Source: a virus. From it: a stretch of 42,350 bases of DNA. The stretch covers positions 1 to 42,350 of IMG/VR virus record IMGVR_UViG_3300007538_000052; one strand, written 5' to 3'. Numbering within the stretch: position 1 is the stretch's first letter; every line of letters begins with the position of its first letter. The notes under the pieces are model-generated. The model saw nothing but the letters and a program-made list of their open reading frames with translations, had not been told where the DNA came from and did not search any database. Made by a program: the position numbers and the translations under genes. Positions 1-42,350 of this stretch are shown piece after piece.

Positions 1-373
1 CGCCTGTATATAGTTGATGCCACGGAAATTCTTTATAACTTTTACACTCAGCATTAAAACGAGGAAAACTTAACGGAGGAACAATGTCTCCTTTAAGGAC
101 TCTTATAGTGCCTTCGTGTAAAAATTCTTTGCGAGCAGCATTTAAGCCGCCTACATACGCACCAGATCCTGGAACTCTAATAAAGGTTTCATTGTAGATT
201 TCAGAAAGTCGTCTAGCAACATCTCTTTCCCAATTACTACCTTTTGCTTTCTGTGGACTTGGCACGTGCTTACTTATACCTTGTAATATATTCTGCTCAA
301 AATTGTAATTTACCCACGCAGTAATTTCAAGCTGATACTCGTCAATTTGACTCAAATTAAAAATATTAGGCAT
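1..373 (-). CDS. Hjc-like PD-(D/E)XK nuclease, partial (C-terminus beyond window)
   Basis: Open frame from an ATG at 373 running leftward off the window edge; 124 residues are visible. The start overlaps the end of the gp46 gene by 8 bases, so the two are probably translationally coupled. Visible motifs match the catalytic layout of archaeal Hjc Holliday junction resolvases: an early Glu in NWERD (E49), the RVPGSGA loop (66-72), an Asp in KGDIVPP (D96), then E-x-K in NAECKSYK (E109, K111). From the family, such enzymes are metal-dependent DNA nucleases that cut branched DNA. The inferred role is resolving recombination or replication intermediates before packaging, alongside gp46/gp47. T4 itself uses the unrelated endonuclease VII (gp49). 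The exact substrate is not provable from sequence; another PD-(D/E)XK nuclease is the main alternative. Confidence 0.7.
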   Translation of the reverse strand, partial: MPNIFNLSQIDEYQLEITAWVNYNFEQNILQGISKHVPSPQKAKGSNWERDVARRLSEIYNETFIRVPGSGAYVGGLNAARKEFLHEGTIRVLKGDIVPPLSFPRFNAECKSYKEFPWHQLYTG

Positions 374-2123
374 CGGTTGTATCGTATGTTGTGAACCCGT
401 TTTCTTTTACTACTGTTAATGTATTGTGTACACGTCCAATAAGTTCATCTTTGTGCGAAACAAGCCACACACTCTTAGAACGCTCGCGAGTCATGTGTTT
501 TAAGATACCTAATGCGTTTTCAACACCTTGCGAATCTAGTCCATTGTCGATTAGCTCGTCAACAAATACAACATTAATTGGTTGGTATAGAGATTCCCAA
601 ACATCACGGAATGCCCATGACAAACTTAATATAAGTCTGTTACGTTCACCACGCGATAAGTTATCAAAATCCAAATCTCGTCCTAGATCGGTAATTTCTA
701 CAGAAAGATCATTTAAGAACTGTACTGTATGTCTTAATCCAATTTTGTCAAGATAATGCGTTAACCGAGAGTTTAGATACGCTAGATTCTGATCAATAAT
801 CTTTTTACGAATAAACGAATCCTTGTTAGTGAGCAATTTAAGCAAGAACTCTTGATGCTCTTGTAAATGTGCTAACTCATTTACACGATCATATGAAACT
901 TCTTGTAACGCTTGTTCTTCCATTTCTGTAATTTGCTCACTATATGGGTCTGTTTCATTGCGACGTGTTTCTAGCTGCGCACGAGCAGTTTCTAGTGTAT
1001 TTTTATGCTCCAATGCTTCTTGTAATGTTTTATAAAACGTTTGCGGCTTTGATCCAAGTTCGCCTAGTGCTTGTAATCCTTGATGTGCTTCGTCCCATTG
1101 ACCTTCATTGGTAACAATTTGAAGTGCTGCTTGTTGTAGATCGCCTTCTTTGTCTGCTAAAATTTCTTCATGTTTAGCATCGTGTAACTCTTGACCGCAC
1201 GCATGACACTTGTGATCCTTTAGTGAAGCAATTTCTTTTTCTAATTTTTGAATTTTAGTTCCAAGACGCTTATTCTCGGCGTCGATTGAGGTTTGATATA
1301 CTTGTAGTGTATCAATTTGTGTTTTCTTTTCGTTATATGCATCAATTTCAGCAAACGCTTTTACTTCTGCTTCAATATCAATGTGTTCAAGAGCTTCAAT
1401 GGATGCTTCATAATCGGCAACATCTTTTTGTTGATTATCTAACCACATACGTTGCCGACGTCTAACCGAATCGATTTGATCTTGAATACGTTGATTAGCA
1501 TCCATAACTGCTTGAATACGCAACTCTTCTTCTTTTTTGAGGTCTTTTGTATTTTTAGACTGCTCTTTTAGTTGCTCTGCTTTTTCGGTGAGCAATGTGA
1601 TGCCAAGCAATTGCTCGATAATATCACGCTGATCGTTGGCCCGCATACTGAGGAAAGGTTCGGTATACGTGTTCAAAGCCACAATATGCTTGAACATAGT
1701 GTGGCTTATACCTAGCAATTCCTCAATAGCTTTTTGTGTTTCTCGCGAATCACCCTGGGCGTTATCTGTTGATTCTTGTTCTTCATTTTCAATATAGAAC
1801 TTTAATACGTTAGGCTTGCGCCCACGCTCAATTCTGTACTCTTTGCCAGCGTACTCAAACTCTACAGAGCAAAGCATGCCTTTAGAATTTGTTTTGTTAA
1901 TTAAGTTATCTCGTTTAATGTTAGTCAGTGCTACACCGTAAAACGCATACGAAAGTGCGTTAATAATAGTAGTCTTACCTGTGCCATTACGAGCGCCATC
2001 GCCACCTAAGTCCATATTATTACCTAACACCAGGGTTAGATCATTGCGGTCAAAATGAACTGCTTGCGTAGCATTGCCTACGCTCATAAAGTTTTTAACG
2101 GTTAATGTGCGAATTGTTATCAT
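366..2123 (-). CDS. 46: gp46-like recombination endonuclease subunit (Rad50/SbcC-type ATPase)
   Basis: 585 residues, close to T4 gp46 (560). The N-terminal half-ATPase carries a Walker A motif, GARNGTGKTT, at about residues 43-52. Two long charged coiled-coil arms flank a zinc hook CHACG near residue 305. The C-terminal half has the ABC signature LSRGERNR and a Walker B, INVVFVDELIDNGLD, near residue 520. Rad50-type proteins dimerise through the hook and gate the partner nuclease gp47; in T4 the pair resects DNA ends for recombination-dependent replication. It lies downstream of gp47 in the same operon, but two glycosyltransferase-like ORFs separate them. The gap to the upstream ORF is 12 bases, and no strong ribosome binding site is visible before the ATG. 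Confidence 0.95.
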   Translation of the reverse strand: MITIRTLTVKNFMSVGNATQAVHFDRNDLTLVLGNNMDLGGDGARNGTGKTTIINALSYAFYGVALTNIKRDNLINKTNSKGMLCSVEFEYAGKEYRIERGRKPNVLKFYIENEEQESTDNAQGDSRETQKAIEELLGISHTMFKHIVALNTYTEPFLSMRANDQRDIIEQLLGITLLTEKAEQLKEQSKNTKDLKKEEELRIQAVMDANQRIQDQIDSVRRRQRMWLDNQQKDVADYEASIEALEHIDIEAEVKAFAEIDAYNEKKTQIDTLQVYQTSIDAENKRLGTKIQKLEKEIASLKDHKCHACGQELHDAKHEEILADKEGDLQQAALQIVTNEGQWDEAHQGLQALGELGSKPQTFYKTLQEALEHKNTLETARAQLETRRNETDPYSEQITEMEEQALQEVSYDRVNELAHLQEHQEFLLKLLTNKDSFIRKKIIDQNLAYLNSRLTHYLDKIGLRHTVQFLNDLSVEITDLGRDLDFDNLSRGERNRLILSLSWAFRDVWESLYQPINVVFVDELIDNGLDSQGVENALGILKHMTRERSKSVWLVSHKDELIGRVHNTLTVVKENGFTTYDTTDA

Positions 2124-2135
2124 TAATTTATTTGT

Positions 2136-2693
2136 TTATAATTTTGATAATAATTTTGAAATTGACTTTAGTTCTTGCTGCTCTAAGTCTTTTAAAATAT
2201 TAAAATTATGATTCAAGATAGGTGTATACTCTAACACAAAATCTTTTATTTTGTCAATGGGCATTTGTGTTAATCGGGTTATTTCGTCAAGTAAAAATTT
2301 CATACGATACACTGGATCAACTATTTGGTCATAATCTTCATTAATAAATGGAGCAAAAGTTTGAAAACCTTTGCTGCATAAAAATTTTAGTGTGTTAGGT
2401 GCACCTACAACTAAAAACGGTCTTTTGTTAATTATAGGACGAATTATTTTTTCAGATATCCGCGGATATTTGTAATCGAACACGGTTTCGGTAACAATGT
2501 CAATACCAATTAATTGATAAAAGTCTTTGACAATATCATTATGTCTGTTAATATGATGTCCGTTAGCAGAGCCGGTGATAATGTTGTCTGAATATTTTTC
2601 ATCAGTTGGTAAAGTGTTTAGCTCTCCATAGGTATTCCAATTTTCGTTAATTCTAGTAAATGGTTTAGTGTATATTCTATGTTTCATGATCAC
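2136..2693 (-). CDS. Glycosyltransferase-like protein, C-terminal-half homologue (GT-B type, possibly split gene)
   Basis: 185 residues from a GTG at 2693, which overlaps the previous stop as GTGA; an ATG at 2687 (MKHRIYTKPF) is an equally good start. Residues from about 60 on align nearly without gaps to the C-terminal part of the protein at 39724-40683. Shared features are an I-V-x-E-T segment, EKI-x-RPI, K-x-PF-x-V-x-G, GF-x-TF, and E-x-YD, and both end in a HN(F/Y)N segment. A Glu followed by E-K ahead of a small hydrophobic strand recalls the sugar-nucleotide-binding half of fucosyltransferase/exostosin-type GT-B enzymes; this family link is inference. The ORF lacks an acceptor-binding half of its own. 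The upstream ORF (2690-3244), in a different frame, could supply it, either as a separate subunit or because a frameshift split one gene. Confidence 0.5.
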   Translation of the reverse strand: MIMKHRIYTKPFTRINENWNTYGELNTLPTDEKYSDNIITGSANGHHINRHNDIVKDFYQLIGIDIVTETVFDYKYPRISEKIIRPIINKRPFLVVGAPNTLKFLCSKGFQTFAPFINEDYDQIVDPVYRMKFLLDEITRLTQMPIDKIKDFVLEYTPILNHNFNILKDLEQQELKSISKLLSKL

Positions 2694-3244
2694 GTATTAT
2701 TATAGGATGTTACAATTTTTTCTAATAGGTTATTATTTTTTAAAAAATGAAATAATCCGTTGCGATGAATTCTTTTTGCCCCCATCATGCATAACGCATG
2801 TTTTTTAATTTTAGCTGGATTAACATTAATATCTGGATAACAAAAATTATCTAGCATTAGGTCTGACGATGCGCTCATACAATTATCGATGATCAATGGT
2901 AAATCAAACTGATGTAATTTTTGAGGAATAAGGAATTTAAATTCTTCTTCGATACCTAAATGATCAGTTACAAAAATTACACGCCCTAACGAAATGTCAA
3001 CTTCTTGGAATGTCCTAACAAGATTAAAAATAGATAATCCATAAGGGCTTCCAGGAAGATAAAAGTCTGTATCACCGTGACATATAACATAATAATCGTT
3101 GTGTTGAAAAGTTTCTTTTTTTGTTCTTAATAAAATCGAGCGAAGTTTTTCAAAATCATCATCTATAAGTATTAGACTGATATTAGCGAGAATATTAACA
3201 TGCTTTGAAATTTCGCTAAGAAAGTTTTTTGTTACATTAGCCAT
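2690..3244 (-). CDS. Hypothetical protein, possible N-terminal half of a split glycosyltransferase
   Basis: 184 residues, not recognised on its own. It contains alternating hydrophobic strands and a segment HALCMMGAKRIHRNGLFHFL near the C-terminus. That segment resembles HFGLFVGRGNAPRLYLSSYL in the middle of the two-domain protein at 39724-40683, just before that protein's C-terminal domain. It overlaps the following ORF by 4 bases (GTGA); the following ORF is in the -1 frame and matches the C-terminal domain of the same protein. The simplest reading is that this ORF and the next are the two halves of one GT-B-like protein. The pair sits between gp47 and gp46, a place where T4 has only small unrelated genes. 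No signal peptide or membrane segment is obvious. The start ATG at 3244 lacks a clear ribosome binding site. Confidence 0.45.
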   Translation of the reverse strand: MANVTKNFLSEISKHVNILANISLILIDDDFEKLRSILLRTKKETFQHNDYYVICHGDTDFYLPGSPYGLSIFNLVRTFQEVDISLGRVIFVTDHLGIEEEFKFLIPQKLHQFDLPLIIDNCMSASSDLMLDNFCYPDINVNPAKIKKHALCMMGAKRIHRNGLFHFLKNNNLLEKIVTSYNNT

Positions 3245-3272
3245 AGTTAAAATATTCTATAATTTAGTGCCT

Positions 3273-4286
3273 TCATAAATTCCTATAAATTTCTAACAAT
3301 AATTGCTTATTATAAAAATCAGAGTCTATATTTGTTAATTGTTCTGTGATAATTTGGTCAACTGAGTGAAACATAACGGAGTCTGATGAATCTAATTCGT
3401 GCTCTTGATTTTTAGATTTTGGCAAAAGGCTAATTTCTCTAACACCGTAACTGTTTACAAATGTTTCTTTAATAAAGTTTGCTTCTTCGTAACTTACATT
3501 AATATCCAAATTAACACGAACATACATATTAGGTTTTAGAATTTGGTCGGCATGATCGATTAACGCTGACAAATCAACAACACGATATGTTGGTTGTTGA
3601 TCCCACGCAAAGAACTCTGGGTTCTGCCCCCATTCTAAGATTGTAGCACCACGCTGTTCATCACCAGCGTCAGCAAAGTTATGTGGGAACGCATTGCCAA
3701 TGTACGAAATATTACCCTTATTTTGACGCATATGAAAGTGCCCACTAAACACACGTTCAACACCTTTGAAATCATCTGCGTTAACTTCGCCGGTGTCGGG
3801 CATTTCTACCATTGCATTCATTTTAAAGTGCGGTAGTTCAAAATGACCAAACACATACTTGGATGTAATCTTTTGAATACGCTTATGATCATCACCAACT
3901 AGCCACGGAACAATAGTTACATCGCCATCAGTAAACCAATCATTAACAACATGAATGTTGGGCAAATGCTTCGCCCACTCTGCACCGTGAATGTCACGTT
4001 TGTCTCTATAATAAAGATCGTGATTACCGGGCAAGAAATAAAACCGATCAAATGCAGCACTCAATTTCTCTAAACTGCGCAAACTAAAATTTAATGTCTG
4101 TAGGTTAATACTAGCACGATGATGATGCCAATCACCGAGAAACATTCCGGTTTCGCAATTTTTACTTTTGGCTAAATCAATAAACCAATCCACAAAACTT
4201 TCGCAGTCTTGTAAATGTGTAATGCTATTATTCTTTAGCCCGAAGTGAATATCGGTAAAAATTGCTGCTCGTTTGAATAAGCTCAC
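3273..4286 (-). CDS. 47: gp47-like recombination endonuclease subunit (Mre11/SbcD-type nuclease)
   Basis: 337 residues, the same size as T4 gp47 (339). The calcineurin-like phosphoesterase metal-site motifs appear in order: D-x-H at D12/H14, GDWHHH at 51-56, GNHD at 87-90, GHFE with H148, and GHFH at 182-185. These coordinate two metal ions in Mre11 family nucleases. It would partner with the gp46 ATPase to process double-strand ends during recombination-dependent replication. The start is GTG at 4286, supported by GGAG about 8 bases upstream. It follows gp55 with a gap of about 60 bases that contains a small inverted repeat. Confidence 0.94.
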   Translation of the reverse strand: MSLFKRAAIFTDIHFGLKNNSITHLQDCESFVDWFIDLAKSKNCETGMFLGDWHHHRASINLQTLNFSLRSLEKLSAAFDRFYFLPGNHDLYYRDKRDIHGAEWAKHLPNIHVVNDWFTDGDVTIVPWLVGDDHKRIQKITSKYVFGHFELPHFKMNAMVEMPDTGEVNADDFKGVERVFSGHFHMRQNKGNISYIGNAFPHNFADAGDEQRGATILEWGQNPEFFAWDQQPTYRVVDLSALIDHADQILKPNMYVRVNLDINVSYEEANFIKETFVNSYGVREISLLPKSKNQEHELDSSDSVMFHSVDQIITEQLTNIDSDFYNKQLLLEIYRNL

Positions 4287-4311
4287 TCAAAAATCTCCAA
4301 TAACTTGTTTG

Positions 4312-4334
4312 TTGATAACCGATACTTTTATCAA
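4312..4334 (-). other. Inverted repeat in the gp55-gp47 intergenic gap
   Basis: TTGATAA and TTATCAA (7 bp arms, 4312-4318 and 4328-4334) are separated by 9 bases just upstream of the gp47 ribosome binding site. There is no U-run after it, so it is not a standard terminator. It might be an mRNA hairpin or processing site, or chance in AT-rich DNA. Confidence 0.3.
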
Positions 4335-4347
4335 ACATTAATTTGTT

Positions 4348-5250
4348 TTAATCCCCTAAATATTTCCCGTCAACATTCTCATTTGCAAATTGGCGAGTCC
4401 AACTCGGGTCAAGGCCATGCTGTTCAAGAATATCGTCACCAATATTCTGCATTTTCTTTTCAATGTTTAGTACACGGGTAAATGAGTTAGTAACTGCTGC
4501 TGTGTAATAAGCAAATGGATTCAGTGATTTTGCTTCGTTAAACTGTAAGCCAATTTGACAAAGTTGAAGCAGAGCTTGCGAACGCATTTCGTCATTATAA
4601 GTGTATCCACGCCAGTTAGAACGTGTAGCATAACGTTCACATAACTTCATATACATCATAGCAAGTTTATCTGTAACACGTCCGTGACTCTTACTAAAGT
4701 GTCCAGTTTCAAAATCACCACGCCAGTGACTACGGCCTACTTCGAACGGGTTACCATCTGCGTCGATTCTATAATGCTTGAATGGCGGAAAGTTACAACG
4801 AACTGGAACCATTTCTACATCGGGATCGTTAGCATCAACATCTGTGTCGTCGGTGTCTTCATCTAGATCTAAATCATCAAGCAAGTCTGCTGCTTTCTTT
4901 TTCTTAGGTTTAGTGCTTGCTTTTGTACGCTTCTTAGGTCCTAGCGGAACGTGTTCGTCGGTCATTACACGAATAACAATATCTTCGTTAGTAATAGATT
5001 TTGGATCTACAGTTTCGCCTGTGAGTTTAGACAAACGTGTGGCACGATTGTCACGTGCTTCTTTTAGTGTACGAACGTTGATCTTTTCAAGTCCGGTCTT
5101 GCCGTTTTCGTCCGGTTCTAAAATTAAATCAAAATCGCTGTCTGTAATCTTGTCTCGGTAAGAGCAAAATGTGTTCTTACTTTTGTGAATTTCTGCCAGT
5201 ATATCTTTGTTGTTTAGATAGTTTACTCTTTTCTGTTTTGGTTGATTCAT
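4348..5250 (-). CDS. 55: gp55-like RNA polymerase sigma factor for late transcription
   Basis: 300 residues. The ATG at 5250 is chosen over an upstream start at 5304 because AGGAGA (5255-5260) lies 4 bases before it and the sigma70 promoter elements overlap the longer N-terminus. The C-terminal half matches the gp55/sigma region 2 pattern: KLAMMYMKLCERYATRSN, then GYTYNDEMRSQALLQL, then LNPFAYYTAAVTNSFTRVLN and an EKK motif. In T4, gp55 replaces the host sigma on RNA polymerase and recognises TATAAATA with the sliding clamp and gp33. Compared with T4 gp55 (185 residues) it has an extended N-terminus and a Lys-rich then Asp-rich linker at about residues 110-150. The NATAAATA boxes in front of tail genes in this window are its expected targets. 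Confidence 0.9.
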   Translation of the reverse strand: MNQPKQKRVNYLNNKDILAEIHKSKNTFCSYRDKITDSDFDLILEPDENGKTGLEKINVRTLKEARDNRATRLSKLTGETVDPKSITNEDIVIRVMTDEHVPLGPKKRTKASTKPKKKKAADLLDDLDLDEDTDDTDVDANDPDVEMVPVRCNFPPFKHYRIDADGNPFEVGRSHWRGDFETGHFSKSHGRVTDKLAMMYMKLCERYATRSNWRGYTYNDEMRSQALLQLCQIGLQFNEAKSLNPFAYYTAAVTNSFTRVLNIEKKMQNIGDDILEQHGLDPSWTRQFANENVDGKYLGD

Positions 5251-5274
5251 TGAATCTCCTATAATAATACACTT

Positions 5275-5304
5275 ATTATATAACAAATTTGTGTATGATG
5301 TCAA
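5275..5304 (-). promoter_or_regulatory. Consensus sigma70-type promoter for the gp55 operon
   Basis: On the minus strand a -35 TTGACA (5299-5304) and a -10 TATAAT (5275-5280) are separated by 18 bases; both hexamers are perfect consensus. The expected transcript start is about 7 bases further on, just before the AGGAGA and ATG of gp55. This would allow the unmodified host polymerase to express gp55, gp47, the split glycosyltransferase, gp46 and the nuclease before the late switch. Confidence 0.85.
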
Positions 5305-5339
5305 TATTTTTTTGCATTATATACGCAGTTAATGGGTGA

Positions 5340-5347
5340 CATAAATA
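5340..5347 (+). promoter_or_regulatory. T4-type late promoter (CATAAATA) for the baseplate operon
   Basis: CATAAATA followed by ATG, giving the 11-base word CATAAATAATG that recurs at 14985 and 31680. T4 late promoters use TATAAATA at -10, and a variable first base is known in T4-like cyanophages. It is the only promoter-like element before the plus-strand baseplate genes and is divergent from the gp55 promoter. Confidence 0.75.
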
Positions 5348-5371
5348 ATGACACAAGGACACATTATTGAT

Positions 5372-7531
5372 ATGGCTATATTTGATTATGAAGGTTACAA
5401 TCAAGCACTTAGTGATGCAGAGGCGGATCGAGCCGCTGCTGTTAGCGCACGTAACAAACTCAGAAGTGATCTACAAGCAAAAGGTGTAACTTCCTGGCGC
5501 TCAGATCCACAGTATCAAGCATTAACCAATCAGATTAATCAGGCTAATCAGACTGTTGTAATATTAAAAAAGAATTCTGTTGAACCAGGCGAAGCAGCAG
5601 AAATTGATTTTGGTGGGAGTTCTGTGCCTTCTGCTGCAACTGACAGCCGCACACGTTTAGAATTACAACAAGCATCTCAGCAACCCCCAACACAGTCACC
5701 AGGAATTAGCCCAAGTGGCACAAAAACCACAAGCTCGGTAACACAAACTCCAACTAGCAGAACAGAACAGACAGTTACTTCTAGTGGAGGAGATGCCAAT
5801 GTAACGACGAATACACCCACATTTACGCGAACAGTAACCAAAACCAGTGTTCCGGATTATGCGCCAACAGCAGCACAGAAAGCAGCTAACGAAAGGTTAT
5901 CAAATGCTGATGAAGACCTATATAATGCACAACAAGATAAAAAAGAAACCATTGACAGATTGAAAGCGCAAGGGGTATCTGGTGCAGACGTGCTTAATCA
6001 TCCTGATTATAAAGCAGCGAATGCAGCATATCAAACAGCAAATTCTGAGTATGCATCTGCGCAACAAAATGCCACATCTTTAAATGTGCCCGGTACTTCT
6101 ACAACCAGCATTAACTCAACAACCAACAACTTTGCGTCTCCGACTGAAACTGCATATAGTCAACAGTCGGTTTCAGGAACAGATCCAGCATCATCGTTGG
6201 CTGATTATGGGGATCCAGATGCCGCAGTTGATGCATATCGAGCAAATACACAAGCAAGCATTAACCAACAACTAGCAGACAGAGATGCATATGAAGCAGG
6301 TGTCGAAGGCGAATACGATTACTATGAGAATCCAGCAGACGATCCTAATCTATGGTATGATGACAGTCTAGGCGAATATGTACCGCGCACAGACCGTCCC
6401 GAAGATTGGCAAGCCAGAGACCAAAACGAGTTTGTTTACAACGACGATCTTGGTGAATGGGTTCCCAGAGAAGATCTACCAGACAACTGGAACTATGGCG
6501 ACACCACAGTAACTCAAGAACCACAATATGATGATTTTGGGTGTATCATTGGTCAGGAAGAGTATGATGACACTGACGGAGTGTGTGTTCCTATTGGAGG
6601 AACTTCCAATTATCTGGGCGAACCAATTCCGGTTGATGATGAGTTCACAGACGTTGAAGCAGAACAATTGTTTGATGAGTTTGAGTTATCGTTTGATGAA
6701 ACACCTGAACCACCAATCAGTATTCGTGAAGCAAGAAAATCAAACAATCGAAACTACGACAAAAAAGACTGGAGATTTAAAATCAGACTAAGTCCATTCA
6801 GCGACTATCTGTATAATGATCCGCTCATGCACAATGCACATGTGTTGGCACCACTTAAAAAAACAGATGGGGTAATTTTTCCATATACTCCTAGCATTAC
6901 CGTCCCACATATGGCAAACTATGCAAGTTATGCATTGACACACAGTAACTATCGTGGATTTTTTTATCAGGGCAGTCAAATAGGTGACATTGTTGTCAAT
7001 GGAACATTTACAGCGCAAGATACTGACGAAGCTAATTATTTGTTAGCAGCCATTCATTTTTTTAAATCTGCTACCAAAATGTTTTATGGTCAGGACCAGC
7101 GCAGGGGTGTTCCACCACCATTGTTATACATGAATGGTTTTGGTGATTTTCAATTTGCTGAACATCCGTGTGTGTTAAGTACATTTAACTATACTATTCC
7201 TGATAATGTGGATTATGTGCGTGCTTATGCTGGACCTAACACCAATAACTTTGTGGGCAGAACAGACACAGCCATGGGCTATCAATCCTGGAGTAGCAAA
7301 ATTACACGATTAATAACTAGTAAATTGGAGTCAGGTGCACCACCCACGATACCTGATTTTGATTTGGCATTTGAAGGTGTTACTAAAATTTCACAAGACG
7401 AAACTTATGTGCCCACCAAGATTGGCATACAACTTACATTCCACCCAGTGGACAGCAGAGATCGCATCAGCAATCAATTCAGCCTCAGAAAATATGCATA
7501 TGGTGACTTAACCAAGAAAGGATTCTGGTAA
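5372..7531 (+). CDS. Baseplate/tail-tube-cap-like structural protein with extended N-terminus
   Basis: 719 residues from the ATG at 5372. An earlier ATG at 5348 directly abuts the late promoter box, so it would lie at or before the transcript start, while AAGGA (5355-5359) precedes 5372. The N-terminal 430 residues are hydrophilic and low in complexity. They hold two related helical repeats (about residues 12-65 and 176-240, each with a Lys-x-x-GV turn) and two copies of a W/Y-x-(D/N)-D-x-LGE-(Y/W)-VPR motif near 325-370. A cysteine pair, GCIIG...GVCVP, follows. The C-terminal 265 residues form a conserved-looking domain (QDTDEANYLLAAIHFFKSAT, then PPPLLYMNGFGDFQF, then DNVDYVRAY). This resembles tube-like baseplate proteins of T4-like marine phages, by position and pattern a gp48/gp54 candidate; this is inference. 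Confidence 0.55.
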   Translation: MAIFDYEGYNQALSDAEADRAAAVSARNKLRSDLQAKGVTSWRSDPQYQALTNQINQANQTVVILKKNSVEPGEAAEIDFGGSSVPSAATDSRTRLELQQASQQPPTQSPGISPSGTKTTSSVTQTPTSRTEQTVTSSGGDANVTTNTPTFTRTVTKTSVPDYAPTAAQKAANERLSNADEDLYNAQQDKKETIDRLKAQGVSGADVLNHPDYKAANAAYQTANSEYASAQQNATSLNVPGTSTTSINSTTNNFASPTETAYSQQSVSGTDPASSLADYGDPDAAVDAYRANTQASINQQLADRDAYEAGVEGEYDYYENPADDPNLWYDDSLGEYVPRTDRPEDWQARDQNEFVYNDDLGEWVPREDLPDNWNYGDTTVTQEPQYDDFGCIIGQEEYDDTDGVCVPIGGTSNYLGEPIPVDDEFTDVEAEQLFDEFELSFDETPEPPISIREARKSNNRNYDKKDWRFKIRLSPFSDYLYNDPLMHNAHVLAPLKKTDGVIFPYTPSITVPHMANYASYALTHSNYRGFFYQGSQIGDIVVNGTFTAQDTDEANYLLAAIHFFKSATKMFYGQDQRRGVPPPLLYMNGFGDFQFAEHPCVLSTFNYTIPDNVDYVRAYAGPNTNNFVGRTDTAMGYQSWSSKITRLITSKLESGAPPTIPDFDLAFEGVTKISQDETYVPTKIGIQLTFHPVDSRDRISNQFSLRKYAYGDLTKKGFW

Positions 7532-7836
7532 TGGCAAAAGTAAAATACACATCAGTTAGCCCATATTATAACACCGGTACTAACGAATTTTATCTGGATC
7601 TAATGGTAAATCGCAGCATACCCAAAAATGCTGATGATCGGTTATTCACAATCAACCAGGTATACAACCTGCGTCCCGATTTGTTGGCCTATGATTTATA
7701 TGGTTACAGCGAACTCTGGTGGGTATTTGCGCAGCGTAACCCTAATACACTGGTCGATCCTCTGGGTGATTTTACACTGGGCAAAAACATATATTTGCCT
7801 CAGTTAGAAACGTTGCGAGAAGTGTTAGGGTTCTAA
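7531..7836 (+). CDS. 53: gp53-like baseplate wedge protein
   Basis: 101 residues, starting in the TAATG overlap with the previous stop. It carries the pattern of phage gp53 wedge proteins: a DDRLFTINQVYNLRPDLLAY segment, LYGYSELWWVFAQRNPN, then DPLGDFTLGKNIYLP. The WWVFAQRNPN and the xIYLP end resemble a LysM-like fold seen in short gp53 homologues. T4 gp53 is longer (196 residues). In T4 it joins the wedge to the hub, which fits its place next to the hub candidates and gp5. Confidence 0.85.
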   Translation: MAKVKYTSVSPYYNTGTNEFYLDLMVNRSIPKNADDRLFTINQVYNLRPDLLAYDLYGYSELWWVFAQRNPNTLVDPLGDFTLGKNIYLPQLETLREVLGF

Positions 7837-7837
7837 C

Positions 7838-10800
7838 GTGGCTGATTCAAATTATTATGTTGACCGTAATGGTGATGTGTGGACCAGTGTGGTCAGAGAC
7901 TCTGCTGGAAATGTGGTCAGCGCAATTGAGGTAAGTCCTGATACTGGAAATGCAGGAACAGTACCCAGAATTTTTATTGGTAATCCTGGATTAACACCCA
8001 TTCCTGCTACCGGTTCAGATTCATATTTTGCATGGAAACAGGGTGAAGGATCGGTTGGCGGGATATCTCGTGCCCCGTCTGCAGAAGTGAAACCCACACC
8101 ATCAAATTCACAATACGGAGTATTGCCCCCTGCTCAAACTGGTCTCAGTGCGCCCATCGTTGCACCAGTTATTGATTATTCGACTCCTGCACAATCACCT
8201 GCTCTACCGCCAGTACAAAATGTTGAAGGTACTCCGGCTGTATCAAATGTTTCTGGCAGGATTACAGATGCAAATACACGTGTAATTGGTCAGGATGCAA
8301 CTGCAAATGTACCAGTTACTGAAGCACCGGCCGTGAGAACAGCAGAACAAGCTGTGACTGTTGGAAATAACGCAGTCACAATTGGTATGCCAGGGTCAGC
8401 AATAAATGCAAACATAGATTCAAATCCGGCACTGGGAAATGTCAATGTTCTACCAGATGCTGCTCCGGTTATTGTGCCATCTCGTGCAAATGAATTTAAT
8501 CCAACCACTGGTAGTGTTGAAGCTGGTCCATTGGCGCAGGTATCTCTGGCAGCAGACGGGAATTTATACATTACACCAGATCTTGCAACCAATGCGCAGC
8601 TAGGCACAGGTGTTACACAAGATGCCAATGGCAGATATGTTGTGTCGCAAGGTGGTGTAGCTGTTGTGCCGCCAAATACTGAAATTAAACTAGAACCCGG
8701 TGCCAACATCACTGCCTTGCCAGGCACCGTGGGCAACACAACAACACAATCATACTCAGCAAACAATGATCAGTTATCTTTGGCTGAAACAGCAGTGCCA
8801 ATTGATAGCGCAGGTGCAATTGTGCGTGGAGATCAACTTGAATATGCCGAAAATGCAGAAATAATCACAGATCCATTGCTAGAAAATTCTGGTGTAACAT
8901 CTCCGGTATCAGTAGACGGCCAAAATGCTGCCACACAAATTCCAGTTTCAGGAACAACACCAATCAGTCCTACACAGGCAGGAGTTGATCCAGCATCTCA
9001 ACTAAGTTTTGCCGAAGATGCTGGTACAGGGTTTGGAATATCACCAGAATTTGTTGTTGGACAAACAACACCAGAAATTAGTGCTGATTCTGTAACTAAA
9101 CAAAACAACACCAGTGCTGATGGCAATGTGTCAATACCTGGAGAATTTTTTCCAAATATCATTCCAACTGAAAATATTTTTAAAAAGTTTTCAACTATGA
9201 CCTATTCGGTCAGTGTATATGCATTAAGTGCTCAACGCTATGCAGAATTAATAAGTTCAGGAACCAAAAGTGTCAACGGCATGACACTAATACTACAAAG
9301 TGGCGGTGCTAATTCCAGCACAAATCCATCAGAAAATATAGGTAATTTTGGTGCAGTCAGAAGCAAACACTTTGATGTTGATTTTTATATTGATGATATT
9401 GAACTCAAAGGTCTAGTAAGTGGGCAGAGCAGTCAGGCAGCACACAACATGTTTGAAATTAGGTTTAAAATTTTAGAACCCAACGGACTTAGTTTTTTAG
9501 AAAGACTACATGCCGCTGTTACCGAGTACATGGAACGTGAAGGTGCCAAACCAGGACACATTAACTATGCTGCGCAAAATTATCTGATGGTGGTGCGCTT
9601 TTATGGATATGATGAATATGGAAATCCAGTTAGTGGAAGTACACTGAAAAAAAGAGAACCCACCAGCGATCCAAACGCAGTCACAGAAAAATTCATTCCG
9701 TTCATCTTTAAGGGAATTACATTCCAGCTAACTGATAACTTAGTGGAATATACCTGTGAAGCCGCAGCACCACAAAGTGTGCTACCATTTAGTGATACTC
9801 ATTCACACATACCATTCAATGTTGAATTAATCGGTGGTACAGTAAAGGACATTTTGTCTGGTCAAATACAAGATGCTGGTGGTGCAGCTTCAGTGCAATT
9901 GTCTGAATCTCTGGAACGACAGGGCGCAAACGTAGATCCCACCAAACGATTAATTTTTAAAGGGCTAACCGAAGCATTAAATGCACACCAGAAAAGAATT
10001 TCAGGCAATGCCCCAGACAAAAAACAGACTTATCCCAATGAATTTGTGATAGAATTTGAGCATGAATCAATTGCCGATGCTGAGGTATTGGCTTCCGGTA
10101 ACACAGCCAAAAGCAACACTGGCATGCCGCCAACCAAGGATGATCCTGCAAATCAACTGGATACCAATAAAAATTCTGTTCAAAAATCCAGCCAAATCTA
10201 TACCATACCGGCTGGCACCAGTATTATTCAGGCAATTGAATATGTACTCAAAAATAGCACTTATATTTCATCACAAACAAACGTATATGTGGATCGAGTT
10301 ACTGGTGAAGTTAAATTTAATACTGATGGAAAGAAAAATCCATTCATGTGGTATAAAATCAGAACAAAAATTGTACCTATAAAATATGATAACAAAACCA
10401 ACGATTATGCATACAGAATACATTATGTAATCAGCAGATACAATGTTACCTCATTGCGAACGCCTTATATTGGTCCGCCACTGTATCGTGGAGTACACAA
10501 ACAGTATGACTATTGGTTCACTGGTCAGAACACAGAGATTTTGAGTTTTTCACAGTCATATAATTATTTGTATTATCAGCAGGCACTGGGCGTAACTGGT
10601 GCATCTGAATCAATGCCACAAACCAACACAATTCACATCACCAAGAATTATTACATGCCACGCTCCAACGAAAGTGCATTGGGCGGAACTGGAAGTAAGA
10701 GTGGTGAAATCGCTGCCAACATTGCCAGCCTGCTGTATAGCCCGGCTGATCAAGCCAACGCAACAGTTGAGATTTTAGGTGACCCTGACTGGATGGCACA

Positions 10801-11875
10801 GAGCGAAATTTTTTATAGTCCAGATGTGGCATTGTCAGATGTTGGGTTGGGCCCGTTTATGACTGATGGTTCGATAAATTACGATGCTAGTGAAGTATTG
10901 TTTGGCATCAAGTACAATACTGCTGGTGACTATCGTCCAGATGGTCTCATGGATATTAACTATAAACCAAACACACTCAGAACTGATACACCTTACAGCG
11001 GTGGTTCATTAAGTTTAGTATACCGTGCAAACACTATTACAACCGTGTTATCCAAGGGAGAGTTCAAGCAAAGATTAGAAGGCACACTAATGACCTACCT
11101 GGATGATCCAAATGTTGAACGGGTGTCAGGCGGATTACGCACAGGCGCTCAGGCCAGAATACGAGAAGATCGCCGGCAGGCAAACATTATTGCTACTGCG
11201 CATGATGCTGACATATCAACCAGTGATATATCAGCAAGTCTTAGTGGAGGCAAAGCAAGTTCTGATGGCACACCAATCAAGGTACAAGATCCAGCTGATT
11301 ATGGTATGCCAGAATGGAGCACCGATGCAGAAGTACTGGATATGTTTGATGGCGACGCAGAAGCCGCTGCTGATTTTTATAATAATGATGCTGAGCCGGC
11401 TCAGGAGATTTCCACAGCAGTTGTCGAAACTCCACCAGTGTATGCGCAAAACAATACAAGTCCAGTTCTGTCAGATAATCCTGAACCCCAAACTCAGACA
11501 GAGTTACCACCCAAATATAACGACATTCCAGCAGAACAAGCAAACACAGCATTCACATTACCAACAGTTCCCAAGAGTGGACCAGGCTGGACAGAACCAG
11601 AAACGCTTCAGCGAATACCAGAAGGTGTAACTCCAGACCCGTTAACTGAAGGCACTGATCAAATGTATTATTATAAAGGCAAGAATATTAGTGGCCGCAC
11701 GCAAGCAGAACTTGATGCGCAGGTACAAGCAATTGATTCTGGACAACCAATTTCCTATGATGCATATGATCCATACTTAAATCAGCGTATACGTGTTAAT
11801 TATGATCCCGTAACCGATACTACCGCCGAAGAAGGATACTATGATGAAAAGACTGGAAAATTTATTAAGGGTTAA
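7838..11875 (+). CDS. Large baseplate hub candidate (gp27-like core with long low-complexity extensions)
   Basis: 1345 residues from a GTG at 7838, one base after the gp53 stop. The first 440 residues are Ala/Pro/Thr/Val-rich low-complexity sequence. A structured core (about 445-1090) begins FSTMTYSVSVYALS and includes LSFLERLHAAV, a GTSIIQAIEYVLKNS segment, a WYKI strand and YDYWFTGQNTEILSF followed by YNYLYYQ. The core pattern and the place directly before gp5 suggest the gp27-type hub that joins gp5 to the tail tube. The size (T4 gp27 is 391 residues) and lack of a decisive motif leave this as inference. The last 230 residues are again acidic and low in complexity and end with a YYDEKTGKF segment. 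The extensions probably protrude from, or pack inside, the baseplate. Confidence 0.5.
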   Translation: MADSNYYVDRNGDVWTSVVRDSAGNVVSAIEVSPDTGNAGTVPRIFIGNPGLTPIPATGSDSYFAWKQGEGSVGGISRAPSAEVKPTPSNSQYGVLPPAQTGLSAPIVAPVIDYSTPAQSPALPPVQNVEGTPAVSNVSGRITDANTRVIGQDATANVPVTEAPAVRTAEQAVTVGNNAVTIGMPGSAINANIDSNPALGNVNVLPDAAPVIVPSRANEFNPTTGSVEAGPLAQVSLAADGNLYITPDLATNAQLGTGVTQDANGRYVVSQGGVAVVPPNTEIKLEPGANITALPGTVGNTTTQSYSANNDQLSLAETAVPIDSAGAIVRGDQLEYAENAEIITDPLLENSGVTSPVSVDGQNAATQIPVSGTTPISPTQAGVDPASQLSFAEDAGTGFGISPEFVVGQTTPEISADSVTKQNNTSADGNVSIPGEFFPNIIPTENIFKKFSTMTYSVSVYALSAQRYAELISSGTKSVNGMTLILQSGGANSSTNPSENIGNFGAVRSKHFDVDFYIDDIELKGLVSGQSSQAAHNMFEIRFKILEPNGLSFLERLHAAVTEYMEREGAKPGHINYAAQNYLMVVRFYGYDEYGNPVSGSTLKKREPTSDPNAVTEKFIPFIFKGITFQLTDNLVEYTCEAAAPQSVLPFSDTHSHIPFNVELIGGTVKDILSGQIQDAGGAASVQLSESLERQGANVDPTKRLIFKGLTEALNAHQKRISGNAPDKKQTYPNEFVIEFEHESIADAEVLASGNTAKSNTGMPPTKDDPANQLDTNKNSVQKSSQIYTIPAGTSIIQAIEYVLKNSTYISSQTNVYVDRVTGEVKFNTDGKKNPFMWYKIRTKIVPIKYDNKTNDYAYRIHYVISRYNVTSLRTPYIGPPLYRGVHKQYDYWFTGQNTEILSFSQSYNYLYYQQALGVTGASESMPQTNTIHITKNYYMPRSNESALGGTGSKSGEIAANIASLLYSPADQANATVEILGDPDWMAQSEIFYSPDVALSDVGLGPFMTDGSINYDASEVLFGIKYNTAGDYRPDGLMDINYKPNTLRTDTPYSGGSLSLVYRANTITTVLSKGEFKQRLEGTLMTYLDDPNVERVSGGLRTGAQARIREDRRQANIIATAHDADISTSDISASLSGGKASSDGTPIKVQDPADYGMPEWSTDAEVLDMFDGDAEAAADFYNNDAEPAQEISTAVVETPPVYAQNNTSPVLSDNPEPQTQTELPPKYNDIPAEQANTAFTLPTVPKSGPGWTEPETLQRIPEGVTPDPLTEGTDQMYYYKGKNISGRTQAELDAQVQAIDSGQPISYDAYDPYLNQRIRVNYDPVTDTTAEEGYYDEKTGKFIKG

Positions 11876-11900
11876 AATATAACAGAGAATAATTAAGATT

Positions 11901-13412
11901 ATGGCAGAAAATTTACAAAGTAGCAGAGGCCGCCCAGGAAGTTATCGCATAGATCGCGGTGGGTTTCCTACTGAAACCGGACCGTTTATTGGTGAAGTCA
12001 TGAACAATCACGACCCGGCACGTATTGGTCGTGTTCAGGTTTATATTCCAGAATTTGGTGCAGACGATAAAAGTGATCAAACATCTTGGAGAACAGTTAG
12101 ATATCTGAGTCCATTCTTTGGGAACACGCAACAGTCAGGAACCAGTCAAGGCCAAGGACAATACGTTGGCAACAGTCATAGTTATGGAATGTGGTTTACT
12201 GTGCCTGATGTTGGTGTCAAAGTATTATGCTTTTTTGTGGCTGGCGATCAGAGTCAGGGCTACTACGTTGGTGCAATTCCAGATCCAGACCTGATGCACA
12301 TGGTTCCAGCAGTGGGAGCTAGTTCTAATTTTGAATTTAACAATTCAGAAGAGCAGAAAAGATATGCTGGTGCTACCCGACTGCCCGTTACAGAGATCAA
12401 CAACCAGAACACAGAAATTCGTGAAGATTCACGTAGTTTTGCACAAACCAGACCAGTACATAGCTACACTGCGGCCGTGATGTACCAGCAAGGTCTAATC
12501 AAAGATCCCGTTCGAGGGCCAATTGGTTCCAGTGCGTACAGAGAATCGCCCAGTGCAACATTCGGTATCAATACTCCTGGCAGACCTATCTATGAAAGTG
12601 GCGCATCTGAATACAATATTCAGCAAAGTTTGCGATCAGGCGCAATGACTCCGGATGATGTAAAGGTCGTTGGCAGACGTAGCGGTCACAGTTTTGTAAT
12701 GGATGATGGAGACCTAACTGGTAATGATAATCTGGTACGTATCAGAACTGGCAAAGGTCATCAGATTCTGCTGAGTGATGATGGAAATTGCATACACATT
12801 ATTCACGCAAATGGCCAGTCATGGGTGGAATTGGGCAAAGAGGGTACCGTTGATGTGTATGCCGCCAATTCAATTAATTTGCGTTCTCAGGGAGATGTTA
12901 ACATACACGCCGATCAAAATTTAAACTTATTTGCTGGCCAAGCACTGAACTTGCACAGTAAAAAAGCAACTATTTTAAATTCAGAAGGTATTGTAAGTCT
13001 GTTAGGCGAAAAAAGTGTAAACATGTATAGCACCAAAGCAATCAGTGTAAAGAGTGACGGAACATTAGGATTAGCTGGAACTACTGCGGCAAGTTTAAGT
13101 GCAACTGGTCCAACTGCGGTCAATGGTGCATTTGTATTATTAAACACAGGTCCAAGTCTACCCAGTGCTCCACCAGTATATGCTGCCAGATCTAAGCTAC
13201 CAGATACCAAACACTCGGATTCTGGATGGTCCAGTGGGGAAGGGTTATTGGATAGCATCGTAACACGGGCACCAACGCATGAACCGTATGTACACCACAA
13301 CAAAGGTGTATCAACTAACGTTCAATATGATGGTGCGGGTGAAGTTCCGCCAAGTGACAATGTAATTAATAAATTAAATGAAATTTCCTCCATAGGAGTT
13401 AGACCAGAATAA
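11901..13412 (+). CDS. 5: gp5-like baseplate central spike protein without lysozyme domain
   Basis: 503 residues. Residues about 20-150 form the gp5/VgrG-type OB-fold: FIGEVMNNHDPARIGRVQVY, then WFTVPDVGVKVLCFFVAGD and GYYVGAIPDPD. After a linker, a second strand-rich section (GHSFVMDDGDL, IRIRTGKGHQILLSDDG-like) leads into a triple-stranded beta-helix of short regular repeats at about 305-425 (NINLRSQGDVNIHADQNLNL and similar). T4 gp5 (575 residues) has a lysozyme domain between OB-fold and helix; no such region with a lysozyme Glu-Asp-Thr site is seen here. The protein should trimerise as the membrane-piercing spike. The C-terminal 80 residues are Pro/Ser-rich. Confidence 0.85.
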   Translation: MAENLQSSRGRPGSYRIDRGGFPTETGPFIGEVMNNHDPARIGRVQVYIPEFGADDKSDQTSWRTVRYLSPFFGNTQQSGTSQGQGQYVGNSHSYGMWFTVPDVGVKVLCFFVAGDQSQGYYVGAIPDPDLMHMVPAVGASSNFEFNNSEEQKRYAGATRLPVTEINNQNTEIREDSRSFAQTRPVHSYTAAVMYQQGLIKDPVRGPIGSSAYRESPSATFGINTPGRPIYESGASEYNIQQSLRSGAMTPDDVKVVGRRSGHSFVMDDGDLTGNDNLVRIRTGKGHQILLSDDGNCIHIIHANGQSWVELGKEGTVDVYAANSINLRSQGDVNIHADQNLNLFAGQALNLHSKKATILNSEGIVSLLGEKSVNMYSTKAISVKSDGTLGLAGTTAASLSATGPTAVNGAFVLLNTGPSLPSAPPVYAARSKLPDTKHSDSGWSSGEGLLDSIVTRAPTHEPYVHHNKGVSTNVQYDGAGEVPPSDNVINKLNEISSIGVRPE

Positions 13413-14590
13413 TGACTATATTAAACGTAGATATTGCAGACTTAGCTAACCAAGATCGTGTTATTGAATCAGTTGGATCAGTGAGCACCGATCAACTTGG
13501 AACAGTATTAGCACAGAAATCAAAAACTGTAGCTAGTGCAAACACCCTGTCTGTTGATGAAATGGTTAATACTATTAGTTCAACTACTGGATTAGGAAAG
13601 TATGGTTTAAAACCACAGGCGCTTGAAGATGCAGGATACATTAAACCAGGAACAGTTGATAGGTTCTTAGATGATCCTGGTGCATTATCCAATGTGTTAA
13701 ACAGTCCCACGGTTTGGACTGGAAAAGATGGTATTGGTGCAGCATCAGACGTATTGGGAAGTAGTAGCATACAAACGTCTATGCAGTCAGATATACTCGG
13801 GCAAGGGTTAAACACATTACAATCAAATAAAATTATTAGCGGGCTTGAGTCTCCAGATGTAGTAGCAAGCGTCACGAGTGTGGTAGGCGATCATGGTATC
13901 GGGCCAACTAAAGATTGGTTGGGATTAGGGGATTCCGGAAGTGTGCTTGGTGAAGGGCTAAGTGCAGATGAATCGTTGAACATGGATTCAATTGCCCGCG
14001 GCGCACAATTTTCAGTCGATTTTGTGGATACTAAACTCACATCAATGTTTACCAGTGGTGGTACGTTATTGAATGATGCAACCGGCGCAATATCTGACGT
14101 TGTTGGCGGTATTAGTGGAAGTATTAGTGAACTAGCTGGAAGTATCGGTGGCATTAGCGCCATTAGTGATGTCGCTGGAAATTTAATTGGTAGTGTTTCT
14201 GGAGCATTAAGTAATGTTCTCGGTGGGTTTAGTGGGCTTCTTGGAGGACTTGGTGGACTTTTTGGAGGCAGCAGCGGCCCAGTAACTTATACCCCACCGG
14301 CAGTTACCCAAACAGTTAATCGTACTGGAGTCGACACATCTGTAATTGGTCTTATTGACAATCCCAAAGTACCGGTGCCAAATTATACCGGCATAGTTAA
14401 CGCAGCTTCATTTCAACTTCCAAGTTTGAGTGGCCTGGTAAACAATGATAATGTCAACACTGATAACCCCATTACAGTGTGCTCCTGTAGCGATCCAACT
14501 CTGATAGCACCCACGCAATCAGAATGCGAAAATGCTGGTGGAAAATGGATCTGTCATACAGTAAATAGTAATACAGGAACAATAGTATAA
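13412..14590 (+). CDS. Gly/Ser-rich structural protein of the hub region, function unknown
   Basis: 392 residues; its ATG shares one base with the gp5 stop. The N-terminal 160 residues are structured and contain GKYGLKPQALEDAGYIKPGT and SPTVWTGKDGIGAASDVLG. I recall similar arrangements beside gp5 in other marine T4-like phages. The GKYG-x-x-P-x-x-LE-x-AGY pattern is reminiscent of peptidoglycan-hydrolase-like tail proteins, which would be interesting because gp5 here lacks lysozyme; this is weak inference. Residues about 205-290 are a run of Gly/Ser/Ile/Leu repeats with hydrophobic, membrane-active-looking character. The C-terminus has a small Cys cluster, CSCSD...SECENAGGKWIC, that may bind metal or form disulfides. 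Confidence 0.5.
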   Translation: MTILNVDIADLANQDRVIESVGSVSTDQLGTVLAQKSKTVASANTLSVDEMVNTISSTTGLGKYGLKPQALEDAGYIKPGTVDRFLDDPGALSNVLNSPTVWTGKDGIGAASDVLGSSSIQTSMQSDILGQGLNTLQSNKIISGLESPDVVASVTSVVGDHGIGPTKDWLGLGDSGSVLGEGLSADESLNMDSIARGAQFSVDFVDTKLTSMFTSGGTLLNDATGAISDVVGGISGSISELAGSIGGISAISDVAGNLIGSVSGALSNVLGGFSGLLGGLGGLFGGSSGPVTYTPPAVTQTVNRTGVDTSVIGLIDNPKVPVPNYTGIVNAASFQLPSLSGLVNNDNVNTDNPITVCSCSDPTLIAPTQSECENAGGKWICHTVNSNTGTIV

Positions 14591-14964
14591 TGGCAAGATT
14601 CAAAGGCTTTAGCACCGTTAATCGATATAAAAAGTTCACAGTTACTGACAGAGATCTGGTAATACGAGATTTGTTAAACATTCTGTCTATCAGAGAAGGT
14701 GAATTGCCTGGTAAACCTGATGTTGGTACCAGAATCTGGAATTTTATATTTGAAGCCAACACACCGGAAGTAATACGGCAAATAACTGCTGAAATTCAAC
14801 GCATAACGACCTATGATCCCAGAGTAGAAGTAGTTGATGTTGTTGTATCTTCTCTAAATAACACAGTAAATCTTGAACTGGTGATAATTATTAACCCAAA
14901 CGTTTCACCAGAAACTATCAATTTCATGTTTGATCAAGACGATAATACAGTGCAGGTTGTATAA
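14590..14964 (+). CDS. 25: gp25-like baseplate wedge protein
   Basis: 124 residues, close to T4 gp25 (132), overlapping the previous gene by one base. It shows the gp25/lysozyme-like wedge pattern: DLVIRDLLNILSIREGELPG, then PDVGTRIWNFIFE, then RITTYDPRVEV and a hydrophobic closing sheet. gp25 sits in the inner wedge core with gp6 and initiates sheath assembly; its homologues occur in all contractile systems including type VI secretion. The next gene is gp6, its direct partner. Confidence 0.9.
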   Translation: MARFKGFSTVNRYKKFTVTDRDLVIRDLLNILSIREGELPGKPDVGTRIWNFIFEANTPEVIRQITAEIQRITTYDPRVEVVDVVVSSLNNTVNLELVIIINPNVSPETINFMFDQDDNTVQVV

Positions 14965-14984
14965 ACTGCGCACATTATTAATGC

Positions 14985-14992
14985 CATAAATA
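14985..14992 (+). promoter_or_regulatory. T4-type late promoter (CATAAATA) before gene 6
   Basis: CATAAATAATG word in the 56-base gap between gp25 and gp6, identical to the words at 5340 and 31680. The gp6 ATG is 28 bases downstream, with AAGAG between, which is a normal T4 late layout. Confidence 0.75.
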
Positions 14993-15020
14993 ATGCTATT
15001 AAATAGCAAGAGTTTATAAT

Positions 15021-18000
15021 ATGGCAACAACTTCACGGCAAACAACAATTTTTGGTATTGAAGATTGGAAACGAATCTATCAAAATTATAGAGAAGCTGA
15101 TTTTCAAAGTTATAATTTCGAAACACTGAGAAAAACTTTTGTAGATTATCTACGCCAGTATTACCCAGAAAACTTCAATGATTTTGTTGAGTCAAGTGAA
15201 TTTGTGGCAATGCTTGATCTCATGGCGTTCATGGGACAAAGCCTTTCGTTCCGTGTAGATTTAAACAGTCGTGAAAACTTTTTAGACACAGCAGAGCGCC
15301 GCGATAGTGTAGTTAACCTAGCTAAATTGGTTGGTTATACACCAAAACGTAATCAAGCAGCCAGAGGATATCTAAAAGTAACCGCAATTAGCACGACTGA
15401 AAACATTTTAGACTATAATCGAAATAATCTAGCAAACGTAACAGTCAAATGGAACGACCGAACTAACAACGATTGGCAAGAACAGTTCAGAACGATTTTG
15501 AATGCTATTATGGTGAATAGTCAGAGTGTTGGTAAACCAGGAAATACACAGGATATTTTAGGTATTGCTACCAGTGAATACACAATTAACCTAGCACCAG
15601 GATTTTTGCCAGTTATTCCGTTTACAACAACTGTGGATGGAGTTAGCATGCCGTTTGAGGTTGTCAGTGGATCAAGTGTGGATAAAACTTATATCTATGA
15701 ACCACAACCACAACCAGGTGGCGACTTAAACATTCTTTATCGTAATGATGGTCTTGGATTTGGTAGTTCAAATACTGGATATTTTTTCTATTTCAAGCAA
15801 GGCACATTGCAGACAAGAGAATTCAATTTACCTGAAAAAATTGATAACAGAACAGTTGATATCAATATCAATGGTGTTAATAATAATGACATTTGGTTAT
15901 ACAAAATAAACCCGTCCAGTGGTGACATAACAGAAACCTGGACACAAGTAGATAATATCTACACAAATCAAAACCAAAATAGTGCTAATGGCAGAAAGTT
16001 TTTCAGTGTGGATTCCAGAAACTCAGATCAGATCACACTAAATTTTGGTGATGGCGTGTTCAGTGAGGTACCAGTTGGTACATTCAGAAGTTATGTACGC
16101 AGTAGTAATGGTTTGGAATATGTAATTAATCCCAACGAAATTCAGAGTGTAAGTGTTGGCTTAACTTACGTCAGTCGCAAAGGCAGATTAGAAACAGCAA
16201 CATTCACGCTGGGATTACAGGAAAATATTTCAAACAGTCGATCAAGAGAAGCACTACTTGATATCAAACGCAGAGCACCAGCCAGATTTTATACGCAAAA
16301 CAGAATGGTCAATGGCGAAGATTATAATAATTTTCCCTATGCTCAGTTTAACACAATCATCAAGAGCAAGGCAGTCAACAGATCAAACATCGGTGCCAGC
16401 AGATATCTGGATTTGATTGATCCAACTGGAAAATATTCCAGTATCAATACGTTCGGTGACGACGGGATGATCCATCGCGATCAAACATCTGACACGATTG
16501 GATTTACTTTTGTGGATGTCAATGACATTGAAAATGTTATTCGAAACGATGTTGAACCACAGTTAGCTTCCAGAAGTATGCTTCAGTTTTACTATGATAA
16601 TTTTGATCGATTTAGCCTAACATCAGCTGGTTTGTTCTGGCAATTCAGTACCAGTCTTGTGAATGAAACCACTGGATATTTTAAGAACAACATTGGTTCT
16701 CCGATTGCAATTGGTGCCGCTCTTGATGGAGCAAAACAATATTTAACCCCCCGCTGTTTAATAAAATTTGTACCACCCACTGGTCAATATTTTGATAAGA
16801 ACAACAGATTACAAACTGGATCTGCCAGTCAACCTGGTGATAAGACTTATATCTGGGCAAGCATACGAGAGCTACTGAATGATGGCACAAATGCCGGCAA
16901 TGGGAATGATAGCAACGGTGTGGGTCCAGTAACATTAAACAATTATGTGCCAACTGGCGCAATTGCATCTGTTGTGATACCTGATTTTACATCAGATTTA
17001 CCAACAAGTTTAGAGCAATCCATGATTGCTCAGATTGAATTGTACAGAAGTTTTGGCATAGGATTCGATAATGCAACCAACAGCTGGTATCTGATAACAT
17101 CATCCAATCTAAACCAAAATGGTTCGTATGCACAAACATATGCACAAGATACGTCCGGCACAGGATTAGATTCTAGTTGGCTAGCAAAGTTTACGAGTGA
17201 TGGCACATCATATACTGTTACATTCAGAGGGCTAAAATACTTCTTCTCAAGTATTGTTCAAACCAGATTTTTTTATGATGACAATCAACTGATTTTTGAT
17301 CCAAAGACTGGTAAACTAATCAATGACTATATTAAAATACTCAGAACCAACAACCAGCCAGATACGCACATCCCACTTGCTGGTGATATAGTTCTGGACA
17401 TCGTAGGACAAACTGTAGAAACTGATGGATTTGTAAACGACTTTAATGTTGAAGTCAGCTGGTCAGATACTGATAATGATAATGTTCCAGATGACCCAGA
17501 CTTTTTTGATTTGATTGTGGCATCGGATGTCAGTCCGACACAAAAACTAACATTTTTCCAAAGAACCATAGATTTTGATAACCTGGAACGGTATGTTCCG
17601 CTGGCAGAAGGAACAGTAGTATCTGTATACCCGACACAAGATGCAATCAATCTTGCCAAATATGAATATAGTGATGGACAGGTATTTTATGCCACCACTG
17701 AGCAGCAATTTTTTGAGTTGTCAGTAACTGCTGCTAATGTCAGAACAGTAACGCAAGTCACTGATTATATTGTTCGCACTGGTCGCGGGGGATTAATTTA
17801 TCAATACAGACACAACAGTCCAGATTCCAGAAGAATTAACCCAGGGTCGACCAATATTATTGATGTATATTTGGTTACTTCAGAGTACTATGCTAACTAT
17901 CAAAGATATATTCAGGATACCACTGGAACAGTTCTTGAACCAGACGTACCCACCATTGATGAATTAACAACATCATATGAATCCTTGAATGATTACAAAA

Positions 18001-18425
18001 TGGTAAGTGATAACATGGTGTTCAATAGTGTTAAATTTAAACCGTTGTTTGGTGACAAAGCAAACACCGCATTGCAAGCCACTATCAAGGTAGTTAAACT
18101 TGAAAACAGTGTGGTCAGCACAAGCGAAATTAAAAGTCGTGTTATCGAAACAATTAACCAATACTTTAATATTGATAACTGGGACTTTGGTGAAACATTC
18201 TATTTTTCCGAACTATCGGCATATATTCATGAACAATTGGGTGGAATCTTGGGCTCTGTGATATTGTTGCCAAAAGATACCTCAAAAGAATTTGGTAATT
18301 TATATGAAATCAAATCTGCGGCTAATGAAATTTTTGTTAGTGCAGCAACCGTAAATGACGTTCAAGTGGTTAATTCACTGACATCCAGTCAGTTAAGATT
18401 GACCAGTAACAGTGGAGTAATTTAA
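15021..18425 (+). CDS. 6: gp6-like baseplate wedge protein
   Basis: 1134 residues, much longer than T4 gp6 (660). The N-terminus has the typical wedge start: FVDYLRQYYPENFNDFVESS, then FVAMLDLMAFMGQSLSFRVD, then RDSVVNLAKLVGYTPKRNQA. The middle carries a J-like wedge core (FGDGVFSEVPVGTFRSYVR and NRMVNGEDYNNFPYAQ). The C-terminus, with FNIDNWDFGETFYFSELSAY and LGGILGSVILLP, matches the ring-forming end of gp6/gpJ family proteins. gp6 dimers form the ring that holds the wedges around the hub. The roughly 450 extra residues lie between the core and the C-terminal domain and are rich in strands, with a DTDNDNVPDDPD segment that may bind calcium. A late promoter lies just upstream. Confidence 0.92.
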   Translation: MATTSRQTTIFGIEDWKRIYQNYREADFQSYNFETLRKTFVDYLRQYYPENFNDFVESSEFVAMLDLMAFMGQSLSFRVDLNSRENFLDTAERRDSVVNLAKLVGYTPKRNQAARGYLKVTAISTTENILDYNRNNLANVTVKWNDRTNNDWQEQFRTILNAIMVNSQSVGKPGNTQDILGIATSEYTINLAPGFLPVIPFTTTVDGVSMPFEVVSGSSVDKTYIYEPQPQPGGDLNILYRNDGLGFGSSNTGYFFYFKQGTLQTREFNLPEKIDNRTVDININGVNNNDIWLYKINPSSGDITETWTQVDNIYTNQNQNSANGRKFFSVDSRNSDQITLNFGDGVFSEVPVGTFRSYVRSSNGLEYVINPNEIQSVSVGLTYVSRKGRLETATFTLGLQENISNSRSREALLDIKRRAPARFYTQNRMVNGEDYNNFPYAQFNTIIKSKAVNRSNIGASRYLDLIDPTGKYSSINTFGDDGMIHRDQTSDTIGFTFVDVNDIENVIRNDVEPQLASRSMLQFYYDNFDRFSLTSAGLFWQFSTSLVNETTGYFKNNIGSPIAIGAALDGAKQYLTPRCLIKFVPPTGQYFDKNNRLQTGSASQPGDKTYIWASIRELLNDGTNAGNGNDSNGVGPVTLNNYVPTGAIASVVIPDFTSDLPTSLEQSMIAQIELYRSFGIGFDNATNSWYLITSSNLNQNGSYAQTYAQDTSGTGLDSSWLAKFTSDGTSYTVTFRGLKYFFSSIVQTRFFYDDNQLIFDPKTGKLINDYIKILRTNNQPDTHIPLAGDIVLDIVGQTVETDGFVNDFNVEVSWSDTDNDNVPDDPDFFDLIVASDVSPTQKLTFFQRTIDFDNLERYVPLAEGTVVSVYPTQDAINLAKYEYSDGQVFYATTEQQFFELSVTAANVRTVTQVTDYIVRTGRGGLIYQYRHNSPDSRRINPGSTNIIDVYLVTSEYYANYQRYIQDTTGTVLEPDVPTIDELTTSYESLNDYKMVSDNMVFNSVKFKPLFGDKANTALQATIKVVKLENSVVSTSEIKSRVIETINQYFNIDNWDFGETFYFSELSAYIHEQLGGILGSVILLPKDTSKEFGNLYEIKSAANEIFVSAATVNDVQVVNSLTSSQLRLTSNSGVI

Positions 18426-18428
18426 TAA

Positions 18429-21400
18429 ATGGCACGCATCAGATCAGTTGACTTTTTGCCTGAAATTTTCAAAACCGATGCAAATCGGGAATTTCTTGGT
18501 GCTACCCTTGATCAGCTAATTCAACAACCAAAGCTAAAACGTACACAAGGTTACGTTGGCCGTAGATTCGGGCCTGGTACTAACTTTAACGATGGTTATG
18601 TTCTAGAACCATCATTACAGCGTGCAAATTATCAATTTGAACCAGCTGTCGCATTCAAAGACAATGATGGAAATGTCACAGATGCAATGACATATGTTGG
18701 CATGCTAGATGCTCTTGATGTTAAAGGAGCAAACACATCTCGTGCAGACAGATTGTTTGCCAGTCAGACGTATAGCTGGGATCCAAATATTGATTTTGAT
18801 AAATTCATCAATTACAGCCAGTATTATTGGATTCCTACCGGCCCAGATGCAGTTGATGTGAATGTTGGAAGTGCTGCATTGATTGATGATTTTGATGTAT
18901 CTGCTACTGAGGAAAGTTATTATGGTATAAGTGGATTGGTTGGTGATAACCCAACTATTACATTGGTCAGAGGTGGGTCATACACATTTAATGTTAATCA
19001 ACCAGGAAATCCATTCTGGATTCAATCAGAATCAGGCACAGATGGCACACTTAACTTTTCGCCTAATTTAAGTAGCCGTGATGTACTAGGCGTAGTCAAT
19101 AACGGTGATGATGTAGGCACAGTTACGTTTAATGTTCCAAAATCAACCGATCAAAATTTTTATTATGGTCTTAATAATATTGGCACAATAGATCTGGCTA
19201 CCATGGACAGATTTGATAGCATTCACAACAGATTGGTTTCTTTGGTAGATAACATTGATGGTATTACTGATCTTGAAGGCAAGACGCTGGTATTTTTGAA
19301 TACGCAGGCAGGTGATCCCGAAGATCTGGGTTGGGTTGATTATACTCCATATGATTCGTCCAGATTTGATCAGGGTGCTCCATATCCTGAAATTGTATTT
19401 GAACCCACCAGATACATTACCGATCAAGATGAGAGGTATGGATTATACAGAATCACTTATGTAGAACTAAACGGCAGTACATTTATAAAACTGGTCAAAA
19501 TTAGTGATATTAATATTAATGATAAGTTTAAGATTGGCAGTGGTGCAGAATACAGCAACGTTCAGTATTATAAAAACGCATCTGGATTCTTTGAAAAAAT
19601 TCCTCAACTAACTGCCCTTGATAACATTTTATACTATCAGGATGGTGTGAATCCTCTGCGTTTCGGTGTTATTCAACTGGTAGATCCAGAATCTGATGCA
19701 GTCATCAATGTCGATGATATTCTTGGAAAACAAACCTATACCAGTCCAAATGGAGTAGTGTTTACCAACGGATTAAAAATAAGATTTGCAAGTGTAACTG
19801 AGCCCAGTTTTTATCAAAACAATGAATACATTGTAGAAGGTGTAGGTCACAGCATTGAATTGATTCCAGTTTCAGAGTTGGTTACCCCGGAAACATTTGT
19901 TAACACAGATTCAGAGTTGTTTGATTTATCACCATTCGATACGCTGGGATTTGATGGCAGTTTTAATTCTCCTTTAGATCCTGATTATCTGACAATCAAA
20001 AGAAACTCAGCAGACTCAAATGCCTGGAGTCGCTACAATCGTTGGTTCCATCGAGATGTAATTCTAGCCACCGCAGAATACAACAACAGTGTCGCAAATT
20101 TTGATAGCGATCTGCAAGCCAAACGCCCCATTATTGAATTTAATGCTGGATTAAGATTGTTTAATCATGGCACACAAGCAAAACAACCTGTGGACATAAT
20201 TGATTTAACACAGGTAGATGCATTATCAAACGTTAACGGAAGTACTGGATATTTTGTTGATGGATATCAATTAATCAATGGTACCAGAATAATTTTTGCC
20301 GCCGACAGTAATGCATCTGTGCGCAATCGAATCTACACTGTACAAATTGTTGATCCTGATGATCTCAGTACAGAATATGGGAATATCATAAACCTGGTTC
20401 CGGCCGACGATACACAAGTTGTTACAGACGACACTGTGCTATGTCTGAGCGGTAATACTTTACAAGGGAAGATGTTCAGGTATACCGGGACTGCGTGGAT
20501 TGAAGCACAACAAAAGACACAGACCAACCAGGCTCCATTGTTTGATGTTTTTGATAGCAATGGGTATAGTTTTGGAGATATGGCAGCCTACCCAAGTAAC
20601 ACATTCACCGGAAGTAAATTATTTTCTTATAAGCAAGGATCAGGCAGAAATGATCCTGTATTAGGTTTTCCTCTAACATATCTAAACATCGACAATCTGG
20701 GTGATATTGTATTTGAAAACAATCAATATTCGGACACGTTCGTGTATGCAAATAATAGTACACGAACTCAAAAACAAGTCAGTGATGGATTTGTAAGAAA
20801 ATATTCATCCAGAACAGAATACGAAAACAAAATTGGTTGGACAACTAGTGTTGACCGTAACTGGCAACGCCAGGTATTCACATTCGAGTATCAGGGTAAA
20901 CCATTGTTGCTGGATATTGCACCCAGAACTGATATCACAGTGCCTGGAATAAAAGTATATGCAAACAACCAGTTCATTGACCCAGACAATTACATAGTCA
21001 CAGTTAATTCACCAGCCACAGTTACATTTAAACCAAATACAGTATCTGCAGGCACAATGGTGCAGGTTAAAATTATTAGCGACGAGGCCAGTGGTATTGG
21101 ATATTACGAAATTCCCAATAGCCTGGAAAGCAATCCGTTCAATGAAAATGCTAACACAATAACTCTGGGAACAGTCAGAAACCATTTCAATCGTTTGGCC
21201 GAAAATATTATTGCATTTGATGGTATTATTAATGGTGCCAATAACTTGCGTGATCTGGGAGACATTAGTCATTATGGAGATATCATTGTCCAACACTCGG
21301 CCCCAGTAACGCCCGCGGCATTTTTCCTGCGCAAAGAAAAGTACGATCTCTTTGGTGCATTACAGTACGTTGGCACACAATACGAAAAAATCAAATACTT

Positions 21401-24400
21401 GATACTGGATTGGGTTAATAACAATGACACCTATGGTATGACTCATGGTGAAATTCTCGATGCCGCACTGACTGAAATTAATTCTGGTAAATCCAATGAT
21501 TCCACATTCTTCTGGAGCGACATGATTCCTACAGGTAGTAACTATGTTGAGACCATTCATCAGATTACACCGATAACGACCGGAACGTTTAATACAAACA
21601 ATGTATATGATTTTACATCAGCCAACCAGCAGGGACTACTGGTTTATCTGAACGACACATTATTACTCAAAGATTATGATTATTCTGTGGAGACTGATGG
21701 TCCCAGAATTACTATTTTAACACAAACACAAACTGGAGATCTTTTAAAAGTCAGAGAATATTCGTCTACATTGGGTAATTTTATTCCTGAAACTCCAACC
21801 AAAATGGGCTTATATCCAAAATATGAACCTAAGATATATGTTGATAACACCTATGTCGAGGATCAGACTGTAATCCAGGGACACGATGGTAGTATATACA
21901 TCGGGTTTAATGACGTACGAGATTATGTACTTTTAGAATTTGAAAAAAGAATATACAATAACATAAAAGTCAATCCAGATATTCCAATCGTACTAAGTGA
22001 TGTATTGCCTGGAAAGTTCAGAAACACAGACTATACTGATGCAGAAATTACTGAAATTCTTTCCGCAGAGTTATTGAACTGGGTAGGTTGGCATAAAATT
22101 GATTACAAGACTCAGAATTATTCTTCTGCTAATGAATGGACCTGGAATTATGGCCGGGCCGGATCTGCACTGGACAATACTCCGCTCAAAGGAAACTGGA
22201 GAGGAATATATAAAAATTATTATGACACTGATCGCCCACACACCAATCCCTGGGAAATGCTTGGATTTAGTGAACAACCATCATGGTGGGAAACAGAATA
22301 TGGTCCAGCACCATATACTTCAGGAAACCAAATTTTATGGGATGATCTAGAAGCCGGATATATCAGAGGTACTGATACATATGATAGCAGATATGCTCGT
22401 ACTGGTTTATCATCTATCATTCCTGTAGATAGCGAAGGCCAACTAAAAAATCCATTTGAATTTATAGTTGCAAGTTATAACCAGAGTGATTTTAAGAAAA
22501 GCTGGATTGCCGGAGACGTTGGTCCGGCAGAAAATGCATGGAGACGTTCAAGCTCTTGGCCGTTTGCTGTGCAAAAATTGTTTGCTCTAACAAAACCAGC
22601 TGAATATTTTGCACTGGGCATAGACAGAGATTCATACACATATGGCACCACATTAGGTCAATATGCTTACGCTGGACGATACCGATTGGATGTCAGAACC
22701 ATTGATGTTTACAATAATACAACGCCAAAGCACAGTTATATCGACTGGATTGCTGAATATAACCGTAGTACTGGAATACCTGATACCGATGGTTTAAAAA
22801 CTGAAATATCTGAGCTAGATGTCAGACTTGCATATCGCATGGGGGCATTCACAGATAAAAAATATCTTAAAATCTTCACAGACAAGAGCAGCCCAGATAG
22901 TTCTAACACAAGTCTGCTAATACCTGATGAAAGTTATGATCTGTTGCTTTACAAAAATCAGTCGTTTGCTGATATTCAGTTTTCCAGTGTAATGATTCAA
23001 CGCACAGAAAATGGATATGCAGTGTATGGTAATAGTCAGACAGAAGCATATTTCCGTATTCTAGAAAGTTCCACCAGCGGAGACTTTGAAACAATCACAG
23101 TAGGGACAACCAGAATAAGGATCCCAACTAAGTTTACTTCCAGAGTAGTTCGTGTTCCTTATGGATATACATTTGCAAGTATTAACAGTGTTGTTGATTT
23201 CTTAGTGAGTTATGGTGCTTTTCTAGAAGCAGCTGGCATGACATTTGATGATGTTGAAAACAATATTATCCTAACCTGGACGCAAATGTCACAAGAGTTT
23301 GTTTACTGGGCTGACCAGAACTGGGTTGCCGGAAGTTTAATCAACATCAACCCTTCAGCAAGTGTATTAAAACACCAGCGTCCATTATCAGTAGTCGATA
23401 ATTTAAATAATCTGGCAATTAATGAACGTCCGCTTGATCAGAACAGACAGCCATTAAAATCAGATGATTTCTCAGTTGTTCGGTTGGATAATCAATTCAA
23501 ACTGGTCATGTTGGCTGACAAATCATTAAGTTACTTGAGATTGAGAAGCACCAGCTACGAACATCTGTTGATCATGGACAATGTTAGCATCTTTAATGAT
23601 CTGATATATCAGCCAGTAACTGGTCTCAGACAACAACGAATCAAAATTGATGGATTTACCACATTTGAATGGAACGGGCAACTAGATGCTCAAGGATTTA
23701 TTATCAATCAGGATAATGTATCTGATTGGAACGCTAATGTAAATTACAACAAAGGCGACATTGTCAAATATAAAAATTCATATTGGTCGGCATTTGAAAA
23801 ATTACAACCAACAGAAACATTTGAATACGACGACTGGATTAAAGTTGATTATGATTTAATCAACAAAGGAATGCTCCCTAATATCAGCAATAAAGCTGAT
23901 CAAATGACAAAATACTATAATAACACAACTGCTAACCTGGAAAGCGATGTTGATTTGCTTGCATTTGGAATTACCGGATTCCGCCCCCGAGATTATTTGG
24001 AAAGTCTTAACATTAGTGATTTAAGTCAAATCAACATATATGGCGATCTTGTCAATCATAAAGGAACACCATCGAGCGTTAAATTATTTCAAGGTGTAAC
24101 TTTTGATAAAGATCTGGCCGAATATAACATTTATGAAAACTGGGCTATCAAGCGTGCAACTTATGGTGCAAATGATAACAAGCGATTTGTGGAATTTTCA
24201 TTAGATGAGCAACTAATTAAAACCAATCCTAGTATTATTGAAGTCAATACATTAGGTGTAGATACTGTTGCAGATCAATTGGTTCAGATCGATAATATCT
24301 ATAAACAAAGCAACAAAAATACAACCACAAACATTTTTCCAGAATTAACAGAAGTTATAACCGACGTTTCATTTCCTAGTGCAGGATATGTCAACAGTGA

Positions 24401-27400
24401 TGATATAGATGTTTCAATTTTTAATCTTGATGATTTAACATCCTTAACAGAACAATTAGACAAAGTTCGCGATGGCGCATATGTGTGGGTTGTTAAATCT
24501 AACAAATATAATTGGGATGTTTATCGTTGTAGCTTATTAAGATCACAATCAATGTTTGTGTATCCCGATGAGCCAACAACAATTGACTATCGAGTTCGTG
24601 AAGACAATCCAAAACTTGTGTCAGTGATCGATAACCTTAATGGAACACTGACACTGGAATTTGATTTGACTGTTGATTTACATAGAGATGAACTAATAAT
24701 TATCAAATATTTTGACGATACGGTCAATGGCGCCCATCAAATTCTAACAATCGAAGACACAAAATCGGTTACTGTGGCTGGGTCACTTGCAGGAAGCACA
24801 TCAGTTGCAACAGGAAATGGGATTGTATTCAAACTTACTACAGCCAGAGTCGATCAAGCAAGTGATATTGCAAACACAGAATATAATAGTAATTTAATCC
24901 AGGGCGATAAAGTTTGGGTTGATGCTGACATAAACGGCAAATGGAAAGTGTATGAGAAAAAGGTACCGTTTAGTTTAGAACAAAATACTACTGCGCCTGG
25001 TGCTACTGATAGTTACAATTTTGGAATAAGTCTAGCGCAAGCACTTGATGGTTATGGTGCTATAATTGGTGCTACTAATTATACCGACAGACAGAATGCC
25101 AGCGGCGGTGTCTATTGTTACAACAAAGACGCCAACACATATGTATTTGATAGTGTGTTGACCCTGGATTCGAACAAAGCACAGGGTTATGGAAACGCTG
25201 TGGCAATTTCTAAAAACTGGGGTGTAGCTGGCGCCAGCTTGAGTATCAGTGGCCAAGGTTTGGCTACTGTAATTTATAGAAATCCAAGCCAGGACATTTT
25301 CCAAAATTGGCAGTACTTGACACTTCCGGTATCAGATCAAGGCGACCAATCTCAAGAGTTTGGTGCGGCTGTGGCAATCAGCGAGGATGAAAACTGGATA
25401 TATGTAAGTGCTACTGGCATCGAAAGTGTGTATGCATATGAAAAGATTGTATATCAAAATCAAACAGCCACATTTATAGCAGACGGTCAGACCACACAAT
25501 ACGATCTGTCAACTGATCTAAAAATCAATGCTGCAGAACAATTAACAGTTTCGTTCAACGACGTTGTTCAGAGCAGTACCGGTTATTATTTGTCTGGCAC
25601 AACGTTAATTTTTTATGGTGCACCAGCATCAGGAACACAAATTAGCGTAACCAGAAAAAACACAACAACACCGTCTGGTGATGGATCAACACTTACATTT
25701 GATATAACTGAACTATATACAGCCACAACCATTGATTCATTTAGTGTAGATATTAATGGTGTTCTTTTACGTCCATATTACGATTATACATTTAACGATT
25801 CCACAAAAGAAATAACGTTTACAGTTGCCCCATCTTCTGGTACAATAATATCAATCAGAGCACAGGATTATTTCAGATATGTTGGTAAAATTTCTAGATC
25901 GTCCAACGAAGATTTTGGTAGATCAGTCAAGACTACTAGTGATGGACAGCAAGTAATAATTGGTGCACCTGATGCAACAAACATTGTTGATGGCGAAATA
26001 CAAAGTTTCGCAGGAAAAACCTATGTATACGAACGCATAGTGGAACGATTTGTTGTAACTAACAAAAATACATTGAGATATCCAACCAGAAGATCAATCG
26101 ATGCAGTTAACGCAGTTAGAATCAACAGAGTAAAACAAATTAATTCGATCAACAATGTTGATTCAAATTATAGTATTGATATTGGTTCAAACAGTATTAC
26201 CGTTGATGCAAGCACAGTATTAAATACAGGCGATTTGATTGATATTGATGTTAATCAATTTCAGTTAGTACAGACGCTAACGGCAGAAAAATCCAACCAG
26301 AGTGCTTATTTCGGCTCAGCACTTGGTGTTTGCAGAACTGATTGTTCTGTGTATGTGAGCTCACCAAAAGATAATACCTTGCTTCCTGAAGCAGGCAGTG
26401 TTGCCAGATTTGTTAGCAGAACCAGAGTGTTTGGATATATTGATAGTACCGTTGTCAATCCATCAGTGACTGTTGGTGAAACTATTAGAATTGACAATAT
26501 TGATGTACAATTTACTGGAACATCATTAAATCAAATAGTATCTGATATCAATTCAGCAGTTATTCCAAATGTTCAGGCATCTATTGTCGATAATAAGCTC
26601 AGAATTAGTAACATTAATATCAATGAATCACCGCTGCTTTCTAAAATGACAGTGATGCCAGGTCAGGGCACTGCATTTGAAACACTGGGGTTACAACCAT
26701 ATGAATTAACACAAACAATTGTGAGTCCAAGACCAGAAGAATACAGTGAGTTCGGCTCAAGTATTCATGTTGATTATAGTGCAACCAATCTAGTTGTTGG
26801 TGCTAAAAAATCCAGTGCGTTTATTCCAATTGTGTTTGATTCATCCAATACAACGTTTGATAGCAACACCACTAACTTATCAGATGTTGTGCCTGACAGT
26901 GGTGCGGTGTTTACGTTCGATCTGCTACCTAGCTCAAATTATAATGTACCTGGAAAATTTGTGTTTGGCCAACAGATCTTCAGCCCAGATGTCAAAGAAT
27001 TGGATGGATTTGGAACGGCTGTTGATTTTACTGATAATCTTCTTTTGGTTACCAGCCCAGGTTACGATACCGCACTGACTAACATTGGCAGACTAACAAT
27101 TTTTGCAAGTTCAACCGGATCTGCTGCATGGCAACCAATTCAGGAACAGCCAACAAAAGTTGATCATCGTTTAATTGATGCTGTTTACATTTATGATGCA
27201 AACACACAAGCAGTCAAAGCATATCTGGACTTTATTGACCCAGTAAATGGAAAAATTCTGGGTGCTGCACAACAAAATATTGATATTATTGGTGCAGTGG
27301 ACCCAGCATCATATAGTGTTAATAACAATGGAACATATTGGGCAGCCAGTCAAACTGGAACAATCTGGTGGGATACCACTAATGCAAGGTTTGTGAATTA

Positions 27401-30400
27401 CAATCAACAAGATTTAGTTTATAGTTCTAAAAACTGGGGTACACTAGCAGATGGTAGTAGTGTTGATGTTTATGAATGGATTGAAAGCTCAGTACCGCCG
27501 GCACAATACACCGGTACAGGAACAGTTAAAGACATCAATCAATACACAGTTATCAGTGGACTGGATCAGACCAGAACAATCACCACACGATATTATTTCT
27601 GGGTCAAAGATTACACCACAGTTAACAGAAAGCTAGGAAAAACACTGAGTGCTACTGCAATTGCATCTTATATCCAAAATCCACAAAGTTCAGGAATCCC
27701 ATATGCAGCAATGATGAGAAAAAATGTTGTTGCTCTGTATAATGTTAATGAATATGTGGATGAGTCCAATAGTATTTTGCATATTGAGTACAATCAAAAT
27801 TTTAATGAAAACAAAGTATTTGTTGAGTATGATTTAATCAGAGAACAGAGACCAAAAGATTTCTTGTCTGATAGCATATATCGAAAACTTCAAGACAGTT
27901 TTTGTGGCACAGACACACTTGGTAACAAAGTGCCGGACATTGGATTATCACCTGACGATAGATATGGTGTTGAATTCAGACCCAGAAGAAGTCTGTTTGT
28001 TGATCGGTTAGCAGCATTAAAAATTTACATCACGAATGCAAATCTGTTGCTCGCGCAACAACCATATGCTGAGTTAACTGCGTTTAATATTTTAAGTAGC
28101 AAAGATCCTATTCCGTCCAGTTCTTCCGGAGCATATGACGACCGTGTTGCTGATCTTTCAGAATTAAGCTATCAAAATTTACAATTGGTTGGCTCTGGGT
28201 ACAGGATATTGGTTGAATCTGACAGTAGCAACAATGGATTATGGACCATATATCAGGTGCAAGCTGATCTGTCTTTGATGTTAATCAGAGTGCAAAATTA
28301 TAACACAACCAAGTACTGGGATTATACTGATTGGTATGCAGATGGATACAATAGCTTATCCAAACCATCAAGAATTGTCAGCACATATAGTGAGCTTCTT
28401 GCGTTAACAGTGCCTGATGACACGCTAGTAAAAGTTAATGTTAACAGTACCGGCAATTGGGAACTCTACAATTATAATAGCACAAGTGGTTGGACCAGAG
28501 TGGGCACTCAACGAGGCACAATCCGGTTAAGTGACGCACTGTGGGATTATGCAAACACAGGATTTTATGGGTTTGATGTTGAGATCTTTGATGCACAATA
28601 TTTTGATCAAGAACCAGTTATAGAAACTCGACAAATAATCAAAGCAATTAATGAAGAGCTATTTGTTGGGAATTCCATTGCGCAAAGAAATCAACTTTTG
28701 GTCATGATGTTTAATTATATCTTATCTGAACAAGGATCTATTGATTGGTTGTTTAAGACTAGTTTAATCGACGTCGAACACAAAGTCAGAAATCTTGAAA
28801 AGTACAATGTTTACAGAAAAGACAACCAAACATTTGTGCAAAACTATATTGAAGAGGCTAAACCATATCACGTTAAGATTAAAGACTTCTTATTAAAATA
28901 TGAAGGTATTGACTTATATGATGGCAGCGCAACTGATTTTGATAATCCTGCGGCGTATGATTCGGTTTATGAAAAATATGTAAGTCCAATTCTAGATGAT
29001 GGGTTTGCTGCTCTGGAAACAGATCCAAGCAATCGTTTATCCACTGATAGTGTATGGGATACCATACCTTGGTCAGACTGGTATGATAATCATCTGCTCG
29101 CAGTAGATGAAATCGTTATAACCAATGCTGGATCTGGATATACAGTACCACCCACCGTTAACATTATTGGAGATGCCACGCAGCCAGCACAAGCAGTTGC
29201 GCTGATTAATTCTGTAGGACAGGTTACTGAAATTCAAATTTCAACCGCAGGATATGGATACAGAACAACCCCGATCATAGAAATCACTGGTGGAAATGGC
29301 ACTGGCGCACGTACTACCGTGTACATGAAAAACGATCTGGTCAGAAACATCAAGACTACAATCAAGTATGATCGCTATGAATATCAGAGCCAGATAGTGG
29401 ATTGGACGCCAGATACGGTTTACAATGAAGATCAATTGGTGCGCTATAACGACCGTGTGTATCGCGTAAGTTTAGCAGATGGTAGCTCAATTCAGGAATC
29501 AACATTTGATCCAGAAAATTATGAACTGGTAAATGCATCCACACTGAGCGGTGTTGATCGTACTACCGGTTTTTATGTTGCTGATGTAAACAATCCTGGA
29601 TTGGATTTGGCTTTGCTGATCGATGGAATCGATTATCCAGGTGTACAAGTACAAAGCACAAACTTTAGTGATAACACTGGTTATGATATTGGAAATTTTG
29701 ATATTACACCATTTGATAATATTGACTATGGTCCTGAAGGATTACCCACATATAGTGATGCCATATTAGACACAGAATACAGCAGTTTGTTTACAGATAT
29801 CTACATCGGAACACGTGCTGAAGACATCAATGTAGATGGTGGGGCATTTATTGATGAATATAGTTCACATGCTCCAGAAGAATTAGTACCTGGCGCAATA
29901 TTTGATACACTTGATATGACAGTCAGAACCAGACCTGGGCATGATTATACTGGCAATGGGCATGCGTCACAGATCAAAGGCATATCATATGTTTATGATG
30001 GCGGAGATACCTTTAGTTTTGCTGGAATTGTTGAACATCCTGTGGAATTGGTGGTATTCAATGGTACCACTGGTGATAGGTTGTATAATAACAGAAATTA
30101 TACCATCAACTGGGTAAACATAACAATCACAGTAACTTCTGGTGTATCGTCCGGCCAAGTAGTAAAGATTTATGTTTATGAGATTGGCGGCGGACATCAG
30201 ATATTCAGAAAAAATTATATCGGCGATAAGATTGGAAATCGAATAACTGTGCCAGTGGATGTTAACGACATTGATCAGGCATTGATCCTGATAAATGGTA
30301 TTGAAACCACCGCATATAGCTATTCTGAAACCGTGGTTGGCGAAACTGAATTTATTTTCAGCACAACATACACTGGCAATGATTTCATAGTTGTAACTTT

Positions 30401-31670
30401 GTTTGGTGAACAAATTCTTGAATCAGATTCATCATTAATCGATTATGGATATAGTTATCCTGAAACAGAAATATTTGTTTCAGACGGAACCACATCCAGT
30501 TTTATTATTTCTGGTAATATCGAAAGCTCAGCCAGAGATAATATCATCGTTGAACTCAATGGACGAAGATTGCGCCCTAGCGAAGGCATTCGACACATCG
30601 GTGATGGTACAACTGTGGAGTTTTATTTCCCAGATGGCATCCGCACAGGAACTGATCAGACATTAATTGCTGATTCAGAAGTAGTTGTATACATAAACAA
30701 CCAAAAGAAAACACTGGGCAGCGATTATGCTGTATCACTTAACGATGAAAGTTCTGAACGGTATGTTATCATGTCAGTAACTCCTGATGCTGGCGATACG
30801 GTGGATGTCTATGTTACTGGATCGGCTGACTATACAGTTAACAACATCAATAATGAATTAAAAATTGTAAGCTCTGGTATTGTCTTGAGTGCTGGGGATG
30901 TTATCGCAGTGACTACATTCAGAGATATCAGACAACAAGATGCACTCACTGTGGTGTATCAAGGACCCAAAGTAATTGAACTTCCAGTATCAGAAGGGAT
31001 GGACGTTTTTGGTTTCGATAGTGTACCGTTTGACTATACTATTGGTGTTGATTCAACGGTCAATATTTTTGAACTATATCGAACAATTGAAAATGCTGAC
31101 CGAATCTGGGTAACACTCAATGGACGCAGATTGACAGCAGGTGAAGATTTTGTTTTATCAAACGATGGCACTGCTATTCTTTTATCAGGAGGTGCGATCA
31201 GTTCAATTGATGTGGTTGCTATTACCACATTTACTAATAGTGTTGTTCCTGATGAATTGTCATTCAGAATTTTTAACGATATGCGTGGGAATGCAGCAGT
31301 ATACCGTATTATACGTGATAATACAACTGAACTTGTGCAAGATTTGGAACCCTGGCATGACACAGTGTATGTTGATGACGCAAGCAAGCTGGGCGAACCC
31401 AATCTTCCGGCAGGTATCTTTGGTGTAGTTAATATTAATGGTGAAAGGATTACCTACAGAACACGCGATACAATCAATAACACCATCAGTGGACTCAGAA
31501 GAGGCACAGCCGGTACAGCAACTCAAAGACACGCCGCGTCTAGTTCAGTACAAGACCAATCACGAGGTAGCGTTTTACGCCATCCATATAATTTAATATG
31601 GTATATAACCAATGGTATTGCACTGCAAAAACAACAAACAACTCCAGCACGATTCTTCAGAGGCGAGTGA
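18429..31670 (+). CDS. Giant virion structural protein (gp7-position baseplate/fibre protein, 4413 residues)
   Basis: One uninterrupted frame of 13.2 kb, three bases after gp6; GTGGAG precedes the ATG. By position it replaces T4 gp7 (1032 residues) and its neighbours. The N-terminal 170 residues (MARIRSVDFLPEIF, then TLDQLIQQPKLKRTQGYVGR and FINYSQYYWIPTGPDA) look like a conserved attachment domain that I associate with marine T4-like phages. A NPFWIQ segment near 195 recalls a cupredoxin-like sandwich. Seven FG-GAP-like units lie between about 2196 and 2890. A QGSIDWLFKTSLIDVEHKV region near 3435, ending EAKPYHVKIKDFLL, looks conserved. Two GSGY-type repeats lie near 3570-3620. Several VxLNGRRLxxxxD beta-domains fill about 3940-4290, before a GLRRGTAGT end. 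It probably forms the outer baseplate and a host-facing arm. Confidence 0.75.
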   Translation: MARIRSVDFLPEIFKTDANREFLGATLDQLIQQPKLKRTQGYVGRRFGPGTNFNDGYVLEPSLQRANYQFEPAVAFKDNDGNVTDAMTYVGMLDALDVKGANTSRADRLFASQTYSWDPNIDFDKFINYSQYYWIPTGPDAVDVNVGSAALIDDFDVSATEESYYGISGLVGDNPTITLVRGGSYTFNVNQPGNPFWIQSESGTDGTLNFSPNLSSRDVLGVVNNGDDVGTVTFNVPKSTDQNFYYGLNNIGTIDLATMDRFDSIHNRLVSLVDNIDGITDLEGKTLVFLNTQAGDPEDLGWVDYTPYDSSRFDQGAPYPEIVFEPTRYITDQDERYGLYRITYVELNGSTFIKLVKISDININDKFKIGSGAEYSNVQYYKNASGFFEKIPQLTALDNILYYQDGVNPLRFGVIQLVDPESDAVINVDDILGKQTYTSPNGVVFTNGLKIRFASVTEPSFYQNNEYIVEGVGHSIELIPVSELVTPETFVNTDSELFDLSPFDTLGFDGSFNSPLDPDYLTIKRNSADSNAWSRYNRWFHRDVILATAEYNNSVANFDSDLQAKRPIIEFNAGLRLFNHGTQAKQPVDIIDLTQVDALSNVNGSTGYFVDGYQLINGTRIIFAADSNASVRNRIYTVQIVDPDDLSTEYGNIINLVPADDTQVVTDDTVLCLSGNTLQGKMFRYTGTAWIEAQQKTQTNQAPLFDVFDSNGYSFGDMAAYPSNTFTGSKLFSYKQGSGRNDPVLGFPLTYLNIDNLGDIVFENNQYSDTFVYANNSTRTQKQVSDGFVRKYSSRTEYENKIGWTTSVDRNWQRQVFTFEYQGKPLLLDIAPRTDITVPGIKVYANNQFIDPDNYIVTVNSPATVTFKPNTVSAGTMVQVKIISDEASGIGYYEIPNSLESNPFNENANTITLGTVRNHFNRLAENIIAFDGIINGANNLRDLGDISHYGDIIVQHSAPVTPAAFFLRKEKYDLFGALQYVGTQYEKIKYLILDWVNNNDTYGMTHGEILDAALTEINSGKSNDSTFFWSDMIPTGSNYVETIHQITPITTGTFNTNNVYDFTSANQQGLLVYLNDTLLLKDYDYSVETDGPRITILTQTQTGDLLKVREYSSTLGNFIPETPTKMGLYPKYEPKIYVDNTYVEDQTVIQGHDGSIYIGFNDVRDYVLLEFEKRIYNNIKVNPDIPIVLSDVLPGKFRNTDYTDAEITEILSAELLNWVGWHKIDYKTQNYSSANEWTWNYGRAGSALDNTPLKGNWRGIYKNYYDTDRPHTNPWEMLGFSEQPSWWETEYGPAPYTSGNQILWDDLEAGYIRGTDTYDSRYARTGLSSIIPVDSEGQLKNPFEFIVASYNQSDFKKSWIAGDVGPAENAWRRSSSWPFAVQKLFALTKPAEYFALGIDRDSYTYGTTLGQYAYAGRYRLDVRTIDVYNNTTPKHSYIDWIAEYNRSTGIPDTDGLKTEISELDVRLAYRMGAFTDKKYLKIFTDKSSPDSSNTSLLIPDESYDLLLYKNQSFADIQFSSVMIQRTENGYAVYGNSQTEAYFRILESSTSGDFETITVGTTRIRIPTKFTSRVVRVPYGYTFASINSVVDFLVSYGAFLEAAGMTFDDVENNIILTWTQMSQEFVYWADQNWVAGSLININPSASVLKHQRPLSVVDNLNNLAINERPLDQNRQPLKSDDFSVVRLDNQFKLVMLADKSLSYLRLRSTSYEHLLIMDNVSIFNDLIYQPVTGLRQQRIKIDGFTTFEWNGQLDAQGFIINQDNVSDWNANVNYNKGDIVKYKNSYWSAFEKLQPTETFEYDDWIKVDYDLINKGMLPNISNKADQMTKYYNNTTANLESDVDLLAFGITGFRPRDYLESLNISDLSQINIYGDLVNHKGTPSSVKLFQGVTFDKDLAEYNIYENWAIKRATYGANDNKRFVEFSLDEQLIKTNPSIIEVNTLGVDTVADQLVQIDNIYKQSNKNTTTNIFPELTEVITDVSFPSAGYVNSDDIDVSIFNLDDLTSLTEQLDKVRDGAYVWVVKSNKYNWDVYRCSLLRSQSMFVYPDEPTTIDYRVREDNPKLVSVIDNLNGTLTLEFDLTVDLHRDELIIIKYFDDTVNGAHQILTIEDTKSVTVAGSLAGSTSVATGNGIVFKLTTARVDQASDIANTEYNSNLIQGDKVWVDADINGKWKVYEKKVPFSLEQNTTAPGATDSYNFGISLAQALDGYGAIIGATNYTDRQNASGGVYCYNKDANTYVFDSVLTLDSNKAQGYGNAVAISKNWGVAGASLSISGQGLATVIYRNPSQDIFQNWQYLTLPVSDQGDQSQEFGAAVAISEDENWIYVSATGIESVYAYEKIVYQNQTATFIADGQTTQYDLSTDLKINAAEQLTVSFNDVVQSSTGYYLSGTTLIFYGAPASGTQISVTRKNTTTPSGDGSTLTFDITELYTATTIDSFSVDINGVLLRPYYDYTFNDSTKEITFTVAPSSGTIISIRAQDYFRYVGKISRSSNEDFGRSVKTTSDGQQVIIGAPDATNIVDGEIQSFAGKTYVYERIVERFVVTNKNTLRYPTRRSIDAVNAVRINRVKQINSINNVDSNYSIDIGSNSITVDASTVLNTGDLIDIDVNQFQLVQTLTAEKSNQSAYFGSALGVCRTDCSVYVSSPKDNTLLPEAGSVARFVSRTRVFGYIDSTVVNPSVTVGETIRIDNIDVQFTGTSLNQIVSDINSAVIPNVQASIVDNKLRISNININESPLLSKMTVMPGQGTAFETLGLQPYELTQTIVSPRPEEYSEFGSSIHVDYSATNLVVGAKKSSAFIPIVFDSSNTTFDSNTTNLSDVVPDSGAVFTFDLLPSSNYNVPGKFVFGQQIFSPDVKELDGFGTAVDFTDNLLLVTSPGYDTALTNIGRLTIFASSTGSAAWQPIQEQPTKVDHRLIDAVYIYDANTQAVKAYLDFIDPVNGKILGAAQQNIDIIGAVDPASYSVNNNGTYWAASQTGTIWWDTTNARFVNYNQQDLVYSSKNWGTLADGSSVDVYEWIESSVPPAQYTGTGTVKDINQYTVISGLDQTRTITTRYYFWVKDYTTVNRKLGKTLSATAIASYIQNPQSSGIPYAAMMRKNVVALYNVNEYVDESNSILHIEYNQNFNENKVFVEYDLIREQRPKDFLSDSIYRKLQDSFCGTDTLGNKVPDIGLSPDDRYGVEFRPRRSLFVDRLAALKIYITNANLLLAQQPYAELTAFNILSSKDPIPSSSSGAYDDRVADLSELSYQNLQLVGSGYRILVESDSSNNGLWTIYQVQADLSLMLIRVQNYNTTKYWDYTDWYADGYNSLSKPSRIVSTYSELLALTVPDDTLVKVNVNSTGNWELYNYNSTSGWTRVGTQRGTIRLSDALWDYANTGFYGFDVEIFDAQYFDQEPVIETRQIIKAINEELFVGNSIAQRNQLLVMMFNYILSEQGSIDWLFKTSLIDVEHKVRNLEKYNVYRKDNQTFVQNYIEEAKPYHVKIKDFLLKYEGIDLYDGSATDFDNPAAYDSVYEKYVSPILDDGFAALETDPSNRLSTDSVWDTIPWSDWYDNHLLAVDEIVITNAGSGYTVPPTVNIIGDATQPAQAVALINSVGQVTEIQISTAGYGYRTTPIIEITGGNGTGARTTVYMKNDLVRNIKTTIKYDRYEYQSQIVDWTPDTVYNEDQLVRYNDRVYRVSLADGSSIQESTFDPENYELVNASTLSGVDRTTGFYVADVNNPGLDLALLIDGIDYPGVQVQSTNFSDNTGYDIGNFDITPFDNIDYGPEGLPTYSDAILDTEYSSLFTDIYIGTRAEDINVDGGAFIDEYSSHAPEELVPGAIFDTLDMTVRTRPGHDYTGNGHASQIKGISYVYDGGDTFSFAGIVEHPVELVVFNGTTGDRLYNNRNYTINWVNITITVTSGVSSGQVVKIYVYEIGGGHQIFRKNYIGDKIGNRITVPVDVNDIDQALILINGIETTAYSYSETVVGETEFIFSTTYTGNDFIVVTLFGEQILESDSSLIDYGYSYPETEIFVSDGTTSSFIISGNIESSARDNIIVELNGRRLRPSEGIRHIGDGTTVEFYFPDGIRTGTDQTLIADSEVVVYINNQKKTLGSDYAVSLNDESSERYVIMSVTPDAGDTVDVYVTGSADYTVNNINNELKIVSSGIVLSAGDVIAVTTFRDIRQQDALTVVYQGPKVIELPVSEGMDVFGFDSVPFDYTIGVDSTVNIFELYRTIENADRIWVTLNGRRLTAGEDFVLSNDGTAILLSGGAISSIDVVAITTFTNSVVPDELSFRIFNDMRGNAAVYRIIRDNTTELVQDLEPWHDTVYVDDASKLGEPNLPAGIFGVVNINGERITYRTRDTINNTISGLRRGTAGTATQRHAASSSVQDQSRGSVLRHPYNLIWYITNGIALQKQQTTPARFFRGE
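25011..27110 (+). repeat. Seven FG-GAP-like units encoded inside the giant protein
   Basis: Seven copies of a (Y/F)G-x-(S/A)-(V/L/I) plus V-x-(V/I)-(G/S)-A unit begin near bases 25020, 25190, 25355, 25915, 26308, 26753 and 27007 (for example EFGAAVAISEDENWIYVSA and DFGRSVKTTSDGQQVIIGAP). Seven is the blade number of integrin-type FG-GAP propellers. Units 3-4, 4-5 and 5-6 are separated by longer inserts, one of them a beta-sandwich-like pair at about 25480-25860. Confidence 0.6.
29118..29315 (+). repeat. Two GSGY/GYGY-type repeats inside the giant protein
   Basis: Two tandem units, NAGSGYTVPPTVNIIGD and TAGYGYRTTPIIEITGG, each followed by an Ala-rich A-x-A or GTGA strand. This matches short beta-repeats common in fibre proteins of marine phages. 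Confidence 0.5.
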
Positions 31671-31679
31671 TCTAGGATG

Positions 31680-31687
31680 CATAAATA
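31680..31687 (+). promoter_or_regulatory. T4-type late promoter (CATAAATA) after the giant gene
   Basis: CATAAATAATG word between the giant gene's stop and the next ORF, identical to those at 5340 and 14985. The ATG inside the word is also the annotated start of the next gene. Confidence 0.7.
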
Positions 31688-32353
31688 ATGAAAATGACAG
31701 ACACAAATAAAAATTATCAAAAACCCATGGATACCAAAGAATCAAAACCCAACGAATCAAGCTCAGTAAACATCCAGGGCCATATTAAAATCTTTGATCC
31801 AAACAGTAAAGAAGTCTTTATTGATAAAAGAAATGCCATTCATTATGAGAACATGAGTGAAGCACTGGCACAGAGCTTGGCTAACAAAAATCTGGGTTAT
31901 ATTTACCAGATGAGTTTTGGAAACGGTGGTTCCAGCGTGGATCCCACTGGTGTGATTACCTATTTGCCCGCAAACAGTACCGGACAAAACGCAAACTTAT
32001 ACAACGAAACATTTAGCAAAGTTGTAGACGATAATAGTTCGTCAAATACTGATACTAATCGAAATAATCTAACGGTTCTACATACATCAGGACGTGTGTA
32101 TACTGATATTCTTGTTAGTTGTCTGTTAGATTATGGAGAGCCAACAGGTCAACAGGCATTTGATAACAGTACCACACTAGACGGTGACTTTGTGTTTGAT
32201 GAACTGGGACTAAAAAGTTGGAATGGTTCAGCCGACAACTTAAAGTTAATCACACATGTGGTTTTCCACCCAGTTCAGAAAAGTTTGAACAGGCAAATAC
32301 AAATTGATTACACTGTACGTATTCAGACGTTAACCAATTTGAGTACAACATAA
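31688..32353 (+). CDS. Virion structural protein of the baseplate/fibre region, function unknown
   Basis: 221 residues if started at 31688. Transcripts starting at the late promoter at 31680-31687 would begin near 31693, so the ATG at 31694 (MTDTNK) or 31727 may be used from them. Readthrough RNA could use 31688 with AGGA at 31674. The first 25 residues are polar; the rest contains IKIFDPNSKEVFIDKRNAIH, then YIYQMSFGNGGSSVDPTGVI and a C-terminal strand pattern THVVFHPVQKS...IDYTVRI. It resembles small virion proteins found beside fibre genes, possibly a gp8/gp9/gp10-like adaptor by position. I cannot assign a T4 counterpart. Confidence 0.6.
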   Translation: MKMTDTNKNYQKPMDTKESKPNESSSVNIQGHIKIFDPNSKEVFIDKRNAIHYENMSEALAQSLANKNLGYIYQMSFGNGGSSVDPTGVITYLPANSTGQNANLYNETFSKVVDDNSSSNTDTNRNNLTVLHTSGRVYTDILVSCLLDYGEPTGQQAFDNSTTLDGDFVFDELGLKSWNGSADNLKLITHVVFHPVQKSLNRQIQIDYTVRIQTLTNLSTT

Positions 32354-32356
32354 ATA
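32349..32356 (+). promoter_or_regulatory. Possible late promoter (CATAAATA) overlapping a stop codon
   Basis: CATAAATA spans the stop of the previous gene, 58 bases before the tail fibre ATG. It matches the box at 5340 but is followed by TAC rather than ATG. It could be the distal element of a tandem pair with the box at 32374. Confidence 0.5.
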
Positions 32357-32373
32357 TACATATATTTAAAATG

Positions 32374-32381
32374 AATAAATA
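32374..32381 (+). promoter_or_regulatory. Possible late promoter (AATAAATA) before the tail fibre gene
   Basis: AATAAATA lies 32 bases before the fibre ATG at 32414, with GGAG (32400-32403) in between. The first base is variable, as expected for NATAAATA boxes. Confidence 0.55.
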
Positions 32382-32413
32382 AGATTATATAAAGAATTTG
32401 GAGTTGAGCAACA

Positions 32414-33778
32414 ATGGCTTATACAATTAACAAAACAAATGGTAGTATTTTTGCAACAGTTGCGGACGGTACTATTAATACATCAAGTAGCATTACTATT
32501 ATCGGCAAAAACTATGCAGGATATGGTGAGTTTTTGGGAGAAAACTTTATCAAAATGCTTGAAAACAGTGCAAATAGCACAGCCCCAACTGCTCCATTAA
32601 CTGGTCAATTATGGTATGATTCAGGAAATAACTTACTTAAAGTATACAGCGGATCACAATGGAAAAACCTGGGTGCTGCTACGTCAAGTTCAAGCACACC
32701 GACCGGTAACGTTGCTGGTGATTTGTGGTTTGACTCAACTAACAGCCAATTAAAAGTTTATGATGGATCGAGTTTTGTTTTGGTAGGTCCAGCATTCACT
32801 TCAGGCACCGGTACATCTGGTGCAATTGTTGATACTGTTAGAGATTCCGGCGGCATAGACCACATCGTGGTTAAATTATATGTTGAAAATGATATTGTTG
32901 CTACTGTTAGTAAAGATTCAACGTTTACACCTCAAACTTCAATAACTGGTTTTGCGAATATTGCTTCTGGAATTCAATTAAGCACAACTGTTGACAGTGG
33001 TAATGCATTGTTTACTGGTAAGGCTACTAATGCGGCCCAACTTGACGGGTTCAGCGCCACCGATTACCTTAGCGCCGTTGCCAATGACACAACTGTTGGT
33101 TCCCTAGGAATTTTAAACGACTCAGGATTAACAGTGGGTGTTGACAGCGATTTTCAGATTACTACTCCACTGGGAACCGGTAATGTAATTTTAGATAATC
33201 TCATCAACAACGGAGATATTATTTTCCGTGTAAATGATGGTGGTTCAACCACACAGGTACTTGTTTTTGATGGCGCAACATCAGATATTCTGCCTGGTGT
33301 TGGTGGCACAACTAACTTGGGTGCCAGCGGAACCAAATTTAATAATGTTTATGCAAACAGTTTCGAAGGAACAGCCACATCAGCCGAGTATGCTGACTTG
33401 GCAGAACGCTTTGAAGCAGATGCTGAATATGAAGCAGGTACTGTTGTAGAGTTAGGAGGTATTGCTGAAATTACTAAGGCGGTTGAAGAATTATCAGAAA
33501 ACGTTTTTGGCGTTATCTCAGACCGTGCAGCGTACTTAATGAACGCAAAAGCAGGTTCAAATGCTACACACCCACCAATCGCTATGAATGGACGTGTGCC
33601 AGTTAAAGTCATTGGAACTGTAAACAAAGGCGATCGCTTAGTTTCTGCAGGCAATGGTTTTGCCAGAGCAGCACAAGACGGTGAAGCAACTGCACGTAAC
33701 ATTATTGGACGTGCGCTAACTAATAAAGAGACAACAGGCGAAGGCACAGTAGAAGCAGTCGTTAAAATTAATTTTTAA
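32414..33778 (+). CDS. Tail fibre protein
   Basis: 454 residues. Two copies of a G-x-LW-(Y/F)-DS-x-N-x-x-LKVY-x-GS motif occur near residues 64-84 and 102-122, as in many fibre proteins of T4-like phages. A KATNAAQLDGFSATDYLS segment near 204-221 is the AAxLDGxxAxxYL motif common in fibre shafts. The C-terminal part, YADLAERFEADAEYEAGTVV near 326 then NGRVPVKVIGTVNKGDRLV, is a compact domain found at the tips of short fibres. The protein would trimerise and contact the host surface. Tandem late boxes lie upstream. Confidence 0.8.
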   Translation: MAYTINKTNGSIFATVADGTINTSSSITIIGKNYAGYGEFLGENFIKMLENSANSTAPTAPLTGQLWYDSGNNLLKVYSGSQWKNLGAATSSSSTPTGNVAGDLWFDSTNSQLKVYDGSSFVLVGPAFTSGTGTSGAIVDTVRDSGGIDHIVVKLYVENDIVATVSKDSTFTPQTSITGFANIASGIQLSTTVDSGNALFTGKATNAAQLDGFSATDYLSAVANDTTVGSLGILNDSGLTVGVDSDFQITTPLGTGNVILDNLINNGDIIFRVNDGGSTTQVLVFDGATSDILPGVGGTTNLGASGTKFNNVYANSFEGTATSAEYADLAERFEADAEYEAGTVVELGGIAEITKAVEELSENVFGVISDRAAYLMNAKAGSNATHPPIAMNGRVPVKVIGTVNKGDRLVSAGNGFARAAQDGEATARNIIGRALTNKETTGEGTVEAVVKINF

Positions 33779-33874
33779 AAGAAGACTAGTAATCAATCCC
33801 AGCCATAACTTTTATATCAAAGTATATAAAGTATGGCGTTGGTAAAAGTCAACTAATACAAAGGGAAAAGTAAA

Positions 33875-34870
33875 ATGGCATATACATCAGGCGATACTAT
33901 TCTAGATGACCACTATAACATTTTTGTACAAGGTGGTGCATCAGCAGTAGATCATAATACAGCAAACTTGAATACAGTTTGGGGTTCAGGAACAAGTGAT
34001 AAAGGTTACGGTCAATCAGGTAATCTTTCAACAGTAAGTGCAGGAACAACAATTACTGCAACACAATGGGTAAATTTACTTAACCGTACAAGTACAATTG
34101 CTAATCACCAAGGTACTTCAATTACAGCAATTACAAATCCAACCACTGGTGATACTATTAGCGCATACACAGCACTAAGTGGAAATATTTCAAGTATTTT
34201 TACAAACAGAGGTAATGCTGCTGCTAATGGAACAGATATTACTACAAACGGCACAATTACAAGCACTACTACCTGGGATGTTAGCGCATCAATTACACGC
34301 ACTGTAACATTTAGCAGCGCAAATGCAGCACGTTACTTCTTTAATGCAGGTGGTATGATTCGTAACAGTTTAAGTTTAACACTTACTTCAGGTGACGCTA
34401 AGTCACTAGAATGGGCAGACTTACTTTCAAAATGCGGTACTATTGTTACTACAGGTGGCTCAGCAACACAATCTATTGCTGGCACCTCTTACACTGGTAC
34501 TACAAAAGTTGGTGGATTAGGTACCCCAGATATCTTAACTACTACCACTGGTTATTATGATTTAACACCAGGTGGTGCAGCAACTACAATTTTCCGTCAG
34601 TATGCTGATAGTGCACCGTATACCGCAAACTATGTTACAATTACATTAGCATTAAACGCTACGTCAACTGTGCTAACTTATGTTATTACATTAACTGACG
34701 CTGCTGCCGATACCGTTGCTCCAGATGGTTCAGGATCAGGCGACGCACTAGACGTTGTGGACGGTACACTTTCAAATGCAATGGTTGTGCGTCCACCAAG
34801 TACAACATACTTGTCAGATACCTGGGGCACACCAGCAATGAACGCTACATCTTGGACAATGACAAGCTAA
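33875..34870 (+). CDS. Ser/Thr/Gly/Ala-rich virion or fibre protein, function unknown
   Basis: 331 residues with a good ribosome binding site (AAGGG, 9 bases before ATG). The N-terminus (MAYTSGDTILDDHYNIFVQG, then ITATQWVNLLNRTSTIANHQ) and middle (ARYFFNAGGMIRNSLSLTL, then WADLLSKCGTI) look folded. The rest is Thr/Ser-rich beta-type sequence, and charged residues are scarce. This composition fits a secreted-type structural protein such as a fibre, fibritin-like whisker or decoration protein. A TATAAAG sequence (33825-33831) is a poor match to a late box. The gene closes the structural module, as a strong terminator follows it. Confidence 0.6.
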   Translation: MAYTSGDTILDDHYNIFVQGGASAVDHNTANLNTVWGSGTSDKGYGQSGNLSTVSAGTTITATQWVNLLNRTSTIANHQGTSITAITNPTTGDTISAYTALSGNISSIFTNRGNAAANGTDITTNGTITSTTTWDVSASITRTVTFSSANAARYFFNAGGMIRNSLSLTLTSGDAKSLEWADLLSKCGTIVTTGGSATQSIAGTSYTGTTKVGGLGTPDILTTTTGYYDLTPGGAATTIFRQYADSAPYTANYVTITLALNATSTVLTYVITLTDAAADTVAPDGSGSGDALDVVDGTLSNAMVVRPPSTTYLSDTWGTPAMNATSWTMTS

Positions 34871-34888
34871 TAAGTTTTTAACTTATTA
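34868..34888 (+). other. Perfect 9-bp inverted repeat overlapping the stop codon
   Basis: TAATAAGTT, a 3-base loop, then AACTTATTA, beginning at the stop codon of the previous gene. It lies 6 bases before the GC-rich terminator and may help pausing or protect the mRNA 3' end. Confidence 0.55.
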
Positions 34889-34894
34889 CACCAA

Positions 34895-34920
34895 AAAGCC
34901 CCGCAAGGGGCTTTATTTTT
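34895..34920 (+). terminator. Rho-independent terminator of the structural module
   Basis: Stem AAAGCCCC / GGGGCTTT (34895-34902, 34907-34914) closed by a GCAA tetraloop of the GNRA type and followed by a T-rich tail. It is nearly symmetrical with A-rich sequence on the left, but no minus-strand gene needs it. Confidence 0.92.
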
Positions 34921-34940
34921 GATATATAATCGTGTATAAT
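34912..34940 (+). promoter_or_regulatory. Possible sigma70-type promoter after the terminator
   Basis: A perfect -10 TATAAT at 34935-34940, with a second at 34925-34930. The only -35 candidate at 17 bases is TTTATT, a poor match. The -10 at 34935 lies within 7 bases of the next ATG, so that transcript would be nearly leaderless; the one at 34925 leaves about 15 bases. Some initiation signal is needed here to express region 3 after the terminator. Confidence 0.35.
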
Positions 34941-34946
34941 ACCCAT

Positions 34947-35252
34947 ATGGATACTGACAATATTATCAAACAATCACGAGCACGGTTTGATCACAATCAA
35001 GCCAAGCAGATTCTGCGTGAAAAATACGAAGCAAAGATGTTGTTTGCATACAACGGAGGCATGTGGCGTGCTGGTCCAGAATTATTAATGACTATCGCAG
35101 TATGCCCAGATGAAGACTGTGTGCTTGTCGACGAGTACAACAATCCAGTACAAATTAACACACTAGAACTTGAATTGCTTGCGCAACAACGTTGGCAAGA
35201 ACAAATGAATGGGTGGTTAAATGAATTTCAAGAACTCAGCCGTAAAAGGTAA
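34947..35252 (+). CDS. Small conserved-looking phage protein upstream of gene 4
   Basis: 101 residues from the ATG at 34947; an in-frame GTG at 34932 lies inside the promoter-like sequence and is less likely. The pattern is QSRARFDHNQAKQILREKY, then FAYNGGMWRAGPELL, then VDEYNNPVQIN and a C-terminal helix WQEQMNGWLNEFQEL. I recall similar short proteins just upstream of gene 4 in other marine T4-like phages. There are no catalytic motifs, signal peptide or membrane segment. No function is claimed. It overlaps gene 4 by 32 bases. Confidence 0.7.
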   Translation: MDTDNIIKQSRARFDHNQAKQILREKYEAKMLFAYNGGMWRAGPELLMTIAVCPDEDCVLVDEYNNPVQINTLELELLAQQRWQEQMNGWLNEFQELSRKR

Positions 35253-35610
35253 ATTTACCCCTACAAACAAATCAAAGTTTTTAGGTAAAAAAGATCCTAT
35301 CTATCGTAGTCTATGGGAACGTAGGTTTATGTTATATTGTGATCGTTCGGATGCAATACAATTTTGGGATTCGGAAAGTTTTCATATTCCATATATGCAT
35401 CCTAAAGAAAACCGTATGCGTAATTATTATCCTGACTTTTATGTTGACTATATTGACAAATACGGCAATCCGCGACAAAAGCTAATTGAGATTAAACCAC
35501 GTTACCAAATGAAATGGCATGTTAATAAGGCAAAATGGGCGGCGGCAGAGAAATACTGTAAAGAATATAATATGGAATTTCAGGTACTAACTGAGCGGGA
35601 GTTATTTTGA
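35221..35610 (+). CDS. 4: gp4-like head completion protein (PD-(D/E)XK nuclease fold)
   Basis: 129 residues (T4 gp4 is 150). KGKFTPTNKSKF near the start, SLWERRFMLYCD with E33, RNYYPDFYVDY with D72, and KLIEIKPRYQ with E90 and K92 give the layout of TnsA-like PD-(D/E)XK nucleases, as in T4 gp4 (also called gp50). In T4 gp4 is needed to finish the filled head so tails can join. The start ATG lies 32 bases inside the preceding gene; no alternative start exists further on before the conserved region. The next gene starts at a TTGA overlap with the stop codon. Confidence 0.88.
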   Translation: MNFKNSAVKGKFTPTNKSKFLGKKDPIYRSLWERRFMLYCDRSDAIQFWDSESFHIPYMHPKENRMRNYYPDFYVDYIDKYGNPRQKLIEIKPRYQMKWHVNKAKWAAAEKYCKEYNMEFQVLTERELF

Positions 35611-36293
35611 AAACCTTATATAGCTTAGGTTGTAGTTTTATGAGTGATGATACCTCTACATGTGGTTTCCCAACATTTTTACAACAGTTTTGTGAACGCA
35701 ACAAATATGAATATCATTGTATTGCCCGTCCTGGCGCTACAAATTTTGCTATTAGACTGCAAATTGATTATGCCATTAAACAGAAACCAGACTTAATTGT
35801 TATTGGCGCTACTAGTAGTGATAGAATTAATATTGTACGTAATCCGGATGGGTGGAGGTCACCTGTTGAATTAAAGCATATTGAATATCGAGGATATCAG
35901 TGTAGCAGCGAGCAAGAGTTTGATCACGATGAAGTGTTTATTGTAAGCGATACACTAGCAAATATCGTCGAAGCACAATATATTGATGTTGGTGAAGATA
36001 CTAAACAGGCAGTACAAAGATATATTGCAGATTTGCACGATATGGGACTACAGTACAACATCGATGGCTGCGTTATTAGAGACGGACTACGTGCTTTACA
36101 AGAGAGTGGACTGCGTTTCATCTTTATGCCTGGCCCAATGTTTTGGATGGGATGGAACTGGCTAGGCGATAGTTTATGGCCGCCATACGAAAAACAACCC
36201 TGGGATATGCCATTTGGCCCACATAATGTTAATAACCACAATCCGCCCGAAGCGCATGCTTTGTTTTTAGATACACTAGAGAGAATAGTATGA
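35607..36293 (+). CDS. SGNH-hydrolase-like protein with degenerate active site
   Basis: 228 residues from a TTG that overlaps the gp4 stop (TTGA), with GCGGGAG shortly upstream. The start MKTLYSLGCSFM resembles block I of SGNH/GDSL esterases, with Ser in GCS (S10). LIVIGATSSDRI (about 64-75) sits where block III G-x-N-D is expected, and NNHNPPEAH (209-217) recalls the block V loop with the Asp replaced by Asn. In the family these enzymes remove acyl or acetyl groups from sugars and lipids. The altered residues make activity uncertain. Neighbouring glycosyltransferases make a sugar-related substrate plausible. Confidence 0.55.
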   Translation: MKTLYSLGCSFMSDDTSTCGFPTFLQQFCERNKYEYHCIARPGATNFAIRLQIDYAIKQKPDLIVIGATSSDRINIVRNPDGWRSPVELKHIEYRGYQCSSEQEFDHDEVFIVSDTLANIVEAQYIDVGEDTKQAVQRYIADLHDMGLQYNIDGCVIRDGLRALQESGLRFIFMPGPMFWMGWNWLGDSLWPPYEKQPWDMPFGPHNVNNHNPPEAHALFLDTLERIV

Positions 36294-36463
36294 AACGTAA
36301 AATTTTTAGAATGCTAGTAGACATTGCAGATCGTGTTAATATTTGGTTTACTGCTAAATTTAATCTAAATCCAAAACGTCGGGTATTGGAAATTCAACAA
36401 GATTTACATACAACAATGCAAGATCTTGATAACACAATTGGAAAGGCGCTGGAAATTAAATGA
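36290..36463 (+). CDS. Small 57-residue protein of unknown function
   Basis: ATG overlaps the preceding stop as ATGA, and its own stop overlaps the next start as ATGA, so it fills the gap between the two genes exactly. The sequence starts MKRKIFRMLVDIADRVNIWF, a basic amphipathic helix, and ends in a helix with EIQQDLHTTMQDLDNTIGKA. It could be a small coiled-coil partner or membrane-surface peptide. The double ATGA coupling is the main support that it is real. Confidence 0.65.
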   Translation: MKRKIFRMLVDIADRVNIWFTAKFNLNPKRRVLEIQQDLHTTMQDLDNTIGKALEIK

Positions 36464-37197
36464 CGCAAGGTTGTTTAATATTTGCACATAATAACGGTGA
36501 TATTGATTATGTCAAACTCGCAGAACGTAGTGCTAAAAACATTAAGCAATATTTAGGCCTACCTACGACTATTATAACCGATATAGATACAAAAACTTCG
36601 AGTACACGTTGGTTCGCGGATTACGATAAAAGCGTAAAGTGGTTAAATTCTGGACGTTCACGTGCTTACGAGTTATCACCATACGATCAAACTGTATTGT
36701 TGGACGCAGATTATATTGTAAATAGCGACCAATTGTTAAATTTGTTTAGAAGTGGCCAAGATTTTCTAGCACATCGGAATGCAAACAGTGTTACTGGTAC
36801 AGGTTGGAGCAAACAGCTAAACACGTTTGGTGAATACCGTTTTCCAATGTGGTGGGCGACTGTTGTGTACTTTACAAAATCCGACACTGCACGTGCTATA
36901 TTTGACGCGATGCAGATGGTCGAAACAAACTACGAGCATTATGCTAACTTGTATAACTTTAAAAAACACCCATACAGAAATGATTATGCACTAAGTATTG
37001 CATTAAACATTGCTGACGGACATTTTAACGCAGAACAGTTCGATATTCCCTGGACACTACAAAGTGTTGTTCCCGAACACGTACTAACACGTACAGATAA
37101 CGTGTATACAGTACGCTATGACAATAAACGCATAGAATTGTCTGGCATGGATTTTCATGCCATGGGTAAAAAGCACTTGGAGGCATTGTATGATTGA
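36460..37197 (+). CDS. GT-A-type glycosyltransferase-like protein
   Basis: 245 residues. The start GCLIFAHNNGDIDYVKLAER is a Rossmann-like first strand and helix. LLDADYIV gives a D-x-D motif (D82, D84), the metal and sugar-nucleotide site of GT-A enzymes. A later YRNDYALSIAL segment and the end DFHAMGKKHL fit a GT8-like layout. The donor and acceptor cannot be read from sequence. Its N-terminus resembles that of the next gene, so the two are probable paralogues from duplication. It overlaps the next gene by 8 bases. Confidence 0.6.
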   Translation: MTQGCLIFAHNNGDIDYVKLAERSAKNIKQYLGLPTTIITDIDTKTSSTRWFADYDKSVKWLNSGRSRAYELSPYDQTVLLDADYIVNSDQLLNLFRSGQDFLAHRNANSVTGTGWSKQLNTFGEYRFPMWWATVVYFTKSDTARAIFDAMQMVETNYEHYANLYNFKKHPYRNDYALSIALNIADGHFNAEQFDIPWTLQSVVPEHVLTRTDNVYTVRYDNKRIELSGMDFHAMGKKHLEALYD

Positions 37198-37999
37198 AGC
37201 AGAACGTGGATATTTAATTGTTGCTACTAACACATCTGATGTAGATTACATTGCGTGCGCACGTGTTCTTGCAAAAAGCCTACGTTACTGGCACCCAACA
37301 GCAAAGATATGCTTGTTAACAGATACAGAATATTCAGATCCTGTGTTTGATTATGTAAAACAGTTTCCATATCCTACAGTAGGTGGATGGGCTGATGATT
37401 GGCAAGTGTTTTCTGCTAGTCCATTTAGACAAACTATTAAGTTAGAAGCAGATATGATTGTTACTGCGCCAATTGATCATTGGTGGACTATGTTGGAACA
37501 TCGCGATGTAGTAGTAACACAAGGTAGTAAAAATTTTTTACAACATACGGCAACATCAAGACACTATCGTAAAATATTTGATTTGAATAATTTGCCAGAT
37601 GTATATAATGCTATTACATATTGGCGTGTTAGTAAAACAGCAAAAGATTTTTTCTTTAGAGTAAGACATATTTTTGAAAATTGGGATGTATATAAGCAAA
37701 GTTTGCGCGGCGGATCGGGCGAAATTGCTAACACTGATTTAGTATACGCAATGGCTGCCTGTTTTATCGGTGTAGAACGTGTTACACTACCCGATACTTC
37801 GTACCCAAGTTTGGTACACATGAAAAAACACATCAATAACATCGCTGCTGATGATTGGTGTAAACAACTTGTATGGGAATTAATTGATGGAGAGTTTAGA
37901 ATTAATACTGTAAGTCAGCGTTATCCAGTACACTACCATCAAAAAGACTTTGCACAAGAATTGGAACCCGTATATGACAAACTTTTGGCAAGCACTTGA
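37190..37999 (+). CDS. GT-A-type glycosyltransferase-like protein, paralogue of the preceding gene
   Basis: 269 residues from the ATG at 37190, chosen because TTGGAGG (37178-37184) lies 5 bases upstream; an in-frame ATG at 37157 lies deep in the previous gene. GYLIVATNTSDVDYIACARV matches the start of the preceding protein. LEADMIV (E86, D88) is in the D-x-D position with Glu for the first Asp. FIGVERV and PSLVHMKKHIN follow, and the end has YPVHYHQKD, a common late His in GT-A enzymes. It probably transfers a sugar from a nucleotide donor; substrate unknown. Confidence 0.58.
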   Translation: MIEAERGYLIVATNTSDVDYIACARVLAKSLRYWHPTAKICLLTDTEYSDPVFDYVKQFPYPTVGGWADDWQVFSASPFRQTIKLEADMIVTAPIDHWWTMLEHRDVVVTQGSKNFLQHTATSRHYRKIFDLNNLPDVYNAITYWRVSKTAKDFFFRVRHIFENWDVYKQSLRGGSGEIANTDLVYAMAACFIGVERVTLPDTSYPSLVHMKKHINNIAADDWCKQLVWELIDGEFRINTVSQRYPVHYHQKDFAQELEPVYDKLLAST

Positions 38000-38279
38000 A
38001 CACGCAGAACAGCCTGCAGAACATTCAGAGTTAGAATATCGTTTATATTATAACGATCTAGGCGAACCTGTTTTTTATTCAATCGACAAAGAATTGGGTA
38101 ATTACATTATAGTAGACAAAGAAACATATGCTAGTGGACGCTATGATGTGCGAGTTATTGATGGAAAATTAATTAAGCCCAGACAATATGTTTATCAGAA
38201 ACTTGTACCAGTCGCACAAGGTATAGATGTTGCAATCGTTACTCCTGACCAAACGTGGAAACTAAAACGCTATGAGTGA
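37974..38279 (+). CDS. Small unknown protein of the glycosyltransferase cluster
   Basis: 101 residues from the ATG at 37974 (MTNFWQALEHAE), with GGAA upstream; it overlaps the previous gene by 26 bases and the next by 8. The body, LEYRLYYNDLGEPVFYSIDK then GNYIIVDKETYASGRYDVRV and IDGKLI, is a compact beta-rich fold without catalytic motifs. I do not recognise a family. The tight coupling suggests it works with the flanking glycosyltransferase-like proteins. Confidence 0.65.
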   Translation: MTNFWQALEHAEQPAEHSELEYRLYYNDLGEPVFYSIDKELGNYIIVDKETYASGRYDVRVIDGKLIKPRQYVYQKLVPVAQGIDVAIVTPDQTWKLKRYE

Positions 38280-39198
38280 TATTATTGATATTGCCGACTT
38301 GGATGTTGTGTATCTAAGTTATGATGAGCCACAGAAAGAAGAATTCTGGGTTAAAATTAAAAACATGATACCTTGGGCTGTTCGTGTCGACGGAGTAAAA
38401 GGTTCAGATGCTGCACACAAAGCAGCCGCAGAAGCAAGCACAACCGAACGTTTTGTGCTTATTGACGGCGATAATTTGCCAAATCCAGAATTCTTTAATC
38501 TACAACTAGAAATGAAAACGCCAGAGTATGAGCGGGCTGTGTTTCGTTGGAGAGCAGTTAATCATATTAATGGGCTTATGTACGGCAACGGTGGATTAAG
38601 TTGCTGGACACGTGAATTCATTCGAAACATGAAAACACACGAAGCATCAGACGGGTCTAATGATACCTGCGTAGAATTTTGTTTTGATCCATTGTACTGG
38701 TCTATGCATGATTGTTATAGTACAACATATCCAAACGGCAGTGCATTTCAAGCGTGGCGAGCAGGTTTTAGGGAAGGTGTTAAGATGTGTTTGGACCGTG
38801 GACGTAAACCGACTGAAATCGAGTTTAAGGATGCAGTGCATAAGCGTAACATGGACCATTTAACTATTTGGCACAATGTTGGACTTGATGTAGAAAACGG
38901 AGCGTGGGCGATTGCTGGTGCACGTCAAGGCACATCTATGACTATGCTTGAAGACTGGGATTACCGAGAAGTACAATGGTTCGATAATTTAGCAGAATTA
39001 TGGTCTACAACACAAAACAACGATCCGCATGAAATGATTGAATTTTATGGCGAGCGTTTAACAGGACGTTTAGATTTGCCAATGATTCTACTAGACGCAA
39101 AATCAAGTAAATTTTTTAAACATCATTATCGCAGTAATTGGCACAATATGGGTGCTACTGTACGTGAGATAGATGTTGTTAGAACACAAGAGGGATGA
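38272..39198 (+). CDS. GT-A/GT2-like glycosyltransferase-like protein
   Basis: 308 residues. The start has LDVVYLSYDEPQKEEFW, then RVDGVKGSDAAHKAAAEAST and RFVLIDGDNLP, giving a D-x-D motif (D65, D67) after the usual acceptance-loop helix. The arrangement resembles family-2-like glycosyltransferases, but the C-terminal half (FCFDPLYWSMHDCYSTTYP, AFQAWRAGFREGVKM) is not a standard acceptor domain. I recall similar proteins in marine phages, annotated as glycosyltransferases or unknown. The start overlaps the preceding stop by 8 bases (ATGAGTGA). Confidence 0.55.
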   Translation: MSDIIDIADLDVVYLSYDEPQKEEFWVKIKNMIPWAVRVDGVKGSDAAHKAAAEASTTERFVLIDGDNLPNPEFFNLQLEMKTPEYERAVFRWRAVNHINGLMYGNGGLSCWTREFIRNMKTHEASDGSNDTCVEFCFDPLYWSMHDCYSTTYPNGSAFQAWRAGFREGVKMCLDRGRKPTEIEFKDAVHKRNMDHLTIWHNVGLDVENGAWAIAGARQGTSMTMLEDWDYREVQWFDNLAELWSTTQNNDPHEMIEFYGERLTGRLDLPMILLDAKSSKFFKHHYRSNWHNMGATVREIDVVRTQEG

Positions 39199-39200
39199 TA

Positions 39201-39737
39201 ATGTATTTTAATAAAAAACATTTAGATATTAATTATAGTAGGTTTGTTAATGACGACTTTAATACACACGAAGGATCGTGCATTAAACACCAAATCACTG
39301 AGTGCGCCGATATACACCAAGAATATGGCGGTTTTCCAGATTCGTATTCTTACGATAATACAAGAATTAATCAATTATGGTATGACAACACACAAATTGA
39401 TTATGAAGATTTAGGTAAACAATTAGGTATGGAAGTAATTTCTGTTAGTGCTATTAGACAACGTCCAGGATGTGTTATTCCTTTGCACAGAGATATGTTT
39501 TATCAGATTACTAGTAAATATCCTAACGATACCAGATTAAAAGTTCGTGCTAATGTACATCTAGAAGACTGGAAAATGGGACATTTTATACAGTACGGTG
39601 ATACAGTTTTTACACATTGGAAAGCCGGCGATGCATTAATGTGGGATTCAGAGGTGTGGCATCTTGGTGCTAATGCTGGCTTTCAAGATAAGTTTACTTT
39701 ACAGGTATCAGGCTTTCTATTAGATGATAACAGTTAA
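39201..39737 (+). CDS. 2OG-Fe(II) oxygenase/aspartyl-hydroxylase-like protein
   Basis: 178 residues from the ATG at 39201. An ATG at 39195 overlaps the previous stop but sits directly on the AGAGGG binding site (39189-39194), so 39201 is better placed. The double-stranded beta-helix motifs are CVIPLHRDMF (H96, D98) and MWDSEVWHLGANAG (H154), the H-x-D...H iron triad. The usual Arg for 2-oxoglutarate, about ten residues after the last His, is Lys here (K164). Family members hydroxylate amino acid side chains, sugars or small molecules. The substrate here is unknown; it sits between two glycosyltransferase-like genes. Confidence 0.6.
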   Translation: MYFNKKHLDINYSRFVNDDFNTHEGSCIKHQITECADIHQEYGGFPDSYSYDNTRINQLWYDNTQIDYEDLGKQLGMEVISVSAIRQRPGCVIPLHRDMFYQITSKYPNDTRLKVRANVHLEDWKMGHFIQYGDTVFTHWKAGDALMWDSEVWHLGANAGFQDKFTLQVSGFLLDDNS

Positions 39738-40683
39738 GGTTAAAACTAGCGATAGTGTAGTGTGGAACACCGTGGAGGTCCATTCAAAAATAGCCCAAGC
39801 ATTATATACCAATCAGGATCTGCTAATAGACCTAAACTCAGAAGGCCCAGACTTTACAACACTTGGCATAGATGAATATATCGATACCATTAAAACTACT
39901 GTTAACTATACCGGTAACATTACTTTCCAAACTTGTAATATGCTAGAGCCGTCATCGACTTTTCCTATACACCTGGTATATAACGCACTTGAATATGAAT
40001 CCACAATAAAAAAATCAAATGATCTAAAACATTTTGGATTATTTGTCGGCCGAGGAAACGCACCAAGGCTTTACTTGTCGTCGTACCTTTATAATAATCA
40101 TCGCAATATTTCATTACACACAAATCATTTAGATTTAGACAACGAGTTCTATGCTGCTAACATTGGTCTAGAGAGACTAATGCTCGAATACAATATTACT
40201 GACATAACAGATATTGCTAACTACATTAACCAGTGCCCGATTAATACACAATCTGTTGAAATCGATAAGACTCTTGATATTAATCCTGCACAGCAATTAT
40301 TTAAGAATGACTCTGATGATTTTTTAAACAAGTACAGTCAATTTGCTATTGAGATTGTTTGTGAAACCTATTTTACCGGAAATACATTTTTCCCGACCGA
40401 AAAGATATGGCGTCCAATATTATTAAAGACTCCATTTATTGTGCAAGGCCCGGCAGGCTATCTAAAGAATTTACGCAATTTGGGATTTAAAACATTTAAT
40501 GATTTTTGGGACGAGGGATATGACGAAGATCCACATACCCACTCTATACATGAAATAACTCGTGTAATTGATACCCTAGCAAAAGAATCTACCGAAGAGA
40601 TTAGTTGGATGCTAAAGAATATGCAAGATATCTTAGATCATAATTATAATAGACTATTAGATTTATATAATGAACCAAAATAA
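39724..40683 (+). CDS. GT-B-type glycosyltransferase-like protein, two domains
   Basis: 319 residues, overlapping the previous gene and the next by 14 bases each. The N-terminal half ends with KHFGLFVGRGNAPRLYLSSY. The C-terminal half has FAIEIVCETYF, then PTEKIWRPILLKTPFIVQGP and LGFKTFNDFWDEGYDEDP, ending LDHNYNRLLDLY. A Glu plus E-K ahead of a strand resembles the donor-sugar site of fucosyltransferase/exostosin-like GT-B enzymes. The C-terminal half is clearly homologous to the ORF at 2136-2693, and the middle resembles the ORF at 2690-3244. The sugar and acceptor are unknown. Confidence 0.55.
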   Translation: MITVKVKTSDSVVWNTVEVHSKIAQALYTNQDLLIDLNSEGPDFTTLGIDEYIDTIKTTVNYTGNITFQTCNMLEPSSTFPIHLVYNALEYESTIKKSNDLKHFGLFVGRGNAPRLYLSSYLYNNHRNISLHTNHLDLDNEFYAANIGLERLMLEYNITDITDIANYINQCPINTQSVEIDKTLDINPAQQLFKNDSDDFLNKYSQFAIEIVCETYFTGNTFFPTEKIWRPILLKTPFIVQGPAGYLKNLRNLGFKTFNDFWDEGYDEDPHTHSIHEITRVIDTLAKESTEEISWMLKNMQDILDHNYNRLLDLYNEPK

Positions 40684-42082
40684 AGGTGACGAAGTAGACA
40701 AGGACTTTAAGTCAAAGTTCTTAAGTGATGCAGAAATAGCACAACAAAAATTAGATACAGTGAGTCCAAGTTTCTGCTTGGCTAAATGGAAGCAGGTAAG
40801 TTTGCATTTAACCAATGGCATGAATAACTCATGTTATCATCCACCACTACGCAAAATACCTGTAGAAGAACTCGCCGGAAATCCCGGTAAGTTGCATAAC
40901 ACTGATTATAAAAAACTACAGCGTGAAAAGATGATCGCAGGCGAACGTCCTGAGGAGTGCTTCTATTGTTGGGCAATGGAAGATAACGGAAAACTTAGTG
41001 ATAGACACTACCGTTCAGGAGAACCGTGGGCTATTGAAAAGTTTGATGAAGTTGTAGCTGACCCAATGGCAGACACTAACCCTGCGTATGTTGAGGTGAA
41101 CTTTAACTCTGCTTGTAATTTAGAGTGTAGTTATTGCTCACCCCAATTTAGCAGTTCGTGGATGCGCCAGGCAAAAGAACATGGTGCGTATCCAACAAGC
41201 GTTCCTCATAACGATCCTGTACACTTCCAAGGAGAACGTAGACCTATTCCGCATTCAGAGTATAATCCATACGTAGAAGCATTTTGGCAATGGTGGCCAG
41301 AGTTGTATCCTGATTTAAAACATTTCCGCATGACAGGCGGTGAACCACTAATGGATAAAAACACATATCGTGTGTTTGATTATGTATTAGAGAATCCAAA
41401 ACCAGACTTACACCTAAATGTAACATCTAATCTCAGTGTAGAACAAAAACTATGGGACAAATATATTGATTATGTGAAACGTATTTGTAATGAAGGTGAG
41501 AATGTTGAACATTTTATGCAATATGTTTCACTTGATGGGTTTGGTAAACAAGCAGAATATATGCGTGCTGGACTAAACTTTAATTTATTATGGGATCGTG
41601 TAAATCAATTTTTAACAGAAGTACCATATAGAAGTAGTTTAACATTTATTATTACAATGAATAATCTATCAGTAACCAGTTTAGAACATTTGTTTACTGG
41701 AATATATGGATTAAGACAACTTTATAGTAATACCTATCAGCGTGTTTGGTTTGATACTCCTGTATTGCACACTCCCAAATGGCAGAGTATGCGATTGCTT
41801 CCGGATATGTACGCAGACAAACTAGAAGATCTAATGATGTGGATGATGGAACATGTTGAAACACCACGAACACGCTTTAAAGGATTTAAAGATTACGAAA
41901 TTAAACGCCTGGACAGAGACATTGCTTGGATGAAAACACCTATTGAAAATTCACAAAAGCACAAGGGAGATTTCTATAGATTTTTTAATGAATATGACCA
42001 TCGTCACAATTATGACTTTTTGCAGGTATTTCCGGAAATGGCAGCCTGGTGGAATGAATGCAAGTACTGGGCCAATCAATGA
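40670..42082 (+). CDS. Radical SAM enzyme with N-terminal twitch-like cysteine cluster
   Basis: 470 residues. The 4Fe-4S/SAM site is CNLECSYC (C149, C153, C156), a standard C-x3-C-x2-C. MTGGEPL (222-227 core) is the SAM-binding strand, and SLDGFGKQAEYMRAG follows. Extra Cys residues lie upstream, in NNSCYHP and EECFYCWAMEDNGKLS, fitting an auxiliary cluster placed before the radical SAM core; this matches the phage N-terminal-twitch radical SAM family as I know it. Members have no assigned reaction that I know of. The context of glycosyltransferases and an oxygenase suggests chemistry on a sugar, lipid or peptide. The start overlaps the previous gene by 14 bases; the next start is ATGA-coupled. 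Confidence 0.8.
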   Translation: MNQNKGDEVDKDFKSKFLSDAEIAQQKLDTVSPSFCLAKWKQVSLHLTNGMNNSCYHPPLRKIPVEELAGNPGKLHNTDYKKLQREKMIAGERPEECFYCWAMEDNGKLSDRHYRSGEPWAIEKFDEVVADPMADTNPAYVEVNFNSACNLECSYCSPQFSSSWMRQAKEHGAYPTSVPHNDPVHFQGERRPIPHSEYNPYVEAFWQWWPELYPDLKHFRMTGGEPLMDKNTYRVFDYVLENPKPDLHLNVTSNLSVEQKLWDKYIDYVKRICNEGENVEHFMQYVSLDGFGKQAEYMRAGLNFNLLWDRVNQFLTEVPYRSSLTFIITMNNLSVTSLEHLFTGIYGLRQLYSNTYQRVWFDTPVLHTPKWQSMRLLPDMYADKLEDLMMWMMEHVETPRTRFKGFKDYEIKRLDRDIAWMKTPIENSQKHKGDFYRFFNEYDHRHNYDFLQVFPEMAAWWNECKYWANQ

Positions 42083-42350
42083 TAACATTTATTGGAACAC
42101 ATTTTGCCATTAATGAACCGTGGGGCAAACAAGAGCATTATATTATTGATACAGTAAAACGTCAAGTTGAGTTTAACTTTCCTAACGAACGTAACTTAAT
42201 AGTTAATATCACCTGGCTAGGTCCGCAGTTTAAAAATGGAATATGGGAACAGGTTTGTAGCATTAATAAGACGTACGATAATCTATTTTGGTTGGCTCCT
42301 GTTGACCCTCTAACAATAACAGAAAAACAGCGTAACGAGATTGAACAACG
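42079..42350 (+). CDS. Unknown protein, partial (runs off the right edge)
   Basis: Open frame from an ATG that overlaps the radical SAM stop as ATGA; 90 residues are visible. It starts MITFIGTHFAINEPWGKQEH and includes NLIVNITWLGPQFKNGIWEQ and NLFWLAPVDPL, with alternating hydrophobic strands of a Rossmann-like domain. No family is recognised. It shows that the coupled cluster continues beyond the window. Confidence 0.7.
   Translation, partial: MITFIGTHFAINEPWGKQEHYIIDTVKRQVEFNFPNERNLIVNITWLGPQFKNGIWEQVCSINKTYDNLFWLAPVDPLTITEKQRNEIEQ

Follow-up and report, generated by a model that had tools for sequence, protein, structure and literature searches.

Gene Content and Organization of the Locus

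The window (IMG/VR record IMGVR_UViG_3300007538_000052, the whole stretch of 42,350 nucleotides that was analysed) closes with ten overlapping open reading frames (ORFs) on the + strand, A to J, the last of which is truncated by the window end. A preliminary description had listed these ten coupled genes, nine of them complete, and all were recovered. The features of the region are as follows.

34895..34914, +, terminator-like intrinsic hairpin with an 8-pair stem and a T-rich tail, downstream of tail genes p454 and p331; terminator scan
34935..34940, +, TATAAT, −10 of the sigma-70-like promoter predicted for the unit; promoter score 9/12
34947..35252, +, p106, small conserved protein, apparent first gene of the unit; longest ORF from GTG 34932
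35221..35610, +, gp4-like head closure protein (phrog_218, E 2.5e-36); sublineage passenger, 5/62 close loci
35607..36293, +, A, SGNH-like, lineage-specific accessory; TTG start
36290..36463, +, B, 57-residue ORF confined to the closest relatives
36460..37197, +, C, GT8/glycogenin-like glycosyltransferase (predicted), core; A2 profile to glycogenin-1, E 1.3e-5
37190..37999, +, D, GT8-like paralogue of C, core; longest ORF from 37157
37974..38279, +, E, small conserved protein; longest ORF from TTG 37950; 43/62 close loci at ORF level
38272..39198, +, F, N-terminal half with a predicted GT-A fold (model pLDDT 91.4); most widespread marker of the module
39195..39737 (alternative start 39201), +, G, putative 2OG-Fe oxygenase, accessory; PF05118, E 0.015; 6/62 close loci
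39724..40683, +, H, predicted GT-B-fold glycosyltransferase-like protein, variable member; model pLDDT 85.6
40670..42082, +, I (RS1), radical SAM enzyme, first of five; NF033640, 324.7 bits; seven invariant Cys
42058..42350, open at the window end, +, J, second GT-B-family protein; clusters and aligns with the H family

The overlaps of 4, 8, 14 and 26 bases reported earlier were reproduced when D, E and J were taken from their shorter internal starts at 37190, 37974 and 42079, respectively; with their longest ORFs the overlaps are larger. The unit had been described as following gp4; the overlapping of its genes holds, but transcription seems to start upstream, at p106 (ATG 34947), which leaves the gp4-like gene as a passenger inside the unit. 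A longer contig of the same phage, L001, extends past the window end, with J at its full length (358 aa, L001:11389-12465) and four further radical SAM genes, RS2–RS5, and these four are the clearest novelty of the locus. The single radical SAM enzyme counted previously is indeed the only one in the window and is the first of five in the operon. With a confidence that stops somewhat short of even, the locus is read as the opening half of a biosynthetic operon, carried by the phage and beginning at p106. In pairwise comparisons of L001 with L002, L004 and L005, dN was lower than dS in all cells with a defined dS, many cells having dS undefined or saturated.

Glycosyltransferases and Accessory Proteins

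The GT8 signature consists of a DxD motif plus a C-terminal H/K motif. In the alignment of the C/D family, D84 and H233 were found to be invariant and K237 nearly so, and its profile matched glycogenin-1 (E 1.3e-5 over query positions 16–118); neither C nor D matched Pfam, and both matched one unnamed PHROGs family. These results support the prediction that C and D are glycogenin-like GT8 enzymes of GT-A type. The model of F displayed a GT-A fold over residues 3–162, the sequence beyond residue 162 being barely covered by the comparison. B4GALNT1 was matched with a VIA Z of 9.4 (rmsd 3.1, 139 residues), the structural rows below it were mostly GT-A or nucleotidyltransferase and singled out no sugar family, and F carries a conserved DGD motif with D65 invariant, so that a predicted GT-A fold is supported. 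GT-B enzymes made up nearly all of the 50 top structural rows for the model of H (Z 8.2–9.6; best Foldseek E 6.7e-4), with alignments mostly spanning the whole model, in support of a predicted GT-B fold. FUT9 and an alpha-1,3-fucosyltransferase were among many tied GT-B rows, and the 24 H-family members scanned matched no Pfam family, GT10 fucosyltransferase (PF00852) included. J was assigned to GT-B through its family alignment with H alone. When PDB sequences were searched with profiles of F and the GT-B family, no credible match emerged.

SGNH hydrolases are marked by a GDS block I and an HxxxxGH block V. Protein A presented no Pfam match near the cut-off; in its sequence, GCSF is present along with a C-terminal His. 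Members with GDSF and H-x-x-x-x-G-H were reached through a profile made from the hits of A, and A is considered SGNH-like only by this profile linkage. G reached 15.6 bits with PF05118 (cut-off 22.6), with HxD...H seen by eye, and is weakly assigned as a putative 2OG oxygenase. The folds initially proposed were therefore sustained by profile for C and D, by model for F and H and for I as a radical SAM enzyme, the support being weak for G and limited to profile linkage for A.

The GT-B, SGNH, oxygenase and sugar genes are gained and lost between loci, and the radical SAM array is often trailed by family f10 and a carbamoyltransferase (N domain E 1.6e-35, C domain E 1.1e-46). Further accessories include a UDP-glucose dehydrogenase, a GDP-mannose dehydratase-like protein, an FkbM methyltransferase and epimerases; a scan of 84 proteins (25 of 45 families listed) added AMP-binding and DegT aminotransferase families and one SAM synthetase. 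From their annotation, the accessory genes point to sugars as the theme of the pathway.

Radical SAM Array

I was the sole window protein named by NCBIfam, and PHROGs also placed it in radical SAM families. RS1–RS5 of L001 scored 324.7, 311.7, 396.3, 332.6 and 291.1 bits, respectively, against NF033640 (cut-off 170). This model (N_Twi_rSAM, twitch domain-containing radical SAM) has a name that states no function, and shares with RS1–RS5 the N-terminal auxiliary Cys set and CxxxCxxC; the phage version differs in being an ordered array of five paralogues. The CxxxCxxC motif of the SAM-binding cluster was present in 313 of 315 family ORFs of at least 300 aa in L001–L080 and invariant in 26/26 aligned members. 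The auxiliary set C36, C55, C97 and C100 was likewise invariant in this alignment (A6, 26 members), giving seven retained Cys in total and supporting a radical SAM family with a predicted auxiliary-cluster Cys set. Other NCBIfam families with weak matches were mostly peptide maturases, a point against the glycan reading. The five groups were obtained by cutting a midpoint-rooted FastTree, which left 19 of the 315 sequences outside them, and the RS5 node had a support of 0.03 in a second tree. At E 1e-10 or better, all 14 viral records examined contained 5 to 12 NF033640 matches each, a few of them below the cut-off.

Conservation in Related Viruses

Two sets of loci were compared. The first, L001–L080, comprises the 80 best of 94 loci found through I, where a radical SAM gene is present by design; the second was anchored on F and serves as an independent test, at least five contigs being common to both. 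Locus counts include near-identical loci, such as L025–L028. Among the close viral loci, the order C/D-F-RS1 was kept in 59/59 loci with all three, the order RS1 to RS5 in 46/62, and p454 was present in 59/62. Of the 16 close loci without the full array order, 10 end within 0.4 kb after the last radical SAM ORF and L043 ends 1.6 kb after it, and L007, L038, L039, L053 and L057 have one array member missing from the call set. F relatives numbered at least 594 in one viral collection; among the 80 best of these, a radical SAM gene lay nearby in 77 and C/D and p454 in all 80, RS1 being the sole member of the five in 11. Chance co-occurrence of glycosyltransferases and radical SAM enzymes is countered by this F-anchored result. 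Homologues scattered singly, the outcome that the preliminary description had named as contrary to it, were not what was found; the homologues share a neighbourhood. The conserved core is p106-C-D-E-F-RS1, usually followed by RS2–RS5 in fixed order, with lineage-specific GT-B and sugar genes inserted. To judge from sequence comparison, A, B, G and gp4 are local lineage-specific passengers outside the conserved system; of the dedicated pathway once proposed for all ten genes, a conserved set joining glycosyltransferases to radical SAM enzymes is supported, without A, B and G. Searches against 50,697 phage records with the cluster (blastn) and with C and F (tblastn) yielded nothing, and I matched two Vibrio records at 25% identity.

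Predicted Transcription

The hairpin preceding p106 was scanned on L001 (L001:4226-4245) and transferred to the window by exact match. It has the strongest stem of the 14 sites in the L001 region, where 11.1 were expected, and G+C-rich hairpins ahead of p106 were seen by eye in many relatives. A second TATAAT lies at 34925-34930. Promoters scoring at least 10/12 were found at 22 of 46 distinct p106 upstream sequences versus 8 of 763 for other genes (L001–L080), and at 19 of 65 versus 18 of 833 in a second set (L178–L257). Only distinct upstream sequences were counted; the start of p106 was taken as the first ATG within the first 16 codons and that of other genes as the longest ORF. These promoters are consensus matches, with start sites known from sequence alone, and across the L001 region sigma-70-like sites were about as frequent as in shuffles (81 vs. 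75.9); the window's own p106 promoter, at 9/12, falls below the score used for these counts. A 12/12 site lies within the operon at L001:12362-12390, so RS2–RS5 may have a separate promoter.

In 29 of 61 loci the T4 late box TATAAATA lay no more than 80 nt ahead of p454, whereas no match lay between p331 and p106 in the loci scanned; within the cluster it occurred in six loci, far downstream. The unit therefore appears to possess its own predicted sigma-70-like promoter behind a terminator, unlike p454 with its frequent late box, and is probably not late. Simple late expression together with the tail genes is weakened by this distribution of promoter and late box, even though terminator read-through is possible and late transcription would be compatible with the hairpin.

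Comparison with Known Systems

The presence of many radical SAM genes in one T4-like marine genome is already published: TARA_ERS488813_N000010, an environmental genome, contains 12 (PMC5332604). The available text of that source gives no link to glycosyltransferases or gene order and interprets the genes as Fe-S metabolism, the comparison being made by description only (PMC5332604). The Burkholderia jumbo phages FLC6 and S13 carry cupin, radical SAM/Fe-S oxidoreductase and 2OG-Fe oxygenase genes close by (gp70-gp82); again compared by description only, they have two to five radical SAM-like genes, and no glycosyltransferase is described in the available text (PMC8066314, PMC11898562). The text available on the pelagimyophage host recognition cluster mentions no ordered array and no promoter (PMC7029224), and the best p221 and sigma factor matches of the present phage were to Phosso, Atu_ph07 and other jumbo phages. 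In Agrobacterium phage Atu_ph07 and Sinorhizobium phage Phosso, a radical SAM set occupies the equivalent place, behind homologues of p4413, p221 and p454, but the three Atu_ph07 enzymes examined were below the NF033640 cut-off, two of them with C-terminal SPASM matches, and no C/D, F or GT-B match was obtained by the profiles used. In Vibrio phage K566, three NF033640-like enzymes score 202, 154 and 193 bits (cut-off 170), of which one shares 25% identity with RS1 over 60% of its length. They are accompanied by two glycosyltransferase-like genes, judged by eye to be GT8-like and GT-B-like, and neither the F nor the C/D profile found a match there. No description of the ordered array and its regulation was found in the open-access literature searched.

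Proposed Pathway and Alternative Explanations

The favoured reading, held at somewhat below even confidence, is an operon that builds a glycan and includes consecutive radical steps; it is probably not late, and its product would more likely be destined for the host envelope than for the virion. Transcription of the unit by host RNA polymerase would precede that of the late virion genes. From nucleotide sugars, the GT8 enzymes C and D, together with F and the GT-B proteins, would build an oligosaccharide. On this glycan the radical SAM enzymes would act in turn, each with a SAM-bound [4Fe-4S] cluster and a single auxiliary cluster, and each performing one radical step at an unactivated C-H (oxidation, epimerisation or deoxygenation). 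Capping with carbamoyl, methyl and similar groups would differ by lineage. The likeliest destination would be the host envelope, where receptors would be changed and competing phages shut out. Stated in full, five dedicated twitch-type radical SAM enzymes in fixed order may each perform one C-H activation on a single glycoconjugate made by the phage, with the host polymerase expressing them ahead of virion assembly so that the cell surface is rebuilt; this version is marginally more tentative. We know of no five-step radical SAM pathway on one scaffold in any phage.

Among the bacterial relatives, GT2 (7) and GT1 (6) were found in 124 proteins scanned, 118 of them neighbours, and F-like proteins adjoin RS3-like genes in L161, L163 and L166. 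Speaking against the pathway reading, a Bacteriovoracaceae contig (L084) contains eight such radical SAM genes with no recognised glycosyltransferase among them.

Alternatively, the targets of glycosylation and radical modification could be tail or fibre proteins from the genes just upstream (p454, p331), and adsorption or protection would be tuned in this way. Upstream of the cluster lie the baseplate, giant structural (phrog_10938), p221, p454 and p331 genes, and the related cultured phages Atu_ph07 and Phosso carry their different radical SAM set there, arranged about a protein whose Cys-His tail is conserved and reads CHxxCHxxCHxSR in Atu_ph07 (the Phosso protein has no relative in the viral contig collection). 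The top Foldseek row for F was also the PBCV-1 capsid-glycosylating enzyme, but with a weak match (TM 0.30) that hardly stands apart from those to many GT-A enzymes. No recurrent Cys/His-rich substrate tail was found in the window lineage save the C-terminal end of the f13-like family, and the virion glycan, one of the products originally suggested, loses weight with a sigma-70-like promoter behind a terminator in place of a p454-type late box. Decoration of the virion is considered unlikely, with perhaps one chance in a handful.

A somewhat less likely explanation is RiPP-like maturation, in which the radical SAM enzymes would cross-link or epimerise a polypeptide and the glycosyltransferases would cap the product. 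SPASM domains are typical of peptide-modifying radical SAM enzymes, and PF13186 (SPASM) was matched above its cut-off at the N terminus of RS3, RS4 and RS5 of L001. Near some bacterial RS1 homologues (L099, L102 and L109), a peptide ORF of 53–59 aa and an opposite-strand PqqD-like protein were seen by eye, and flagellin domains occurred in 3 of the 124 proteins scanned near the bacterial set. Nevertheless, no recurrent precursor-like ORF of at least 45 aa was found within the phage operon, B is confined to the closest relatives, E is a protein of 100–157 aa without a Cys-rich tail, and the recognised accessory genes are largely sugar enzymes. Family f12 was considered as a precursor peptide and rejected, being outside the unit, absent from the window and similar to the p221 N terminus.

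Hypermodification of phage DNA, with glycosyltransferases and radical enzymes building a protective base modification, would fit non-late expression, and the GT-B models align with the alpha- and beta-glucosyltransferases of T4 at Z 9.2 and 9.1. Dozens of other GT-B enzymes score equally, and none of the cluster and accessory proteins scanned (25 of 45 accessory families listed) was identified as the product of a known base-modification gene; this explanation is improbable. A soluble small molecule produced during infection, aminoglycoside-like or a signal, is a shade more improbable again: loci for natural products typically have consecutive radical SAM enzymes along with aminotransferase, carbamoyl and methyl enzymes, and DegT and AMP-binding genes occur among the accessories, but no exporter or resistance gene was recognised among those annotated (25 of 45 families listed in one scan), and the benefit to a lytic phage is hard to see. 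A bag of unrelated auxiliary genes in a plastic region, as the coming and going of GT-B, SGNH, oxygenase and sugar genes and the published reading of many radical SAM genes in one T4-like genome as general Fe-S metabolism (PMC5332604, available text) could suggest, is very improbable given the fixed core order, the conserved Cys and the single promoter position.

Returning to the host-envelope glycan operon, if it is true, viruses, here large uncultured phages, would encode an unusually elaborate and common tailoring pathway, the examination having covered only the 80 best of at least 594 F loci. The organization also suggests that glycan genes adjoining phage tail genes need not be late genes. 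Moreover, NF033640, a family named without a function, is tied to glycan genes by phage synteny, with a weaker hint from bacterial chromosomes, and the substrate of the family thereby becomes testable.

Gene Row and Protein Families

The ten genes A–J of the preliminary description were found at the positions claimed (35607–42350), all on the + strand and overlapping in the ORF call of the window; the overlaps described hold with shorter internal starts for D, E and J, but are larger with longest-ORF starts. The last gene, J, runs past the window end. C and D belong to one family, whose profile matches glycogenin-1 (E = 1.3e-5) and in whose alignment D84 and H233 are invariant and K237 nearly so; hence, both are predicted to be GT8-like glycosyltransferases (GTs) of GT-A fold. 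Single-sequence searches of C and D against Pfam gave no match. The structure model of F (mean pLDDT 91.4) matched GT-A enzymes over residues 3–162, with B4GALNT1 at Z 9.4 (rmsd 3.1, 139 residues) and the PBCV-1 capsid glycosyltransferase at E = 8e-5 with a TM of only 0.30, and its DGD motif is conserved. The top structural rows for the H model (pLDDT 85.6) were nearly all GT-B enzymes (EXT1/2 with Z 9.6, TarM, T4 glucosyltransferases and SenB), and J is the N-terminal start of a 358-aa protein of the same family. I matched NF033640, the NCBIfam family of twitch-domain radical SAM enzymes (rSAMs), with 324.7 bits (cut-off 170). A was linked by profile to SGNH-like proteins, the match of G to an Asp/Asn hydroxylase lay below threshold, and B and E are small proteins without an assigned fold. 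Elsewhere in the genome, a 185-aa ORF adjoining SbcCD genes (window 2136–2693, −) matches a portion of H, at 39% in L001 (a longer contig from the same phage), and appears to be a short GT-B-related paralogue.

Radical SAM Array

L001 is 100% identical to the window over I, the first (RS1) of five rSAM paralogues, RS1–RS5. Four further rSAM genes follow it, all NF033640 members (291 to 396 bits):

L001:13571–14926, rSAM gene
L001:15664–16950, rSAM gene
L001:16947–18539, rSAM gene
L001:18526–19857, rSAM gene

Seven cysteines are kept in 26 aligned family members, namely CxxxCxxC and four N-terminal residues that are candidate auxiliary ligands. In a tree of 315 family ORFs, five main groups, corresponding to RS1–RS5, took in 296. 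Among the 62 close loci found via I, 46 carried RS1–RS5 complete and in order, 36 of them without extra copies; of the remaining 16, 11 reached the end of the fetched stretch shortly after the last rSAM and in five a member was missing from the call set. Whole-record searches of 14 viral records gave 5 to 12 NF033640 matches each with E ≤ 1e-10, of which a few fell below the cut-off; of 14 control genomes, five had a match and none passed the cut-off.

Conserved Neighbourhood and Carrier Phages

The genes upstream encode a baseplate wedge (phrog_10646), a 4413-aa virion structural protein (phrog_10938; p4413), p221, the tail-fibre-like p454, p331 and p106, the first gene of the unit. The order C/D–F–RS1 was kept in all 59 close loci holding the three. 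Presence among the 62 was highest for C/D (60) and F (59), followed by p106 (49), GT-B (45), E (43), f10 (42) and a carbamoyltransferase (35), with G (6), gp4 (5) and B (3) rare at ORF level. F and rSAM genes were present in 18/18 distant loci, where other genes thin out. The best 80 of at least 594 F relatives gave C/D and p454 in 80/80, rSAM in 77, RS1 in 76 and two or more in 66; RS1 was the sole type within 8 kb in 11, some stretches ending early. These counts establish a real module, with p106–C/D–C/D–E–F–RS1 as its usual minimum; with RS1 seen alone in those 11, RS2–RS5 are common and not obligatory.

The longest contigs bearing the module measure 340 kb (first set) and 367 kb (F set). 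Jumbo phages gave the best matches to p221 and the late sigma factor, with the Sinorhizobium phage Phosso first, then the Agrobacterium phage Atu_ph07 or Pseudomonas jumbo phages, and further matches in those of Klebsiella, Erwinia and Salmonella. Between rSAM genes, Atu_ph07 (L174:21062–21952) and Phosso (L173:24306–25226) encode proteins with 46% identity in alignment (38% by tblastn), in which 15 of the last 18 residues are identical, [FY]CH[ST]SCHASCH[NS]SRSRR; this Cys-His tail is a candidate for rSAM modification in cultured phages. A 45–73-aa ORF, f12, lies between p4413 and p221 in L006, L011, L012 and 25 other loci. It resembles the p221 N terminus, and a similar 42-aa ORF in Atu_ph07 (L174:15127–15255) precedes a GIY-YIG-like gene (by eye); an intron or endonuclease may interrupt p221.

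Inserted or trailing genes include those for the carbamoyltransferase (both Pfam domains), UDP-glucose dehydrogenase, a GDP-mannose dehydratase-like epimerase, an FkbM methyltransferase and one more rSAM. Among 84 non-redundant accessory proteins, the matches listed, for 25 of 45 families, included DUF6071 (9), Radical_SAM (5), epimerase (4), AMP-binding (2), DegT (1) and SAM synthetase (1); the last, from one phage, has all three domains.

Putative Transcription Signals

The following elements precede p106 (ATG at window 34947):

34895–34914, terminator-like hairpin between p331 and p106
34925 and 34935, TATAAT elements between the hairpin and the ATG

Sigma-70-like matches of at least 10 of 12 were found in 22/46 distinct p106 upstreams versus 8/763 for other genes, and in a second set in 19/65 versus 18/833. 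The p106 promoter of the window scores 9 of 12, and L049, L063 and L066 have 12 of 12. Across the whole L001 region such sites occur at chance frequency; a perfect 12-of-12 site, TTGACA-17-TATAAT (L001:12362–12390, +), lies inside the operon, towards the 3' end of its second GT-B gene and before RS2–RS5. In several phages among L001–L062 the p106 ATG follows the end of the −10 element by only about 5–10 nt, which suggests leaderless transcripts or very short leaders. The 80 nt upstream of p454 contain the T4 late box consensus, TATAAATA, in 29/61 loci, with no match between p331 and p106 among the loci scanned and six deep inside the cluster; in the F set it preceded p454 in 18/80. The whole window has none (4.6 expected by chance), although many relatives have one before p454. 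In our reading, the unit would be read by a host-type polymerase, separately from the late tail genes; the lack of TATAAATA in the window, the 9-of-12 score of its p106 promoter, the chance-level site frequency and the internal 12-of-12 site speak against so simple a picture.

Bacterial Relatives

Searching genomes with RS1 gave 75 loci (33 to 55% identity), including 52 titled as Bdellovibrio-like MAGs and at least six on phage contigs in bacterial bins. Bacterial RS2 sequences nest in the phage RS2 clade (support 0.989), implying transfer at least once; no such nesting was seen for the bacterial sequences of the other groups. Among 124 scanned proteins (118 next to bacterial rSAMs), the matches listed, for 25 of 124 families, included GT2 (7) and GT1 (6). 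Near RS1 homologues in the Bdellovibrio-like L099, L102 and L109, a 53–59-aa peptide ORF and a PqqD-like protein (by eye) lie on the opposite strand, with Wzm/Wzt-like ABC genes (by eye) also in L099 and L102; the families listed from the protein scan gave no confirmation of PqqD. Flagellin genes stand no more than a few genes from RS1 homologues in L086, L105 and L139 (Bdellovibrio-like and other MAGs), where flagellin modification is possible.

Proposed Function

The analysis shows which genes are present and how they are ordered, their conserved motifs, the folds as limited above, and terminator-like and promoter-like signals; from the accessory genes and bacterial neighbours, a glycan pathway is proposed. 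The unit would be expressed early or middle in infection, the GTs would assemble a glycan, each rSAM would carry out one radical step, and the product would end up at the cell surface. Two points weigh most against this reading: related rSAM families act mostly on peptides, and rSAM arrays without GTs exist. One is in the Bacteriovoracaceae contig L084, where an ObgE-like gene lies upstream (by eye) and eight of these rSAMs, with best matches to RS2, RS5, RS4, RS3, RS4, RS1, RS2 and RS1 (opposed), have no recognised GT between them; 41/144 genomes of its phylum score above the NF033640 cut-off, and in some of them several such genes lie near one another.

Earlier papers describe a T4-like marine genome with multiple rSAM genes (PMC5332604). 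In pelagimyophages, host recognition regions hold rSAM cassettes together with GTs (PMC7029224), and Burkholderia jumbo phages carry rSAM alongside 2OG and cupin genes (PMC8066314, PMC11898562). The ordered array, invariant cysteine sets, promoter and link to bacterial arrays were not found in the open-access literature searched. The module is filed as a variant among phage glycan-modification cassettes, and a categorically new pathway is possible.
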